Origin: Sulfurovum lithotrophicum
GTDB taxonomy: Bacteria; Campylobacterota; Campylobacteria; Campylobacterales; Sulfurovaceae
Direction: 5' to 3'
NCBI RefSeq assembly: GCF_000987835.1
Contig: NZ_CP011308.1
Span: 930,001 to 994,000, forward strand
Length of the DNA stretch: 64,000 nucleotides
The position numbers were made by a program, and so were the translations under genes. How positions within the stretch are numbered: the stretch's first letter is position 1; every line of letters starts with the position of its first letter. A model generated the notes under the pieces. The model was given only the letters and a program-made list of their open reading frames with translations, was not told the DNA's origin and ran no database searches. Shown here one piece after another: positions 1 through 64,000 of this stretch.

Positions 1-184
1 TCGATTCTTTTTGAAAGATATAGCTCTGGCTTTTGTCTTCAATGTTCTGTGTGAAGTTCTTGTATTTTTGTTTAATGGGATTGATGGTACCAAGAAGCAG
101 ATCCATGATACGTTCATCATTCTTCGTCAACAATCCTGCAAGAATAGCCAGCAGGATGATGATGATGACTATTCTAGTCTTCAT
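1..184 (-). CDS. mreC: Rod shape-determining protein MreC, N-terminal part (cut by window edge)
   Basis: The minus strand from 184 opens with ATG and gives a short cytoplasmic tail, a hydrophobic helix rich in Ile/Leu (about residues 4-19) and the start of a charged coiled coil, the usual beginning of MreC, the periplasmic scaffold that links MreB to the elongation peptidoglycan synthases. The start lies inside the end of mreB (11-nt overlap), so the two are translationally coupled. Only about 61 codons are in the window. The identity rests on the N-terminal layout plus the mreB-mreC gene order, which is near universal. Confidence 0.85.
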   Translation of the reverse strand, partial: MKTRIVIIIILLAILAGLLTKNDERIMDLLLGTINPIKQKYKNFTQNIEDKSQSYIFQKES

Positions 185-1208
185 ATGCCAGCTGTTGCAG
201 CAGGTCTATCTCATCGAGTGCTTTTCCCGTTCCTTTTGCCACAGCCAGGAGTGGGTCTTCGGCAATATAGACAGGCAGTTTGACGATATCGGAGAGATAC
301 TTGTCAAGTCCTCTGATCAGAGCACCGCCACCGGTCAGTACGATGCCGTTTTCGACAATATCGCCTGCAAGTTCCGGCGGTGTCTGTTCCAGGACTGTCT
401 TGAGAGCATTGGCGATCTCTTCAAGAGAGTCCTTCATGGCATCTCTGATGTGTTCAGAGGAAATCTCTATGGCGACAAGACTTCCCTCTATCTGGTCTCT
501 ACCGCGAACGGTTGTTGTCAATTCTTCCTCCAGAGGAATAGCCGTACCGATTTTGATCTTGAGTTCTTCGGCAATACGCTCGCCGATCAGAAGGTTGAAG
601 TTCTTCTTGACATAGTCCACGATGGACTGGTCGAAGTGGTCTCCGGCGACACGGATTGATTTGCTCAGGACAAGGCCGCCCAGAGAGATAACACCGATCT
701 CTGTCGTACCGCCGCCTATATCGACAACAAGATTACCGTTGGGGTCCTTGACCGGAATGCCTGCGCCGATGGCAGCAGCCATTGGCTCTTCTATCAGATA
801 GACATAGCGTGCACCGGCATTCTCTGCAGAGTCTTTGACCGCACGTCTTTCCACCTGTGTGAGGCCGTAAGGTACACAGATTATGATACGCGGTGAGAAC
901 CAGCCTTTTCGTTTATGTGCTTTTTCAATGAAGTAACGGATCATCATCTCGGTCACTTCAAAGTCGGCGATGACCCCGTCTCTCATTGGGCGGATCGCTT
1001 TGATGTTCCCCGGTGTCTTACCGACCATGTCTTTGGCTTCCTGACCTACAGCAAGGATACGCTGCTGTCCATGTTTGTCGAACTGTATGGCGACTACGGA
1101 GGGTTCATTGATACTGATGCCCTGTCCTTTGACAAGTACGAGTGTGTTCGCCGTTCCAAGGTCGATCGCAAGATCGTTTGAGAACAGGCCTAATAGTTTT
1201 TTAAACAT
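174..1208 (-). CDS. mreB: Rod shape-determining protein MreB (bacterial actin)
   Basis: 344 residues, the normal MreB length. The actin-fold nucleotide motifs are visible: phosphate 1 DLGTANT near residue 17, phosphate 2 DIGGGTTEIG near 163 and an adenosine motif TGGGALIRGL near 292. An amphipathic N-terminus (MFKKLLGLF) fits membrane binding. MreB forms filaments under the inner membrane that steer the elongation machinery; the partner PBP2 gene (mrdA) is at 41.6-43.6 kb. The gene follows clpX by 30 bp on the same strand and overlaps mreC, so they are likely one transcript. Confidence 0.97.
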   Translation of the reverse strand: MFKKLLGLFSNDLAIDLGTANTLVLVKGQGISINEPSVVAIQFDKHGQQRILAVGQEAKDMVGKTPGNIKAIRPMRDGVIADFEVTEMMIRYFIEKAHKRKGWFSPRIIICVPYGLTQVERRAVKDSAENAGARYVYLIEEPMAAAIGAGIPVKDPNGNLVVDIGGGTTEIGVISLGGLVLSKSIRVAGDHFDQSIVDYVKKNFNLLIGERIAEELKIKIGTAIPLEEELTTTVRGRDQIEGSLVAIEISSEHIRDAMKDSLEEIANALKTVLEQTPPELAGDIVENGIVLTGGGALIRGLDKYLSDIVKLPVYIAEDPLLAVAKGTGKALDEIDLLQQLAYED

Positions 1209-1238
1209 CGATGATTATCCTTTCTTTGCTGTAGCTGC

Positions 1239-2459
1239 TTATGCTGTTTTTTTATTCTTTATATAGAGTGGCTTGGCACCGTTCTGTACAACCTCTTCGG
1301 TAATGATCACTTCATATCCGGCCAGTTCGGGCAGGTCATACATGATGTTGAGAAGGATCTCTTCCATGATGGAGCGTAGTCCACGTGCACCTGTTTTCCT
1401 GTCAATGGCTTTCTGCGCGATCAGTGAAAGTGCTTCCTCTTCAAAGCTCAGTTTTACGTCATCGATCTCAAAGAGTCTCTGGTACTGCTTGACGAGAGAA
1501 TTCTTCGGTTCTGTCAAAATACGTACCATATCCTCTTTTGTTATCTTACCCAATGTGGCCAGAATATGTAAACGACCGATGAGCTCCGGTATGAGTCCGT
1601 AAGAGACGAGATCATCCGATTCGACCATATGAAGCATATTTTCCTCTTCGGACTTGGAACGTTTTTCCTGCCCGAAACCAAGCGTATTTCCACCCAGTCT
1701 TCTTTTGATGATATCATTGAGCCCGTCAAAAGCACCGCCGCAGATAAAGAGGATGTTGGACGTATCGATCTGGATGAAGTCCTGGTTGGGGTGCTTTCGC
1801 CCGCCTTTGGGCGGGATGTTCACGACGGAACCCTCGATAAGCTTGAGCAGTGCCTGCTGTACACCTTCTCCCGAGACATCACGTGTGATCGAACGGTTTT
1901 CTCCCATACGGGCGATCTTGTCGATCTCATCGATGAAAACGATGCCCTGTTCGGCTCTTTGCGGGTCACCGTCCGCTTCCATAAGCAGTTTGGTCAGAAT
2001 GTTCTCCACATCTTCACCCACATAACCGGCTTCAGTGAGGTTGGTTGCATCCGCAATGGCGATAGGCACATTGAGAAATCTGGCAATGGTCTGCGCCAGG
2101 AGGGTTTTGCCCGATCCTGTAGGCCCTATCAGAAGTACATTCGATTTTGCAAGTTGCGTATCGTCGTCGGAAATGTTTCTGAAAATACGTTTATAGTGGT
2201 TGTAGACTGCAACGGACAGTGTCTTTTTCGCACCCTCCTGTCCAATGATATACTCATCGAGTATGGCATTGATCTCTTTGGGGGTATAAAGGGTCACTGC
2301 CTCATGGTTGGTCATCTCGGCTTCCTGCTCCTCTTCACCAAAAAGGATCTTGTAGGCAGAGATGACACAGTTTGAACAGATATATGCACTTTCTCCGGCA
2401 ATAAGAGGATTTTCCTCACTCTCAGGGGCAGAGCAGAAGCTACATTCTTTAGTTGACAT
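1239..2459 (-). CDS. clpX: ATP-dependent Clp protease ATP-binding subunit ClpX
   Basis: 406 residues. An N-terminal C4 zinc-binding domain (Cys6, Cys9, Cys28, Cys31) precedes the AAA+ module with Walker A GPTGSGKT (about 111-118), Walker B IVFIDEID (about 172-179) and the arginine-rich sensor region. ClpX unfolds tagged or misfolded substrates and feeds them to ClpP. It sits in the order fabZ-lpxA-clpX-mreB seen in Campylobacter, which mixes lipid A, proteolysis and shape genes in one operon. Confidence 0.97.
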
Positions 2460-2485
2460 TTTTAATCCTCATTTTTTTCTATTTT

Positions 2486-3268
2486 TTATGTTTTTCTTTT
2501 AAAAGGGATGCCTCTTTTTGAGGTCTTTATAAATGCACACAGTGTTTTTACCTTCTCTGAAGTCGTTGTTTCAAAAAGTGTCTCTGCTTTTTCCTGCAAA
2601 GGATTTCCCTTTTCAAAGAGTTCTCTGTAAGCAAGTTTAAGGGCATTGATCTCTTCACGTTTCAAATATCTTCTTAATCCGGTAAGGTTCAATCCGCGTA
2701 ATGTTGCGCGATTCCCTTCCGCCAGACAAAAAGGAGGGAGGTCCTGTACCAGCGCACTGGCCCCGCCTACCATAGCATAATCACCGATATGCACAAATTG
2801 GTGTACCGGAGTAAGCCCGCCGATCACGACATGATCACCTAACTCAACATGTCCGCCAAGGGTGGCAGCATTTGCCAAAATACAGTTGTCACCCATGATC
2901 ACATCGTGTCCAAGGTGAACATATCCCATTAAAAGATTTCCGTTACCCATTTTGGTAACTGAACCTCCACCTTTTGTACCTGGGTTTAAAAGGGTAAATT
3001 CTCGAATGATATTGTTATCACCGATAATAAGCTGTACTTCTTCCCCGGAAAATTTAAGATCCTGCGGTATAGTGCCTATTGCTGCATGGGAAAAGATACG
3101 ATTATTTCTGCCGATACTTGTATCTCCCGCTATCACAGCATGTGAGGCAATAGAGGTCCCGTCACCTATTTTTACTTTTGCACCGATATGAGCAAAAGGA
3201 CCGATCGTAACATTTTTTCCGAGTACGGCGCCATCTTCAACAAGAGCACTTGGATGTATAGTTGGCAT
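2486..3268 (-). CDS. lpxA: UDP-N-acetylglucosamine O-acyltransferase LpxA
   Basis: 260 residues. The N-terminal two thirds is a left-handed beta-helix of hexapeptide repeats (recurring I/V-G-D/E-x-x-x), with the catalytic-region histidines in GYVHLGHD (about 124-131) and a helical C-terminal domain. It transfers a 3-hydroxyacyl chain from ACP to UDP-GlcNAc, the first step of lipid A synthesis. It follows fabZ by 16 bp. FabZ competes for the same hydroxyacyl-ACP pool, so the pairing has metabolic sense. Confidence 0.96.
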   Translation of the reverse strand: MPTIHPSALVEDGAVLGKNVTIGPFAHIGAKVKIGDGTSIASHAVIAGDTSIGRNNRIFSHAAIGTIPQDLKFSGEEVQLIIGDNNIIREFTLLNPGTKGGGSVTKMGNGNLLMGYVHLGHDVIMGDNCILANAATLGGHVELGDHVVIGGLTPVHQFVHIGDYAMVGGASALVQDLPPFCLAEGNRATLRGLNLTGLRRYLKREEINALKLAYRELFEKGNPLQEKAETLFETTTSEKVKTLCAFIKTSKRGIPFKRKT

Positions 3269-3284
3269 GATCTATTTAACCTTA

Positions 3285-3734
3285 TTATTGATCGACAAGC
3301 ATAGCTTTAAGTTCAGCTTGGGCAACCAGTTTATCTTCTACATAGGCTTTTGCATCAAATTGCCATATCGTCCCTTTGCTTTTCATTACAGAGATCCTGT
3401 AGACAAGTTGATCACCGGGTGTCACCGGTGCACGGAATTTTGCTTTGTCTATACTTAAAAAATAGACTACTTTCTCTTTGATCTCCTCTGCATTGATACT
3501 GCTTACACTTTCAAAAGCAAGTAAGCCGCCGGCCTGTGCCATACCTTCAATGATCATGACACCTGGATAAATGGGATGATTCGGGAAATGGCCCTGGAAA
3601 ACAGGCTCTGAGATAGAAACATTTTTATATCCTTCCACATACTCACCCACCTTCATGTCAGTAATTCTGTCTACCAGTAAAAATGGATATCTGTGAGGTA
3701 GTATTTTTTGAATTTCGATAACATTATATTGCAC
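3285..3734 (-). CDS. fabZ: 3-hydroxyacyl-[ACP] dehydratase FabZ
   Basis: 149 residues, a single hot-dog fold. The active-site segment [12 protein letters not shown] (His) followed by IEGMAQ (Glu) is present around residues 48-67, and the N-terminal [11 protein letters not shown] motif is canonical. It dehydrates beta-hydroxyacyl-ACP in type II fatty acid synthesis. It is the first gene of the fabZ-lpxA-clpX-mreB-mreC run; a 55-bp gap separates it from queH upstream. Confidence 0.96.
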
Positions 3735-3789
3735 GTAAAACCTTTTTGGAAAATTTCATTATTTTATCCAAAAATTAGTAAGAAGTGGT

Positions 3790-4869
3790 TTACAGTACTA
3801 TAAGTACTTCTTTTACATCACTGTAGGTTTGACTTTGGCAAAGTATTTCAATTTTGTTTTGAGGTATTGTTTCCACTACCAGTATAGCCGAAAGATCATA
3901 AGGTGTCATACCCAGTTTTGCACGTAGTTTCAGCTCTTTTTCAAAGTGGGGAGGATGAAAGATAAGTGCAGTGATATTTGCATAATCTGTCTTGGAAAGC
4001 CGGTTGTATTCTGCAAGTGTTATGAACTTTACCTCATCACGGTTCATATGATGAACCTGATTTATGTTATACTCTATTTTCCCTCGTGTATACTCACCTT
4101 TAAGTGTAGAATAGGGCAGAAAGTGGGCAGGTATCACTGTTTTTCTTACACGTAGCAAACCCATTGTTAAACGCCAGTTGAGAAAACGTTGTTTGATGAT
4201 CTTGTAAGGGATATTCTTTTCTTCAAGTTCCCAACGTTTTTCATATATTTCTATGCGTTCTTCGATGGATTCTGGCTGTATCTGTCCGGAGACAGGTACA
4301 AAGAGTTCATCAGCGAGTTTCTGCTGTTGATCGCGTTGCATGCTCAGTCCAAAAAGGCATCCGCAGTAGTCCTGACGATAGAGAGCATCTTCTTTTGCCA
4401 GAATATTCTGTTCCTGTGTTCCAGAGGCTTTTCTGTAATCCGGTGCAATAAATTTGATACCGAATTTTTCTGCCAATGCATCGCCGGCATGCTGAAGCTG
4501 TCTGAGGGATTTCTTGGGAGAAGTCAACAGGGTGGAAGTAAACACATTTTCACCCAGTTCGCTCGCTTTTTGCGCCGTCACTTCAAAACGCCTGTCGAAG
4601 CAGACAGAACAGCGTGCCCCTTTTTCAGGCTCATGCTCCAGTCCACGGACGGCCTCCAGCCAGTTCTCTATATCATACTCCCCCTCTATCAGGTCGATCC
4701 CCAGTATTTTACAGCTTCTTTTTACATCGAGCAGACGCAGATAATACTCGGAATAGGGGTGAATATTGGGATCATAGAAAAAACCTGTGAGTTTTTCATT
4801 GGGGTAGTCCGCCTGCAGTTTCTGGAGAAAGTAGTGGCTGTCTACAGAGCAGCAGATGTGGACTAGCAT
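3790..4869 (-). CDS. queH: Epoxyqueuosine reductase QueH
   Basis: 359 residues. The N-terminal half carries the QueH (DUF208) cysteines: the CC pair in HICCSVD at residues 5-8, RCSVC near 104-108 and DYCGC near 182, which bind a 4Fe-4S cluster and an adjacent metal. QueH makes the last reduction to queuosine in the tRNA anticodon. A C-terminal extension of about 160 residues of unclear role is present. The start overlaps the end of lpxB by 7 nt, so it is probably co-transcribed with lpxB. Confidence 0.9.
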   Translation of the reverse strand: MLVHICCSVDSHYFLQKLQADYPNEKLTGFFYDPNIHPYSEYYLRLLDVKRSCKILGIDLIEGEYDIENWLEAVRGLEHEPEKGARCSVCFDRRFEVTAQKASELGENVFTSTLLTSPKKSLRQLQHAGDALAEKFGIKFIAPDYRKASGTQEQNILAKEDALYRQDYCGCLFGLSMQRDQQQKLADELFVPVSGQIQPESIEERIEIYEKRWELEEKNIPYKIIKQRFLNWRLTMGLLRVRKTVIPAHFLPYSTLKGEYTRGKIEYNINQVHHMNRDEVKFITLAEYNRLSKTDYANITALIFHPPHFEKELKLRAKLGMTPYDLSAILVVETIPQNKIEILCQSQTYSDVKEVLIVL

Positions 4870-5921
4870 TTTTCATTCCTCATTAAAATCTTGGCGACAT
4901 TTTCGCTGCTGCCGTGCCCAAGATATTCTCTGAGCTCTTTTGCTTTTGCAGCGAATTTTTTTCGGTCGGTATTGTAGTATTCTTCGAGCAGGTTGCCAAC
5001 CGTGACCTCTTCCTGCAACAGTTCGTTGTGCAGGGTTGTACCGTTGTAATGCGAGAGAATGATATTCGCAAGGCCTATCTGTGTGATACCCAGAATTTTG
5101 AAAGCGATGAAGTAGTCGATTTTCTTTGCAATGTAGGCAAGGGTGAACGGTGTACCAATGAGTGCAGCTTCCAGTGTAGCCGTGCCCGAACAGATGAAGG
5201 CGAACTCCGAACGTTTGAGAGCATCATGCGTGTCTCTTGTGATCTCGAATGCATCAATCCCCTCGTAAAGTTCTGCGATCTTCTCGTTGCTGAAGGAAGG
5301 CGGGATGACGAGCAGCGGCCTGATTTCACTGCCCAGCTTTCGTCTGAGCTCCAGGAAGACAGGCATCAGACGGCTGATCTCTGCTTTACGGCTTCCCGGC
5401 ATGAAGGCAATGCACCCTTTGGTCTTTTCATCACTGCGCCCTACATTGATTTCGTCAAGCAACGGATGGCCGACATACTGCGCTTTACCACTCTTATAGT
5501 AGTCTATCTCAAAGGGAAGGATTCCAAGGAGATGATCACAATACTTTTCAAGTTTTGCCACACGTTTGGGACGGCTTGCCCATACTTGTGGGAGGATGTA
5601 GTAGATGATCTCTTTGTCCGGGTAAGCGGTTTTAAGCTTTTTTGCCAAAGGAAGGTTGAATCCCGAACCATCCATCAGCAGCACTTTATCAGCATCTTTG
5701 GCAAGTGCTACCATTTCATCGGCTACCTTAAAGAACCATCGCAGTTTTTTGACGGCATCCACCACACCCATGATCGCCATCTGTGAGATGTCGTACAGAG
5801 GTGTACCGTTCTCTATGCTTTTGTCAAAGATACCCATGAGTTCTATATCGCGGGTATGCTTGAGTACCTCTTTCAGATGCAGGTTGGATGATGGCTCAAG
5901 GGCTGATACAAGTAGTTTCAC
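4863..5921 (-). CDS. lpxB: Lipid-A-disaccharide synthase LpxB
   Basis: 352 residues, a GT-B glycosyltransferase of family GT19. The motifs DGSGFNLPLAKKL, PQVWASRPKRV, the LPFE and HPLLDE segments, FMPGSRKAEI and CSGTATLEAALIGTPF are in the expected order. LpxB joins UDP-diacylglucosamine and lipid X into the lipid A disaccharide at the inner membrane. It heads a pair with queH and is separated by about 50 bp from the rhodanese gene upstream. Confidence 0.96.
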   Translation of the reverse strand: MKLLVSALEPSSNLHLKEVLKHTRDIELMGIFDKSIENGTPLYDISQMAIMGVVDAVKKLRWFFKVADEMVALAKDADKVLLMDGSGFNLPLAKKLKTAYPDKEIIYYILPQVWASRPKRVAKLEKYCDHLLGILPFEIDYYKSGKAQYVGHPLLDEINVGRSDEKTKGCIAFMPGSRKAEISRLMPVFLELRRKLGSEIRPLLVIPPSFSNEKIAELYEGIDAFEITRDTHDALKRSEFAFICSGTATLEAALIGTPFTLAYIAKKIDYFIAFKILGITQIGLANIILSHYNGTTLHNELLQEEVTVGNLLEEYYNTDRKKFAAKAKELREYLGHGSSENVAKILMRNEKC

Positions 5922-5970
5922 GATGTGCTGTCCTCAGGGTAGATTTGCCGTATTTTAGCACAGGGCATCT

Positions 5971-6657
5971 CTATTTAGCCCTTGTTGAGGTCATTCCCAG
6001 TGTCAGCCAGTCATGCATGCCGCCTCTGTACCATTTGATCTTTTTTGCGGGATATCCGAGTTTCAGAAGATGCTCTATCATCTTGGGTGACTGGCTGCAC
6101 CATGCTCCGTTACAGAAAAGAACAATGATTTTTGCATTTGAAAAATCGTATTGACCATTCTTTTGGATGATTCCGAGAGTTTTGAGTGCTTTTTGAAAGG
6201 CTTTGGGAAAAAGATTGGCTTTGGAGATGTCAAGATGTGAGATGTTGACAGCTCCCGGGATTGTACGATAGCGGTACCAGTTTTCCATTCTTGTATCGAT
6301 CAGCAGCATGTCATCACGGTCCTGCATGGTCTTGATGAATTTCATCACTTCCATCTCACCGTAGGTTTCAACATCCGGGTGCAGTTTCATGGGTTGTACC
6401 TGCCCGGCACTGGTCACGAACATTGCTTTGCACTCTTTCGGAACGGAAGGATTCGCGTAGCTGCCTTCCCATATCATTTCATTCGTGATCGCAAGATCGA
6501 GGCATTTAGGATCGATCTCTCTTTCTATATGGATCTTCTCGTTTTTAGCATTTTTGTCTGTGTACTGTGCTCTTACACCTGTATATTGATATACTCTGAG
6601 ATTCTCTGCTAAAAGAGGTAAGAAGAGAATAGAAGCCGAGAGGATAAGATGTTTCAT
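5971..6657 (-). CDS. Secreted rhodanese-domain protein
   Basis: 228 residues with an N-terminal signal peptide (about 1-17). A single rhodanese fold occupies about residues 95-225, with the conserved LLIDTR and PGAVNI segments; the active-site loop reads FCNGAWCSQS, so the catalytic cysteine is present with a second cysteine four residues later. The region before it (about 20-95) has one Cys pair and no motif I recognise. Periplasmic rhodaneses handle sulfane sulfur, plausible for a sulfur-oxidising relative of Sulfurovum. The substrate is unknown. Confidence 0.8.
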   Translation of the reverse strand: MKHLILSASILFLPLLAENLRVYQYTGVRAQYTDKNAKNEKIHIEREIDPKCLDLAITNEMIWEGSYANPSVPKECKAMFVTSAGQVQPMKLHPDVETYGEMEVMKFIKTMQDRDDMLLIDTRMENWYRYRTIPGAVNISHLDISKANLFPKAFQKALKTLGIIQKNGQYDFSNAKIIVLFCNGAWCSQSPKMIEHLLKLGYPAKKIKWYRGGMHDWLTLGMTSTRAK

Positions 6658-6703
6658 GATTCATTCTTTAATATATTATAAAATGATATTAACAAAGAAT
6701 AGT

Positions 6704-7633
6704 TTACTGATAGTTAATATATCTTGGCATTACTTTGATTCTGGACCTTCCAACCGGTTTCAGTCCAAGGACCTGCTCGGGTGTCATAAGCGGTTTGTCT
6801 TCTCTGAAAAAAAGTTTGAATCCTCCGGCAAATTGTGCAGCACGTTTTTTCGTGTAGATTCCATTGTATATCTTGACCTTCAGTGCCGGGGAGCCGTGTC
6901 CGTCAAGGTTCATCAACAGGTGAACCTTGTCATAATACCCGAGTACACTTTTATGGGAAAGCATCTTTTCCGTAAACATATGCACGATCAGTATTTTGTC
7001 TTGTTTGATACCGTGTTCTTTTAGGTAGTTGCTCATCAGTTTCTGTACTTGATTGACCTGTTCCCCCGTAATGGAGCCTATGACCCTTCCCGGCGGTACG
7101 TGTAGATCATCTACCGAGAATTCGGGATCCAGTGCAATGTGGACATTGTCATACTGCAGGAAATGCAGAACAGGCCTGATTGCCTGTGCAGGTGTTTTTT
7201 TTCCCAGCTGCAGGTCAAGGATCACGACAGCTCCATACTCTTTTGCCTTACGGATATAGGTGAGCAGTGTTTTTTTCGGAAGCGTACTGAGATAGTTCCT
7301 GTTGTACCCCGGGTTCTTTATGGCAAGATCATAGATAATATCTATTCCCGGCGTCACATGGTGTTTCTGCTTCAAAGCTTTTTCATATCGTTCTGCGTGT
7401 GCTCTGATCTTTTTAAAGAGTGTATCCGGGGAGTATTGGCCCAGTACGCCCAGTCTGGAAGTGCCCGGCCGTCCGTAGTAGGCCAGGATCATATCATATT
7501 CCGGTGGAAGTTTTTTCAGCTCTTCCTGTGCGTCCGCCGCTGCCGTTGAGGTCAAGAATGTGACGGATAAAAATACTGATGAAAGGACGACTTTATACAG
7601 TACATCAAGCAGTATGTTCTCAGATTCTTTCAT
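6704..7633 (-). CDS. Secreted protein of unknown function, TIM-barrel-like
   Basis: 309 residues with a long N-terminal hydrophobic segment (about 10-33) ending at an Ala-rich cleavage site. The body has alternating strands and helices (PEYDMILAYYGRPGT, VTPGIDIIYD, GAVVILDLQLG, VHIALDPEF, KILIVHMF), a pattern that resembles a glycosidase-type beta/alpha barrel. I do not recognise a named family. The start ATG overlaps by one base the stop of a 34-codon reading frame upstream (see 7640-7742). Confidence 0.7.
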   Translation of the reverse strand: MKESENILLDVLYKVVLSSVFLSVTFLTSTAAADAQEELKKLPPEYDMILAYYGRPGTSRLGVLGQYSPDTLFKKIRAHAERYEKALKQKHHVTPGIDIIYDLAIKNPGYNRNYLSTLPKKTLLTYIRKAKEYGAVVILDLQLGKKTPAQAIRPVLHFLQYDNVHIALDPEFSVDDLHVPPGRVIGSITGEQVNQVQKLMSNYLKEHGIKQDKILIVHMFTEKMLSHKSVLGYYDKVHLLMNLDGHGSPALKVKIYNGIYTKKRAAQFAGGFKLFFREDKPLMTPEQVLGLKPVGRSRIKVMPRYINYQ

Positions 7634-7639
7634 TAAATA

Positions 7640-7742
7640 TCACTTCTCTCTTCCGACACACAGCGCATAGAACTTCTTGTCCATATCGGTAACAAAATAT
7701 CTCCCAAGTTCAAAATCGAAATACCACGCTTCATTTGAGTTT
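7640..7742 (-). other. Possible short reading frame upstream of the 309-aa gene
   Basis: Reading back from a TGA at 7642-7640, one frame is open for about 34 codons and has a protein-like composition (NEAWYFDFELG, then KKFYALCVGREK), but has no ATG except eight codons into its aromatic part. It is in the same frame as the 309-aa gene with only TGA plus two codons between them. A second frame has an ATG at 7734 behind AAAGGAAA and ends at 7633, touching the downstream ATG. Either could be a leader peptide or a decayed 5' extension; neither is certain. Confidence 0.3.
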
Positions 7743-7762
7743 CCTTTGATTTTTAATATGGA

Positions 7763-9142
7763 TTATAACAAAATCCAGCCCGCGAGCAAAAACGCCATGG
7801 CGGAGAGGGCACCGCCAATCAAAGCATAAGGTAGCTGCGTCCTGACATGTTCCACATGGTCACATCCCGCTGCCATGGAGGAGATGATGGTCGTGTCAGA
7901 AATGGGAGAAGCGTGGTCTCCGAAGATTCCTCCGGAGATCACTGCTGCAATAACAAGAGGGATGTCCACTCCCATGCTTGCGCCGAGTGCCAGGCCTATG
8001 GGCATCATGATGGAAAAGGTACCCCAGCTTGTCCCTGTAGAAAAAGCTGTGATGGCCGAAACGAGAAATACAAGCATAGGGATGAGTACAGGTGATATGT
8101 TCCCGCTGAGCAGATGGGCGAGGTATTTGGCTGTACCAAGATCACCGATGACTTTGCCGATGAAGAGTGCGAAAAGCAGGATCATGACAACAGGTATCAT
8201 CTCTCCCAATCCTTCATAGAAGCCTTTGAAATACAGTTTATGCGAAATGATCCTCCCAAAAACATAATAGAAGTACATAAAGAAGAGTGTGACAATTACA
8301 CCATAGTAAACAGATGTCGAGCCGGATCCTTTGAAAATGTCACCTTTTCCGGTCAGATAGAGTCCTGCAGGCACAGCCAGTACCATTACAATAATGGGCA
8401 GCAGCATCGGGTAGGGTGTGGGTTTGGCTTCGGTATGGAATTGGCTTTGATGATACGGGTGCGGCAGACTTTGTTTCATGGGACCAATGTCAAATTTGAA
8501 ATATATCACGATAAGAACGATGATGAGTGTGAATATCGCATAAAAATTGTAAGGAATTGATGCGATGAGCAGTGTAACCGGATCTCCTGAAATAACATTT
8601 GTATCGACAGCTGAGACTATAAGGCCCAAAAGAAGCGCTCCCCAGCCATTGAGAGGGATGAGTGAACAGATAGGTGCAGATGTCGAGTCGCAGATATAGG
8701 CAAGTTTCGCTCTGCTGACACCATTTTTGTCACAGAGTGGTTTGGCCACCGTTCCTGCTATAAGAGAGGTAATGGATGACTCAATGAATATGATAACCCC
8801 TATGATATAGGCCAAAAGCATCGCTCCTTTGGGTGAGTCTATCTTCTTTGCTTTTTGACTGAGGTAGAGTACAAAACTGTCCACAGCTCCGGAGAGATTT
8901 AAAAGCTTGATAATGGCTCCTATCATGAGGGCAAACAGGAGGGTTTTAGTGATCCATCCCTCTGAGAAAAGAGAAACAATACCGTCAAAAAGTGCTGTGA
9001 AAGCCGTGAGCGGATCGTAGCCATTGAGTACCAAAAGGCCGGCAAAGATCCCTCCGACGAGCGAAACGATGACATCTTTTGTTATAATGGCCAAAAAGAT
9101 CGTAAGCAGGGGTATTGCGATTGAGATGATTCCGTATTCCAT
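7763..9142 (-). CDS. Na+/H+ antiporter, NhaC family
   Basis: 459 residues with about eleven or twelve hydrophobic helices and no soluble domain. Motifs shared by NhaC-type carriers are visible: FIESSITSLIAGT, the DSTSAPICSLIPLNGWGA segment, TAFSTGTSWGTFSIMMPI and GGIFGDHASPISDTTI in the C-terminal third. It likely exchanges Na+ for H+ (or a related carboxylate exchange) across the inner membrane, useful for a marine cell. It is divergent from the L,D-transpeptidase-like gene, with a 42-bp shared upstream gap. Confidence 0.88.
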   Translation of the reverse strand: MEYGIISIAIPLLTIFLAIITKDVIVSLVGGIFAGLLVLNGYDPLTAFTALFDGIVSLFSEGWITKTLLFALMIGAIIKLLNLSGAVDSFVLYLSQKAKKIDSPKGAMLLAYIIGVIIFIESSITSLIAGTVAKPLCDKNGVSRAKLAYICDSTSAPICSLIPLNGWGALLLGLIVSAVDTNVISGDPVTLLIASIPYNFYAIFTLIIVLIVIYFKFDIGPMKQSLPHPYHQSQFHTEAKPTPYPMLLPIIVMVLAVPAGLYLTGKGDIFKGSGSTSVYYGVIVTLFFMYFYYVFGRIISHKLYFKGFYEGLGEMIPVVMILLFALFIGKVIGDLGTAKYLAHLLSGNISPVLIPMLVFLVSAITAFSTGTSWGTFSIMMPIGLALGASMGVDIPLVIAAVISGGIFGDHASPISDTTIISSMAAGCDHVEHVRTQLPYALIGGALSAMAFLLAGWILL

Positions 9143-9184
9143 AAAAAGTACCTGATCGTTAATGTATGAAAGGATTATAACACA

Positions 9185-9889
9185 ATGAAAAAGATTTTAC
9201 TTGCCTTGCTGCTTTTTGCCGCAACACTACAGGCAAAGCTGCCCGAAACGGAACAGCTGATCGTTGTGACGACAAAGAACTGGTCCACACCCAATGGCAT
9301 GCTGCAGTGTTATGAGAAAAAAGAGTCCGTGTGGCAGAAGGTAGGCAAGCCTGTCCATGTGAAGCTTGGACGCAACGGCATAGGATGGGGCAGGGGACTG
9401 CACCGCATTCCCAAGGATGCTAAGATCATCAAGAAAGAGGGGGATGGAAAGGCGCCGGCCGGTATCTTCTCGCTCAAGCAGGCATTCGGCTATCATCCCT
9501 TTACGGTCAAGTATCCCTATAAGGTTTATAAAGAGACAGATCATTGCGTGGACGATGTCCATTCAAAGTTCTATAACAAGATCGTCGATAGCAGAAAGAT
9601 CAAGATTGATTACAAGAGCAAAGAGCATATGAAGTTCCCTAAAAATTACTACAAATACGGTATCGTGGTAAATCATAACCACATAGACGAAGAAGGTGCT
9701 GTTCCCGGTGCAGGCTCCTGCATCTTCCTGCATATCAAAAAGGTACCGACTGCGGGATGTACGGTTATGAACGAAAGTGAAATGAAACAAATCATCAGAT
9801 GGCTTGACCCAAACAAAAATCCGTTGTTGCTTCAGGGAACGGAGGGTGTTGTGAAAAGGTTGGGAAAAGGTCTTAGTCTTTTTCCATGA
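9185..9889 (+). CDS. Periplasmic L,D-transpeptidase-like (YkuD-fold) protein
   Basis: 234 residues with a clean signal peptide (about 1-17). The C-terminal half has the YkuD-type active site: GSCIFLHI with the conserved His, then PTAGCTVM with the catalytic Cys near residue 196. Such proteins cross-link peptidoglycan 3-3, attach lipoproteins or trim crosslinks; in Campylobacter and Helicobacter related proteins shape the cell by carboxypeptidase action. Which activity applies here cannot be told. It is convergent with the hemerythrin gene and ends one base before it. Confidence 0.85.
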   Translation: MKKILLALLLFAATLQAKLPETEQLIVVTTKNWSTPNGMLQCYEKKESVWQKVGKPVHVKLGRNGIGWGRGLHRIPKDAKIIKKEGDGKAPAGIFSLKQAFGYHPFTVKYPYKVYKETDHCVDDVHSKFYNKIVDSRKIKIDYKSKEHMKFPKNYYKYGIVVNHNHIDEEGAVPGAGSCIFLHIKKVPTAGCTVMNESEMKQIIRWLDPNKNPLLLQGTEGVVKRLGKGLSLFP

Positions 9890-10327
9890 TTATTCACCGT
9901 TAAGCTTTGAGTAGAGGTTAGATTCTTCAAGTGATATGCGTTGGGCGAGTATGTCCACAAGCTCTTTGAATGTAGTATGGAATTCCTTGTCAAGCGGTAC
10001 ATCCGGTTTAGAATATTTTGCCAGAAACTTCATGAGTGTTACTTTTGTCTGTCCAAAACTTGCAACGAAGTCTTCTACCATCCTCTGAGTCTCTTTATCG
10101 ATCTTCTCCGCTTCCTCTTTCATCAATTTGAAGAGCTTCAGGTCTTCATCCATGACATGATCCACTGCAAGAGAATCCAGTTTTTTGAGTGCCTGCTTTG
10201 CAGCTTTTTCATCATTTGCTTCATAGGCTTCCAGGACTTTGGTAGCCAATGCTACTATTTCTTTATGTTCCTCTTCCCATTTATGGACAAGCTTCTGGTT
10301 CTTTGATTTAAACAGTGATCCGAACAT
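9890..10327 (-). CDS. Hemerythrin-domain protein
   Basis: 145 residues, all helical. The spacing of His and acidic residues (HKWEEEHKE near 15-23, DHVMDED near 55-61, a later FHTTFKE and a Glu-rich last helix) fits a four-helix hemerythrin/HHE fold that binds a diiron centre for O2 or NO sensing or iron handling. No signal peptide, so cytoplasmic. Some canonical ligands are shifted from the textbook positions, so metal binding is inferred, not shown. Confidence 0.7.
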   Translation of the reverse strand: MFGSLFKSKNQKLVHKWEEEHKEIVALATKVLEAYEANDEKAAKQALKKLDSLAVDHVMDEDLKLFKLMKEEAEKIDKETQRMVEDFVASFGQTKVTLMKFLAKYSKPDVPLDKEFHTTFKELVDILAQRISLEESNLYSKLNGE

Positions 10328-10381
10328 GATAGGGTGTCCTCTCTTTTTTATTTTATTATAGCAGAAAAAAAAATAATTTTT

Positions 10382-11860
10382 TCATTTGCTTTGTCTCTCC
10401 AACCCTAAAAATGTCAATATTCTTTCTTCAGTATACTGATGAAAGGGGTTCCATCTCAGCCTCAGAAGGGCAGAAGGTGATATCTCCAATGCCGAAGCTT
10501 CCCCATAGTTGGACAAGTGTCCCAACTGGATACCCGGGCTTGCCGGGGCATTTTCATTACCGTAGAGAGGATCATCAGCCGGGATCGGCATCGCGAGATG
10601 TGAAAGAGAAAAAACTTTTTTTGGCCAGTGGAGGGGCAGATCTTTTGGTGTCGTATGATCTCTGATGAGCTGAAGGTCTCCCCGGCTTGAATTCATATCA
10701 GAGATAAGATCGAGTGTATAGTTGTTCCCTGTGGCACTTTTTAAAACGTCTATTTTTGCGGCGGTTTTTCTCTTGACAAGCATATTTTTGCTGAAATAAT
10801 TGTTGATATCGAAGAGAACAAGTGTATGGTCGCCTTTGGGAAGACGTTTGTAGAGATGGTCTACCGTATCCGAAACGGTAACGGTATCGTCTATGATAGA
10901 CTGGAAGGTAAGTACGGAGGGGAATGACTTACTGTGTAAGGTTTGTTTATCGTATGCATCGAACTGCTTTTGTACCTTTCTGCAGACACGATAGACCTGG
11001 TCAGCTGCATTGATAGCAAAAGAGTTGTATTTGAAGGGGTCGTACTCCGGAGCGATACTGTTCCATTCCATCTTGGGCAGTGAGAAGAGGTGGCCGATAC
11101 GGCTTTGCCATACTGCAAAAGAGGCTGTTTTGCTGATGCCGATGGCAGGAGAGAAGAAAATGAGACTTGAGGGAAGTCTCAGTCTGTCGTCATTGAGTGC
11201 CTTGAATGTATAGTTGAGTGCCAGAGGTGCACCGGTTGAGTACCCTATGATGTGAATGGGCCTGTTGCCTACTTTCTGGCTGAGGCGTTTCATACCTATC
11301 TCCGTTGCGGCTGCCATATCCTGCCATTTGATGGAGGTGAGACCTGAAGGGATGGTACCGTGACCGGGCATGCGCATTGCCACGACCCAGACACCTTTTT
11401 CATGCAGGTATTTGGCCTGTGCATGCAGACTGTAGGGTGAATCCGACATGCCGTGCAGGAGCAGAACCCCCATCTTGGGATCGTCCACAGGCAGTTCAAA
11501 AGTCCTGTTCCAGTTTCTCGCCCAGCGTTTCGGGTCGGAGAGACTGTTTCTGGTGTAACGGTTTATGATACTTTGTTCTTCTATTGAAATTTTATCATAC
11601 ACTTTTGCATCAAGCTCTCTGAAAAGCTTCTTCTCCAGAGCAAGATACGATTCAAAATCATTCACCTTCGATTTTCTTGTAAACTCACTCTTGAGTTTTA
11701 CCGTGTGCCATGTGGAAAGAGAAGGAAGGGATTGTATGTATAGTGTCAACAAAATGCCTGAAACGATCAATGTTCCGAGAAAAGAGAGCCAAACCAGCCA
11801 GGTTGCTTTACGTAAAATCCACCATGGAAGTTTGTACCAGATAGTATGCAGGAGACTCAT
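10382..11860 (-). CDS. Membrane-anchored alpha/beta hydrolase
   Basis: 492 residues with one N-terminal transmembrane helix (about 18-45). The hydrolase core has the oxyanion segment VLLLHGMSDSPYS near 132-144, the nucleophile elbow IIGYSTGAPLAL near 205-216, and late Asp and His residues that may complete the triad (SIIDDTV; the SHLAMPIP region). This layout suggests an esterase or lipase facing the periplasm. The substrate is unknown. It lies 15 bp after the TonB-like gene on the same strand and is probably co-transcribed. Confidence 0.8.
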   Translation of the reverse strand: MSLLHTIWYKLPWWILRKATWLVWLSFLGTLIVSGILLTLYIQSLPSLSTWHTVKLKSEFTRKSKVNDFESYLALEKKLFRELDAKVYDKISIEEQSIINRYTRNSLSDPKRWARNWNRTFELPVDDPKMGVLLLHGMSDSPYSLHAQAKYLHEKGVWVVAMRMPGHGTIPSGLTSIKWQDMAAATEIGMKRLSQKVGNRPIHIIGYSTGAPLALNYTFKALNDDRLRLPSSLIFFSPAIGISKTASFAVWQSRIGHLFSLPKMEWNSIAPEYDPFKYNSFAINAADQVYRVCRKVQKQFDAYDKQTLHSKSFPSVLTFQSIIDDTVTVSDTVDHLYKRLPKGDHTLVLFDINNYFSKNMLVKRKTAAKIDVLKSATGNNYTLDLISDMNSSRGDLQLIRDHTTPKDLPLHWPKKVFSLSHLAMPIPADDPLYGNENAPASPGIQLGHLSNYGEASALEISPSALLRLRWNPFHQYTEERILTFLGLERQSK

Positions 11861-11875
11861 AAATCGGACCTTTTT

Positions 11876-12838
11876 TTAATAGATGCTGTATTGTACATAG
11901 AAAGTGATCTTCGTTGTTGTTTTGGGATGAGGGTACTCTTTGTAGGCGATACGTATGACCTGCAGAGTATTTTCGTCCAGTGCTGTGTACCCGATGCGGC
12001 TTTGCAGATGCAGTCCTGTGATGTTCCCGTTGGGGTGCAGATAGAAGGTGACTACGTTGGTGCCTTCCTGGCGGGTTCTTACCGCTACATCGGGGTAGCC
12101 GTTCTGGATGAGTGTACGCTGGGTAATACGGTGTATGATACCGAGATTCCTTTTGATGAACTTTTTCTGTGTTGGGGTAAAGCTGTCGAACTCCGAACCG
12201 TAGAGCTGTTTGATCATCTGCGAACCGTAGTTGGGGCCGGAAGGCGTGCTTGGTGCCAGTGAAACGGAACGGCCTGAACCCATCAGTGCACCGGCCAGTC
12301 CTCTTTTGGGACGGGAAGGCTTTCTTGGTTTCTGCGGCCTGCTTTTTTTGACTATCTTTTTTTTGGGTTTTTTTTCTTTCTTTTTTAGTACTTTTTTGGG
12401 CTTTTCCTCTTTTTTGGCCACCTTGGTGACATTGTTTTCTTCATGCTCTTTTTTTTCTACTGTCAGACGCGCTTTTTCGTCAAGCACTTTTTTCTTGGCA
12501 ACAGGTGTAGGCGTTTTTACCTGCTTTTTTTCTATGGGCTTTTTTTCAACAGGCTTGGGCTTTGGGGGTGTAACGGGTTTTGGTTTGGGATGTGGTGGTT
12601 GTGGCTGGACCGGCTGTGGTTTTGGCTGTGGGGGAATAGCAGGTTGGGGTGCCGGAGATGTTGGCGGTACAGTTTTGATCTGTTTGAGATTCAGTGAGAT
12701 CTTCTTGGCCGGCGGCGGTGGCGGAGGGAACTTCATCTCTTTGAACGAGACAAAAAAGAGCAGAAAGATGAGCAGGTGAAGCAGGAGGGAGAGCAGCAGC
12801 CCCTCAAGTGTGCGTATAGTCCTCCCTCTGATCATCAT
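11876..12838 (-). CDS. TonB-family energy-transducing protein
   Basis: 320 residues: an N-terminal transmembrane helix (about 11-31), a long Pro/Lys-rich periplasm-spanning rod (about 37-185), and a C-terminal TonB-type domain (about 235-320) with YPDVAVRT, then TFYLHPNGNITGLHL. It would couple the proton gradient to outer-membrane receptors. No exbB/exbD lies next to it, so it must borrow an ExbBD elsewhere or act as a TolA-like variant. Divergent from hemL across an 86-bp gap. Confidence 0.85.
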   Translation of the reverse strand: MMIRGRTIRTLEGLLLSLLLHLLIFLLFFVSFKEMKFPPPPPPAKKISLNLKQIKTVPPTSPAPQPAIPPQPKPQPVQPQPPHPKPKPVTPPKPKPVEKKPIEKKQVKTPTPVAKKKVLDEKARLTVEKKEHEENNVTKVAKKEEKPKKVLKKKEKKPKKKIVKKSRPQKPRKPSRPKRGLAGALMGSGRSVSLAPSTPSGPNYGSQMIKQLYGSEFDSFTPTQKKFIKRNLGIIHRITQRTLIQNGYPDVAVRTRQEGTNVVTFYLHPNGNITGLHLQSRIGYTALDENTLQVIRIAYKEYPHPKTTTKITFYVQYSIY

Positions 12839-12886
12839 TCTCTTTTTAGCCTTTTTTGCTTGGTATAGTCCTAAGTCCCTATAGTG

Positions 12887-12892
12887 TATAAT
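12887..12892 (+). promoter_or_regulatory. Probable -10 box for hemL
   Basis: TATAAT lies 32 bp upstream of the chosen hemL start in the divergent gap between the TonB-like gene and hemL. No good -35 is evident; Campylobacterota sigma-70 promoters often lack one and use AT-rich upstream sequence. Confidence 0.5.
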
Positions 12893-12924
12893 CCCCGCAA
12901 TTATACATAATGAGGATTAATACT

Positions 12925-14217
12925 ATGGCATATGATAAAAGTATTGCGGCATTTGAAGAGGCTTACAAAGTTATTCCCGGAGGCGTAGACTCTCCTGTAC
13001 GTGCATTCAGCGGAGTGGAAGGAACACCACCGTTCATAGAAAGAGGTGAAGGGGCATACCTTTTTGATATTGACGGGAACAGATATATCGATTATGTACA
13101 AAGCTGGGGTCCGCTGATCTTTGGTCATACCGATGCAGATATCGAAGCTTCAGTTATCGATTCAGTCAAAAAAGGACTGAGTTTCGGAGCACCGACAACA
13201 GTAGAGACGGAACTGGCTGAAGAGATCGTTTCCATGTTTGACAGTATCGACAAGGTTCGATTCGTCAGTTCGGGAACCGAAGCGGTCATGTCGGCGATCC
13301 GTCTGGCAAGAGGGGCAACGGGAAGGGACAACATTTTGAAGTTCACCGGATGCTACCATGGACACTCCGATTCGCTGCTGGTACAGGCAGGTTCTGGTCT
13401 TGCGACATTTGGTACACCGTCAAGCCCTGGAGTGCCTGCTGACCTGACCAAACATACGCTTTTGGCGACTTATAACGATATTGAAAGCGTTGAGAAATGT
13501 TTTGCGGACTCTCCGGAAGGAATCGCCTGTGTGATCATCGAACCGATCGCTGGAAATATGGGGCTTGTACCTGCGGATGAAACCTTCCTGCAACAGCTTA
13601 GAGCTCTCTGTGATGCACATGATACCCTGCTGATCTTCGATGAGGTAATGAGTGGCTTCAGGGCTTCCCTTAAAGGTGCACAGGGTATCACGACTGTGAA
13701 ACCCGATATGGTGACTTTGGGCAAAGTTATCGGTGCGGGTATGCCTGTAGGTGCCTTTGGTGCCAGGGCGGAGATCATGGCGCAGCTCTCTCCCGAAGGA
13801 CCGGTCTATCAGGCAGGAACACTTTCGGGTAATCCCGTAGCTATGGCGGCCGGGCTGACCAGTCTTAGAAAACTCAAAGCCAATCCGGCCATCTATGTCG
13901 AACTGGGGAATAGGGCCAAAAAACTGGTCGAAGGACTGAAGAGGGCGGCAGATTCCGTCAATGTACCTATGGTGACGGATGTGAGAGGTTCCATGTTCGG
14001 TTTCTTCTTCTCCGACAAGCCGGTCAGGAACTTTGCCGACGTGATGGAGAACGACCAGAAACTCTTTGCCAAATTCCATAAAGGGATGCTTGACCGCGGT
14101 ATCTACCTTGCCTGCTCCTCTTTCGAAACAGGCTTCATCTCGACTGCCATCACTGATGAGATGATAGACGAGACGGTCAAAGCGGCTTATGAAACACTCA
14201 AAGAGATCAAAGCGTAA
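12925..14217 (+). CDS. hemL: Glutamate-1-semialdehyde 2,1-aminomutase HemL
   Basis: 430 residues from the ATG at 12925, preferred over an ATG 15 nt earlier because TGAGGATT sits at proper spacing before it. It is a PLP class III aminotransferase fold: [12 protein letters not shown], the [15 protein letters not shown] loop, [17 protein letters not shown], and the PLP lysine in [16 protein letters not shown] near residue 268. It converts glutamate-1-semialdehyde to 5-aminolevulinate, the C5 route to heme. A YchJ-like gene follows after 8 bp. Confidence 0.97.
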
Positions 14218-14225
14218 GTTTCCAT

Positions 14226-14687
14226 ATGCAACTATGTTACTGTAAAAGTGGATTGGAATTTTCAAAATGCTGCGAGCCCATCCTGCGTGTATTCGAACCT
14301 GCTCCCACTGCACTGGCGCTCATGCGTTCACGCTACTCCGCCTATTGTCTGGGTGACGTCAACTACCTGCAGGCGACCACGCATGACCATACCTGGAGCG
14401 ATGAAGAGCTCAAGTTCATACAGGACTGGGCGGACAACAGCCACTGGCAGCATCTTGAGATCGTTGATCATGACGAAGATACGGTAGAGTTTAAAGCCTA
14501 TTATATCTACGACGGTGTGCAGCACATGCACCATGAAAAGTCTGCATTTATGAAGGTCAACGATATGTGGAAATATGTGGATGGCGATATTTACGAGGAC
14601 AAAGTGGACTTTAAGCGTAATGAAGTCTGCATCTGTGGCAGCGGTAAGAAGTATAAACGCTGCTGTGCGCAAAAGCTTAAATCCTGA
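14226..14687 (+). CDS. ychJ: YchJ-like protein with two SEC-C zinc motifs
   Basis: 153 residues of the UPF0225/YchJ type. Cysteine clusters at both ends (CYCKSGLEFSKCC near 4-16 and CICGSGKKYKRCC near 135-147) are SEC-C-type zinc knuckles, and the middle has the RSRYSAY and YLQATTHD segments of an NTF2-like fold. Molecular function of the family is not established to my knowledge. It begins 8 bp after hemL and is likely transcribed with it. Confidence 0.85.
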   Translation: MQLCYCKSGLEFSKCCEPILRVFEPAPTALALMRSRYSAYCLGDVNYLQATTHDHTWSDEELKFIQDWADNSHWQHLEIVDHDEDTVEFKAYYIYDGVQHMHHEKSAFMKVNDMWKYVDGDIYEDKVDFKRNEVCICGSGKKYKRCCAQKLKS

Positions 14688-14800
14688 TTTCTGTATTATA
14701 GCAGATCAGGTTCTCGCTGAATATCCCAAGCTCTAAGCTGCCCCTTCTCAACCTCCTGTTTTATTCTAAAATAATACATTACATACAAATCTAAAAAAAT

Positions 14801-14817
14801 TTGGCACACTTTTGGCA
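14801..14817 (+). promoter_or_regulatory. Candidate sigma-54 promoter
   Basis: TTGGCACACTTTTGGCA matches the sigma-54 consensus YTGGCACGN4TTGCW at nearly all positions, with the GG at 14803-14804 and the GC at 14815-14816 separated by exactly 10 nt. It points at the secreted 219-aa gene, whose ATG is 50 nt further on behind GGGAGG. A TATAAT at 14829-14834 could instead serve sigma-70. RpoN in Campylobacterota mainly controls middle/late flagellar genes, so a link to surface structures is possible. Confidence 0.55.
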
Positions 14818-14866
14818 CAATAATTTTGTATAATTTGAAAGTACCGATTTTAAGTGGGAGGTTAGC

Positions 14867-15526
14867 ATGAAGAAAAGCTTGCTGTTACTTCTAATGTTTG
14901 TAAGCGTAAATATATATGCAGAAAACTGGAAGCATTTTGGACGTTCAAATCCTTCGCCCGAAGCATATGAACTTAAAAAGGGTGTTGCGTATATGGAGAT
15001 GCGTCTCTACGAGGTGGACAAGAGTTATCACAAGGTTGTCAAGAAAGGTTACAAGGTCATTTGGAAGGCCTATCACAAACCGCTAAAAAGTTTTGATAAA
15101 CAAGTGGTTAGAAAATTCAAGTCTGCCGCCCCAAACCTCTCTGCCGGGACAGACCTTGTAAAATACAGTATAGCATACAGGCTGGATGGTTCGGACAAAC
15201 ATTATTTCATTGCCAATGTATTTTACATTGATGTCAATGGAAAGATATGGCGAATGAATACCAAAAAAGACTTCCTGTCATATATCCTCCCCATCGACAA
15301 CAGTGCTGACCTTTCCGAGGTCCTGTGGCTGAAATCATACTATGGACTAAAAAAATATCGTAAGGTCCCGGGAGGGTACGAGGTAATAGATGTAGAGAGT
15401 ATTAATTTCGAAACAGATAAAAAGAAGTGCGGTGAATACACTTACAGAATTTTGATGGACAGAAACGGTCATATCAAAAAGAAGGTTCTTGTAAATTCAA
15501 AACATACACCATGTGCAGTAATATAA
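14867..15526 (+). CDS. Secreted protein of unknown function
   Basis: 219 residues with a signal peptide (about 1-18). The mature part is rich in Lys, Tyr and beta-type alternation, with a surface-adhesion-like look around DKHYFIANVFYIDVNGKIWRM, and two cysteines near the C-terminus. I do not recognise a family. It is the first gene after the sigma-54-like promoter. The gap to the next gene is about 108 bp, so it may or may not share a transcript with the VWA cassette. Confidence 0.7.
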   Translation: MKKSLLLLLMFVSVNIYAENWKHFGRSNPSPEAYELKKGVAYMEMRLYEVDKSYHKVVKKGYKVIWKAYHKPLKSFDKQVVRKFKSAAPNLSAGTDLVKYSIAYRLDGSDKHYFIANVFYIDVNGKIWRMNTKKDFLSYILPIDNSADLSEVLWLKSYYGLKKYRKVPGGYEVIDVESINFETDKKKCGEYTYRILMDRNGHIKKKVLVNSKHTPCAVI

Positions 15527-15634
15527 AAAAAGGAGAGAAAAAGAAATTAAAGATCTTGGGAATAGTGATAGTAATGATTCAGGCAGTACCAACTGTCTGT
15601 TTCCTGTATAAATGAGAGGAAGGAATATTATAAA

Positions 15635-16177
15635 ATGATACAAAAAATATTATGGCGGTATACTGTAAATATTCATAGAAGTTTATTATTGTTTGTTTTT
15701 ATATTGGCAATAAGTGAAATGCTTATAGGCAGTGAAAATAATCCCATTGAAGAACCTGATGCTTTTATTGTTAAAGTCGAGAAAAATCCTGCAATTTCCC
15801 GAGGAAAAATCGCTTTACTACAGGGAACTGCATCACCGGAAGGTACCTTATTCAAAGTACCCAGTCTGTCAATAGATCAGAAAGTAATGGTTCTTCTTTT
15901 AAGTAATGATCCAGCTGTTCCCGTCAATATGGAACTTCGCAAGTATCATTGGACGGCTCCCAGAAGGAAAGGTTCGACTAATAAAAAAGGAGAATACGTT
16001 GAATACCTCAGAACACAAGGTGACCTTTTTATCAAAGTATTTACATTGAAAGGTGAGCAGCCTTATCGTTTGGTCATATGGGTAGATAAACATACTCCAC
16101 CTCCAATGTCACCAGTTCTAATTCCCAGAGATAGTAAACATCCAATAAAAACACAAAATTTAAGGAGTGTAAAATGA
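15635..16177 (+). CDS. Secreted or anchored protein of unknown function (VWA cassette gene 1)
   Basis: 180 residues. A hydrophobic segment at about 15-32 acts as signal or anchor; the start follows GAGGAAGG. The mature part predicts as beta strands (GKIALLQGTASP, KVMVLLLSN, QGDLFIKVF, PYRLVIWVDK) ending in a Pro-rich tail. No recognised family. It overlaps the next gene at ATGATG, so translation is coupled. Base composition is visibly more AT-rich than hemL to the left, suggesting transfer. Confidence 0.65.
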   Translation: MIQKILWRYTVNIHRSLLLFVFILAISEMLIGSENNPIEEPDAFIVKVEKNPAISRGKIALLQGTASPEGTLFKVPSLSIDQKVMVLLLSNDPAVPVNMELRKYHWTAPRRKGSTNKKGEYVEYLRTQGDLFIKVFTLKGEQPYRLVIWVDKHTPPPMSPVLIPRDSKHPIKTQNLRSVK

Positions 16178-16830
16178 TGAAATCAATCAATAGCATTTTT
16201 TTTAAAAATTTTACATATGCAAAAATAATAAAATTTCTTTTAATCATATTACCTGTATTTGCAAGTGGTGGGATACAGGATGTACTAAAATTACAGGGTT
16301 CATTTCCTGATATTGGAAAAATTAATGAATTTATCCAAAAAGGTGATAATTTTAAAAAAACGGCACCCTTGGATTCTCCTAGCGATGAAGATGCGCAACA
16401 TAACTATAATCCTCCAGGGATGCCTACAATGCCCATTGCATGTGGAAATATGAAAAACAGTAATTGTGGAAGCTGCTATAAAAATGCCTATGAAAAAGTT
16501 AATGATTTACGCCGATACTTTGAACAACTACGTGCACTCTATGTGGAAACCGATGAATTTACAAAAGCCAGTGTTGCATTTGGCGACAGTATTGCCGGGT
16601 CTGTCGGAGTCGGTGGATTGCAATGGATACACGATCGAGAAAAAATTCAAAACTCTTTTAAACAATTTAAAAAAGCCTATAAAAAAAAATACAATGAATT
16701 ACTGGGCAGGCTTGAACAGGTGCTGAAAGAGATCGCGCAGTGTGAGGAACAGTACTTTGGCAATAAAGACTGGTATAGCCGGTACGGGTTTATGTTTTTA
16801 AACTTTATGGCATTGCATTACGCCCGTTAA
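16174..16830 (+). CDS. Secreted helical protein with Cys cluster (VWA cassette gene 2)
   Basis: 218 residues. A signal peptide (about 17-32) is followed by a Pro-rich linker, a Cys group (PIACGNMKNSNCGSCY, about 89-104) and a long helical, Lys/Glu/Gln-rich coiled-coil region (about 105-200) interrupted by a Gly-rich SIAGSVGVGG stretch. No family recognised. It starts 4 nt inside the previous gene and ends 12 bp before the VWA gene, so it belongs to the same operon. Confidence 0.65.
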   Translation: MMKSINSIFFKNFTYAKIIKFLLIILPVFASGGIQDVLKLQGSFPDIGKINEFIQKGDNFKKTAPLDSPSDEDAQHNYNPPGMPTMPIACGNMKNSNCGSCYKNAYEKVNDLRRYFEQLRALYVETDEFTKASVAFGDSIAGSVGVGGLQWIHDREKIQNSFKQFKKAYKKKYNELLGRLEQVLKEIAQCEEQYFGNKDWYSRYGFMFLNFMALHYAR

Positions 16831-16842
16831 AGTAGTTTTACA

Positions 16843-19548
16843 ATGAACTATTTCCGATACATTCTAATATTACTGGGGTTTCTCTTTGTGTCAGTTACCG
16901 TGTCGGCTCAAGTACCACGGACCGCTATAATATTTGATGCTTCAGGAAGTATGTGGGGAAAGATCGGGAACAAAACCAAAATTGAAATTGCAAAAAATGC
17001 ACTTAGAGATGTAATAGAACATTGGGATCCCAATAGACCATTAGGGTTGACAATTTATGGTCATCGCAAAAAAGCCGACTGCAGCGATATCCAGACAGTT
17101 TTCCCTCTGGGCAGGATAGATAAAGAAAAAATACTTCATATTGTCAGTAATATCAGACCTAAAGGCAAAACACCCATTAGCCGTTCTCTGAAAAAAGTTG
17201 CTGAAGAGTTGGGCTATTTGACACATAGAGTTACACTTATCTTGATCAGTGACGGCAAGGAAACATGTGACAGTGATTCTCTGGATTCTATACGCAAACT
17301 TAAAGAACAGGGCTTGGGTATAGTAGTGCATGTCATAGGATTTGATGTAGATAAAGAGACTTCTGAACAATTAAAATCCATTGCCAAAGTAACAGGAGGC
17401 AGTTATACACCTGCTAAAAATGCAACTGCGCTTACTCAGGCTTTTAGAACAGTTGCCAAAGAGATACAAAAAGTAAAACCTCCTTCGCCTCCTGCAAAGA
17501 ATTTAAAAATCACGGCAAGCGAAACACGAGAAAGCTCCTGGATACAGGCACTGCATATTATTTCTCCCATAGACTCCAATATTTCAAAAACAGAAACTAC
17601 AAGCTGTATCTCTTATCCTAACCAGGCGTGCGGCCTCAAACTTCCTGAAGGTCGCTATAAATTAAGTACTGATTATAATCGCTATCACAAAGAAAAAGAA
17701 ATTGAAGTTTATGAAAACAATATAACTGCTGTAAATGTAGTAACCGGAGAAACAGGCAAAGTTTCCATATCTGCACGAGAAGCTCAGAAAACTGCCAATA
17801 TTCGTTTACATTACGGTATCTACTCTGCCAATGACAGTACATTGATCGTTAGTGGTGACACAACTGAAAAAGATGCAATTATAGAGAGACTTCCTGTTGG
17901 AAAATATCTTATCCGTTACAACCATTTTACTCTCAGTGGAGAGGTTCCATTTGACGTACTTAGTGGCAAAGTAACGCAACTTGATCTGATTACCGGAAAA
18001 ACCGGCATAGTATCAATCACTGCAAGCGAAACCAAAAATACCGCGTGGGTCAATGCACACCATACTTTCCGATCCCTGAAAAGAAAAAAAGATATTGTTA
18101 TGGAATGTGATTCTGAAAAAACAACCGCTTGCAAAGTACGTTTACCTATTGGAATTTACAGCGTTACTACAAGATACAAGGACCTATCAGTCGATACCAT
18201 AATAGAAGTATCCTATGGTAAAAAACACATAAAAAACATTGTTTTAAAACCGACTGGGATTATCGAAATTTCAGCGAAAGAAGACATTAACAGTCAACCG
18301 ATCCATGCTGCTTATGTGATTCGAAAAGCAGATAATAATAACACAGTGCTTGCAAGCGGACATACACCTGCAACTGTTGAACTTTTTGCAGGCAGATATA
18401 TACTGATAACCGAGTACTGTACCTATAGACAGCAACTTACCTTTGTGATCAAAGCTGCAAAAAAACTTCCAATTGAAATTTACACAGGAAAGACAGGGTA
18501 TCTCAGGCTCTCTTCATCTTTACATACAAACAGTAAAGCACTCAAAGCAGCTTATACGTTATATGATGAAAATAAAACAAAAATACTCTCACACCCTTCT
18601 TCTTGTGAAACAACACAAAACAATAAAACACTTTGGCAGCTTCCTATAGGAAAATATACGATCAAGGCTTACTATCCTCCATACGAACAAACAAAGCATG
18701 TTCAAATTACACAGGGGAAAACCGTCGATCTGCATTTTGTGATGGATCCTATCGGGACAGTAAAAATCAGTGCAGAAGAAGAGAACAGTCAAAGAAATAT
18801 ACAGGTAGATCACTCTATTTTTCGTGTGATCAACAATGAGATTAATGAAAGCAATGTATCTTATACCTGCCATACTGAAGGTATGTATAGTTGTGATATA
18901 AATCTCTCTGTGGGAAGATACCTGCTAATTTCTTCTTACAACCATTTTACAAAACATACATATTTTGACATTCATGAAAATGAAATACTTCCTTTACATA
19001 TTGTTATGGGAGGTACTGGGAAGGTTAATATAACTGCTTACGAAATGTTGGGCGGCAACCCCATAAAGTCTGTAACTCACTATATTATGCAAAAGGAGGG
19101 TAATGTGAGTAAAAATATCACTAGTTGCTATAAAGACCTTCATTGTGTAAGACGTCTGCCTGTTGGAAAATACAGTGTCCGCAGCGAATACAATATATTA
19201 GAGAAAACTACTCCTTTTACCATAGAAGCTGCTAAAACAACTGGATTAGATGTCATTTTGGGAGCAGTAGCTCCAGTGAGAATCCGGGTGACAATTATGC
19301 CTACAAAAGATAAAGTCTCTGCAAACCATACCATTTATCATATTGATAACAGAAACCATCGTAAGGAGATTACAGAAATGTGCTGGTATGATAAAAAATC
19401 ACAAAGTTGTACTATCAATTTGCCTATTGGTACCTATCTTCTGCAATCAACTTACAAGGGGATAAAAAAAGAAACACTTTTTGAAGTAAAAAACATAGAT
19501 GAGAATCTTGTAAATGTCGTGCTGGATCTCGACTTGCCCAAAGAATAA
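16843..19548 (+). CDS. Secreted VWA-domain protein with eight tandem beta repeats
   Basis: 901 residues. Signal peptide about 1-22, then a von Willebrand factor A domain (about 25-215) with an intact MIDAS: Asp32-Ser34-Ser36 in DASGSM, the Thr in GKTPIS and Asp in ISDGKE. After a Pro-rich linker come eight repeats of about 80-90 residues. Each opens with a strand of the type G-K-V-S-I-S-A and contains L-P-x-G-x-Y; five of them carry a Cys pair just before that motif (C-x5-8-C-x3-L). The repeats resemble PEGA or carboxypeptidase-regulatory beta sandwiches. A periplasmic or surface role in protein binding is inferred; partners are probably the neighbouring secreted proteins. Confidence 0.8.
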   Translation: MNYFRYILILLGFLFVSVTVSAQVPRTAIIFDASGSMWGKIGNKTKIEIAKNALRDVIEHWDPNRPLGLTIYGHRKKADCSDIQTVFPLGRIDKEKILHIVSNIRPKGKTPISRSLKKVAEELGYLTHRVTLILISDGKETCDSDSLDSIRKLKEQGLGIVVHVIGFDVDKETSEQLKSIAKVTGGSYTPAKNATALTQAFRTVAKEIQKVKPPSPPAKNLKITASETRESSWIQALHIISPIDSNISKTETTSCISYPNQACGLKLPEGRYKLSTDYNRYHKEKEIEVYENNITAVNVVTGETGKVSISAREAQKTANIRLHYGIYSANDSTLIVSGDTTEKDAIIERLPVGKYLIRYNHFTLSGEVPFDVLSGKVTQLDLITGKTGIVSITASETKNTAWVNAHHTFRSLKRKKDIVMECDSEKTTACKVRLPIGIYSVTTRYKDLSVDTIIEVSYGKKHIKNIVLKPTGIIEISAKEDINSQPIHAAYVIRKADNNNTVLASGHTPATVELFAGRYILITEYCTYRQQLTFVIKAAKKLPIEIYTGKTGYLRLSSSLHTNSKALKAAYTLYDENKTKILSHPSSCETTQNNKTLWQLPIGKYTIKAYYPPYEQTKHVQITQGKTVDLHFVMDPIGTVKISAEEENSQRNIQVDHSIFRVINNEINESNVSYTCHTEGMYSCDINLSVGRYLLISSYNHFTKHTYFDIHENEILPLHIVMGGTGKVNITAYEMLGGNPIKSVTHYIMQKEGNVSKNITSCYKDLHCVRRLPVGKYSVRSEYNILEKTTPFTIEAAKTTGLDVILGAVAPVRIRVTIMPTKDKVSANHTIYHIDNRNHRKEITEMCWYDKKSQSCTINLPIGTYLLQSTYKGIKKETLFEVKNIDENLVNVVLDLDLPKE

Positions 19549-19556
19549 AAAGGAAT

Positions 19557-20078
19557 ATGAAAATGAAGAAATCAGTAATAATAACAGCAATTTTGCTTGG
19601 AATAACTATTTCAGGTTGCGGTGCATCAGGAGATGCGTCAAACAGTAATGCCATAGCCAAAGAAGATGTCTGTACCTTACTGACAACGGCAGAGGTCTCA
19701 AACTTGGTAGGAGAAGCGGTCAATGAGGGAAAGCGTGATACAAAACATACCTATCCAAATGCTTCAGTCTGTACCTGGACATCGGTCAGTCACAATATGC
19801 CTCTTCTGACCCTGACCTACTATCTGCATACTTCTGCGTATGCCCTTGACCACTATGCACTACCCGGCAGTCAAATAAAAAAACTCAATGGAACATCCAA
19901 TGAAGCCATTGCTGTTCTGGGAGTGAACAAAAAACTGTCCGAGGTTATAGCCAGAAGTGGTAACAATGCGGTTTTGCTTATGTCACTTTCTTTGGAAAGT
20001 AAAGAAGGAAGCAAGAACTGGAATAATGAGATCAAGTTAACAGACCTTGCAGCGCAGAGAGCTGAAAAAAAGAAGTAG
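19557..20078 (+). CDS. Lipoprotein, DUF3558-like (VWA cassette gene 4)
   Basis: 173 residues. A lipobox ISGCG near residues 18-22 marks a lipoprotein. The mature domain begins with DVCTLLTTAEVSNLVG and contains a second Cys in ASVCTWT, a pattern like DUF3558/HmuY-independent actinobacterial lipoproteins, where the two cysteines form a disulfide. Function unknown. It follows the VWA gene by 8 bp and closes the operon; a 92-aa gene converges on it. Confidence 0.65.
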   Translation: MKMKKSVIITAILLGITISGCGASGDASNSNAIAKEDVCTLLTTAEVSNLVGEAVNEGKRDTKHTYPNASVCTWTSVSHNMPLLTLTYYLHTSAYALDHYALPGSQIKKLNGTSNEAIAVLGVNKKLSEVIARSGNNAVLLMSLSLESKEGSKNWNNEIKLTDLAAQRAEKKK

Positions 20079-20090
20079 GAGACCATAAAA

Positions 20091-20369
20091 TCATTCTTTT
20101 AAAAATGCATCGATTTTTTTTTGTAGGCAGTCTTCGTACTCTTTTGTATAAAAGTGTTTTGCCCTCATATAGCTTCTGTAGCTTGTTTTGAAGCAGGTAT
20201 TATGAAAGAGTTCGATGAGGTCACAATGGTCTTGCTTTCGTGCTCGGCATGTGTTTAATTGTTGTGTTTCTATTTGATGGCTCATTTTGCTGTCGGATTC
20301 CAGGTTATAGATGTATGAGACAAAAAAAATAATACCGACAATGACCACTGCTTCTTTATTCCACTTCAT
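20091..20369 (-). CDS. Small single-pass membrane protein of unknown function
   Basis: 92 residues: one hydrophobic helix at about 7-21, then a charged extracytoplasmic tail with four cysteines (CRARKQDHC, NTCFKT, EDCLQK) that could form two disulfides. No family recognised. No Shine-Dalgarno is seen; TATACT lies six nt before the ATG, so the mRNA may be leaderless. Convergent with the lipoprotein gene of the VWA cassette. Confidence 0.55.
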   Translation of the reverse strand: MKWNKEAVVIVGIIFFVSYIYNLESDSKMSHQIETQQLNTCRARKQDHCDLIELFHNTCFKTSYRSYMRAKHFYTKEYEDCLQKKIDAFLKE

Positions 20370-20375
20370 AAATAC

Positions 20376-20381
20376 AGTATA
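20376..20381 (-). promoter_or_regulatory. -10 box of the 92-aa gene, probably leaderless
   Basis: TATACT on the minus strand ends 6 nt before the ATG at 20369. Transcription would start at or within a base or two of the start codon, and there is no ribosome binding site. Confidence 0.4.
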
Positions 20382-20477
20382 TCAAAACATCTTTGAACCC
20401 GGATTATGAAGTAAAAGATGATTTATCTATCAATATAGTAAGCTGCCAAATAGCGAAGCCACTGTATTGAAAAACAG

Positions 20478-21137
20478 TTAAACCCTGTCCGGTCTCTGGT
20501 CGTCAGGAAGTTTGGAGAGATCGGCTTCGTCGAACATTTCCACTTTTGGAATGACTATGGCGATAAGCGTCACTATGATACCGAAGATCAGCACCACAAG
20601 ATGTTCATGTCCCGGGAAAAGTTTGGGGAGGGTGAGTTTACCTGCGCTTGTTCCCATCAACGGTTTGAAGAAGTCATCGTAATAGAGGGTGAAAACCAAG
20701 CCGCCGAGTAGTCCGCCGATAGCGCCTATAAGAACATCGATACGTCCTTCAGCGATGGAGACAGGTCCTGTTCCCGGGCATTTTCCGAAAATTGCCATAG
20801 ATATACCGAAGAGTGTACCACCTATGATCAGCCCCTGCCAGATGATGGGTTTTACATGGTAGTGTGCCCATCCCGCTTCTATCATGAAATAGAGTGCAAT
20901 ACTGGTAAGGCCCACGGCAAGAAAGAGCATTTTAGGGACAATGGTGTCCTTCAGCATGGCAAATCCGGCGATCTTTTCGAATTTGTCGACACGGGTATAC
21001 TGGATGATACCACCGAATATTACGCCGATCAGAAAGACCAGTGCAAGAGAACCGTGCCCCTGATGGATCACGTTTTCGAACATTTGTGCCAAGCGTGAAA
21101 AAAAGTCATCACCGGCAGTTTTAACTACGATATCCAT
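20478..21137 (-). CDS. YeeE/YedE-family transporter half (sulfur compound uptake)
   Basis: 219 residues with about five hydrophobic helices. The family motif appears as GKCPGTGPVSIAEG near residues 98-111, with a conserved Cys. YeeE/YedE proteins (TsuA, PmpA/B) move thiosulfate or other sulfur species; a single protein in some species is split in two halves here. The ATG sits on the stop of the 167-aa partner (1-nt overlap), so both halves are made together and probably form one transporter. Confidence 0.8.
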   Translation of the reverse strand: MDIVVKTAGDDFFSRLAQMFENVIHQGHGSLALVFLIGVIFGGIIQYTRVDKFEKIAGFAMLKDTIVPKMLFLAVGLTSIALYFMIEAGWAHYHVKPIIWQGLIIGGTLFGISMAIFGKCPGTGPVSIAEGRIDVLIGAIGGLLGGLVFTLYYDDFFKPLMGTSAGKLTLPKLFPGHEHLVVLIFGIIVTLIAIVIPKVEMFDEADLSKLPDDQRPDRV

Positions 21138-21640
21138 TATTTCTCCTCTTTGTTATAGAAAAGTTTTCCCGTAATGAGCAGTGAGATCATGACCACGGTA
21201 CCGAATATCATGGAAGAGATGGCCATCTGGCTCATGCCCGACATAAAGTGACCGCTGGTGCATCCGCCTGCCAGTCTTGCACCGATGATCATGACAAATC
21301 CTGCAAAAAAGCTCCATAGCAGTCTGGAGAGTACGGAGTTGTTCTTGTATCTCTTCCAGCCTGTCGGGATCAGGGAGAACCTGAAACTTTTTGTAATGAA
21401 CACAGAGGTGACGAACCCGCCAAAGAGTGCTCCCATGAGCATCACGCCTTCCCAGGCACCGGGATTCTGTATCTCTTTGAGATAAGAGTACTTTTCGGGG
21501 TCAAGATCGAAGATGAGGTCTGCAAAGTAAGGTACATAGGTAGACGCGCCTATAGGTCTGTCCGCTCCGAATACGGAAAATGTCATCAGAAGAAGCATGG
21601 ACATCAATATGCCGCCCATCCACCAGGGTAATCGAGCCAT
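21137..21640 (-). CDS. YeeE/YedE-family transporter half with GCTSGH motif
   Basis: 167 residues, about four hydrophobic helices. The signature AGGCTSGHFMSG near residues 122-133 is the conserved substrate-passage motif with its Cys. It is the upstream half of the pair. The two genes are divergent from atpZ/I across 154 bp. Sulfur uptake fits the metabolism of Sulfurovum-like bacteria, but the substrate is inferred. Confidence 0.82.
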   Translation of the reverse strand: MARLPWWMGGILMSMLLLMTFSVFGADRPIGASTYVPYFADLIFDLDPEKYSYLKEIQNPGAWEGVMLMGALFGGFVTSVFITKSFRFSLIPTGWKRYKNNSVLSRLLWSFFAGFVMIIGARLAGGCTSGHFMSGMSQMAISSMIFGTVVMISLLITGKLFYNKEEK

Positions 21641-21794
21641 TGTAATCCTTTAATTGTGGTTTTTATTCCAATATTATAACAAAAAGATATCACATTTATA
21701 AAATTAAATTATTTTATGATTATGTACATTTTTTTTGAAAGAGTGATATAAAGTACGGTTTTGTTATACTTTCAACAATTACAAGGATAAAAAT

Positions 21795-22103
21795 ATGCAA
21801 AGAAAAGAAGATGATCCGAAATTCAAAAAGATCGTAGATGCCGCTGACGGACTGAGCCTGGGTATCTCTATAGTCGTGGCCGTGCTGATAGGGGTTGGTA
21901 TAGGGCTGGGGTTGCAGAAACTTACCGGTGCGATGTGGACACTTTGGATAGGTGTCTTTGTCGGCATAGCTGCAGCGGTTTTGAATGTCTATAAAGCCTA
22001 TGATAAGCAGAAGAGGTCACTGGATGAACTGGCGAACGATCCGCGCTATAGACATCAAAAAAAATATACGGCAGACGATGATGAGGATGAGAACCGTAAA
22101 TAA
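21795..22103 (+). CDS. AtpZ/AtpI-family protein
   Basis: 102 residues: a short charged N-terminus, two transmembrane helices (about 19-40 and 46-66) with Gly-rich packing (GVGIGLGLQKL, GVFVGIAAAVLN), and a charged tail. This is the AtpZ/AtpI architecture, a helper of F1Fo ATP synthase assembly or a Mg2+/Ca2+ channel. It is alone here, away from atp genes. An AT-rich hairpin immediately after the stop probably ends its transcript. Confidence 0.8.
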   Translation: MQRKEDDPKFKKIVDAADGLSLGISIVVAVLIGVGIGLGLQKLTGAMWTLWIGVFVGIAAAVLNVYKAYDKQKRSLDELANDPRYRHQKKYTADDDEDENRK

Positions 22104-22123
22104 AAGCAAACTGCTTTGCTTTT
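22102..22123 (+). terminator. Hairpin terminator after atpZ/I
   Basis: AAAAGCAAA-CTGC-TTTGCTTTT is a perfect 9-bp stem with a tetraloop overlapping the last base pair of the stop codon region and ending in a T-run, typical of a rho-independent stop. Confidence 0.6.
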
Positions 22124-22210
22124 ATAGGTTCGGAACCGGAGTGGTGCCCTGACCAACGGGAGGAAATGCCCTTGGGGTGCGAAGCAGAGCGTAGCCACGA
22201 AGGATAAACA
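22124..22210. repeat. Structured non-coding stretch with REP-like pieces
   Basis: Between atpZ/I and the 182-aa gene lie a GGTTC-G-GAACC hairpin (22127-22137), paired CCC/GGG tracts, and GCGTAGCCACG near 22190. The last piece recalls the GGTGCGT-AGCC-ACGCACC hairpins seen elsewhere in this window. No coding frame is apparent. It may be a decayed dispersed repeat. Confidence 0.3.
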
Positions 22211-22236
22211 ATCAAAATAAAAAGATATATTTCAGC

Positions 22237-22785
22237 ATGAAAAATACAAACCTAAAAATACTCAAACTTCTCATTACGGCGGATCTCCTTCTTGCAGGGG
22301 TCTCCTTAATATTTTTTGATATAAAAACACTTTGGAATACTCAGATAGGTTTCATCTCCGCAACACTCGTGATGATCGCTTCGATGATAAGCTACCGCCG
22401 TATGGTCAATACAAGAGTTGAAAATGAAGTGATCACAACGGATATCGATAAAGATGTCATCGATAAACTTGAAGACCCCTATGACCTCTACAGTGAGGAG
22501 ATCAAGGCTGAAGAGAGTGATGAAAAGGAGTTTGCAGAAGTCGTCAAAGAGGAGAAGAAGAAACTCAAAGAGAATAAACGCACACTCTTTCAGGTACTCA
22601 AAGATACCAAAGCGGCGCTTTCCATCTATCGGCTCGGAGCGTATGCTGTGCTGATACTGGGATTTCTCTATCTGCACAGACACGGACTGCTGCATATGCC
22701 GAGCTATGTCATCGCACTGGGACTCCCTCCTGTGATCATTGTGACGATCCTTATTCGCAATAAAAGTCAAGATGCGGTAGAATAG
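22237..22785 (+). CDS. Membrane protein of unknown function
   Basis: 182 residues with two hydrophobic helices near the N-terminus (about 8-27 and 35-53), a highly charged central part (about 60-125, Glu/Lys-rich) and two more helices near the C-terminus (about 133-172). The arrangement gives a cytoplasmic charged loop between two membrane hairpins. I recognise no family. It lies about 130 bp after atpZ/I and 26 bp before the amidase gene. Confidence 0.7.
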   Translation: MKNTNLKILKLLITADLLLAGVSLIFFDIKTLWNTQIGFISATLVMIASMISYRRMVNTRVENEVITTDIDKDVIDKLEDPYDLYSEEIKAEESDEKEFAEVVKEEKKKLKENKRTLFQVLKDTKAALSIYRLGAYAVLILGFLYLHRHGLLHMPSYVIALGLPPVIIVTILIRNKSQDAVE

Positions 22786-22811
22786 AACATCTCAGAGAAG
22801 GGAATATTTCC

Positions 22812-23525
22812 ATGACAAAAACTATATTGGGCGCACTTGCGTTGTTGATACTGGCTTTGCAGCCTGTACAGTCTGACAATTTCAAATGTTCTACAAAACC
22901 CATCCAGCCACCTTTGCATATTATAGACAAACCTATTGATTTTGGCAAAGAACGTGTCAATATGACCAAAGCGTACATCAGGCAGCATTATGGGAAAAAA
23001 GTGAAGAATATTACCATTACCCCCCGTATCATCGTACTGCACTGGACGGCGGAGATGGATCTCAAAAAGTCCTTTAACCGGCTTAAACCGCAAAGACTGC
23101 TGACAGACAGGAAAGACATCGCCAAAGCTTCGGCACTCAATGTCTCCGCGCAGTTTCTCGTGGACCGTGACGGGACCATCTACCGTTTGATGCCTGAGAA
23201 CTGGATGGCGCGCCATGTCATTGGCCTGAACTATTCAAGTATCGGCATAGAGAATATAGGAGGAAAGGGGAACAAGGCAGAAGACCTTACCCCTGCGCAG
23301 CTGCGCTCCAACATCGCACTGGTGCGTTACCTCAAGGCAAAATACCCAACTATAAAATACCTGATAGGCCACTATGAGTACAGACAGATGGAGCATACTT
23401 CTCTCTGGCTTGAGAAGGACAAAGGCTACCGAACGGTCAAGAACGACCCGGGCAGGAAGTTCATGTCCTCTGTACGAAAAAATGTAAAAGACCTGCATCT
23501 GAAGATGCCTCCCCGAGGCAGATAA
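22812..23525 (+). CDS. N-acetylmuramoyl-L-alanine amidase (Amidase_2/PGRP type)
   Basis: 237 residues with a signal peptide (about 1-19). Zinc ligands of the Amidase_2 fold are visible: His in IVLHWTA near 77, His in IGHYEYRQ near 182 and Asp in NDPGRKF near 217. It cuts the bond between MurNAc and the stem peptide. The stop overlaps the start of the symporter gene (TAATG), so the two are coupled, which suggests released muropeptide parts may be imported. Confidence 0.85.
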   Translation: MTKTILGALALLILALQPVQSDNFKCSTKPIQPPLHIIDKPIDFGKERVNMTKAYIRQHYGKKVKNITITPRIIVLHWTAEMDLKKSFNRLKPQRLLTDRKDIAKASALNVSAQFLVDRDGTIYRLMPENWMARHVIGLNYSSIGIENIGGKGNKAEDLTPAQLRSNIALVRYLKAKYPTIKYLIGHYEYRQMEHTSLWLEKDKGYRTVKNDPGRKFMSSVRKNVKDLHLKMPPRGR

Positions 23526-25042
23526 TGCATTCGGCTTTCTCCACGCTGGACTGGGCGGTCTTTTCTTCATATTTTTTGGTATTAATCGTTACATCCGTTC
23601 TTTTAAGCCAAGGAAAGATCAGAAATACCCGAGACTATTTTGTAGGAAGCAATACCGTTCCGATGTGGGCTGCAGCTATCTCGGTACTGGCCACTTCGCA
23701 GTCGGCAGCCACCTTTCTGGGCGGCCCGGAATACGCCTATAGCAAAGATCTGACCTTTATCGGATTTTACCTCTCTGCCTTTTTGGCTGTTGTGTTTGTG
23801 GCCAAAGTGCTCATTCCCCGTTTCTATGCCATTAAAGCTGTGACAGTTTATGAACTGCTTGAGAAGCGTTACGGTGCATCTGCAAAGAAGCAGGCTGGTG
23901 TCATGTTCCTTGTAGGGCGCCTGTTTGCTTCGGGAGCACGGCTGTACATAGGGGCGTTGGCCATATCGATGATCCTTTTTCTGGATATTGCAGCCGCTCA
24001 TGTGGCCATTTCCATTGCCGTTTTGATGCTGGGTGCACTGGCCTATGTCTATTTTGGCGGGGTAAAGTCGGTCATTTTTTCCGATATTATTCAGGCAGCC
24101 ACCTACATCGGGGCAGGGATTGCGGTACTGATCTACCTCTATATGAGTATGAATGCCGATATGGGTACGATCGTCTCGACACTGCAGGCAGAGCACAAAC
24201 TCAAACTGCTTGACTGGTCTTTGAGCGGCGGATTCTCGGTCTGGGCACTGCTTGGCGGATGGCTGCTGTTGAACATCGCTGCCTATGGGCTGGACCAGGA
24301 TATGACGCAACGGGCTTTGACCTGTAAAGATACCAAAGAGGCGCAGAACTCCCTGATGTTCTCGATCTATATGACGATCCCCGTGGCTATTTTGTTCCTG
24401 TGTATAGGGCTGCTGCTTTATCTCTTCTACCAACACCCCGAACTCTCTGGACTCAATACCGAAGTGGTACAGAAATTCGACGGTGAGAAGATCACGATAT
24501 TCATGTACTATATTTTGCATGAGATGCCTGAAGGGATGCGTGGACTGGTGACGGTCGGAGCGGTTGCTGCGGCCCTCTCTTCCTCCAACTCCGTATTGGG
24601 TGCCATGTCTTCCGTGGCTATTGAAGACCTTTATAAACCCTGGAAGCGCAAAAGAAGTGATGTGGATGAGATGCATTTTGTCAAAGCGGGCAGGGCGGCT
24701 GTATTGCTCTTTGCCGTGGCCCTCTCGGCTATGGCGATGATCAGCTACTACTGGCAGCGCTACACCGAACTGCCGCTGCTCAGTTTTGCGCTGGGTGTCA
24801 TGGCTTTTGCCTATACCGGACTGTTGGGGGTCTATGCTGCGGCCATATTTACCAAACGCGGCAGTGCAACAACCGTACCGCTTTCTCTTATAGGCGGTTT
24901 TATGACCGTACTTCTGCTTCAACCCTATGTACTGGGTGCCGTGTTCGATTTCAAGCTTGGGTTTGCATGGCAGATACTCATAGGAACGATCGTAGCGTTT
25001 GCCATTATGATGACAGGCAGGAGTTACCTGCAGAAGCCATAA
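23525..25042 (+). CDS. Sodium:solute symporter (SSS family)
   Basis: 505 residues with about 13 hydrophobic helices. SSS features: RNTRDYFVGSNTVPMWAAAISVLATSQSAATFLGGPEYAY near the N-terminus (sodium site region), GGVKSVIFSDIIQ and DQDMTQRAL in the middle. It would import a solute with Na+. Because it is coupled to a secreted amidase and followed by MurNAc salvage genes (anmK, amgK, murU), a cell-wall amino sugar or peptide is a reasonable but unproven substrate. Its 3' end overlaps the convergent Tyr-rich gene by 19 bp. Confidence 0.88.
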   Translation: MHSAFSTLDWAVFSSYFLVLIVTSVLLSQGKIRNTRDYFVGSNTVPMWAAAISVLATSQSAATFLGGPEYAYSKDLTFIGFYLSAFLAVVFVAKVLIPRFYAIKAVTVYELLEKRYGASAKKQAGVMFLVGRLFASGARLYIGALAISMILFLDIAAAHVAISIAVLMLGALAYVYFGGVKSVIFSDIIQAATYIGAGIAVLIYLYMSMNADMGTIVSTLQAEHKLKLLDWSLSGGFSVWALLGGWLLLNIAAYGLDQDMTQRALTCKDTKEAQNSLMFSIYMTIPVAILFLCIGLLLYLFYQHPELSGLNTEVVQKFDGEKITIFMYYILHEMPEGMRGLVTVGAVAAALSSSNSVLGAMSSVAIEDLYKPWKRKRSDVDEMHFVKAGRAAVLLFAVALSAMAMISYYWQRYTELPLLSFALGVMAFAYTGLLGVYAAAIFTKRGSATTVPLSLIGGFMTVLLLQPYVLGAVFDFKLGFAWQILIGTIVAFAIMMTGRSYLQKP

Positions 25043-25569
25043 TACCGATAGTTTGCCGGTGGATAGAAAAGTCTGTCGAACAGTCCCTTTCCTCTTACTC
25101 TGTCACGGTAGGTATAAAATCTGTCATAACGATAGAACACCCCTTCAAAGAAATAGCCGTAACGGTTGAAGTAGCCGTAGTAGAATCCGTTACGGTCATA
25201 AAAAGCCGCCCGATCATAACGATAGGCTAAGTTCCAACCTCTTTTTGGATGTCTGTGTCCTCGTGCAAATACTCTGCCGTAGTACGGAGGTATACGGTAA
25301 TAGTAAATATCTGTATAATAACTTCTTCTACTATATCTGCCAAGGGTATGTTGGCCAGGATATTTTCCGCGATAATAGCTTCTATGGCGTTCAAATTCGG
25401 ATTTTGAATTGAATTCCCTTTGTTTTGCTTCATGCAAGGTTAGTTTTCTGTCAAGCTGCCGAATCTTTGTTTCACTCATGTGCTGCGGTTCTTTCTGGGC
25501 ATACAGCAGGGTACTGCCAAGAAAAACAAAGCCGATGACGGCAAGTAGTTTGAATATGGTCTGTTTCAT
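25024..25569 (-). CDS. Secreted Tyr/Arg-rich protein
   Basis: 181 residues with a signal peptide (about 1-24). After a charged helical part (about 28-60) the rest is extraordinarily rich in Tyr, Arg, Phe and Gly, in short runs such as YYYRIPPYYGR and GFYYGYFNRYGYFF, with one Cys at the end. The composition suggests a low-complexity, possibly self-associating or surface-coating protein. No family recognised. The signal peptide and spacing support a real gene even though its end overlaps the symporter gene. Confidence 0.65.
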   Translation of the reverse strand: MKQTIFKLLAVIGFVFLGSTLLYAQKEPQHMSETKIRQLDRKLTLHEAKQREFNSKSEFERHRSYYRGKYPGQHTLGRYSRRSYYTDIYYYRIPPYYGRVFARGHRHPKRGWNLAYRYDRAAFYDRNGFYYGYFNRYGYFFEGVFYRYDRFYTYRDRVRGKGLFDRLFYPPANYRYYGFCR

Positions 25570-25709
25570 TTCTGACTCCTTAAATTGTAGATAGGCAATT
25601 ATAAAACAACTTTGTGGAGATTTTGTGATGCCATCGTGGAGTTATTGTGAAGAGGAAGAGGGCGTAAAGTATGCTAAAATACACTGACAGATCACCTTAC
25701 AGGAAAAAG

Positions 25710-26789
25710 ATGAATAAAGAACACTATATCGGTATTATGTCGGGTACATCAATGGATGGCGTGGATGTGGTGCTGTGCGAAATAGACAAGCAATCCTGCC
25801 TGCTCAAAGCATCTCTTGAGTATCCGTTCCCTTCTGATCTGAAAGATGAGATGCATTCGATGATCAGCGGGGAGTGTACTCTTGCCGAAGTCGGCACAGT
25901 AGATGTCAGACTGGCAATACTTTTTTCCGATGCGGTCAATACCCTGCTGGAACAAGAGCATATAGACCCCCAAAGTATCAAAGCTATCGGTTCGCACGGA
26001 CAGACACTTTGGCATGAACCCGAGGGAATGTACCCTTTCTCCATGCAGTTGGGAGACCCTTCTACGATCACGGTCAGGACCGGCATCAAGGTCGTAGCAG
26101 ATTTCAGACAGAAAGATATGGCACTTGGAGGGCAGGGGGCACCTTTTGCTCCGGCGTTCCATGCCTTTCTTTTCGGGAATACAGAAGCCACAGAATCTTA
26201 TGTAAGCATTTTGAACATGGGGGGCATGGCAAACATCACTGTTTTGGGAAAAACACTCTTGGGCTACGATACAGGCCCGGGAAATGTGCTGATGGATATG
26301 TGGATCGCAGAGCATAAAGATGTTACTTATGACAGAAACGGTGAATGGGCACGAAGCGGAGAGGTGATCTACCCGCTTTTGGAGGCAATGCTGGAAGACC
26401 CCTACTTCTCTCAGCCTTACCCCAAAAGCACAGGGAGAGAAAAGTTCAATAAATCCTGGCTTGAAAAAGGTCTAAATCCAACATTACAGCCGCAGGATAT
26501 ACAGCGTACATTGTTGGAACTGACCGCTATCAGCATCTCCAATGAAGTGCTGAAATTCAATCCTGACCTGCTGATGCTCTGTGGTGGCGGTGCAAAGAAC
26601 AGTTTTCTAGTGGAGCGACTGGCAGCTTTGATGCCGAATATACAGGTTGGTGTCATGGAAAACGCAGACACACTTGAAGCGATGACCTTCGCCTGGCTGG
26701 CGTACAAACGCCTGCACAATGAACACGTGGATCTCAAAGATGTGACGGGAGCAAGGCGAAATGCCGTTCTTGGAGGTGTCTATGTATAA
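25710..26789 (+). CDS. anmK: Anhydro-N-acetylmuramic acid kinase AnmK
   Basis: 359 residues from the ATG at 25710, chosen because AGGA sits five nt upstream and the family begins here (YIGIMSGTSMDGVD). Further motifs are SHGQTLWHEP, DFRQKDMALGGQGAP, GGMANIT, GYDTGPGNVLMD and CGGGAKN. AnmK cleaves and phosphorylates 1,6-anhydroMurNAc to MurNAc-6-phosphate during wall recycling. It overlaps the next gene by 8 nt, which makes a salvage operon with amgK and murU. Confidence 0.95.
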   Translation: MNKEHYIGIMSGTSMDGVDVVLCEIDKQSCLLKASLEYPFPSDLKDEMHSMISGECTLAEVGTVDVRLAILFSDAVNTLLEQEHIDPQSIKAIGSHGQTLWHEPEGMYPFSMQLGDPSTITVRTGIKVVADFRQKDMALGGQGAPFAPAFHAFLFGNTEATESYVSILNMGGMANITVLGKTLLGYDTGPGNVLMDMWIAEHKDVTYDRNGEWARSGEVIYPLLEAMLEDPYFSQPYPKSTGREKFNKSWLEKGLNPTLQPQDIQRTLLELTAISISNEVLKFNPDLLMLCGGGAKNSFLVERLAALMPNIQVGVMENADTLEAMTFAWLAYKRLHNEHVDLKDVTGARRNAVLGGVYV

Positions 26790-27729
26790 GATCAAAGTAT
26801 GGCTCGAGAGTATCGGCTGGGGGGATTGGGAGATCGAAGTGGCTTCAGCCGATGCAAGTTTCAGGTCCTACTACAGGCTTAAAAGACAACGTCATGCTGA
26901 GACGTTTATCCTTATGGACAGTTCTTTGATGCCTGAAAGCCTGCCTCCTTTCGTAGAGATGAATGAAAGACTTAGTGCAGTTGATGTACATGTACCTTCT
27001 ATCATAGTAAAGAATATTAAATTAGGATACCTGATACTTGAAAACTTTGGCAGTACCCATTATCTTGATGTGCTGAATGAGGACAATTATCGTGAACTTT
27101 ATATGAAAGCCATCGATGAGATCGTCAAAATGCAGAGGGCAGACACAGAGGGATTGCCTCTGTACGACAGAACGTTCCTCCTGTTTGAAATGGATCTGAT
27201 GGAGGAGTGGTACCTCGGTAAATATTTACAAATATCAATTTCTGAGGATCAGCAGAAAATTATCAGAGAGACGCTGGATATTATAGCTGACACGGTACTG
27301 GAACAGCCGCAGGGTGTTTTTGTGCACCGTGATTACCATTCAAGGAATATCATGCTGGCACCCGGCAACGAAGTGGGTGTGATTGATTTTCAGGATGCAA
27401 GAGCAGGGGCGGGCACCTATGATCTGGTCTCCCTTCTGAAAGACTGTTATATCGAATGGCCCAAAGAGGCGGTGGAAGAGTTGGCTCTATATTATAGAGA
27501 CCAGGCAGGATTGAATGTGGATGATGCAGCATTTTTGAAGTGGTTCGACTTTATGGGGTTGCAGCGGCATATCAAGGTACTGGGGATCTTCTCTCGGCTT
27601 TCCCTGAGGGATGGGAAAGACGGATATCTGAAGGATATACCGTTAACATTGAAGTATGTGCTGGAAACGGCTTCCAGGTACCCGGAGACTCAGGATTTGG
27701 CTACAATGTTAAAGAGTTTAGCTGATTGA
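26782..27729 (+). CDS. amgK: N-acetylmuramate/N-acetylglucosamine kinase AmgK
   Basis: 315 residues from the ATG at 26782 behind GGAGGTG. It is an aminoglycoside-phosphotransferase fold: RSYYRL near the N-terminus, a catalytic HRDYHSRNIM loop near 181-190 and the metal motif IDFQDAR near 202. AmgK phosphorylates MurNAc (or GlcNAc) at C1. With MurU downstream it recycles MurNAc straight to UDP-MurNAc, bypassing MurA and hence the fosfomycin target. The family call leans on the anmK/murU context; other APH-like kinases are possible. Confidence 0.85.
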   Translation: MYKIKVWLESIGWGDWEIEVASADASFRSYYRLKRQRHAETFILMDSSLMPESLPPFVEMNERLSAVDVHVPSIIVKNIKLGYLILENFGSTHYLDVLNEDNYRELYMKAIDEIVKMQRADTEGLPLYDRTFLLFEMDLMEEWYLGKYLQISISEDQQKIIRETLDIIADTVLEQPQGVFVHRDYHSRNIMLAPGNEVGVIDFQDARAGAGTYDLVSLLKDCYIEWPKEAVEELALYYRDQAGLNVDDAAFLKWFDFMGLQRHIKVLGIFSRLSLRDGKDGYLKDIPLTLKYVLETASRYPETQDLATMLKSLAD

Positions 27730-27745
27730 TTAATGGGATTGTAGG

Positions 27746-27761
27746 GTGCGTAACTACGCAC
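27746..27761. repeat. REP-like hairpin, copy 1
   Basis: GTGCGTA-AC-TACGCAC is a perfect 7-bp stem between amgK and murU. Related hairpins occur at 30045-30062 and 45144-45161, so this is a dispersed repeat family. Confidence 0.5.
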
Positions 27762-27779
27762 TGAAAGGAAGTTTATATT

Positions 27780-28448
27780 ATGAAAGCAATGATACTTGCA
27801 GCCGGCCTTGGAACACGTATGCGCCCTTTGACGGACCACACCCCTAAACCACTTTTGGAGGTAGGAGGTATTCCTCTGATCGTTTGGCACCTTGAGCGTC
27901 TTGAGCATGACGGTTTTAGAGAGGTTGTCATCAATGTAGCGCACCTGGGGTACAAGATAAAAGAGGCTTTGCGCGACGGTTCCGAGTGGGGTGTGCATAT
28001 CTCTTACTCCGATGAGCAGGAAGAGGGGTGTCTGGAGAGTGCCGGGGGGATCATCAAGGCTTTACCTCTGCTTGGTGAGGATACTTTTTTAGTTGTGAAC
28101 GGAGATATCTTTACCGATTATGATTTTGATTCCAGGAAAGGACTCCCTGAAGGTATTTTGGCGCATCTTGTGCTGGTACCCAACCCCGAGCACAATCCTG
28201 AAGGAGACTTTGCCCTGCTCGAGGGAAAAGTGGTCGATGCAAAAGAATATACCTTTGCGGGTATAGGGTACTACTCTCCGAAACTCTTCGAAGGTGTTCC
28301 CTATGGGAAACGCAGTATCGTCCCGCTTCTCAAAGCAGCTATGAAAGAGGGAAGGGTCACGGGAGAACTCTATGAGGGAGAGTGGCTTGACATCGGTACG
28401 CCTGAAAGACTTGAACTCTTGAATGCCCAGCTTTTCAATAGTAATTAA
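27780..28448 (+). CDS. murU: N-acetylmuramate-1-phosphate uridylyltransferase MurU
   Basis: 222 residues, a nucleotidyltransferase fold. The N-terminal signature AAGLGTRMRPLTDHTPKPLL, the metal Asp in VVNGDIFTDYD (near 110) and the C-terminal GEWLDIGTPERL are as in MurU/RmlA-type enzymes. It forms UDP-MurNAc from MurNAc-1-phosphate and UTP. It follows amgK after a 50-bp gap holding a hairpin repeat and is convergent with the HAD gene. Confidence 0.9.
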   Translation: MKAMILAAGLGTRMRPLTDHTPKPLLEVGGIPLIVWHLERLEHDGFREVVINVAHLGYKIKEALRDGSEWGVHISYSDEQEEGCLESAGGIIKALPLLGEDTFLVVNGDIFTDYDFDSRKGLPEGILAHLVLVPNPEHNPEGDFALLEGKVVDAKEYTFAGIGYYSPKLFEGVPYGKRSIVPLLKAAMKEGRVTGELYEGEWLDIGTPERLELLNAQLFNSN

Positions 28449-28460
28449 ATCTTCTGAATA

Positions 28461-29279
28461 TCACAGCCCGGAAAGGTATTGTGCCACAGCATCCTCATCA
28501 TTGCTGTGTGGCAGTACGATATCCGCTACATTCTTTACTTCATCCAAAGCGTTTGAGACTGCGATTGATGTCCCTGCAAGCCTGAACATCCCTATGTCAT
28601 TGACGGAATCCCCAAAAACTGTGACATCGGAAGGATCGCGCTCAAGGTATTCCATAACTTTCTTGAGTGCATGGGCCTTGTCACCTTCGGGATGCAGTAA
28701 GGTGAGAAACCAGCCTCCACCGTATTTCTCCGGAGAGAGTTTCGCTTCTATCTCATTTCCAAATATATTTTTAAGGGCTTCATAAAGTGGTCTCAGCTGT
28801 TTTTCATACCCAAAATAGACGATCTTCAGATTCTGTTCCATCGTTCTATTGTCTGGGTTGAACTGCATACGAGGATCATCTTTATAGCCTTTGAGGACAT
28901 CACGCTGATAATCATTGAGCTTTCTCGGGTATAAAAAAGATTCATTGATGTTACTGTCCTTCATCCCAATGATGAATGGGTCTATCTCATGTGCCATACC
29001 CACTTCCACAATGGCATCTCCCAGTATTTTCCCGATGGTCTTGATGTCTATGATCTCCTGTTCAGGAGTGATGATGATGGAACCGTCCAGCAGTATCATG
29101 GGAGTATTGATCTGCAGTTGGCTCAGCAATTCTTTTGCCTTGGTGAAACTCCGTGCTGTGGCCACGCTCATGAAGGCATCTTGCGCTTTTGTGTTCCATG
29201 CTTCTATGCTGAAAGGGCTGATGCTCAGGTCTGTGTGCAGAAAAGTATGGTCCAGGTCCGTAATATAGATGGGTTTCAT
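28461..29279 (-). CDS. HAD-IIB (Cof-type) phosphatase
   Basis: 272 residues. Motif I is Asp8-x-Asp10 in ITDLDHTFL, motif II lies in SVATARS, and motif IV is GDSVNDIGMFRLAG near residues 217-230. The type II cap lies between. Likely a sugar-phosphate or phospho-cofactor phosphatase in the cytoplasm; the substrate is not evident. It is separated by only 3 bp from the 244-aa gene upstream on the same strand. Confidence 0.85.
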   Translation of the reverse strand: MKPIYITDLDHTFLHTDLSISPFSIEAWNTKAQDAFMSVATARSFTKAKELLSQLQINTPMILLDGSIIITPEQEIIDIKTIGKILGDAIVEVGMAHEIDPFIIGMKDSNINESFLYPRKLNDYQRDVLKGYKDDPRMQFNPDNRTMEQNLKIVYFGYEKQLRPLYEALKNIFGNEIEAKLSPEKYGGGWFLTLLHPEGDKAHALKKVMEYLERDPSDVTVFGDSVNDIGMFRLAGTSIAVSNALDEVKNVADIVLPHSNDEDAVAQYLSGL

Positions 29280-29282
29280 TGT

Positions 29283-30017
29283 TTATCTTTGATGCTTGGA
29301 TAGGTCGTAACGGCTGGCGATGGAGAGAAAGAACTCTTTGAGCGCATAGGCAGTCGCACCAAATACCGCTTTTGATTCATGATCCATGACAGGTGTTTTG
29401 ACGATCTTGCGCAATTCTTCGAGCTCTCCGATGGTGAACTCTTTGGTAGCGTAGACTGTTTCGATCTTCCCTGTCTCCATCATCATTTTTATGTACCTCT
29501 CCCGGCTTTTTTTCATGCTCTCTTCATTCATTTTGGCACCACCGATACTGTTCTGCATCAGTGGTTTCATCAGGTTGTCAAAGAGAATGCCTATAGAATC
29601 TTTTGTATAGAGGGCTTCCCCGATCTTCTCTGCCAGCTCAATACGGGCTGACTCATCAGAATCCTGCTGTATTCGCTTCACGTAGGACTCTGCCAGCTTC
29701 GGGTCATATTCCGAATCGTTCTGTGCCGAGATGAAGCGCATAAGCAGTACGTTGCGGTACTGTTTAATGATCTCATCCATCTCATCTTCGCTCAGGTTTT
29801 TCTGAAGGTATTCTCTGAACCGTATGGGGAGCATTTGCATATCGTAGTTGCTTGTTTCATTATTCTCGCTGAGGTTGTTCTGCATCATTGAGAACTGTTT
29901 TTCGAGTTCAAGCAGCTGTTCTTCGGAGTAGGAGACGGAGAGATATTGCTCTACCTGTTCAGGTGTGGCGGAGAAGAGCAGTGTCGATAGAAGTATGGCA
30001 TAGAGTAACTTTTTCAT
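29283..30017 (-). CDS. Periplasmic helical protein, DUF2059-like
   Basis: 244 residues from the ATG at 30017, which gives a clean signal peptide (MKKLLYAILLSTLLFSA). An upstream in-frame extension exists but runs through a palindromic repeat and would bury the signal peptide, so it is rejected. The mature protein is almost entirely helical with a charged, Met-rich composition and ends in a region YALKEFFLSIASRY. DUF2059 is a tentative match. Probably co-transcribed with the HAD gene. Confidence 0.65.
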   Translation of the reverse strand: MKKLLYAILLSTLLFSATPEQVEQYLSVSYSEEQLLELEKQFSMMQNNLSENNETSNYDMQMLPIRFREYLQKNLSEDEMDEIIKQYRNVLLMRFISAQNDSEYDPKLAESYVKRIQQDSDESARIELAEKIGEALYTKDSIGILFDNLMKPLMQNSIGGAKMNEESMKKSRERYIKMMMETGKIETVYATKEFTIGELEELRKIVKTPVMDHESKAVFGATAYALKEFFLSIASRYDLSKHQR

Positions 30018-30044
30018 AAATGGGATTATAGCATAGAAATGCAG

Positions 30045-30062
30045 GGTGCGTAGCCACGCACC
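30045..30062. repeat. REP-like hairpin, copy 2
   Basis: GGTGCGT-AGCC-ACGCACC is a perfect 7-bp stem directly beside the large palindrome that begins at 30067. Same family as 27746-27761 and 45144-45161. Confidence 0.55.
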
Positions 30063-30066
30063 TTTT

Positions 30067-30228
30067 CCCAAATCCCGAAATAGAAATTCAGCACTCCTCG
30101 CCATCATCATGCCCATGGCCTTTGCTTCATATTCATCACCGCACCTACGGGTGCGCCTCAAACATGAAAACAAATCCCATGGACACGAGCATGACAAAGA
30201 TTACAAGAATTCTATTTCGAGATTTGGG
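30067..30228. repeat. 162-bp imperfect palindrome, MITE-like
   Basis: Two 80-nt arms (30067-30146 and 30149-30228) are inverted copies of each other, pairing at about two thirds of positions by hand alignment. The outermost 19 pair with only one mismatch, and the apex CGCACC-TACG-GGTGCG pairs perfectly. CTTTT flanks both ends (30062-30066, 30229-30233), as a 5-bp target duplication would. It sits between the 244-aa gene and nnrS and has no credible coding frame. Confidence 0.6.
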
Positions 30229-30245
30229 CTTTTAGACACAAAGAT

Positions 30246-31433
30246 TCAACTCAGCTTTTTCCCGTTGATAAGAACGGCGAAGAAACGCACAGCCCAGGCA
30301 GTGAACATGATAAGCCATGCCGTTGCAGAGACGTCAAAGAGGACCATGAAGTTCCATCCCAGTGCTGCTGTGAGGGAAACAAGTATACGCAAGGCTACGA
30401 CAACCTGTGTCCAGTAGAAAAGGAGGGTAACCCATTTGTCTGATTGCATAACATTGCCTGAGTGTCCGATGGTCACTCGGGTGCCGAAACCGATCATGAT
30501 GGTAAAGACAAAGCCCAGAACAAGCATATGGATATCGAGTGCCAGAAAGTTCACGCCGCTTAGCAGTGTTGTGAGATTTACCAGTGCGGAAAGCATAAAT
30601 GCAACAGGTATCCACAAGAGTGCGATATGCAGTATCCAGAGTAGAGGATTTGGGTTGGGGAAGGGCAGTTTCCATCTAAGAATTTCTTTGCCTGTGAATA
30701 GACCGATCAGCAGGTCTGCGATGAATGAACTGTTGGTGTAGATACCTTCAAGCAATACATGCAGGATCAGTAGTACGAAAATAGTCTTCATCAGGTAGTC
30801 ATTTCGTCCCGCCATGCTGTGTGAGAAAAAAGGAACCATTCTCTGAGCTACTGAAAAGGTCAGAAAAAAGAGGAAGAGATAGGTGGATATCTCCGTGGAA
30901 AGTCCCATAAGCGGTGAGTAGAAGAATGCAGCAATGATGAAGAGAAAATGTGCCAGTACCCCCATCTTCATCGCTGTGAGTATCCAGTAGACATCGTGTT
31001 TGTCATCCATAGTGGTTCTGTTGTAGATATTCCTGAGGATATCGGTTCCCATCAGGTGTCCGATGAACACTACGGCCATGCCGATACCCGAAAAGACAGG
31101 GGTCACGATACTGCCAAGCAGCACGAGTGTTGCGCCGATGTAGTAGAAACCGAAAACACGCATATAGGTACTTTTTTCGATGAGCGGAGTGGCTGTGAAG
31201 CGTGGGAATGTCGTAAAAAGAAAACCGAAAAAGGCTGGAGTAAACATCAGGTAAGTGAATACGTAGACATGGAAGCTGACCGGAGAGACAGGCATATGCA
31301 GTACACCTTTGTAGGCAAGCATGAATATCAGCATCCCTGCTAGGGCGGAGATGAATGCCAGAATAAAAAATGGCTGGTGAGGCTGTGAAAAGAAATAGCT
31401 GTTTTCAGACTCTTCCGAGAATTTCATATGCAT
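30246..31433 (-). CDS. NnrS-family heme/copper membrane protein
   Basis: 395 residues with about 12 hydrophobic helices. NnrS features are visible: the N-terminal PHQPFFILAF segment, HVYVFTYLMFTPAFFGFLFTTFPRF, and conserved histidines in FIGHLMGTD and LDIHMLVLGFVFTIMIGFGTRV. NnrS proteins are linked to nitric oxide metabolism and tolerance. Start at 31433 follows AAAGGT. The gene stands alone, with a palindromic element after its stop. Confidence 0.88.
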   Translation of the reverse strand: MHMKFSEESENSYFFSQPHQPFFILAFISALAGMLIFMLAYKGVLHMPVSPVSFHVYVFTYLMFTPAFFGFLFTTFPRFTATPLIEKSTYMRVFGFYYIGATLVLLGSIVTPVFSGIGMAVVFIGHLMGTDILRNIYNRTTMDDKHDVYWILTAMKMGVLAHFLFIIAAFFYSPLMGLSTEISTYLFLFFLTFSVAQRMVPFFSHSMAGRNDYLMKTIFVLLILHVLLEGIYTNSSFIADLLIGLFTGKEILRWKLPFPNPNPLLWILHIALLWIPVAFMLSALVNLTTLLSGVNFLALDIHMLVLGFVFTIMIGFGTRVTIGHSGNVMQSDKWVTLLFYWTQVVVALRILVSLTAALGWNFMVLFDVSATAWLIMFTAWAVRFFAVLINGKKLS

Positions 31434-31496
31434 GAAGATACCTTTTGTTTTTATTAGGAAAGAAATTTTAAAACATTATCATAACAAAAGAGTTTG

Positions 31497-31532
31497 AAAA
31501 AAAGGGGTCCTGCCCCGAAAAGGGGCGACAGG
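31497..31532 (-). terminator. Rho-independent terminator after cytochrome c peroxidase
   Basis: On the minus strand a GC-rich stem (CGCCCC-TTTT-CGGGGCAGG) with flanking CCTG/CAGG pairing is followed by CCCC and seven T. It begins a few bases after the stop of the peroxidase gene. Confidence 0.7.
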
Positions 31533-31537
31533 AGAGA

Positions 31538-32560
31538 TTACTTGAAGTCTGGCTTCGGTGTTTTGAGTGTACTTTCCGGGAACTGAGGGTAAACGATTTC
31601 AGGTTTTTTCCCATCAAGTGCCTTGAAGAATGTTACGATCTTGGCAGCATCTTCATCGGAGATCTTCATTCCAAGCTGTGTTTCACCCATGATCTTGACC
31701 GCTTCTTTCAGATCCCATACAGTACCGTTATGGAAGTAGGGTGCTGTTTCGGTAATGTTTCTGAGTGTCGGTGTTTTAACCATACCGTTCTTATCACCCT
31801 TGAAGTCACCTACATTGGCATATTTAAATTTGCCTACAGCAGGGAAAGGCTGCATACTCCCACCCAGAGCAATACCCGTATGGCAGGAAGTACATCCTTT
31901 GTCGATGAATGTAGCAAGACCTGCTTTTTCGGCATCGCTCAACGCATCTTCTTTCCCGTTGAGGTAGTCATCAAATCTTGAAGGTGTTACAAGTGTTCTT
32001 TCAAAGATACCGATGGTTTTTGTGATGGTAACAAAATCTACTTTGACATCCTTTCCGTACGCTTTTTTGAATTCATCCACATACGCAGGGATGGAATTGA
32101 CTCTTGCTTCTACCAGTGAAGGTGCTGCAGCCATTTCCGGTGCCGCCTGCATAGGACCCTGTGCCTGGTCCTCAAGGTCTGGGCTTCGTCCATCCCAGAA
32201 CTGTTTGTCGAAGAATACCGCATTGTAGACTGTCGGTGAATTGAGGTGATGCGGGTTTGCCGTCCAGTTGTGGCCTGTCGCGGCAGGTACACCGTCTACA
32301 CCGCCCAGACCAAGGTTGTGGCAGGTGTTACATGAAATGATACCGCTCTTTGAGAGTCTTGGTTCAAAATAGAGTTTTTTACCCAGTTTAAGCCTTTCCG
32401 GGCTAATGGTCTTATTTGGATCGATAAGCTTCATCAGCTCCGCTTTGTCCGTAGGGATCGCTTTGAGACCTGCATTTTTGGCTTTGTCTGCAACTGATGC
32501 TGCACCAAGCAGCAGTGAAGATGCCAACAACGACATTCCCATAAATTTAATGATTTTCAT
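31538..32560 (-). CDS. Di-heme cytochrome c peroxidase
   Basis: 340 residues with a signal peptide (about 1-20). Two c-type heme sites are present: CNTCH near residues 77-81 and CTSCH near 223-227, with the family motifs GRSPDLEDQA and the late TPTLRNITETAPYFHNG. It reduces hydrogen peroxide in the periplasm using cytochrome electrons. The upstream region holds a TATAAT -10, AGGAGT, and a perfect AT palindrome that may bind PerR/Fur. Confidence 0.93.
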   Translation of the reverse strand: MKIIKFMGMSLLASSLLLGAASVADKAKNAGLKAIPTDKAELMKLIDPNKTISPERLKLGKKLYFEPRLSKSGIISCNTCHNLGLGGVDGVPAATGHNWTANPHHLNSPTVYNAVFFDKQFWDGRSPDLEDQAQGPMQAAPEMAAAPSLVEARVNSIPAYVDEFKKAYGKDVKVDFVTITKTIGIFERTLVTPSRFDDYLNGKEDALSDAEKAGLATFIDKGCTSCHTGIALGGSMQPFPAVGKFKYANVGDFKGDKNGMVKTPTLRNITETAPYFHNGTVWDLKEAVKIMGETQLGMKISDEDAAKIVTFFKALDGKKPEIVYPQFPESTLKTPKPDFK

Positions 32561-32632
32561 CTATACACACTCCTAAAGTTTTTGATAATCGTATTATAAA
32601 GAAGAAATGCTTAATAACAATTAAAATTATAA

Positions 32633-32681
32633 AATAATAATTATTATTCTTTAAGTTTTTTACAGAGAATGTTTATTCTCT
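32633..32681. promoter_or_regulatory. Palindromes upstream of the peroxidase gene
   Basis: AATAATAA-TTATTATT (32633-32648) is a perfect 16-bp palindrome of the Fur/PerR-box type. AGAGAAT-GTTT-ATTCTCT (32664-32681) is a second inverted repeat. Both lie in the 228-bp divergent gap between the peroxidase gene and nadK; a minus-strand TATAAT for the peroxidase gene is near 32592-32597. Regulator identity is inferred. Confidence 0.4.
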
Positions 32682-32788
32682 ATACAGTCTGAACGAATAA
32701 ACCTGACAATTCGATAGTTTTTTAATCCTCAAAAGCAAGATTATGATACTCTAGATCCAATACTATACAAAACCCTATCAGGAAAACA

Positions 32789-33667
32789 ATGAGCAACGAG
32801 AAACTTATACAGATAAAAACAGCCGGATTCATTCTGAAACCTGACTCTCCGGAGATAAAACCGCTTTATGAGAAGATCAAAGCGCAGTTTGAAGCCAAAG
32901 GTATCGATGTAATGCTTTCTGAAAAGTCTGCAAGGATGATAGGACTGAACGGTATGCCTTTTGAAGTGATGTGTGCCAAGGCGGACTTCCTTGTTTCCCT
33001 GGGAGGGGACGGGACACTGCTGTCTCTTGTACGACGCAGCTACGGCTACCATAAACCGGTTGTCGGTATCAATGCCGGCAATCTGGGTTTTCTGGCCGAC
33101 ATTACCCTGGATGATGTAGATGCCTTTCTGGGACGCCTGCTTTCCGGAGAGTACCGGATAGATGACCGTATGATGATCAAAGGATATATTGCAAAAAGAT
33201 CAGGTGAAAAGAAAGAGTTCATTGCCTTCAACGATGTGGTCATTACCTCTCCCGAGCCTTCCAAAATGGTAAAAGTCAATGCCTCGATCGGCGGGGAACG
33301 TTTCAACAGCTACACGGGAGACGGGCTTATCATCTCCACCCCTACGGGATCGACGGCCTACAACCTTTCAGCAGGAGGCCCCATTGTCTACCCGTTGACA
33401 CAGGCATTCATCATTACGCCTGTACTGGCACACTCTCTGGCCAATCAGCGTCCTCTGGTCGTACCGGCAGATTTCAGTATTGAACTGGATGCGGAGAAGT
33501 ACCGTGCCATCGCTTCTATAGACGGACAGGAAGTGTATGAACTCGAAGAGGGGGATGTGCTCTACATTGCCGGTGCCAAAAAAGGTGCAAAGCTGATTCA
33601 CAGGATGGAACACAACTACTTCTCTGTACTTCGTGAAAAACTTCACTGGGGAGACCGAAATTGGTAG
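32789..33667 (+). CDS. nadK: NAD kinase NadK
   Basis: 292 residues. The GGDGTLL motif near residues 74-80, GNLGFLAD, the FNDVVIT segment and TGDGLIISTPTGSTAYNLSAGGPI are canonical for ATP-NAD kinases. It makes NADP from NAD. It overlaps recN by 7 nt, an arrangement common in Campylobacterota. Confidence 0.96.
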   Translation: MSNEKLIQIKTAGFILKPDSPEIKPLYEKIKAQFEAKGIDVMLSEKSARMIGLNGMPFEVMCAKADFLVSLGGDGTLLSLVRRSYGYHKPVVGINAGNLGFLADITLDDVDAFLGRLLSGEYRIDDRMMIKGYIAKRSGEKKEFIAFNDVVITSPEPSKMVKVNASIGGERFNSYTGDGLIISTPTGSTAYNLSAGGPIVYPLTQAFIITPVLAHSLANQRPLVVPADFSIELDAEKYRAIASIDGQEVYELEEGDVLYIAGAKKGAKLIHRMEHNYFSVLREKLHWGDRNW

Positions 33668-35199
33668 AGCGTCTCTATCTTCGTGACCTGGTGACCTTTC
33701 AGGCACTCGAGCTTGAATTCGAGCAGGGGCTTGTGGTCTTTACCGGGCCCAGCGGTGCGGGAAAGTCAGTGTTGATGTCTGCCATTCTTTCCAGTTTCGG
33801 CTACGCCACACAGGGGGCGGCAGCACTCTGCGAACTCAATGTGCTCAAGCCGCCAAAACTCTCCAGCGAAGCATACCTTCTTGAAGAAGAACTTACTGTC
33901 AAGACAATGAAAAAAGAGAAACTGCGCTACTTTATCGACGGGCAGAACATTTCCAAAAAGACATTGTCGGAACTCTTTTCCCCCTATGTACGCTATCTGA
34001 GTGTTCGTGACAAAGGCGGTTTTGAGTCCGAAGCGCTCCTGGAACTGATAGACAGTACATTGACAGGCAAAGACAAGACGTACAGAAAGCTCCTGAAAGA
34101 ATACAGGAAACGTTACAGTAATTACAGGGATAAAGCAAAGGAGCTTGCAAAGATCAGGGAAGATGAGGCCAGACTGGCGGAGCTGATAGAGTTTGCCACC
34201 TATGAAATAGAAAAGATTGAAACTGTCAATCCCCAGGTGGGTGAGGAAGAGGAGCTTTTTGGAATCAAACAGCAGCTTTCACGTATAGACAAGATAAAGG
34301 AGGCGCTTGAGAACGCTTCTGAGATCTTCCGTTTTGAAAGCAGTGTGGAAGAGATTTATCGACTGCTGGACAAAAAGAGTGACCTCTTTACTGAAGCGAT
34401 GAATCAGCTAAGAGCAGACTTTGAAGATACCGAGATGCTTGCCGAAGAGCTTGAAGAAGTGAATGTTGAAGAAGTGCTTGACAGGTTGAGTGAACTGACA
34501 GCATTGAAAAACCGTTACGGTTCGATCGAAGAAGCCCTGGCATACAAAGAGGCCAAAAAAGCGGAGCTTGCAGGTTATGAGAATATTGAACGAGACAAGA
34601 GTATGCTGGAGCAGTTTTTAATGCTTGAAGAGAGTGAGCTTGGTATTCTTGCAGGCAAGATATCTCAGGCACGCAAGAAAGAAGCTTTGGCAATAGAAAA
34701 GAGGCTGGCAGGGTATCTGGAGGATCTGAAACTGCCTCCGATGCAGTTGCGGTTCAACTCTATTTCCCTGAATAGAGGGGGCATGGATGAAGTTGAGGTG
34801 AGGCTTGGCTCTTCAAGTGCCACAACGCTCAGCGGCGGGGAATTCAACCGTCTTCGACTGGCACTGATGGCAGTCAGTATTGGAGAGAGTACACAGAAAC
34901 AGGGAGTTCTGATACTCGATGAGATCGATGCCAATGTCAGTGGAGATGAGTCCATCGCCATCGCTACGATGATTGCCCAACTCTCGTCAGTCTATCAGAT
35001 ATTTGCCATTTCCCATCAGCCGCATCTCTCTGCAAAGGCGGATCAGCATATCGTGGTCACAAAAGAAGGGAGTGAAAGCAGAGCGGAAGTGCTGGATAAT
35101 TCAGGCCGTATCGACGAGATCGCACGTATCATCTCCGGAGAGAAACCGACCGAACAGGCGGTGGCATTTGCCCAGAAGCTTAGAGATACTGCGCCTTGA
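33661..35199 (+). CDS. recN: DNA repair protein RecN
   Basis: 512 residues from a TTG start at 33661, which overlaps the nadK stop and follows GGGGAGA. SMC-like layout: Walker A GPSGAGKS near 31-38, two coiled-coil arms (about 140-360), ABC signature TLSGGEFNRLRLAL near 389-402 and Walker B VLILDEIDANVSG. RecN acts early in double-strand break repair. The 3' end overlaps the convergent HPt gene by 20 bp. Confidence 0.94.
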   Translation: MVERLYLRDLVTFQALELEFEQGLVVFTGPSGAGKSVLMSAILSSFGYATQGAAALCELNVLKPPKLSSEAYLLEEELTVKTMKKEKLRYFIDGQNISKKTLSELFSPYVRYLSVRDKGGFESEALLELIDSTLTGKDKTYRKLLKEYRKRYSNYRDKAKELAKIREDEARLAELIEFATYEIEKIETVNPQVGEEEELFGIKQQLSRIDKIKEALENASEIFRFESSVEEIYRLLDKKSDLFTEAMNQLRADFEDTEMLAEELEEVNVEEVLDRLSELTALKNRYGSIEEALAYKEAKKAELAGYENIERDKSMLEQFLMLEESELGILAGKISQARKKEALAIEKRLAGYLEDLKLPPMQLRFNSISLNRGGMDEVEVRLGSSSATTLSGGEFNRLRLALMAVSIGESTQKQGVLILDEIDANVSGDESIAIATMIAQLSSVYQIFAISHQPHLSAKADQHIVVTKEGSESRAEVLDNSGRIDEIARIISGEKPTEQAVAFAQKLRDTAP

Positions 35200-36097
35200 G
35201 GTTACCCAGCTGAATCTTCAGTTCTTTATAGTAGGATTTTGCAATTAGAGGGTCAGTTCCTGTTTTAAGATAGGTGTTGCAGTCTACAAGCAGATCGGCT
35301 ACACCGCCTGTACCGATATTGGTCGAGGAACCTTTGATGCTGTGTGTCAGTCGCTCCATCTGATGAAAATCCCCCTCTTGTAGGGCTTTTTCTATGAGAG
35401 GCAACTGCTCTTCTATCTGGGGGATAAGCTCTTTGACGAAATCTTTCGCTTCTTCATCGGAGAGTCCCATCTCAACCAGTCTTGAATGATCGAAGTCGGG
35501 ATAGGCTGGAAGGGCCTTTGCTTCTTTAGCTTTTTTGGCTGCCTCTTCCTCTTCTGCTTTCCTTTTTGCTTCGGCTTCTTCATGTGCTTTGCGTGCCGCT
35601 TCAATTCTTTGCGCCTCTTCCTCGGCTTGTTTTTTAGCTTCTGCCTGGGCAGTCTCCCTGGCAGCTTTCTCTTTCTGGGCTTTTCTTTTGGCTTCTGTCT
35701 CTTCGAGAGTTTTTCTTTCTGCTTCGGCTCTTTGTGCTTCCTTCTCGGCAGCTTTTTCGGCTTCTTCTTTTGCTTCAGATGCTTCTCTGGCAGCTTTTTC
35801 TTCTGCTTTTTTCCGTGCTTCTTCTTCTCTGTTTCGGCGTGCCTCTTCAGTTCTTCTAGCTTCTTTTTCAGCTCTCTGTCTGGCTCTTTCTTTCTGTAGT
35901 TCAGTAGCCTTTTTTAGTTCTGCTTTTTCTTTTGCCTTGGTTCTGGCAGCTTTTTTGGCTGCTCTTTTTTCTGCGGCTTTGTCAATTTTTCGTTTCGTTT
36001 CTTCTTTGTTTACAGGGGGTTTTGTGGTTTTGCTTTCGCTGTAGACAAGTAGTACGAGGATTAGAAAAATAATAAAGAGTATAATATATGCAGCCAT
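35180..36097 (-). CDS. Membrane-anchored, TolA-like protein with C-terminal HPt domain
   Basis: 305 residues in three parts: an N-terminal transmembrane helix (about 2-20); a very long uninterrupted Ala/Glu/Lys/Arg helix (about 28-195) like TolA domain II; and a histidine phosphotransfer domain (about 200-300) with the phospho-acceptor motif HSIKGSSTNIG. No kinase or receiver lies next to it. The design would hold an HPt module at the far end of a long rod from the membrane. Family unrecognised as a whole; the HPt call is firm. Confidence 0.8.
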   Translation of the reverse strand: MAAYIILFIIFLILVLLVYSESKTTKPPVNKEETKRKIDKAAEKRAAKKAARTKAKEKAELKKATELQKERARQRAEKEARRTEEARRNREEEARKKAEEKAAREASEAKEEAEKAAEKEAQRAEAERKTLEETEAKRKAQKEKAARETAQAEAKKQAEEEAQRIEAARKAHEEAEAKRKAEEEEAAKKAKEAKALPAYPDFDHSRLVEMGLSDEEAKDFVKELIPQIEEQLPLIEKALQEGDFHQMERLTHSIKGSSTNIGTGGVADLLVDCNTYLKTGTDPLIAKSYYKELKIQLGNLKAQYL

Positions 36098-36249
36098 GAG
36101 AAAAGCCTCCTACTTAGAAATTCCCTTTTTAATATATAAACTATATCTTATTTAAGATTAGAGAAAGTTTCCCGCTTCTGTTTTTGGATTCCATTCCCTG
36201 ATTCTGTGATTTTTTGCTATAATCCATCTTAAAAAGGCAGGTATTACCG

Positions 36250-37020
36250 ATGATCATAGATACACATTGCCATTTGGATGATATGCGTTACAATGACGAT
36301 CTTGATGATGTGATACACAGAGCCCGGCAGAACGGTGTGGAGAAATTCATTATACCAGGTGCCGATCCGCAGAGCCTGGAGCGTGCTGTGCAGATCGCGG
36401 AGCAGCATGACTCTGTCTATTTTGCCGTAGGGGTACACCCCTATGATGCCGGACATTATAACCGCAGCTATCTTGAAAAGTTCGTTGAGCATCCCAAATG
36501 TGTCGCCATCGGTGAATGTGGTCTTGATTACTTCAGGCTTCCGGAATCTGAAGAGGAGATCACAGCTGAAAAGAAACGCCAGAAAGAGGTTTTTATAGAC
36601 CAGATCCTTTTGGCAAAAGAGCAAAAGAAACCGCTCATTGTCCACATCCGTGATGCAAGTGCAGATTCTCTCGAACTGCTGCAAAAGTATGCCGGAGAGG
36701 AGGGTGGGGTACTGCATTGTTACAATGCGGACGAATCTCTGCTGAAACTTGCTGACAGGAATTTTTACTATGGTATCGGTGGGGTACTGACATTCAAGAA
36801 TGCAAGGAAACTCATCAATGTCTACCCAAAGATCCCGCAGGAGAAACTCCTCATTGAAACGGATGCGCCTTACCTGACACCGCATCCGCACCGTGGAGAA
36901 CGCAATGAACCTGCATACTGTACTTTTGTGGCAGAAAAGATGAGTGAACTCAGTGGTATGCCTTGTGAAAAGATGGAAACACTGACGACAGAGAATGCCG
37001 TCAGGTTGTTTGGGATATAA
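36250..37020 (+). CDS. tatD: TatD-family metal-dependent hydrolase
   Basis: 256 residues. Metal ligands of the TatD TIM barrel: the IDTHCHLDD motif at residues 3-11, GECGLDYFR near 90, a His in IVHIRDA, a His in VLHCYNA and an Asp in IETDAPYLTP. TatD enzymes are 3'-5' exonucleases or related hydrolases. A TATAAT with TTTTTTGC before it lies about 33 bp upstream. It opens the large tatD-to-mrdA block. Confidence 0.92.
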   Translation: MIIDTHCHLDDMRYNDDLDDVIHRARQNGVEKFIIPGADPQSLERAVQIAEQHDSVYFAVGVHPYDAGHYNRSYLEKFVEHPKCVAIGECGLDYFRLPESEEEITAEKKRQKEVFIDQILLAKEQKKPLIVHIRDASADSLELLQKYAGEEGGVLHCYNADESLLKLADRNFYYGIGGVLTFKNARKLINVYPKIPQEKLLIETDAPYLTPHPHRGERNEPAYCTFVAEKMSELSGMPCEKMETLTTENAVRLFGI

Positions 37021-37027
37021 GGCATAA

Positions 37028-37144
37028 AGGGCTTTTCCGACCTTTTTATCTACCTTTCTTGAAGATGATTTTCTTGAGCTCGATTCCATTCTACTCGTAC
37101 CTGTCAGCAGAAAAACCTTCGAAAAGATGCTGCGTACTCTGTAA
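37028..37144 (+). pseudogene. Possible remnant of a gene between tatD and rlpA (mltD?)
   Basis: A frame open between stops at 37025 and 37142 encodes about 38 residues with no start codon, ending LVPVSRKTFEKMLRTL, which reads like a real C-terminus. In Campylobacter the lytic transglycosylase mltD lies between tatD and rlpA; here the slot has only this piece. The link to MltD is by position only. Confidence 0.25.
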
Positions 37145-37205
37145 AAGGGCAAGCGTAGATAAAGAGAAATAAAGAGATAATATCTAAAAATAATCGGGGA
37201 CCTGT

Positions 37206-37991
37206 TTGAGACGATCTTCCATACTTCTACTGCTTGCGGTTTTCTTCTTTTCGACTATGTTGTTTACGGGATGTGCCGGTAAGCAAAAGCATGTCTATAA
37301 AGCATCAGGCCATACATCAGCGGCAAGACAGAAGTCTACTATGCGCTGTTATACGGTATGGGGGAAGCGTTATAATCCTACCTATGTGAAAGTAGGACAG
37401 AAGATGAATGGTGTCTCGAGTTGGTACGGGCCCAATTTTCACGGAAAATACACCAGTAACGGTGAACATTACAACATGTATGCCAGAACGGCTGCACACA
37501 AGACCTGGCCCATGGACACGATGGTAAGGGTACACAATCTGCAGAACGGGAAAAGTACGATCGTGCGTATCAATGACAGGGGGCCGTTCGTCAGAGGGCG
37601 AATCATAGACTGTTCCTACAAAGCGGGCAAAGAGATCGGTCTTGACAGAATGGGCATTGCAAAAGTGCAGATAGAAGTGGTCGGTTTTTCCGGAAAAGTG
37701 CAGTCTGATGCTGCTATTTCCAGAGCGCGCAGGACCAATACACAAGCGCGTGTGAAACTGACGGACTTCGGTGTACAGGTGGGTGCGTTCAGACGTTATG
37801 AAGGCGCGAAGATCTATCGGCAGAAATATGCCGGACGCTATCCGAAATACAAGTCGGTCATCAGGAAGTTTGCGGATGTGGACGGTGCACCACTGTACCG
37901 TGTATGGCTGATGGGCTTCAACTCGGAAGAAGAAGCACGTGACTTTAAAAACTGTAATGATATGCCGGGCGCATTCATTGTACGAAATTAA
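37206..37991 (+). CDS. rlpA: RlpA-like septal lytic transglycosylase/lipoprotein
   Basis: 261 residues from a TTG at 37206 behind GGGGA. Lipoprotein signal with lipobox FTGCAG (Cys near 24). The double-psi beta-barrel RlpA domain (about 75-165) has GVSSWYGPNFHGKYTSNGE, the TAAHKTWPMDT segment and VRINDRGPF with the catalytic-type Asp. A SPOR domain (about 185-261) follows and would bind denuded septal peptidoglycan. A 15-bp gap leads to hisB. Confidence 0.92.
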   Translation: MRRSSILLLLAVFFFSTMLFTGCAGKQKHVYKASGHTSAARQKSTMRCYTVWGKRYNPTYVKVGQKMNGVSSWYGPNFHGKYTSNGEHYNMYARTAAHKTWPMDTMVRVHNLQNGKSTIVRINDRGPFVRGRIIDCSYKAGKEIGLDRMGIAKVQIEVVGFSGKVQSDAAISRARRTNTQARVKLTDFGVQVGAFRRYEGAKIYRQKYAGRYPKYKSVIRKFADVDGAPLYRVWLMGFNSEEEARDFKNCNDMPGAFIVRN

Positions 37992-38005
37992 GATGAGGGG
38001 ATAAA

Positions 38006-38578
38006 ATGATTGAAGTAACAAGAGAGACAAAAGAGACACAGATCTCGGTAAAACTGAACCTTTACGGGAAGGGACAGGCGAAGATAGACACGGGTGTCGG
38101 ATTCTTCGACCATATGCTCGAAGCATTCACCAAACATGCACACATCGATATGGAAATATCCTGTAGCGGCGATACGCATATTGACGACCACCATACGGTT
38201 GAAGATGTGGGCATTGTGATCGGTCAGGCTTTGCGAAAAGCGATCTACCCTGTCAAGAGTATCGAGCGTTTCGGGAATGCCACGGTCGTGATGGATGAAG
38301 CAAGTGTGACCTGCGATATAGATCTTTCCAACCGCGGATTCCTTGTATTTGAACTGCCTATCGGCGGTAAGGTGGGAGAGTTCGATGTAGAACTGGTCGA
38401 AGAGTTCTTCCGGGCTTTCGCCTTCAACCTTCCATTGACGCTGCACCTGATCTACAACCGCGGAAAGAACAAACACCACATCATCGAAGCGGCTTTTAAA
38501 GCCCTGGCTGTGTCACTGAGACGTGCAGTAGCCATCAATGAGAATGCAGGTATACCGAGTACAAAAGGTGTACTGTGA
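38006..38578 (+). CDS. hisB: Imidazoleglycerol-phosphate dehydratase HisB
   Basis: 190 residues, the monofunctional form. Metal-binding histidine motifs are visible: DHMLEAFTKHAHID near 36-49, DDHHTVEDVGI near 60-70, and the later AFNLPLTLH and NKHHIIEAAFKA. It removes water from IGP in histidine synthesis. It is unusual in being embedded between rlpA and kdsC with a 4-nt GTGA overlap to kdsC, away from other his genes. Confidence 0.95.
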   Translation: MIEVTRETKETQISVKLNLYGKGQAKIDTGVGFFDHMLEAFTKHAHIDMEISCSGDTHIDDHHTVEDVGIVIGQALRKAIYPVKSIERFGNATVVMDEASVTCDIDLSNRGFLVFELPIGGKVGEFDVELVEEFFRAFAFNLPLTLHLIYNRGKNKHHIIEAAFKALAVSLRRAVAINENAGIPSTKGVL

Positions 38579-39072
38579 GCATTGAACTGATCGTACTCGA
38601 TGTGGACGGTACTATGACTGACAGCCGTATTACCTATTCACAGACCGGTGATGAAATAAAGTCTTTTAACGTCAAGGATGGTTTGGCGATCGCCAGCTGG
38701 AGAAAACTGGGGAAACAGGTGGCCATTATTACCGGCAGGAAGTCGGCTATTGTCGAACGCCGTGCCAAAGAGCTGCGTATAGAGCATTTCTATCAGGGGG
38801 TCGAAAACAAAAAAGAGGTCCTCGATGCGCTTTTGGAAAGACTGGATATCAGTATGAAGCATGTAGCAGCCATAGGTGATGACCTCAATGACCTCAGTAT
38901 GCTCAAGGCGGCCGAGATCTCTTTTGTGCCAAGGGATGCCTCTGTACATGTAGACAGGATCGCTACGGTTGTCCTCTCTAAAAAAGGAGGGGATGGTGCG
39001 GTGAGAGAAATGATAGAGTATCTTATCGTCAAAGAGGGGCTGGAAAAAGAGTATCTGGGACTATGGGATTAA
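38575..39072 (+). CDS. kdsC: 3-deoxy-D-manno-octulosonate 8-phosphate phosphatase KdsC
   Basis: 165 residues from a GTG that overlaps the hisB stop. A cap-less C0 HAD enzyme: LDVDGTMTDSRI near 7-18, the ITGRKS motif near 50, a conserved Lys near 78 and GDDLNDLSML near 101. It frees KDO from KDO-8-P for LPS core. lptC starts within its last codons. Confidence 0.9.
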   Translation: MSIELIVLDVDGTMTDSRITYSQTGDEIKSFNVKDGLAIASWRKLGKQVAIITGRKSAIVERRAKELRIEHFYQGVENKKEVLDALLERLDISMKHVAAIGDDLNDLSMLKAAEISFVPRDASVHVDRIATVVLSKKGGDGAVREMIEYLIVKEGLEKEYLGLWD

Positions 39073-39575
39073 AGTTAGAACTACTGCTTGGCATACTGAT
39101 CGTGGTAATGCTTGCTATAGCCTATAATGTGAAGCTTGTCGATGATGTCACAACGAAAGAGCGTTCCCGAAAAGAGATGGAATTCACCGATACGACTTTT
39201 ACCGAAGTCGATACAAAGAGACTGCTTTCAGTACTGTTCAGTACGCATGGTACCCGTCAGAAAGGTATCTTGAGTGTGGACAATGTCATCTATCACAGCG
39301 ATACCATTGAGCTGCTGCTGGCAGACAAAGGACGATATTTTGCCGATAAGGCGTATCTGGATGGAAATATCAGTGTGAAACAAAAAGAGGGCTTTAACTA
39401 TTATGCTGAACATGTCATATATGACAAAAAGACGGAGATACTCACAATCACTTCAACTTTTACTGCACTGATGGATAAAAATACGATACACGGTAATACA
39501 GGCTGGTACGATACGCGTAAAAAAATACTTTTTGCCAAAAAGATCCATGCGGTAGTTTATACGGCTGAAAAGTAA
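39063..39575 (+). CDS. lptC: LPS export ABC transporter periplasmic protein LptC
   Basis: 170 residues with one N-terminal membrane anchor (about 5-24) and a beta-jellyroll periplasmic part. The repeating beta pattern and position just before lptA identify it; LptC passes LPS from LptB2FG to LptA. It overlaps kdsC by 10 nt; a 41-bp gap precedes lptA. Confidence 0.85.
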   Translation: MGLKLELLLGILIVVMLAIAYNVKLVDDVTTKERSRKEMEFTDTTFTEVDTKRLLSVLFSTHGTRQKGILSVDNVIYHSDTIELLLADKGRYFADKAYLDGNISVKQKEGFNYYAEHVIYDKKTEILTITSTFTALMDKNTIHGNTGWYDTRKKILFAKKIHAVVYTAEK

Positions 39576-39616
39576 TAAATGGTATAATAAATATTAAATT
39601 TTAAGAAGGCTACATT

Positions 39617-40096
39617 GTGAATTTTATCAAACTGCTGCTCCCTTTTTTCATGCTGTTTGCATTGTATGCCCAAAAGGTGGAAGTCTCCTCTGATTCCATG
39701 AAGGCCGAAGAGATGAAAAAAGAGGTACATTTCATCGGGAATGTCAAGGTGAAACAGCATGACAGTTGGCTGCATGGTGACAAAGTGGTCGTTTATTTCG
39801 ATGAGAACAACAAGACGAAGATGTATGAAGCCCAGGCGATAGGCAAAGAGAAAACAGTGACCTTTGAAGTTAAAGAGAAAAAGGGATTTTACAAAGGAAG
39901 TGCACTCAATGTAAAGTATTATCCTGTTACGTCCAAGTATGTCCTGACAGGCAAAGCCGTCATTGATGACCTTCTGAATAAACGACACGTTAACGGAGAT
40001 GTCATTACGTTGGACATGATCACTGGAAATGCGATAGTCAAAGGCAGCAGAAAAAAACCGGTCAAGTTTATTTTTGATATGAAGGAGAAGAAGTGA
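39617..40096 (+). CDS. lptA: LPS transport periplasmic protein LptA
   Basis: 159 residues from a GTG behind AAGAAGG. Signal peptide (about 1-17), then the OstA/LptA beta fold with VEVSSDSMKAEEMKKEVHFIGNV-type repeats (strand pattern about 20-150). LptA bridges the periplasm from LptC to LptD. Its stop overlaps the engB start by 4 nt. Confidence 0.88.
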   Translation: MNFIKLLLPFFMLFALYAQKVEVSSDSMKAEEMKKEVHFIGNVKVKQHDSWLHGDKVVVYFDENNKTKMYEAQAIGKEKTVTFEVKEKKGFYKGSALNVKYYPVTSKYVLTGKAVIDDLLNKRHVNGDVITLDMITGNAIVKGSRKKPVKFIFDMKEKK

Positions 40097-40713
40097 GTGC
40101 ACCACGTATCGTAGAAGCATCTTTTATAAAGTCTGCCCAGAGTATCGCTGATTCTCTTCCTGAAGATATGAGTGAAGTGGTCTTTCTGGGGCGCTCCAAT
40201 GTAGGCAAAAGCTCAACACTCAACTCTCTGACACAGCGTAAGAACCTGGCAAAAAGCTCTGCCACACCGGGAAAAACACAACTGATCAACTTCTTTGAAA
40301 CACGCTATCTTTTCAATGAAGAGAGTTATCCTGTACGCTTTGTCGATCTGCCTGGTTTTGGATATGCCAAGGTCTCAAAGTCACTTAAAGAGGTCTGGCA
40401 GAAGAATCTGGTCGAGTTCATCGAACACCGTGTCTCCATCAGGCTTTTTATCCATTTGCGTGACGCACGGCATCCCCATGCCAAAATAGATGATGATGTG
40501 GAAGCGTACATTTCCGAGTTCATCCGTCCCGATCAGCGTTACCTGACCGTCTTTACCAAGATCGACAAACTCAATCAGAAAGAGCGGGCCAAGCTCAAAC
40601 GGGAATTCCCCGGTTCCATTACGGTGTCGAACATGAAGAAGAACGGACACGACAGGGTACATTACGAAATACTCAGTACGATCTTCGGTGTCGATGAGGA
40701 GAAAACGGTTTGA
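40093..40713 (+). CDS. engB: Ribosome biogenesis GTPase EngB (YsxC/YihA)
   Basis: 206 residues from a GTG at the lptA stop. G motifs: G1 GRSNVGKSS near 36-44, G2 Thr in SATPGKTQLINFF, G3 DLPGFGYA near 83, G4 TKIDKL near 155 and G5 SNMKKNG. It helps assemble the large ribosomal subunit. It overlaps the next gene by 4 nt. Confidence 0.95.
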   Translation: MSAPRIVEASFIKSAQSIADSLPEDMSEVVFLGRSNVGKSSTLNSLTQRKNLAKSSATPGKTQLINFFETRYLFNEESYPVRFVDLPGFGYAKVSKSLKEVWQKNLVEFIEHRVSIRLFIHLRDARHPHAKIDDDVEAYISEFIRPDQRYLTVFTKIDKLNQKERAKLKREFPGSITVSNMKKNGHDRVHYEILSTIFGVDEEKTV

Positions 40714-41174
40714 TCACTCTGGTAAAAGCGAACCTGGCAGATATTCCTGCGATGCAGGCCCTGGTGGTCTCAGAGGTGAAAGAGGGGGTGATCCTGAACC
40801 GAAGCGAAGATGAGGTGGCCACGAATATACGCTCCTATGTACTGGCGAAAGAGGGAGAGAAGCTGATAGGCTATACGGCACTGCACATCCACTCCAGAAG
40901 AGTAGCGGAAATACGGAGCCTCATTGTCGATGCAGCGTACCGTGGGAAGAGGATCGGGCAAAAACTGGTTGAATTCGCTGTGGAAGAAGCAAAAGTCCTG
41001 AAGGTGCAGGAGGAAGTATTGGTCTTGACCTATACCCCCGGATTTTTTGAGAAACTCGGTTTCAGGGAGATCAACAAAGAGGCGATCCCCGAGCACAAGA
41101 TCTGGACGGACTGTATCAAATGTATCCATTTCCCTGTCTGTAACGAAGTGGCGCTGGTATACAAAATCTCATGA
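40710..41174 (+). CDS. argA: GNAT acetyltransferase, ArgA-like N-acetylglutamate synthase
   Basis: 154 residues from a TTG overlapping the engB stop. The acetyl-CoA motif is AYRGKRIGQKLVEFAVEEA near 79-97, followed by FFEKLGFREI and a C-terminal HKIWTDCIKCIHFPVCNEVAL segment with three cysteines, which is typical of short stand-alone N-acetylglutamate synthases. It would start arginine synthesis. The assignment rests on memory of that C-terminal signature. Confidence 0.75.
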   Translation: MITLVKANLADIPAMQALVVSEVKEGVILNRSEDEVATNIRSYVLAKEGEKLIGYTALHIHSRRVAEIRSLIVDAAYRGKRIGQKLVEFAVEEAKVLKVQEEVLVLTYTPGFFEKLGFREINKEAIPEHKIWTDCIKCIHFPVCNEVALVYKIS

Positions 41175-41632
41175 GAAACCCCACTTTGTCAAAATATCTG
41201 ATGAAACTGCTTTTCTGGGGTTTGCTTCTTTTCTTCGTTCTCTTTTATCCTATGTTGATCTCATTTTATGTTTTCCTGCCTCTGCTCATAGGTGTCATGG
41301 GCTATCTTTTTATCAGCGGCATCGATCGGGGGAAGTGGGGATATGTACTGATTGCCCTGATCTATTTCATCAACCTTGAGGTGAACCTTTCTCTGCCGTT
41401 CTTTCTGATACTTATTTCGGTGCTTATTGTTTATATGACTTTCTACGGTACCCTGAGCCATTTGAAAAAATGCAGGATATGTATACCGATCCTTACTGTT
41501 TTGCTGATCGACCTGGTCTATCTCGGTGTACTGCTCGCCTATGATTTTATCTTCAGTACACACAGTATCATGCTCGATACGATCCTGCTCTATTCGCTGA
41601 TCGTCGATCTGCTTGTAGTGGTGGTGATATGA
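41171..41632 (+). CDS. Membrane protein upstream of PBP2, MreD-like by position
   Basis: 153 residues, almost wholly hydrophobic with about five transmembrane helices and a short polar loop (LSHLKKCRIC). It overlaps argA and mrdA by 4 nt each. A small polytopic protein just before mrdA is where MreD sits in other bacteria, and Campylobacter has a comparable gene between engB and the PBP2 gene. Sequence alone does not prove MreD. Confidence 0.6.
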   Translation: MRNPTLSKYLMKLLFWGLLLFFVLFYPMLISFYVFLPLLIGVMGYLFISGIDRGKWGYVLIALIYFINLEVNLSLPFFLILISVLIVYMTFYGTLSHLKKCRICIPILTVLLIDLVYLGVLLAYDFIFSTHSIMLDTILLYSLIVDLLVVVVI

Positions 41633-43563
41633 GATATAAGATAACACTGCTGCTTTTCATTCTGGTATGGGCAGGTATGATCATCCGTCTTTACCATGTC
41701 AGCGTCAAATCCAACTTCTATTATGAAGGTCTTGCCAAGGCGAATATAGAGAGAAAAGAGTACATCAAGCCTGTAAGAGGCGAGATCACCGACCGTAACG
41801 GGAATCTTCTGGCCATGAACCAGATCGGTTTTTCACTCTCCATCAAGCCGCATCTCTCTACAAAGAATGTAGAAGGGAAGAAGAGTGAACTGGAGCAGGC
41901 GGTGGACATTCTGCTTGAAACTTTCCCTGATCTGAACAAAACGGTGATGATGAAGGTCTATAAGAAGAAGAGCTCTCCCTACAACCACAAATATATCAAA
42001 GTGGTCGACTTTATACACTATGCGAATATGATGAGTGCCTACCCCAAACTAAGTATGTATGACGGTATTAAAATAGAAGCCGAAACGAAACGGTACTACC
42101 CATACGGAAAATATGCGGCACATCTCATCGGCTATACCGGGAGATCGAATAGGAAAGAGAATGAAGCGGACGAAGTGGTCGATATCGTTGGGAAAGTGGG
42201 AAAAAGCGGACTTGAAAAGTATTACAACACTTTTCTTCAAGGTGAACTGGGATATCAGATCAATAAAGTGACCGCAAGGAACAGAGCCATCGATGTGCTT
42301 GAAAAGATGCTGCCCAAAGACAACCGAAATCTTGAGCTCAATATCGATATTGACCTGCAGAAGATGATCTATGAGCATTTTGGTGATGCGACCGGTGTGG
42401 CGATCGTCATGAAAACGACAGGCGAGATCATTGCAGCTGTAAGTTACCCTGCCTACGACCCCAATCTTTTTGTCGGAGGGATCAGCTCTAAAGACTGGAA
42501 AGCACTGCAGGAAGACCTGGCACACCCTTTCACCAACAAGATTACCCACGGGACCTATCCTCCCGGGTCTTCCATCAAACCGGGAATGGCTCTGGCATTT
42601 GATAAAGCCAAGCCTGGTATCCTCCAAAAGAGTGAATACTGTCCGGGATTTATGACTATCGGGAACAGCAAACACAAGTTCCGCTGCTGGAAACACAGCG
42701 GGCACGGCACGGTTTATTTGCGTAAAGCGATCATGCAGAGCTGTGATGTCTACTTCTACAAAAAAAGCCTTCAGGTCGGTATCGATGCTATGGCGAAAAA
42801 TCTGCGCTCATTCGGTCTGGGAGTGAAGACCGGTGTGGACCTTCCAAGAGAGTACAACGGTGTTATCCCTGACAAAACATGGAAAATGAAACGTTTCAAG
42901 AAGCCGTGGTTCCTGGGAGAGACAGTTATTGCCGCTATCGGACAGGGGTATGACCTTGTTACACCGCTTCAGATAGCACGCTACACGGCATTAGTAGCGA
43001 CAGGTAACCTTGTGACACCGCGTGTGGCAAAGCGTATTGACGGGGTGGATGTTAATATAACGAGTGTACCGATAAAGTTCAACCCATGGTCGATCTCAGA
43101 GGTACGTAAAGGAATGTACGATGTTTGTAATACACTGGGCGGTACCGCGTACAGACTGATGCATGACCTTCCTGTTAAAGTAGCGGGTAAAACCGGTACA
43201 TCCCAGGTAACATCTATTCCGCAGGGAATGGGACGTCGTCTTAAAGAGTCGGAACTGGCCTACTTCCACCGTTCACATGCATGGATCACGACTTATGCAC
43301 CGTATGATAATCCCCAGTACGTTGTGGCGGTTCTTATCGAGCACGGGGGGCACGGGGGCAGTACTTCTGCACCCATGGCAGGTGATATCTACCGGTGGCT
43401 CTACAAGAATGGATATATTACAAGCGAACTACAAAAAAACATAGATACAGCGGTTGGAATGGAAGCACAGGAGAGTGTTGAAATAAAGAAGAAAAAAGAG
43501 AAGATCAGAAAGCGGAATGAAGAGCTCAGAAAGAAAAGCAGTGAAGGGTTGTCTCTCTTTTAA
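41629..43563 (+). CDS. mrdA: Penicillin-binding protein 2 (elongasome transpeptidase)
   Basis: 644 residues. An N-terminal anchor (about 4-22), the pedestal domain starting RGEITDRNGNLLAMN, and the transpeptidase domain with active-site SSIK in PGSSIKPG near 310-317, a second motif in SCDVYFY and the KTGTSQV motif near 521. It cross-links peptidoglycan during elongation with RodA and MreBC. A Lys/Glu-rich tail (about 620-644) ends the protein. It closes the tatD-mrdA block. Confidence 0.96.
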   Translation: MRYKITLLLFILVWAGMIIRLYHVSVKSNFYYEGLAKANIERKEYIKPVRGEITDRNGNLLAMNQIGFSLSIKPHLSTKNVEGKKSELEQAVDILLETFPDLNKTVMMKVYKKKSSPYNHKYIKVVDFIHYANMMSAYPKLSMYDGIKIEAETKRYYPYGKYAAHLIGYTGRSNRKENEADEVVDIVGKVGKSGLEKYYNTFLQGELGYQINKVTARNRAIDVLEKMLPKDNRNLELNIDIDLQKMIYEHFGDATGVAIVMKTTGEIIAAVSYPAYDPNLFVGGISSKDWKALQEDLAHPFTNKITHGTYPPGSSIKPGMALAFDKAKPGILQKSEYCPGFMTIGNSKHKFRCWKHSGHGTVYLRKAIMQSCDVYFYKKSLQVGIDAMAKNLRSFGLGVKTGVDLPREYNGVIPDKTWKMKRFKKPWFLGETVIAAIGQGYDLVTPLQIARYTALVATGNLVTPRVAKRIDGVDVNITSVPIKFNPWSISEVRKGMYDVCNTLGGTAYRLMHDLPVKVAGKTGTSQVTSIPQGMGRRLKESELAYFHRSHAWITTYAPYDNPQYVVAVLIEHGGHGGSTSAPMAGDIYRWLYKNGYITSELQKNIDTAVGMEAQESVEIKKKKEKIRKRNEELRKKSSEGLSLF

Positions 43564-43578
43564 AAGCTGTTAGGAGGG

Positions 43579-43653
43579 ATGATTTCTTACAAATCCATTG
43601 AAAAGATTCGTGATAACCTGTACAGGTTCATCTTTGCAAATAAGACCAATTAA
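43579..43653 (+). other. Possible 24-codon ORF with internal palindrome
   Basis: ATG at 43579 opens a short frame (MISYKSIEKIRDN and on, stop 43651-43653). An AGGAGGG sits directly against the ATG, closer than usual. The perfect 14-bp palindrome AACCTGTACAGGTT (43615-43628) lies inside. Could be a tiny protein, an operator or neither. Confidence 0.25.
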
Positions 43654-43676
43654 CTCCTATTTAAAACCCACTATGC

Positions 43677-43682
43677 TATACT
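43677..43682 (+). promoter_or_regulatory. -10 box of the LRV gene, probably leaderless
   Basis: TATACT ends 6 nt before the ATG at 43689, and there is no Shine-Dalgarno. Transcription would start at about the start codon. Confidence 0.4.
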
Positions 43683-43688
43683 AAAACC

Positions 43689-45095
43689 ATGATGAATGAA
43701 AAACCAACACTCAAACAACTGCTTGAAGTTTCAGAAGGTAAAAAACTGCTTTTTCTTGGAAAAGAAGGGATCTTTACTGAAAAAGAGGTAGCACGTTTTC
43801 TAAAAAAGTACAAGATCACGGCGACCAAATATCTTGAAGAGGATGTGGTAGGTGTGGTGGAATACCACAGGCTCAACCCTCTCGAAGAAGATATCTCCAA
43901 CGATGCCTATGATCGCAAACTGCCTCTTTTCAAGCTGAACGAATTCGAGCAGCTTCTCTCTGAAGAGATAGATGATGATGCATTACTGATGGCTATCAGG
44001 CTGGGAAATGACCAGGAACGGCTCATCAGGCTGCTTGGGAATGAACACCTTACAGATGAACTCTTTGTCAGACTGCTTAAAATGTACCGCTTTGATGAAG
44101 AAGAAGAGGATAACCGTCAGGACCGTGATGTCATTATGTATACACTGCGCCGTTACATCGATATCAGGCCCAATGAAGAGGACCTACTCTATAGCTACCT
44201 GACACTCAGACGTCTTGCAACGGAAGCAACTGATTCCCAGCTGCTTATGGCTTTGCTGGGCTTTCCGAATTTTGAATTTCTGGTACGGGGAAAAGAGAAG
44301 GTGACACTGCATGAGACTATAGCAAGGAATCCTGCTTTAAGTGAAGAGCTCATTCGCAAACTGCTCTCTCTCAGAGAGACCAAGGTCAATGTAGCACTGG
44401 CAGGGAACCATTCTGCGGGGAGTGAGGTTTTGAAATTTCTGCTTGAGAGGAATGATACACAGATAAACAAAGCTCTGGCAACCAACCCTTCCATCGATAA
44501 TGAGCTCTTTTCTGCTTTATTGGAGAAGGAAAACGAGGTCATTTCATTGCTGCTGATACATCAGCCTATTGACACTGAGCGTCTCGAACTGATTGAAAAA
44601 TATGGAGTGAACGAGCATCTTTTTGTGCTGATAGGGCATAACAGTTCTCTTGCAATGAGGGTGATCAGCAAACTGTTGGAAAAAGGGAATGTGGAGCTGT
44701 TGGAAGCCCTGAGCGGGAACAAAGCAGTATCATCTGATGTTCTGGAGCTTATTTACCAGCATGATGAGGTAGAGGATTTTGTGCATCTGGCACGGAACCC
44801 CTCCACACCGCTGTGGATTCTTCAGGCACTTTATGAAGAGAATATGGAGAGCCCGGAAATTCTTGCGGCACTGGCACACAACCCGTCCCTGCCTGAAAGG
44901 ATACTCCGGGAACTGTTTGAGAGAGATGAACTTTCCATCAATAAAGGTTTGGCAAGCAATGCCGCTTTACCTCTGGAACTTCTGGATATTCTTAAAGTAG
45001 ATACACGACTGCAGAACGAGTTGGCAAAGAATGAGAACCTGCTGAAATCGTATGAAGAGGTATTGAAGCAGAATAAAGTGATGATGAACGTTTGA
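43689..45095 (+). CDS. LRV-repeat (leucine-rich repeat variant) protein
   Basis: 468 residues, cytoplasmic. The N-terminal 130 residues are unique, with a basic-acidic helix pattern (KEVARFLKKYKI). From about 200 onward there are repeated units of about 22-26 residues of the type A-L-A-x-N-P-S-x-x-x-x-L-L-x-x-L, as in LRV/HEAT-like solenoids (IARNPALSEELIRKLL, LAGNHSAGSEVLKFLL, LARNPSTPLWILQALY, LAHNPSLPERILREL). Such solenoids bind proteins. A MoxR ATPase follows 84 bp later, a common pairing in my recollection. No catalytic motif. Confidence 0.75.
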   Translation: MMNEKPTLKQLLEVSEGKKLLFLGKEGIFTEKEVARFLKKYKITATKYLEEDVVGVVEYHRLNPLEEDISNDAYDRKLPLFKLNEFEQLLSEEIDDDALLMAIRLGNDQERLIRLLGNEHLTDELFVRLLKMYRFDEEEEDNRQDRDVIMYTLRRYIDIRPNEEDLLYSYLTLRRLATEATDSQLLMALLGFPNFEFLVRGKEKVTLHETIARNPALSEELIRKLLSLRETKVNVALAGNHSAGSEVLKFLLERNDTQINKALATNPSIDNELFSALLEKENEVISLLLIHQPIDTERLELIEKYGVNEHLFVLIGHNSSLAMRVISKLLEKGNVELLEALSGNKAVSSDVLELIYQHDEVEDFVHLARNPSTPLWILQALYEENMESPEILAALAHNPSLPERILRELFERDELSINKGLASNAALPLELLDILKVDTRLQNELAKNENLLKSYEEVLKQNKVMMNV

Positions 45096-45143
45096 TAAAT
45101 GTTGAATGAAGGTTTGCATTGCGATGCAATGCCAATAATGTAA

Positions 45144-45161
45144 GGTGCACAACCACGCACC
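45144..45161. repeat. REP-like hairpin, copy 3 (diverged)
   Basis: GGTGC-ACAACCAC-GCACC retains a 5-bp stem of the family seen at 27746 and 30045; one arm base is changed. It lies between the LRV gene and the ATPase gene. Confidence 0.4.
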
Positions 45162-45179
45162 CAAAAAGGTTAGAAAACA

Positions 45180-46184
45180 ATGAAAGCATCCAATATCACC
45201 AAAGTAGTCGATAAACTCATAGACCGTCAATTGCCAGTCTTTATCTGGGGAGCACCGGGCATCGGTAAATCCTCCATTGTCAAGCAGATTGCCGCGGAAA
45301 AGGAGCTGGAGTTCCTTGACCTTAGACTCTCTCTGCTTGACCCGACTGACCTGAAAGGTATCCCGTTCTTTAAAGCCGATACCAATGAAGGTGTCTGGGC
45401 AAAACCGAGTTTTCTGCCTTCCGATCCTGGGAGCAGAGGTATCCTTTTCCTCGATGAGATCAACACGGCGCCCCCGGCGGTACAGGCTTCAGCCTACCAG
45501 CTTATCCTCGACAGACGGGTAGGGGAGTATGAACTGCCAAAAGGCTGGAGTATCGTAGCTGCCGGTAACCGGGAGAACGACAGAGGGGTGGTCTATAAAA
45601 TGCCGCCGCCGCTTGCCAACCGTTTCGTGCACTTCGAGATGGAGGTCGATTTTACGGACTGGAAGAACTGGGCATACAGTCAAGGCATAGAGAGTGCCAT
45701 CATCGCATTCCTCGCCTATGACAAGTCGATGCTCTTCACTTTCGATCCTCTTTCAAATGAGAAAAGTTTCGCTACGCCCAGATCGTGGGAGTATGTGGAC
45801 AGTATCATTAAATCGGGTATAGATACAAAATTGATATTAGATAGTATCAGCGGAGCGGTAGGGCGTGAAGCGGCAGTAGGGTACCTGAGTTTCAAGAAGG
45901 TAATGAAGGAGCTTCCCGATCTCAATGAAGTGCTTAACGGTACGCTGACGGAGCTTGAAGAAGATGACCCGAAGGTGATGATGGCACTGGCCATCGGACT
46001 GGTCAATGCCGTCAAAGAAGATCAGAGTGATGAGGCCATCGATAATGTACTGAAATTCTCATTGGAGCTTCCGGGTGAATTCTCCATCATGCTGGTCAAA
46101 GATATGCAGCAGAACGGCATCGATGTGGAGGGTTCCTCAGAATGGGGCGAGTGGGTAAGGAAGTTTGCGTATCTTCTCTCCTGA
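45180..46184 (+). CDS. MoxR-type AAA+ ATPase
   Basis: 334 residues. Walker A GAPGIGKSS near 24-32, Walker B ILFLDEIN near 88-95, sensor 1 AAGNREND near 123-130 and an arginine-bearing PPPLANRFVH segment. MoxR ATPases act as chaperones that insert cofactors or remodel complexes, usually with a VWA protein. No VWA gene follows; the next gene runs in the opposite direction. The LRV protein upstream is the likely partner here. Confidence 0.88.
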   Translation: MKASNITKVVDKLIDRQLPVFIWGAPGIGKSSIVKQIAAEKELEFLDLRLSLLDPTDLKGIPFFKADTNEGVWAKPSFLPSDPGSRGILFLDEINTAPPAVQASAYQLILDRRVGEYELPKGWSIVAAGNRENDRGVVYKMPPPLANRFVHFEMEVDFTDWKNWAYSQGIESAIIAFLAYDKSMLFTFDPLSNEKSFATPRSWEYVDSIIKSGIDTKLILDSISGAVGREAAVGYLSFKKVMKELPDLNEVLNGTLTELEEDDPKVMMALAIGLVNAVKEDQSDEAIDNVLKFSLELPGEFSIMLVKDMQQNGIDVEGSSEWGEWVRKFAYLLS

Positions 46185-46206
46185 CAGGTATTTACCTTAA
46201 ATTGCC

Positions 46207-47173
46207 TCACTCTTCTGAGTAATTCTTTCTCACCTTGTGTAAAGTTTTATACTCTTTATAGTTGGCAGGCTTTGTCTCTCTGATCTGCTTTTTCTGCGCC
46301 GTTTTTTTTCTTTTTCTATGTGCATCTTTTTTGAACGGCTCTTTGCCGTGATGCTTCTGTTTTACAGGTTCTTTCTGTGTCACGACATCTTTTTGTTTCT
46401 GTTTGCGTGCAGGGTCCTTCTCTACGAAAACAGGCTCTCTTGTCCAGGGCTCCATCTCTGTATAGTACATGAGAGCCGAGTAGGTTGATGGAGTAGGGAT
46501 GAAGACCTGTACCTGCTCGGGATTCAGGTGCAGCTCCTGGTTGGCGAATGCTTTGAGGTTCTGCATGTCTTCAAGCTGGCTACCGGGGTGGGCAGCGATG
46601 AGATAATAGGTGAGGAACTGTTTTTTGCCTGACTTTTTGTTCAAGTCATCGAAGTCTGCCTTGAATTTCATGAGTGTGGCTTTGTCCGGCTTGTTCATGA
46701 GTTTGAGTACTTTGTCGTCGATGTGTTCCGGGGCAACTTTCATCTGTCCCGAGATATGGTGGTCGACCAGCGTTTTGAGGTACTGCTTGCCATGGGTCTT
46801 GTCCTCCTGTATGAGGTCATAGCGTATACCGCTGTTGACAAAGGCTTTTTTGACATGGGGAAGTTTGCGTACTTTGCCAAGCAGCTCTATCTGCGGGCCG
46901 TGGTTTGGACGCAGGATGGGGCAGACCTGTGAGCTGGTGCAGGGAATGTCCTGGCAGACACCGCTTTTAAGCTTTTTGTCACATTCGAAACCGTACATGT
47001 TTGCCGTGGCTCCGCCCACATCGTTGATGATGCCTTTGAAATCCTTGTGTTCCTTGAACCTGTCTATCTCATTGACGATGGAGTCCTGGCTTCTGCTTCG
47101 TATGGTACGCCCCTGATGCACGGTGATGGCGCAGAAGTTGCACTCTCCGTAACAGCCATGGTGTGTGGTGACG
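46207..47173 (-). pseudogene. YgiQ-family radical SAM protein, C-terminal part (split by IS)
   Basis: The minus strand reads THHGCYGECNFCAITVHQGR just inside the left IS border: this is the CxxxCxxC cluster motif of radical SAM enzymes in its YgiQ form. The rest of the barrel and a Lys/Arg-rich tail (about the last 70 residues) follow to the stop. The matching N-terminal part is at 48386-49270. Taking out the IS and one target copy restores a 615-codon frame. This fragment may still be translated from an internal ATG at 47121, but without the cysteines. Confidence 0.9.
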
Positions 47174-47242
47174 TGACCTGCTCCCCAAAATTTGAGCCAA
47201 AACCAGAGTTAGACTATAATGTCAATACTACTGGAGGACAAG

Positions 47243-47506
47243 ATGAAGAAACGATTCAGCGAAGAGCAGATCGTCAAGATTTTGCAAGAGGCTCAGATAG
47301 CGGATACCCAACGAGAGATTATCCGAAAGTACAATATCAGTGAACAGACTTTTTATAAGTGGAAACGTACCTATGGCGGTATGAGTGTTTCCGAAGTAAA
47401 ACGACTCAAAGAGCTGGAAAAAGAGAATGCCAAACTGAAAAAGCTTTTGGCCGAACAGATGCTTGTCAATGAAGCACTCAAGGAGATCACGGAAAAAAAG
47501 TGGTAA
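47243..47506 (+). CDS. IS transposase OrfA
   Basis: 87 residues from the ATG at 47243 behind GGAGGA. It has a helix-turn-helix (KKRFSEEQIVKILQEAQ ... ISEQTFYKWKRTYGGM) followed by a leucine-zipper-like coiled coil, the standard OrfA of IS3-family elements that binds the terminal repeats. A slippery A-AAA-AAG (47494-47500) at its 3' end allows a -1 shift into OrfB. Confidence 0.92.
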   Translation: MKKRFSEEQIVKILQEAQIADTQREIIRKYNISEQTFYKWKRTYGGMSVSEVKRLKELEKENAKLKKLLAEQMLVNEALKEITEKKW

Positions 47507-48333
47507 CGCCTGCTGCAAGACGTGAAGCTGTCAGAATGATGATGGATCATCAGATATCCCAGCGGCGGGCGTGCAAAGAGATCGGCCTGAGCCGTTCTCT
47601 ATTGGTCTATGAGCCAAAGCAGCCAGCAAAAGACAGGCCTTTGATGGAATCGGTCAAAAGCCTTAGCGAAACCTATCCACGGTTCGGTTACAGACGTATT
47701 GCCGTAATGCTGGGTTGGCAACAACCAGAAGAACATGTGAACGTCAAACGGGTATACAGGATATGGAAGATGCTAAACCTCCAACTGCCAAAGAGACGGC
47801 CACGAAGGAAAAGACCCGGTACCGATCCCATGAAGCTGCTCTCCCAACATACAAACCATGTATGGAGTTATGACTTTATCAGTGACCGTGCTGCCAATGG
47901 CCAGAAACTGAAGATCCTTGTGGTGGTAGATGAATATACCAGAGAATGCCTGGCACTTGAAGTAGCCACATCGATCAGAGCCAACCATCTCATTAAAACC
48001 CTTGGAAGGCTGATGACACTGTATGGTAGACCAAAGTTTATCCGTTCGGACAATGGTCCGGAGTTTACAGCAAAAGCACTGATCAAATGGCTGACAGAGC
48101 ACAATATCGGTCCTGCATTCATCAAACCCGGCTCTCCCTGGCAAAATGCCTATGTTGAAAGCTTCAATGGAAAGTTCCGGGATGAGTGTTTGAGCAGAGA
48201 GTGGTTCCTAAACAGAAAAGAAGCACAGGTCATCATAGAAAAGTGGCGTTACAGCTATAATCATGAACGACCTCACAGTGCACTGGATAACCAGCCACCA
48301 TCAAAAGTTTCAGGCAGACAAAATGCTGCTTGA
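47500..48333 (+). CDS. IS transposase OrfB (DDE integrase)
   Basis: 277 residues in the -1 frame relative to OrfA. The rve-type core has the catalytic triad: Asp in WSYDFI near 122, Asp in RSDNGPEF near 182 and Glu in YVESFNGKFRDE near 218. The GTG at 47500 could initiate, but the fused OrfAB made by frameshifting at A6G is likely the active transposase. Confidence 0.93.
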   Translation: MVTPAARREAVRMMMDHQISQRRACKEIGLSRSLLVYEPKQPAKDRPLMESVKSLSETYPRFGYRRIAVMLGWQQPEEHVNVKRVYRIWKMLNLQLPKRRPRRKRPGTDPMKLLSQHTNHVWSYDFISDRAANGQKLKILVVVDEYTRECLALEVATSIRANHLIKTLGRLMTLYGRPKFIRSDNGPEFTAKALIKWLTEHNIGPAFIKPGSPWQNAYVESFNGKFRDECLSREWFLNRKEAQVIIEKWRYSYNHERPHSALDNQPPSKVSGRQNAA

Positions 48334-48385
48334 TATACAATCAAAGTCTAACTTTGGGAATAGATCTATTTTTTGGGGCAGGTCA

Positions 48386-49270
48386 GACGGAGAACTGGAT
48401 GGTCTGCAGGCCGCGTACTTCTCCCTGGGCTTTGTAGTAGGGGTGTACATCACGTTCATACCTTATGTCATAGACATGGTCTATCTCTTCCTGGGTTATG
48501 CTTGGCTGGGGAGGGTTCTGAATGAGCCAGCGTCCACTGTGCTCCTGGCAGAGTCCTTTGGAGATGTCGGGTTCATTGTTGGCATAGAAGTGATGGAACA
48601 TAGAGATGAAGGCATGCTTGTCCCTGGCACACTCCTCATAGCCTGGCAGTTCAAAGTAGCCCGCTTTGGGCTCTTTGGCTATGTAGCAGATACCCAGGAT
48701 CTCTTCTATGGGTTGTTTGTCTCTGTAGGCAGCGGTCAGTTCGAGTACGGCCTTTTCAGCCATGCCGTAAACCAGTACATCTGCTTTGGCATCGAACAGA
48801 ATGGAGCGTCTGACCTTGTTGGTCCAGAAGTCGTAGTGGGCTACGCGCCTCAAACTTGCTTCTACACCGCCAAGTACCAGAGGTACGGTACCCTTGAAGT
48901 GTTGGCGTATGAGGTTGGCATATTTCATCACGGCTCTGTCCGGCCGTCTGTTGTTCACTGCTCCGGGAGTGAAGTCATCGCTTTTTCTGAACTTTTTGGT
49001 TGCGGTGTAGTTGGCTACCATACTGTCGACCAGACCGCCGCTGATACCCCAGTAGAGCAAAGGCTCTCCCAGTCTCGTAATATCTTTGCCGCTCTCAATG
49101 TCGGGCTGGGCGATCACCCCTACGCGGTAGCCGGCATCGACAAGCAGTTTACCCACGATAGCGATACCATTATAGGGGGTATCCACATAAGTGTCCCCGC
49201 TTACAAGTATGACATCGAGCTGTTCCCAGCCCAGCTGTTCAAGTTCTTTTTGGGTTGTAGGTAAAAACAT
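48386..49270 (-). pseudogene. YgiQ-family radical SAM protein, N-terminal part (split by IS)
   Basis: 295 codons from the ATG at 49270 up to the IS border. It carries the YgiQ N-terminal domain (LVSGDTYVDTPYNGIAIVG, LGGVEASLRRVAHYDFW) and stops at the residues that precede the radical SAM cysteines. In frame with 46207-47169 after removal of the IS. Without the C-terminal part the enzyme cannot bind its 4Fe-4S cluster. Confidence 0.92.
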
Positions 49271-49322
49271 GGGTATCCTTTGCTTTGTTACCAGGTGTGC
49301 ATAATGGGGAGTAATAATATTA

Positions 49323-49372
49323 GGGCACCTCTAAAAACCCATTATGAGCATCTGGGGTTTTTAGAGGTGCCC
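49323..49372. repeat. 50-bp perfect palindrome flanked by ATTA (solo IS ends or MITE)
   Basis: GGGCACCTCTAAAAACCC (49323-49340) and its exact reverse complement (49355-49372) enclose a 14-nt spacer. ATTA stands directly on both sides (49319-49322, 49373-49376). The 18-bp perfect stem and the duplication fit a miniature element or abutted IS termini. It could also stop transcription of the PAS/hemerythrin gene, but no T-run follows. Confidence 0.55.
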
Positions 49373-49382
49373 ATTATCTGAT

Positions 49383-50369
49383 CTATGAGTCCCAGTCAAG
49401 CAGGCGCTGTTCTCCTTCGAGTTCGCGTACATGGGTCACATCCTGGCTCATCTCTATGACACCTCGGTAGGTTCCGTCCGGGTCCCGCACAGCGAAGTAC
49501 TGGATGTGGACGAACCTTCCTTTGAACTGTATCCAGAACTCGGCCAGGTCCTGCCTGCCGGCTTTGAACTCTTCGAGAATGCGAAGTACCTGGTCGACAC
49601 TTTTAGGCGGATGGCAGAACTTGACCTCCCGCCCGATGATCCCCGCACTTCTGGGGAAGACACGGTCCTCTCCACGATTGTAGAAGACCACCTGGTCATT
49701 TTCGTTCACATAGGTGATGTCTACAGGAAGGATCCTGAAGATGGAGTTTACCTGTTCTGGTGTCAGCCAGCCTTCGTCGTAATGTGTTTTGTCCTCAGTA
49801 CCGAAAGGCAGTTTTTTTCTTTGGGTATCTTCTCCAGGATGGATGTAGGCATCTTCAGGGTAGGGTGCAGGTGGTGTATCGAACATCCAGCCTATCTCTC
49901 TGTCCCCCTCTTTGAACTCTTTCCACTCCTCTTCACTGAGCATCTGCATGGCATTGGGAAGAAGCCTGCCTTCCTCCACCTGCATAATGTGTTCCAGAGA
50001 ACGGAAGACCTGCTGGGCGTTCATCATGACCGCTGTCATGTTCTCTGCTTCTATGGCCTTTCTTGTCTCTTTTATCTCTTCACGTATCTGGTCGTGGAAC
50101 GCCCACATATTCTGTGAAGGACTGGTCCAGCCGTGCTTTTCAAGGTAGGGGAAGAGCTGATTCTCCTTACGTGCAAAATGCAGTTCCACTTTACCCAGTT
50201 TGTTGAAAAGTTCTTTGAAAAATTCGAAGTTCTCCTGAATGTTGATCGATTGCATTTCATTGATGAGACTGCGGATGAGCAGGTTCTCTTCGAGGTAGGT
50301 ACGTACCGGATGCCCGTCAGGGTATTTCCCCTCAAAAGGAGATTGCTTGTTGCTTAAAAATTCACTCAT
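49383..50369 (-). CDS. Hemerythrin plus PAS sensor protein (DUF438-like)
   Basis: 328 residues. The N-terminal half (about 15-165) is a hemerythrin HHE domain with GHPVRTYLEEN, ELHFARKENQLFPYLEKHG, FHDQIREE and LEHIMQVEEGRLLP supplying His/Glu ligands. The C-terminal half (about 205-320) is a PAS domain (DITYVNENDQVVFYN, HIQYFAVRDPDGTYRGV). No signal peptide and no output domain. It probably senses oxygen, NO or redox and acts by protein contact. Confidence 0.85.
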   Translation of the reverse strand: MSEFLSNKQSPFEGKYPDGHPVRTYLEENLLIRSLINEMQSINIQENFEFFKELFNKLGKVELHFARKENQLFPYLEKHGWTSPSQNMWAFHDQIREEIKETRKAIEAENMTAVMMNAQQVFRSLEHIMQVEEGRLLPNAMQMLSEEEWKEFKEGDREIGWMFDTPPAPYPEDAYIHPGEDTQRKKLPFGTEDKTHYDEGWLTPEQVNSIFRILPVDITYVNENDQVVFYNRGEDRVFPRSAGIIGREVKFCHPPKSVDQVLRILEEFKAGRQDLAEFWIQFKGRFVHIQYFAVRDPDGTYRGVIEMSQDVTHVRELEGEQRLLDWDS

Positions 50370-50453
50370 GATATTCCGTTCTTGATTTTTTTACTGCTAC
50401 AGTAATATTTGGCGAAGTATAGGCAAATAGGAATGAAGAATACTTGAGTTGTG

Positions 50454-50816
50454 TCAAGGTTTATTCCGGTACCTGACCTCATTCTTCTCTTTGTTGATCC
50501 TGAAAAGAAAATTTCCCCATTCATAAGTTTGGTTCATATCGGGAACGGGTGCAAGTTTTTGTACTATTACGGCTTCATCCCGCTCTTTGTAGTAAAACCT
50601 GCCGAAAAGCTGGTTGGTGTCCATGTCATGTGTCTCTTCAATGTCATAGGCAGAGTCCGGCAGGAGGGCAGGTACCCATCCATTCTTGATCGCCTTATCC
50701 TCTTTTACGGATGCTGTATCGGAGTATTTGTTGATAAGTGTATCTGAAAAATAATATTTCAGCATAAAAAAGACTGCAACAAAGAAGAGCAGCATTGCAA
50801 TGATGATTTTTTTCAT
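50454..50816 (-). CDS. Small anchored protein of unknown function
   Basis: 120 residues: a hydrophobic N-terminal helix (about 3-22) that is signal or anchor and a soluble part with a Tyr/Asn-rich C-terminus. Not recognised. It lies 45 bp after the 57-aa lipoprotein gene on the znu strand and may be the last gene of that transcript. Confidence 0.55.
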   Translation of the reverse strand: MKKIIIAMLLFFVAVFFMLKYYFSDTLINKYSDTASVKEDKAIKNGWVPALLPDSAYDIEETHDMDTNQLFGRFYYKERDEAVIVQKLAPVPDMNQTYEWGNFLFRINKEKNEVRYRNKP

Positions 50817-50861
50817 AAGTTTTTTCCTTTTGTGTTTAATTAAATAGATAAGATTTGTATC

Positions 50862-51035
50862 TCACAGTGTGATATCGCCTCCGGCTACAATTTGGCCATG
50901 TATGCCGTCCTGTGTGGCGATCACTTCCGTACCACCGTTGCTTCCGCCTACAACCCCTCCGACTCCGAAACCGACACCAGATGAACAGCCTGTTAAAAGA
51001 GACAGAACAGCCAAAGTGAAAAAGAGATGCTTCAT
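50862..51035 (-). CDS. 57-residue lipoprotein encoded in the znu operon
   Basis: A 57-codon frame whose ATG overlaps the znuB stop as ATGA. It starts with a lipoprotein signal (MKHLFFTLAVLSLLTGCSS, lipid Cys at 17), then a Gly/Val-rich stretch and a short polar tail ending GGDITL. Coupling to znuB argues that it is translated. Role unknown; perhaps metal or envelope related. Confidence 0.6.
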   Translation of the reverse strand: MKHLFFTLAVLSLLTGCSSGVGFGVGGVVGGSNGGTEVIATQDGIHGQIVAGGDITL

Positions 51036-51838
51036 AATGTTTTTCCCCTGTAGAAAATGAGGAACAGACCCAGAAAAGCAGCCGACACTAGAATGATAGA
51101 AGCGCCTGAGGTCAGATTGTATGTGTAAGAGAACCAGAGACCTACAAGTGTAAAAAGCGTCGCAAGGGTACCGGAGAGCAGCATCATGGAAAAAAGGCTG
51201 CTTGAGAGCTTTTCCGCGATGTAGACAGGAATGGTGAGCATAGCGATGACCAGGATGAGCCCGACCACCTTGATGGCAACGACAACGGTCAATGCCGAGA
51301 GGATCAGGATAAGTGTATAGTAGAACCTGACATTTACCCCTCTCAGCGCAGCATATTCGCTGTCATAAGAGACGGCAAGGATATGCCTGTAGCCGAAGGT
51401 GATCACAAAGAGAATAACTGCAAGCAGTCCTCCCATGAAATAGAGATCTTCCGTGTTCACGGCGAGTATGGAGCCGAAGAGATAGCTCATCAGGTCGACA
51501 TTGTAACCGGGTGTCAGGTCAACAAAGATCACACCGATAGCCATACCCACAGCCCAGATGAGTCCAATGAATGTATCAATACGGTGTCTATTTTTCATAG
51601 TCAGTACAGCGATGAGCAGGGCGGCACCTACGGCAAAGAGGGAGGCACCCAGAAAAATGGGCAGTCCAAAATAGACGGCAAGGCCGATCCCTCCGTAGGA
51701 TGTATGGGCGATCCCTCCGGCAAGAAAGACCATCCGGTTGACCACGATGAGCGAACCGATGATCCCTGCGGCAAAACTAACCAGTATACCTGCCATAATG
51801 GCATGCTGGACAAAATCGAACGACAAAGCTTCTATCAT
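51032..51838 (-). CDS. znuB: Zinc/manganese ABC transporter permease ZnuB
   Basis: 268 residues from the ATG at 51838, which overlaps the znuC stop (ATGA) behind a GGAGGGAAG; a longer in-frame start would bury the coupling. About eight transmembrane helices of the ABC-3 family, with FAAGIIGSLIVVNRMVFLAGGIAHTSYGGIG near the N-terminus and LMSYLFGSILAV in the middle. Forms the membrane channel with ZnuC. Confidence 0.92.
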   Translation of the reverse strand: MIEALSFDFVQHAIMAGILVSFAAGIIGSLIVVNRMVFLAGGIAHTSYGGIGLAVYFGLPIFLGASLFAVGAALLIAVLTMKNRHRIDTFIGLIWAVGMAIGVIFVDLTPGYNVDLMSYLFGSILAVNTEDLYFMGGLLAVILFVITFGYRHILAVSYDSEYAALRGVNVRFYYTLILILSALTVVVAIKVVGLILVIAMLTIPVYIAEKLSSSLFSMMLLSGTLATLFTLVGLWFSYTYNLTSGASIILVSAAFLGLFLIFYRGKTL

Positions 51839-52638
51839 TTGGCTTCCCTCCATTTCCCTGCCGGTTCGAGCGGATCTGTATCGGGATTGCAGGTGTTGCA
51901 ACTGTCCGCACCCAGCATTTCAAGCAGTTCTATTTCACAGAAATGATCCTGGTCGCCGTGGGTATGGAAGGTTTTCTTTTTATCGCTGATATCGTGGAAG
52001 GAGAGTGTTCTGTTGACATGGGCGGCTTTGTTGGCATACTCCAGAATGACCGAGATATCATGACTGACCACAATAACGGTAATCTCTTTGTTGAGTAGCC
52101 TGAGCAGTTCGTATATCTCCTTCTGTCCTTTGGTGTCAATGCTGGCTGTGGGTTCATCCAAAATAAGTATTCTGGGGTGTGCGCAGAGCGCTCTGGCGAT
52201 CATGACCCTTTGTCGCTGCCCACCGGAGAGAGAGCCGATCTTGTTCTGGGCATAATGTTGCATACCTACCTGGGAAAGTGCTCCCATAGCACAGGCTATC
52301 TCATCTTTCCCGTAACCGAAAAGCGGCCTCTTCTCGCCTACATGCCCCATGAGGACCACTTCAATGACCTTGATAGGGAAGTCCGTGTTTATGTTTGTAT
52401 TTTGCGGGACATAGCCGATGGAAGAGAGGTTCTTGTGCGGTGCTTCACCAAAGACCTTTATGCTGCCTTTCTGGACCTTGTTCACACCGAGTATCAGTTT
52501 GAGAAGGGTCGATTTTCCTCCGCCGTTGGGGCCGATAATGGCAAGGAAATCCTTCTCTTCAACATCGAGGTTCACATTCTCCAGAACAATATCTTTGTCA
52601 TAGGCGAAGGTGAGGTTCCGTATTTCGATGACATTCAT
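51835..52638 (-). CDS. znuC: Zinc ABC transporter ATP-binding protein ZnuC
   Basis: 267 residues. Walker A GPNGGGKST near 37-45, Q-loop YVPQNTNI, signature LSGGQRQRV near 142-150, Walker B ILILDEPTA near 162-170 and H-loop VVSHD. The C-terminal tail is His/Cys-rich (TFHTHGDQDHFCEIE, DSCNTC), which might sense metal. It is separated from znuA by 7 bp. Confidence 0.92.
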   Translation of the reverse strand: MNVIEIRNLTFAYDKDIVLENVNLDVEEKDFLAIIGPNGGGKSTLLKLILGVNKVQKGSIKVFGEAPHKNLSSIGYVPQNTNINTDFPIKVIEVVLMGHVGEKRPLFGYGKDEIACAMGALSQVGMQHYAQNKIGSLSGGQRQRVMIARALCAHPRILILDEPTASIDTKGQKEIYELLRLLNKEITVIVVSHDISVILEYANKAAHVNRTLSFHDISDKKKTFHTHGDQDHFCEIELLEMLGADSCNTCNPDTDPLEPAGKWREAK

Positions 52639-52645
52639 TTACGTT

Positions 52646-53512
52646 CTACTTATTTCCTGCAATGGCACGTGCGATATTCAGAAGGTTCTCCGACCATTTC
52701 TTGCTCAAAGGTGATACCTTTATCACGCTTATCTTCAACTCTTTTGCCATGGTCTGTGCTGCGGCATCGGAGAATTCGGGCTGCGTGAAGATCGCTTTGA
52801 TCTTTTCTGCTCTGGCTTCTTTGATGAGTGCTATGAGTTCTCTTGGTTTGGGGCTCTTGCCTTCCACTTCTACGGGAAGCTGTACCAAGCCGTATTCATG
52901 GGCGAAGTAGCCCCAGGAGGGATGGAATACCATGAATTTGCTGCCTTTGGGTATTTTAGCCAGTATGGCTCTTATCTTTCTGTCCGTCTCATTGATCTTT
53001 GAAATGAAGGAATCAAGGTTCTGTCGGTAATATTCTTTATTTTCCGGATCTGCTTTGGCCAGTGCATTGTAAATATTTTTGGCGATGATCCTGACATTGG
53101 CAGGGGAGGTCCAAACGTGAGGGTCCAAACTGCTGTAACCCATCTCTTCATGTTTATGACCTGTGTGTTCCCCATGGTGTTCATGTGCCTGCATGGGCAG
53201 TTTCGTTATGCCCTGTGTCAGGTCTATGATCTGCATTTTACCATTGAGGTCTTTGAACCTTGGAAGCCATATCTTCTCGAACTCAACGCCTATGGCAAAA
53301 TAGAGGTTCGCCTTGGCGATCTCCTTCATCTGCGAGGGCTTTGGTTCATAGGTATGTGGGGAGTTGCCGGGCAGTACCATCACAGAGACATTGACCTTCT
53401 TTCCGCCGACGGCTTTGACAAAACTCTTTTCCGGCAGGATGCTGACGACTATATTAATATTAGAAAATATATAAGTACTCAAAAGTACAAGTAAAAGGAT
53501 GATTTTTTTCAT
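52646..53512 (-). CDS. znuA: Zinc ABC transporter substrate-binding protein ZnuA
   Basis: 288 residues from the ATG at 53512, giving a signal peptide (about 1-18). Cluster 9 binding protein: PHTYEPKPSQ supplies the first His, then a His-rich loop near 120-140 (HEHHGEHTGHKHEE), DPHVWTSP, FHPSWGYFAHEYGL and TQPEFSD. The His loop suggests Zn2+. No Shine-Dalgarno; TATAAT ends 6 nt before the ATG, so the mRNA is probably leaderless. Confidence 0.92.
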   Translation of the reverse strand: MKKIILLLVLLSTYIFSNINIVVSILPEKSFVKAVGGKKVNVSVMVLPGNSPHTYEPKPSQMKEIAKANLYFAIGVEFEKIWLPRFKDLNGKMQIIDLTQGITKLPMQAHEHHGEHTGHKHEEMGYSSLDPHVWTSPANVRIIAKNIYNALAKADPENKEYYRQNLDSFISKINETDRKIRAILAKIPKGSKFMVFHPSWGYFAHEYGLVQLPVEVEGKSPKPRELIALIKEARAEKIKAIFTQPEFSDAAAQTMAKELKISVIKVSPLSKKWSENLLNIARAIAGNK

Positions 53513-53518
53513 AAACAG

Positions 53519-53524
53519 ATTATA
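53519..53524 (-). promoter_or_regulatory. -10 box of znuA, probably leaderless
   Basis: TATAAT on the minus strand, 6 nt before the znuA ATG. The 136-bp divergent gap is AT-rich and may hold a Zur/Fur site (AAATAATATTATC near 53528), though no perfect operator is visible. Confidence 0.45.
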
Positions 53525-53648
53525 GCCAAATAATATTATCGCAACAACAAAATACCCAAACTTTTGATAGATATATTTACTAAGTGCCTTCATAGAATAA
53601 ATAGAAAATGATATACTTTGATTCGATCCTGCAATGGAAGGTATATTT

Positions 53649-54123
53649 ATGAAAAAATATCTGCTTGCCGCCCTGATGCTCTCTGTGACATTGTTCGCGG
53701 ACATAAAAGTGGGAGATGCTTTCCCAAAAATGACACTGCAGGACCAGTTCGGCAAAGCACATATGCTTTCCAGGCATGACAGGCTCATTCTTATGGCTTT
53801 TGAAAAAGATGTTTCCATTGGACTGAGTGATTACCTCAAAAGCAAAGGAAACACTTTTTTAAGTCAACACCATGCCATCTTTCATCACTTCCATGTTTGC
53901 ACTGCCCAAAATGAGGAAGTATCCTTTTCCTGTATTGCTGATTCGTGATGATTCTGGTAATATCTTCGACAGGCGCAAAGGCAGAATCACTGTTTACACA
54001 CTCAAAAATTTTAAAGTAAGCAGTGTTAAGTTTATAGCACTAAAAGACCTTGACGCGATCTGCTGGCTTTCACATGCCTCCTTTCTTGTGCAATTGGGAG
54101 GCAAACGCATTCTGATACAGTAA
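53649..54123 (+). pseudogene. Secreted thioredoxin-like protein, frameshifted
   Basis: The ATG at 53649 behind GGAAGG gives a signal peptide and DIKVGDAFPKMTLQDQFGKAH, a peroxiredoxin/thioredoxin-like start. The frame ends at 53946 in junk after about residue 77. From about 53866 the +1 frame continues as MPSFITSMFALPKMRKYPFPVLLIRDD and so on to 54121, which reads as the natural continuation. So one gene of about 157 residues is broken by a small indel, or there is a sequencing error. Confidence 0.75.
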
Positions 54124-54170
54124 AAATACTCAAACCGGGCGAAGTTTTCAACATGATCCATAGTTTTGGC

Positions 54171-54176
54171 TATAAT
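54171..54176 (+). promoter_or_regulatory. -10 box of the truncated hemoglobin gene
   Basis: TATAAT preceded by TTTTGGC, 30 bp upstream of the ATG at 54207, with AGGA just before the start. Confidence 0.45.
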
Positions 54177-54206
54177 TCCGAAAAATAAACCGTATCAGGA
54201 ACGAAA

Positions 54207-54587
54207 ATGCAGGCTAACACGATAAACAGAGAGAACATTGAGATCATGGTCATGCGCTTTTACGGGAAAGTGATTCAGGATGAAACAGTCGGACCCTTCT
54301 TCATAGCCAAACTCGGCAGTGACATGAACAGCGAAGAGTGGAGGGTGCACCTGAAACTGCTGGTGGATTTCTGGGCTTCCATCGCTTTGGGTGACACTAC
54401 CTACAGAGGGAACCCTTTTGCGCCGCACATGTATCTTGGAGAATTGAAAAGAGAAACGTTTGAGCAGTGGCTCAAACTCTTCTATGCCACACTCGATGAA
54501 GTATTTATTCCCCGTCTTGCAAATCAGTTTAAAGAGCGAAGCACTATTATCGCAGGGAACTTCATGAGAAATCTGGGGATTAGATAA
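54207..54587 (+). CDS. Group III truncated hemoglobin
   Basis: 126 residues, all helical. The order VMRFYGKVIQDETVGPFF (B/C-D region), LLVDFWASIALGDTTYRGNPFAPHMYL (E helix and the group III insertion, PAPH-like His) and FEQWLKLFYATLDEVF (G helix) matches group III globins such as Campylobacter Ctb, which bind O2/NO. No signal peptide. Convergent with the exonuclease gene. Confidence 0.9.
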   Translation: MQANTINRENIEIMVMRFYGKVIQDETVGPFFIAKLGSDMNSEEWRVHLKLLVDFWASIALGDTTYRGNPFAPHMYLGELKRETFEQWLKLFYATLDEVFIPRLANQFKERSTIIAGNFMRNLGIR

Positions 54588-54590
54588 TCT

Positions 54591-55325
54591 TTACAGATAC
54601 TGGTCCAACGTATATTTCATATCTTCATCGAGATCGAGGTTGTTTCTCATCCACTGGAGATAACCTCTGTCTTCACGGGCGATCTCTTCGATCTCGCGGT
54701 CTTTGTATTTCCCGAATTTGAACGTTTTCATAAGAACAGGCGTTTGAGTAAGTTCCGCCATTTTCTGCATGGGGTTGATTCCCGGAAAACGTTCCTGGGT
54801 CAGTGTAACCAGTTTGGAGAGCAGCAGTTTCATCACCAGTACATCGCCGATGGCATCGTGTGCTTTGATGGTGATGCCGAGTTTCTGTGCTTCCTGGGCT
54901 TCTGTTTTGTAGAGTCCCAATGAGTAGCGCAGGTACTGAAGTCTATGGTAGGGGCTGTCCGGCAGAAGATGTTTGGCGCAGCGTACGGTGTCTATCAGCG
55001 TATAGTGGTTGACAAACCCTTCTTTCTCAAGCATACCGAGGTCAAACGAGATATTGTGGGCGATCAGGTAGTTTTCCGTTGTGTTGAGTTCCTGCACTCT
55101 TCTGGCAAAGGCTGTTTCACTGTAGGCGGGTTTGTCTGCAATGACATCAGGTGTGATATTGTGTACCTCCATCGCTTCGATGCTGATAGGTACCTGTGTG
55201 GAACAGAGTTCGTCAAAAACCTCTATTTCATCCTTTGAGTGTACGATCATCGCTCCGATCTGTATGATGCGGTCCGCTTCCTGGTTGCCTGTGGTCTCTG
55301 TGTCGAACAGTACGTATTTTGCCAT
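54591..55325 (-). CDS. 3'-5' exonuclease, DnaQ/ExoX type
   Basis: 244 residues. The DEDD motifs are visible: FDTETTG near 7-13, HNISFDLGML near 96-105 and the ExoIII-type KAHDAIGDVL near 155-164. The C-terminus (about 200-240) has FKFGKYKDREIEEIAREDRGYLQWM, the DUF3820/ExoX-like tail. Likely a proofreading or repair exonuclease. Confidence 0.88.
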   Translation of the reverse strand: MAKYVLFDTETTGNQEADRIIQIGAMIVHSKDEIEVFDELCSTQVPISIEAMEVHNITPDVIADKPAYSETAFARRVQELNTTENYLIAHNISFDLGMLEKEGFVNHYTLIDTVRCAKHLLPDSPYHRLQYLRYSLGLYKTEAQEAQKLGITIKAHDAIGDVLVMKLLLSKLVTLTQERFPGINPMQKMAELTQTPVLMKTFKFGKYKDREIEEIAREDRGYLQWMRNNLDLDEDMKYTLDQYL

Positions 55326-55435
55326 TTTGAGTCCTATTATATAAGTGAAGAATCATATCAGATTTTATCTGACAACCCCCAACTCTAAATCACACATGGT
55401 ATAATAATTCCCATTCTTACACAGGAGCACAATGC

Positions 55436-55894
55436 ATGACAATGGATGCACAAGTTATAGAACATATGATGAACCCGAAAAATTACGGTGCTCTGCCCGG
55501 TGCGAATGCCGAAGGTATGGGAAAGAACCCGGAGAACGGTGAAAAGGTGGCTGTATACCTCAGGATCGAGACCGATGAGGATGAGCCTTATATCGGCGAT
55601 ATCAAATTTCAGGCCATAGGCTGTACGACGACTGTAGTGGCCGGCTCCATGCTGACCGAAGAGGCCAGGGGGCTTAATCTCAACGGTGCCTACAATCTTG
55701 TAGATGCAACGATGAAGCTGCTCGAGAAGCTTCCCGCCGAAGATGCCGCCTGTTCCGAAATGGTCGCCCTGGCGATCAAAGCCGCAGTCGATACCTATGT
55801 GAAACGACAGGAAGACCCGTCATATCCGGTGATCACCTATCAGGTGGCAAACTCCTGTGTGCCCAAAGAAGAAAACAAAGAAGAAGGAAAGTAA
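55436..55894 (+). CDS. NifU/IscU-like Fe-S scaffold protein lacking the first ligand Cys
   Basis: 152 residues of the IscU fold: MNPKNYG near 12-18, IGCTTTVVAGS near 62-72 with the second Cys, and DAACSEM with the third. The first Cys, normally in a CGD motif, is replaced (KNPENGEKV), and its Asp is missing too. So cluster assembly would differ from IscU. A ferritin-like gene begins one nt after its stop, so the two are translated together. Confidence 0.85.
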   Translation: MTMDAQVIEHMMNPKNYGALPGANAEGMGKNPENGEKVAVYLRIETDEDEPYIGDIKFQAIGCTTTVVAGSMLTEEARGLNLNGAYNLVDATMKLLEKLPAEDAACSEMVALAIKAAVDTYVKRQEDPSYPVITYQVANSCVPKEENKEEGK

Positions 55895-55895
55895 A

Positions 55896-56729
55896 ATGAA
55901 AACAGTGGCGATAAAAACACATGAAGCATGGCTTGCTACACTGATGGCAGGATTTATGAGCAAAACAGAGAACAAGCAGGTTCTTTTCGACTTCTCAGAC
56001 ATCCTTTTCCGGCACTTTACCTGGCTTGAAAATGAAATGATAACATTGAACGAATCGTATAGTTATGACAGGGATATCATACCGATAAAGGTGGAAAAAC
56101 TGAGTGATATGTTACATGACATCGTAAAAAGACTCGATGAAATAGACCTGCAGCTTCTCAGTTCTCCGGACAAGGACCTCGATGCCAGGATATCCAGCGA
56201 TATTCATTATATGAGGGGAGTCTTGAAAAAAATGGATGATGAGACTGTCACGGCATTCAGTATGGAACGCAAATTTCCCGGGATTGAACTAACAGAGGAA
56301 GCGACGGATGCGCTTACGCTCTTTTTGTTTGAAGAGACTTATAAAGAGTATGAACTCATTATGATCTACAACTATCTGAAAGCACACAGTAACGACGCCT
56401 ATATGAATAGGATCTTCCAAATACTCATCGAGGAAAGTTTCTTCCATCTCAAAAGTTTTGGAGATATGGGTGCGAAGATGGGTATCCTTGCAGTGCCGCG
56501 TGTCGTGATGAAAGAGTTGTATCAGGTTACAGATGTGGTACAGTTCCTCAAAGACGGCATTAACGAAGAGCTTGCTGCCAAAGAAGAGTGTAAAAAGCTC
56601 TCTGAAGCGGTAGCAAAAGACAGTGATGAGTTGGCAAAATTCTTTGACTTCATCAACCATCAGGAGAACTACCATATCTCACTGATGACGGATGCGTTGG
56701 CCCACTATGCGAAGGCAGCGAATGGCTAA
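55896..56729 (+). CDS. Ferritin-like helical protein of unknown function
   Basis: 277 residues from the ATG at 55896, behind GAAGGAAAG. Long helices with acidic and His residues that could form a diiron site: FEETYKEYE near 147, LIEESFFH near 183 and HQENYH (ExxH) near 256. A longer in-frame start was rejected because it lies in the nifU end. I do not know a named family. It overlaps psd by 8 nt. Confidence 0.5.
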   Translation: MKTVAIKTHEAWLATLMAGFMSKTENKQVLFDFSDILFRHFTWLENEMITLNESYSYDRDIIPIKVEKLSDMLHDIVKRLDEIDLQLLSSPDKDLDARISSDIHYMRGVLKKMDDETVTAFSMERKFPGIELTEEATDALTLFLFEETYKEYELIMIYNYLKAHSNDAYMNRIFQILIEESFFHLKSFGDMGAKMGILAVPRVVMKELYQVTDVVQFLKDGINEELAAKEECKKLSEAVAKDSDELAKFFDFINHQENYHISLMTDALAHYAKAANG

Positions 56730-57537
56730 GCATTTCACTTCCGTCATTTCACACTATTTCGGGAAATTCGCTTCAAAAGAATTCCCCCCATCGGTACAGT
56801 GTTTCATCAATACTGCCTATGTCAAACTGATGGGGCTGGACATGAGTGAGTTCAGAGAGCCGTGCAGCTACAAAACACTCAATAAACTTTTTACCAGGGC
56901 ACTCGAAAAGCCGCGGGCACTTCCGGAAGATGAAAACATATTGATTTCAGGGGTAGATGCGCTCATTACCGATGCAGGAACGATCAAAGAAGGTAAAGCC
57001 TACCAGATCAAAGGGATGAGTTACGGCATAGAGGAACTTTTCGGAGCGTATCATCAGGAAGCCGCGGCAAAAGTGGAAGGAGGGGAGTTTATAAACTTTT
57101 ATCTCTCTCCTAAAGATTATCACCGATATCACATTCCGATGCGTCTGAAAGTGAACAGCCTGACGCATATACCGGGGAAACACTACCCTGTGAACTTTCC
57201 CCTGCTTCGCAACATGAAGGACCTTTTCATAGAAAATGAAAGAGTGGTCATTGAATGTGAGGATGCGAAGGGAAGAATGCAGGTTCTTGTACTTGTAGCA
57301 GCGCTCAATGTGGGTCAGATGGTCGTTACCTTCGAAGAGAAAGTAAGAACGAATTCCGAGATAAGAGAGCCGGTCCATTATACCTATGAAGATCTATGGG
57401 TGGAGAGAGGAGAGTTCTACGGATGGTTCGAAATGGGTTCTACCATTCTGACCTTCTCTGAAAAAGGGAGTATCGTCCCTGAAGTCGCCATCAACCAGAA
57501 GGTCTCATATGGTGATGCCCTGGGCAGAATTTGTTAA
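56722..57537 (+). CDS. psd: Phosphatidylserine decarboxylase
   Basis: 271 residues from the ATG at 56722, which overlaps the ferritin-like stop. The pro-enzyme motifs are present: the His in FYLSPKDYHRYH near 120-131 and the self-cleavage site EMGSTILTF near 239-247 that makes the pyruvoyl group. It forms phosphatidylethanolamine at the membrane. Confidence 0.93.
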   Translation: MAKHFTSVISHYFGKFASKEFPPSVQCFINTAYVKLMGLDMSEFREPCSYKTLNKLFTRALEKPRALPEDENILISGVDALITDAGTIKEGKAYQIKGMSYGIEELFGAYHQEAAAKVEGGEFINFYLSPKDYHRYHIPMRLKVNSLTHIPGKHYPVNFPLLRNMKDLFIENERVVIECEDAKGRMQVLVLVAALNVGQMVVTFEEKVRTNSEIREPVHYTYEDLWVERGEFYGWFEMGSTILTFSEKGSIVPEVAINQKVSYGDALGRIC

Positions 57538-57552
57538 AAAAGGAGAAATAGG

Positions 57553-58461
57553 ATGCTAATGGTCAAAGAGATACAGGAATATGCGCAGATACGTACCAAA
57601 GCAAGGGCCTACCTCTGCTATATCATGAGTCGAAACATCTCCCAGAATATGGAGAGCGGTACACTTGAAAGTGTCATAAAAAAAATAGAGCATCTGCAGG
57701 AAGCCCTGCCGCAGAGTGAAGTGATCTATGCCATTGACGGTAACGGCATACAGATCATAGACAACATTTCCAAAAATTCGAAACTGAGAGGCTTTGGAAA
57801 AGGTGAAGACCGGAGTGACCGTGCCTATTACTACAAAACGCTTCAGGAGCACCGATGTGTGCTGACTGACCCGTACCCTTCACTTGTCAGCAATGCACTG
57901 GTTGTAACAGCAACATTCCCCCTGTATGACAAAGACGACAATCTTCTGGCGATCATCTGTGTCGATATCACACTGAAGAATATTTTGAAAATGGTACATC
58001 CCAGTTCGATCGATTCGAATTTCGGGATACTTAGCAAATGGATCTATACAGCTTTTGCCGCAGCACTTTTTGCCGTAGCACTGCTGCTTTTCTTTAAGGG
58101 AGTTGCAGATTTTCTTCATTTTGGAGTGAACTTTGCTGATATCGATATCAACAAAATCTTCAAGTCTACCATTCTTCTGACACTCTCTCTGGCGATCGTC
58201 GATCTGACCAAAGCTATCTTCGAAGAGGAGGTTCTCGGACGGGTCAAAAAGAAGGAGTCTACGGATGATACCCATCAGACGATGGTACGATTCCTGGGCT
58301 CCATTATCATAGCGCTTTCCATCGAAGCACTGATGCTGGTCTTCAAGTTTGCCTTGACCGATCCGGGAAAACTGCTTTATGCGGTTTATCTTCTTGTCGG
58401 TATCGGTGTACTCATTCTTTCTCTTTCAGTTTATCTGAAAGTCAACCAGAAAAATAAATAA
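57553..58461 (+). CDS. Membrane protein with PDC/Cache sensor domain
   Basis: 302 residues. A soluble N-terminal half (about 20-155) with PDC/dCache features: YAIDGNGIQIIDN, DRAYYYKTLQ, then VVTATFPLYDKDDNLLAIICVDI. The C-terminal half has four hydrophobic helices (about 166-290) and no kinase, cyclase or methyl-accepting domain. There is no obvious signal peptide before the PDC part. Function unknown; perhaps a sensor that signals through membrane helices to a partner. Confidence 0.7.
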   Translation: MLMVKEIQEYAQIRTKARAYLCYIMSRNISQNMESGTLESVIKKIEHLQEALPQSEVIYAIDGNGIQIIDNISKNSKLRGFGKGEDRSDRAYYYKTLQEHRCVLTDPYPSLVSNALVVTATFPLYDKDDNLLAIICVDITLKNILKMVHPSSIDSNFGILSKWIYTAFAAALFAVALLLFFKGVADFLHFGVNFADIDINKIFKSTILLTLSLAIVDLTKAIFEEEVLGRVKKKESTDDTHQTMVRFLGSIIIALSIEALMLVFKFALTDPGKLLYAVYLLVGIGVLILSLSVYLKVNQKNK

Positions 58462-58469
58462 GAGAGATA

Positions 58470-59093
58470 ATGAAGTCCAAACTGATCATATTCGATATGG
58501 ACGGTACTTTGGTGAACTCATCACTCACCATTGCCAACGCCATCAACTATGTACGCCAGAACCTCGGCTTCGAGCCGATGGAACAGGAGTATATCCTCAA
58601 GCATGTCAATGACCATACCATCAATCCAGCACAATTCTTCTACCATTCCAAACGCTTTGACCCTGACCATGAAAGATGGTTCTCGGAGTATTACACGAAG
58701 AATCATGAAAAAGAGCTGGTACTTTATGACGGGATCAGAGAGCTTCTCGACGCATTGAAAGAGAAGGGGCATGCACTCGGGGTTGCCACGAATGCTTACC
58801 GGGGTTCGACCATAGAGTCACTGACACACCTGGGTGTCCATGATCATTTTGACGCCATAGCCTGCTACGATGATGTCGCACAGGGGAAACCCCACCCCGA
58901 TATGCTCTACAAATTACTTGAAGAGACCAACACAGAAAAAGAGAAAGCACATTTTGTCGGTGACGGCCCCCGAGACGAGATGGCAAGCCAGAAAGCGGGT
59001 ATTCCCTATACCATGGTCGACTGGGGATTTACGGAGCATACTGACGCGGTCAGGTCGGTCAAAGAGCTTGAAAAGATTTTACTGAGGGTTTAA
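58470..59093 (+). CDS. HAD-family phosphatase, Gph-like
   Basis: 207 residues. Motif I IFDMDGTLVNSS near 6-17, motif II VATNAY near 105, a Lys in QGKPHPDM near 139-146 and motif IV VGDGPRDEMASQKAG near 161-175 with a C1 helical cap. Resembles phosphoglycolate or pyrimidine-nucleotide phosphatases; substrate not certain. About 8 bp after the PDC gene. Confidence 0.88.
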   Translation: MKSKLIIFDMDGTLVNSSLTIANAINYVRQNLGFEPMEQEYILKHVNDHTINPAQFFYHSKRFDPDHERWFSEYYTKNHEKELVLYDGIRELLDALKEKGHALGVATNAYRGSTIESLTHLGVHDHFDAIACYDDVAQGKPHPDMLYKLLEETNTEKEKAHFVGDGPRDEMASQKAGIPYTMVDWGFTEHTDAVRSVKELEKILLRV

Positions 59094-59199
59094 TACTGGT
59101 TTCCACCAACAACTTTACCTGTTCGTTGCAAAATACTATTATAAGTGGTACGTAATAATCATGTGAAAATATGAGATGATGTTTTAATGTGGTTTGAAT

Positions 59200-59276
<77 letters not shown>

Positions 59277-59337
59277 ACATTTATAAGAAAGTATGAGATT
59301 ATAGCTTGAATAAATATATTCAAACTTAAATCTTCGG

Positions 59338-59412
59338 TGGATGGGGTAGAGGGATTCGAACCCCCGAATACCAGTACCAAAAACTGGTGCCTTACCGCTT
59401 GGCGATACCCCA
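59338..59412 (-). tRNA. tRNA-Gln (TTG)
   Basis: 75 nt including CCA. The acceptor stem TGGGGTA...TACCCCA, T-arm GGTTCGAATCC and the anticodon loop with TTG fit tRNA-Gln. It lies 61 bp from the fMet gene on the same strand; no CDS lies in 59094-59538, only these tRNAs. Confidence 0.94.
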
Positions 59413-59525
59413 ACCAAATAAGCTTTATTGCTTATGTGGACGGCATTATAGCACCAAATGTTTCTCTTGTCAAGAGGTTTTTTTAAAAAACTGTAAAATT
59501 TTCTCCGGTATGGAAAATTATTTGT

Positions 59526-59531
59526 GTATAA
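59526..59531 (+). promoter_or_regulatory. -10 box of the WYL regulator gene, probably leaderless
   Basis: TATAAT, 7 nt before the ATG at 59539, with no Shine-Dalgarno. Transcription would begin at about the start codon. Confidence 0.5.
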
Positions 59532-59538
59532 TCATCTT

Positions 59539-60441
59539 ATGAGTCATAAAAAACACCCACAGCCGGTTAAACGGATCGTCGATATTGTCAGGCGGCTTTA
59601 CGCATTTGAGAGGCTTCGTGCCAGTGAGATATCCAAAGAGTACGAGGTCAGTACCAAAACGATCGGTAGAGATATGAAAAAGATAAGCGAGATCATTCCG
59701 TTGCTCTCCGGCAGAGGTGTCTACCATGTAGATACGGAAAAAATGCTGCATTTAAGCAGACTGCCTTCGGCAATGCTCCACTCTTTTGCTTCCAATGCGG
59801 GAATGAGCATAGAGTGTCTGGGCGGTTCGACCTCTGCCATCCCGGTTATCTCTTTTGCCATTGCTTACGACGGTATTCCCAAGCAGATCGCCGAGCAGAT
59901 CATACAGAGTATGGAAAAAGAGTGCAAGTGCCGGTTTGACTACACCAATAACCGGGGTATCTCCAGTCTCAGAACGGTTTCTCCCATCAAGCTCTATACA
60001 GCAAAAGGAAAATGGTACCTGCTTGCCAAAGACGATACAAGCAAAGAGGTAAGACCGTTTGATTTTCTCAAGATCAGGCAGTTCGAGATTCTTCCCGGTG
60101 TACCCAATGACCTGACCCGCTCAGAGATAGAAGAGGTAAATGAAAGGGCTTCCATCTGGGCGAGTGCCGGGCAGAAGCCTTTTGAGGTACGTCTGCATGT
60201 TTCTGCCTACGCCAAACGCTACCTGATGGAAGTACCACTGCACAAAAGCCAGACCCTGGAGTCTCCGCATACAGACGGTACGGCCACTTTTACCTATCAA
60301 ATAACACATAACATGGAACTCCTCCCCGAGATCAAGAACTGGATACCGCACATCCAGGTCATAGAACCAAAAGAGTTTAGAGATGTTTTGAAGAAAGATG
60401 TGGAGAAGTATTTGGCTGAAATGGATAATATGGACATCTAA
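59539..60441 (+). CDS. WYL-domain transcriptional regulator
   Basis: 300 residues from the ATG at 59539. A DeoR/HTH_11-type N-terminal helix-turn-helix (about 15-60: ASEISKEYEVSTKTIGRDMKKI) and a WYL domain (about 135-205: VSPIKLYTAKGKWYLLAKDD) with a C-terminal extension (WCX). WYL proteins sense nucleotide or nucleic acid ligands, and some regulate CRISPR or phage-defence genes. It ends 105 bp before cas9 in the same direction, so regulation of cas9 is plausible. Confidence 0.88.
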   Translation: MSHKKHPQPVKRIVDIVRRLYAFERLRASEISKEYEVSTKTIGRDMKKISEIIPLLSGRGVYHVDTEKMLHLSRLPSAMLHSFASNAGMSIECLGGSTSAIPVISFAIAYDGIPKQIAEQIIQSMEKECKCRFDYTNNRGISSLRTVSPIKLYTAKGKWYLLAKDDTSKEVRPFDFLKIRQFEILPGVPNDLTRSEIEEVNERASIWASAGQKPFEVRLHVSAYAKRYLMEVPLHKSQTLESPHTDGTATFTYQITHNMELLPEIKNWIPHIQVIEPKEFRDVLKKDVEKYLAEMDNMDI

Positions 60442-60453
60442 GTGTCTACTGAA

Positions 60454-60481
60454 TTGTGTTAAGATGTCAGAATGATATATT
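60454..60481 (+). promoter_or_regulatory. Candidate cas9 promoter
   Basis: TTGTGT (60454-60459) and TATATT (60476-60481), 16 nt apart, lie 65 bp upstream of the cas9 ATG. A strong AAGGAAGAG ribosome site sits just before the ATG at 60547. Confidence 0.4.
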
Positions 60482-60546
60482 ATAAGACTTTATAGATTTC
60501 AGATAGAATATTTTAAATGTTTAATGTTTGATAAGGAAGAGAAAAA

Positions 60547-63500
60547 ATGAGTAAAAAAATATTAGCAGTTGATTTGGGAATCACTTCTTTTGGTTTCAGT
60601 GTACTTAAAGAAGTAGAGGAAAATAGTTACATAAACATAGACAATAGTGTCATTATGAGAGATGCACCCTATGATAAAGATGGTAAATCAAAACAGACAT
60701 CACGCAGGGAACAGGCCAGCCAAAGATCATTGGGTGAAAAGAGAAGACAGCGAATTAAAGAGGTTGCAAAAACTTTTAACTCCTTTGGGGTATTGTCTTA
60801 TGATGAATGTATGCAAGTACAGAAGAATAATACTATTACAGATAAGTGGAAACTAAGAGCTGAAGATGCTCTTTATAGAATCTTGAGTCCTCAAGAGCTG
60901 TTTGCTATCATGGCACATATGGCCAAACACAGGGGATATAAATCGATTGCTACCGAAGATCTGCTTTATGAGTTAGAGTTGGAACTTGGACTTGTTGAAG
61001 AGCAAACAGAAGAGGAAGATAGTAAAACAGATGAAAAACGACAGGTTTATGCAGCGCTCGGAAGACTCAAGCGTCTAAAGGAGACCTATAAAGTCGATAC
61101 GATCGCACAGGTGATACACAAAGCGATACAAGAAGGTAAATTTCGTTCTTATCGTAACCATGATGATTATGAAAAGATGGTTAGACGTGAAGATATAGAG
61201 TATGAGATTGAAACAATTATTAAGAAACAATGTGAATTGGGAGCATTTGCATTTGACGGTGAAAGATGTTTACAGTTTATTGAAGTACTGCATGAAGCGA
61301 TCACAGATCAAATTATGCCTGAGAATGATGAGTCTCTTTTTGGTCAGTGTAGTTACTACGCAAATGAAAAAGCAGCACCTCGGTATAGCTATCTATATGA
61401 TATATACAGGCTTTATAAAACTTTAGCTGACCTGAAAATAGATTATTATGATTTAACACAGGAAGATAGAGATAAAATTGTTGATTTTGTTATACAGAAA
61501 ATTGCAAAAGGAAAAAATCTTAAACAGGTTTATTACAAAGATATCAGAAAGATACTCGGGTTGTCCAATGAACAGAAACTCTATGGCAAAGATGATCAGG
61601 TTGTTATTAAAGGAAAATCTTCTCAAAGAACCCTGATCAAATTTTTCTTTTTGAATGAGATAGGCAAATTTCCAACATTGATGCAAAAGATACTTTCTCA
61701 TACAGAGGCATTGAATATATTTGCACAATTAGCTGAAGTTGTACGTTTCCATAAAACACCTAAACTAGCATTAGCAGCACTGCATGAATTGTTGGAACCT
61801 TATGGTATTGAAGTAGAGGCTACAGAACTTTTGGCTCTTATCAAAAGTAAGAGTGCCGGAACACTCTCTATCTCTCATCGATTTATTTTGGATGCTTTGC
61901 CATACTTTAATGAAGGAAAAGATGAGAGTTTTGTTAAAGAAATACTCGGTATCAGTCCTTCCGAGGATTATAATACTTATCCGAAATCGCTTAAATATTT
62001 ACATCTTGGAAAAGACAATCTTTTTGAGAAAACACAAAATGCCATCAATAATCATGCAGTCAAATCTTTAGCATCGTGGGCATTGCAAAATATCGCTGAT
62101 CTTAGTTGGAGATATGGATCATTTGATGAAATTATTATAGAGAGTGCTAGAGATGTTTTGCCACAGGTCATCAAAGATGCTATTGAAAAGTCTATGAAAG
62201 AAAGGGGGAAAGAAATAGACAAGATTATAGAGAGCTATAAAAAAGAGTTTCCGTCTATGGATCGTAAGATGGCAAGAAAGATTAAGCTGCTTGAATCTCA
62301 AAAATTCATTGATATTTATAGTGGTGAAGTGATCAATATAAGTGATCTTTTTAATGGCAGAGCAGATATAGAGCATGTCGTTCCACGCTCATTAGGTGGA
62401 CTCAGTACCGATTACAACCTGATTATTGCCAATAGTGATACCAATATGCAAAAATCCAATCGCTTGCCTATGGATTGGCTGAGTGGGGATATTGAATATG
62501 TCAAGAGGGTCGAAATGCTGTTTAATGGACATAAAATAAATTGGAAGAAACGCAAGAACCTATTGGCAACTTCACTGGATGAGATATATGTGGAGGTACA
62601 GGATACCAAAGCACTCAGGGCAACAAGCTACCTTGAATCATTAGTAAGTGAAGTGCTGAAAATGTATTATCCATTTCCAAATAAAGAACACAGAAAAAAT
62701 GGTGTAGCTGTACGAAATGTACCGGGTAAGACAACTTCTAAAACACGTTCCTGGCTCGGTATCAAATCCAAAAGTCGTGATACCAACTTCCATCATGCCG
62801 AAGACGCACTTATCTTGGCAACACTGAATAGAGGCTGGCAAAATAGACTGCACCGTATGCTCAAAGAGAATTACGGAAAAAGTGAAGAGGAACTTCAATT
62901 ACTTTGGCAAAAATATACACCGCATATAGAAGGGGTGGCAATAGCCGGCTACATAAAAGAAGCCTATGAGCGTTTTATGTCAAAAGGGGAAGAGAGCTTA
63001 TGGTATCGTGATATGTTTGGTAGTATCCGAAGTGTATCATACTGGGTCAGCAAAAAGCCACTTAGTGCTTCTTCACATAAAGATACTGTTTACTCCTCCA
63101 GGCATCGTAATCCAAATAATCCTGATAAGGTGGTGCCGACAGTTCGAAAATCAATTTTAGGTGCGTTTAATGGACTTGATATACTTAAAAACAGACATAA
63201 GTGGAATAAAGAAGAGTTTTTAAAAGTTTATGACAAAGAGATACGCCAAAAGCTTTGGCTCTATCGTTTAGATAACACCAACGATCCTGTTTATCGTGCC
63301 ATAGAAGAAAGAGCTAATACCATAGGGAATCTCATAGAAATTTATATTTATAAAGATCCTCAGCATGATAAAGCGGTGGATGAGGTGTATCAGGAAGTAA
63401 TTCGCTCATTACTTCAAAAGCCGATTACGGCAGCAGGTAAACCTGTGTATAAAACTGTATTTGTGGATGATACTTTCCTTCCGATAGAAATAGAGAGAGG

Positions 63501-63978
63501 TGAGAGTAATAAGGTTTTGGTGAGAACTGATGATAACTTTTTGGCTGTAATGTTTGAAAAAGGAGAAAAAGAGAAACTCAATATCAGTAAAGTTGATGTC
63601 AATTCATTGCATCGGTTAAAAAAGGAAAATGCAATGATCGTTTATCTGAACGAAGTGATCTATCTATTTAACAAAAAGAAGATCATTCATTATGGAGCAT
63701 TGAGAAGCTTTAAGATTTTAAGTAGCGGAGCTAGGTATATTTCATTATTTAATCCTCGTTTTCCTGCAAATCCTTCATCACAGCCAAAAAAATTTACAGA
63801 TGGAAAAAGTATTAAAAGTATAAGTATTGGAAGTACAACGGGGGTAATAAAAGTTCATTTGGATTTAAACGGAAAAATGAAAAGTTATCAAAAGTTTGGT
63901 TTCATTCCTAAGGAACTTGAAGCGCAATTTCTCAAAGAGTCTGGTTATGGCATCGTGGAAGACGATACGAATCACTAA
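60547..63978 (+). CDS. cas9: CRISPR-associated endonuclease Cas9, type II-C, compact
   Basis: 1143 residues. RuvC-I Asp9 in VDLGITSFG; Arg-rich bridge helix (about 53-72); a large REC region (about 75-520); RuvC-II Glu532 in IIIESARD; HNH domain with His610 in DIEHVVPRSLGG and later N in QKSNRLP; RuvC-III HHAEDA with Asp753; then the WED/PAM-interacting region to the C-terminus. All catalytic residues are present. From memory it aligns along its whole length with the Cas9 of Nitratifractor salsuginis, including HMAKHRGYKSIATEDL and the final GYGxVEDD tail. cas1, cas2, the tracrRNA and the array must lie beyond the right edge; none is in the window. Confidence 0.97.
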   Translation: MSKKILAVDLGITSFGFSVLKEVEENSYINIDNSVIMRDAPYDKDGKSKQTSRREQASQRSLGEKRRQRIKEVAKTFNSFGVLSYDECMQVQKNNTITDKWKLRAEDALYRILSPQELFAIMAHMAKHRGYKSIATEDLLYELELELGLVEEQTEEEDSKTDEKRQVYAALGRLKRLKETYKVDTIAQVIHKAIQEGKFRSYRNHDDYEKMVRREDIEYEIETIIKKQCELGAFAFDGERCLQFIEVLHEAITDQIMPENDESLFGQCSYYANEKAAPRYSYLYDIYRLYKTLADLKIDYYDLTQEDRDKIVDFVIQKIAKGKNLKQVYYKDIRKILGLSNEQKLYGKDDQVVIKGKSSQRTLIKFFFLNEIGKFPTLMQKILSHTEALNIFAQLAEVVRFHKTPKLALAALHELLEPYGIEVEATELLALIKSKSAGTLSISHRFILDALPYFNEGKDESFVKEILGISPSEDYNTYPKSLKYLHLGKDNLFEKTQNAINNHAVKSLASWALQNIADLSWRYGSFDEIIIESARDVLPQVIKDAIEKSMKERGKEIDKIIESYKKEFPSMDRKMARKIKLLESQKFIDIYSGEVINISDLFNGRADIEHVVPRSLGGLSTDYNLIIANSDTNMQKSNRLPMDWLSGDIEYVKRVEMLFNGHKINWKKRKNLLATSLDEIYVEVQDTKALRATSYLESLVSEVLKMYYPFPNKEHRKNGVAVRNVPGKTTSKTRSWLGIKSKSRDTNFHHAEDALILATLNRGWQNRLHRMLKENYGKSEEELQLLWQKYTPHIEGVAIAGYIKEAYERFMSKGEESLWYRDMFGSIRSVSYWVSKKPLSASSHKDTVYSSRHRNPNNPDKVVPTVRKSILGAFNGLDILKNRHKWNKEEFLKVYDKEIRQKLWLYRLDNTNDPVYRAIEERANTIGNLIEIYIYKDPQHDKAVDEVYQEVIRSLLQKPITAAGKPVYKTVFVDDTFLPIEIERGESNKVLVRTDDNFLAVMFEKGEKEKLNISKVDVNSLHRLKKENAMIVYLNEVIYLFNKKKIIHYGALRSFKILSSGARYISLFNPRFPANPSSQPKKFTDGKSIKSISIGSTTGVIKVHLDLNGKMKSYQKFGFIPKELEAQFLKESGYGIVEDDTNH

Positions 63979-63993
63979 GCCGTGCAGGCTTAG
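63975..63993 (+). terminator. Hairpin at the cas9 stop
   Basis: CTAAGCC-GTGCA-GGCTTAG is a perfect 7-bp stem that starts on the cas9 stop codon. It may end the transcript or belong to a downstream RNA; sequence stops 7 bp later, so a T-run cannot be seen. Confidence 0.35.
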
Positions 63994-64000
63994 AATCGAT

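Follow-up and report, generated by a model that had tools for sequence, protein, structure and literature searches.

The window analysed here, a stretch of 64,000 nucleotides of DNA from the vent bacterium Sulfurovum lithotrophicum, contains four closely packed genes on the forward strand. The first, g1 (15635–16177), encodes a small exported protein of 180 aa with a predicted beta domain, and g2 (16174–16830) encodes an exported, probably helical-hairpin protein of 218 aa with cysteines at positions 90, 98, 101 and 190; these are the two halves of a conserved pair. They are followed by a gene (16843–19548) for a 901 aa VWA-repeat protein, made up of a signal peptide, a VWA domain at approximately residues 26–210 and eight beta-sandwich repeats of about 84 aa, and by a gene (19557–20078) for a 173 aa lipoprotein with weak similarity to DUF3558 and the lipobox ISGC. 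The g1 stop and g2 start codons overlap in ATGA, and gaps of 12 bp and 8 bp precede the VWA and lipoprotein genes, respectively. An earlier reading made without database searches (the sequence-only reading) had placed the four open reading frames, the overlap and both gaps in the same way. Its claim that every product carries a signal peptide or an anchor also held, as a single N-terminal hydrophobic segment was found in each of the four products on the basis of hydrophobicity, and the fourth includes the lipobox.

The GC content of g1 and g2 (0.355 each) and of the VWA gene (0.373) lies at the 7th to 10th percentile of the genes in this genome (0.438 overall in a 280-kb sample). These three genes are AT-rich, short of extreme. 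The block had been described as more AT-rich than hemL before it and the sulfur-transport genes after it. The GC content of the lipoprotein gene (0.421) is close to normal, and the AT-rich block begins earlier than g1, with a gene for a secreted protein adjoining the module (g0, 14867–15526, forward strand). A terminator-like site is located between g0 and g1 (15580–15599). Promoter-like sites were found at no more than the level expected by chance, and nothing in Rfam matched between 12 and 24 kb.

The VWA protein matched two Pfam models, VWA_2 (3.1e-8) and CarboxypepD_reg (8.4e-11). The statement that only the VWA domain is recognisable was correct for g1 and g2, for which no model was found, but not for the VWA protein itself, as the CarboxypepD_reg match is above the Pfam cut-off. 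The MIDAS (DASGS, T110 and D137) had been reported as intact, and its residues are complete, with D32, S34, S36, T110 and D137 invariant across 25 VWA homologues. Seven or eight of the repeats of about 84 aa were detected by sequence, five of them including a C-x(5–8)-C pair. An AlphaFold2 model consisted of a string of beta-sandwiches headed by the VWA domain (mean pLDDT 76, with parts of repeats 6 and 8 at low confidence). The only hydrophobic segment is N-terminal, the signal sequence (SVTVSAQV) does not include a lipobox cysteine and the protein ends in LDLDLPKE. When the whole length of this flexible multidomain model was searched using Foldseek, PitA and SpaC were among the best matches (E 4e-17 to 6e-15, TM 0.17–0.20), and a search of viral structures returned only generic VWA and repeat matches. 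The head alone matched Mfa5, integrin I domains, BatB and PilB (VIA-align, VIA Z 19–22).

The VWA protein belongs to a known, broad family with at least 493 confirmed relatives, and in the family tree it is found on a long branch among the Sulfurovaceae. Members such as WP_157729086.1 in Pseudosulfitobacter and those at loci L033–L038 in Sulfurovaceae have in common with it a signal peptide, the MIDAS motif DxSGSMWG, cysteines at positions 80 and 142 and a tandem beta-sandwich tail. The immediate neighbours of the VWA gene are clade-specific, with distinct sets in Sulfurovaceae, Flavobacteriia and alphaproteobacteria, and g1-g2 was found next to it only in the window and in one other genome (G914, see below). 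Neither g1 nor g2 was detected in 80 VWA neighbourhoods, and g2 had no match in 30 genomes containing VWA relatives. In three Sulfurovaceae, a gene for an unnamed secreted protein of 326–370 aa begins 12–15 bp after the VWA gene (L033 9206–10306, L034 9250–10362 and L035 2210–3190). The L033 and L034 copies of this protein had no Pfam match, and it is a candidate partner of the VWA protein in that Sulfurovaceae branch.

A search of 398 Pseudomonadota genomes identified a single relative of g2 (E=1.5e-21), and further relatives were found in a class sample (two) and in one order (twelve; 13 of 397 genomes including the first). In the order of G914, only G914 was recovered. No relative of g2 was found among 397 Campylobacterota genomes; an antisense match to murB in this set (L010) was dismissed as chance. 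In all 14 non-window loci, which are in Pseudomonadota, g2 is immediately preceded by a g1 homologue (15 of 15 with the window included), and in G914 the two are fused in a single open reading frame with a TM segment between them. A profile built from 12 non-window homologues matched the window g1 (E=1.2e-29), and the corresponding profile of non-window homologues matched the window g2 (E=1.1e-46). When two divergent loci were left out, the profiles still matched both of the genes found there (7.4e-12 and 1.4e-6 for g1; 1.5e-19 and 4.6e-7 for g2). The best explanation treats g1 and g2 as an obligate pair whose members are produced together. They are an unnamed pair of families spanning Campylobacterota and Pseudomonadota. 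No model in Pfam, NCBIfam, PHROGs or PADLOC matched the pair, with PHROGs yielding only weak, chance-level matches and PADLOC none. Searches of plasmids and viral contigs found neither protein, and phages yielded no match to g2.

A C-terminal TM helix is present in 13 of the 15 g1 members and absent from the copies in the window and in G1098, and this helix is a usual, not a strict, feature of the family. The first product had been described as an anchored beta protein; it does have the N-terminal hydrophobic segment but not the C-terminal helix typical of its relatives. The four cysteines of the window g2 are all retained in 13 of the 15 members. A single-sequence AlphaFold2 model of g2, which is weak overall (pLDDT 59), includes helices at residues 98–141 and 146–195 (pLDDT approximately 70–79). 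C98/C101 and C190 would meet at the base of this modelled hairpin, an arrangement consistent with disulfides. Foldseek searches with the same weak model found nothing at E≤0.001, and a search of the PDB by sequence found no credible relative of g1, g2 or the VWA protein.

In G914, the fused g1-g2 gene is adjacent to the only VWA gene in the genome and is divergently transcribed. In the family tree, that VWA protein is placed well apart from the window protein. The two are not closely related, and the linkage therefore appears to be independent. About 0.007 linkages would be expected by chance, an estimate based on 59 sampled Pseudomonadota genomes, in which there were 7 VWA copies, and on a g1-g2 neighbourhood of about 212 kb. 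This one recurrence supports, without proving, a functional tie between g1-g2 and the VWA protein. The G914 VWA gene is split into two overlapping frames (L117 3411–6238), due either to a sequencing error or to damage to the gene. No VWA gene was found near g1-g2 in 13 of the 14 other neighbourhoods. One genome with the pair (G517) has no VWA gene anywhere, and all three VWA genes of G1098 are on contigs other than the one carrying g1-g2. The absence of VWA from these neighbourhoods and from the whole of G517 indicates that g1-g2 can function where no VWA gene is linked to them.

Within the genus, the region from hemL-ychJ (SEC-C) to the sulfur-transport or atpI-like genes varies, its cargo differing from one Sulfurovum genome to the next. 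The insertion hotspot corresponds to 14687–20478 in the window, and the loci compared (L011, L012, L013, L020 and L029) included one empty site. In G025 (L020), only 17 bp separate the ychJ gene from the sulfur-transport genes. The cargo in G024 (L012) is a Sel1 gene, the lipoprotein gene and a Gly-zipper gene, and in G020 (L011) it is a Sel1 gene, an OmpA/DUF4892 gene and the lipoprotein gene. G252 (L029) contains a VanZ-like gene, g0, an OmpA/DUF4892 gene and the lipoprotein gene, while G015 (L013) contains katG, a gene for a DUF285 protein and hemL/ychJ fragments. An 18 aa remnant of the second sulfur-transport gene is present next to atpI in G020 (L011 5133–5186), which suggests that the sulfur-transport gene pair has been deleted there.

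In the window, g1, g2 and the VWA gene occupy the position of the OmpA/DUF4892 gene in G252, i.e. between g0 and the lipoprotein gene. A 53 bp stretch 5′ of g1 (15530–15582, forward strand) resembles the start of the OmpA gene in a local alignment to L011, though with the start codon lost. The alignment score was reached by 3 of 2000 shuffled sequences for L011 and by 30 of 2000 for L029. This resemblance is suggestive of a scar left by the 5′ end of a displaced OmpA/DUF4892 gene. A g0 homologue (52%) is found at the same locus in G252 (L029 8053–8730), and on present evidence g0 is a neighbour outside the module. It belongs to an unnamed family of secreted proteins, diverged tandem copies of which are found just upstream of a VWA gene in L033 (4004–6648).

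The lipoprotein gene is found at the same locus without g1, g2 or the VWA gene in three congeneric genomes (G020, G024 and G252). As it is retained at the locus in the absence of the module genes, the lipoprotein lies outside the unit, contrary to the proposal that it is a member of the system; it is a neighbour and part of an older local gene set. The sequence-only reading had named beforehand, as the contrary outcome, that the genes never co-occur elsewhere. For three of the four genes this outcome did not arise: the g1-g2 pair does recur, at the 14 other loci, and in G914 it is again linked to a VWA gene.

Among known systems, the Gram-positive pilus-tip adhesins RrgA, SpaC and PitA likewise have a MIDAS VWA head and beta-sandwich domains. 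The window protein differs in having cysteine pairs in its repeats and a Gram-negative host, and a sortase pilus was ruled out by the absence of both LPXTG and any sortase gene nearby. The Bdellovibrio MIDAS adhesins Bd0875 and Bd1483 are also exported MIDAS VWA proteins of a Gram-negative bacterium, and in Bd0875 the MIDAS residues are required for function (PMC11003981). However, Bd0875 and Bd1483 are L-shaped lipoproteins with a small beta domain and no repeat rod (PMC11003981). The window protein has an N-terminal VWA domain and a repeat tail and does not have a lipobox cysteine, and a lipoprotein of the Bdellovibrio type was ruled out. The VWA fold is also common to the Bat (aerotolerance) proteins. 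The Bat/MoxR system was ruled out because no gene between 12.9 and 25 kb encodes a MoxR AAA+ ATPase and the window VWA protein has no TM anchor. The view that no described system fits was borne out.

We propose that g1, g2 and the VWA gene (15635–19548) form a three-gene envelope module in which an exported MIDAS binding rod is served by a pair of helper proteins retained in the envelope, a reading to which we give about an even chance. The gene set, the conservation of the pair, the domain architecture and the swap by which the module replaced the OmpA/DUF4892 gene at the variable spot are established by the analysis, while metal and ligand binding, contact of the pair with the rod and the final location are inferred. 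In most members, the g1 beta domain would be tethered by its C-terminal TM helix at the outer face of the inner membrane, and g2 would be an exported helical hairpin with disulfides stapling its base (C98/C101 near C190). The VWA protein would be an exported rod, with a metal-binding, integrin-like head mounted on eight disulfide-bearing beta-sandwich repeats, and would most likely bind a ligand via the MIDAS metal either at the surface or across the periplasm. Export, disulfides and the MIDAS together suggest that binding is metal-dependent and takes place outside the cytoplasm. VWA folds are also known in intracellular, non-adhesive roles, and this was counted against the binding-rod reading. 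Also counted against it were the low TM-scores to pilus adhesins, the missing TM anchor of the window g1, and the absence of VWA from most g1-g2 neighbourhoods and from G517 and of g1 and g2 from the 80 VWA neighbourhoods. The g1-g2 proteins would hold, stabilise or deliver the rod, and its anchoring or assembly may depend on them.

A possible alternative, which we rate at appreciably less than an even chance, is that two independent units, g1-g2 and the VWA gene, became neighbours in an insertion hotspot, with the pair and the rod acting separately. Unrelated inserts at the same spot in other genomes are consistent with this, as are the 13 of 14 pairs with no VWA gene nearby, the lack of VWA in G517 and the separate contigs in G1098. 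It is less easily reconciled with the separate linkage to the sole VWA gene of G914 or with the tight packing in the window, where an ATGA overlap and then a gap of only 12 bp connect genes on the same strand.

The original proposal of a four-protein system including the lipoprotein now seems highly improbable. The lipoprotein gene, starting 8 bp past the VWA stop codon on the same strand, may be co-transcribed with the module at present, but its presence without the other genes in three genomes, in two of which (G020 and G252) it directly follows the OmpA/DUF4892 gene, and its GC content nearer the genome average argue against membership. Also highly improbable, in our assessment, is a role in maturation, in which the VWA protein would act on an envelope enzyme as a chaperone like BatA/BatB or NorD, with g1 in the part of BatD. 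In its favour, the head gives a VIA Z of 19.8 with BatB and with a Bacteroides aerotolerance VWA protein, and most g1 members are exported beta domains with a C-terminal TM helix, a topology that recalls BatD. Against this, the neighbouring genes do not include a MoxR ATPase, and the VWA protein has a long repeat rod and no TM anchor.

Under the three-gene module reading, what had been four unknown secreted genes becomes a testable unit, comprising a pair with no domain model, found from Campylobacterota to Pseudomonadota, and a linked integrin-like rod. More broadly, and only tentatively, g1-g2 may be a previously undescribed two-protein envelope device that serves, in certain lineages, to hold or deliver VWA-headed rods, and so a new mount for an integrin-like adhesin in the Gram-negative envelope. 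Assigning a role to g1-g2 would annotate two families together, and could reveal the means by which VWA binding proteins are mounted or controlled in Gram-negative bacteria.
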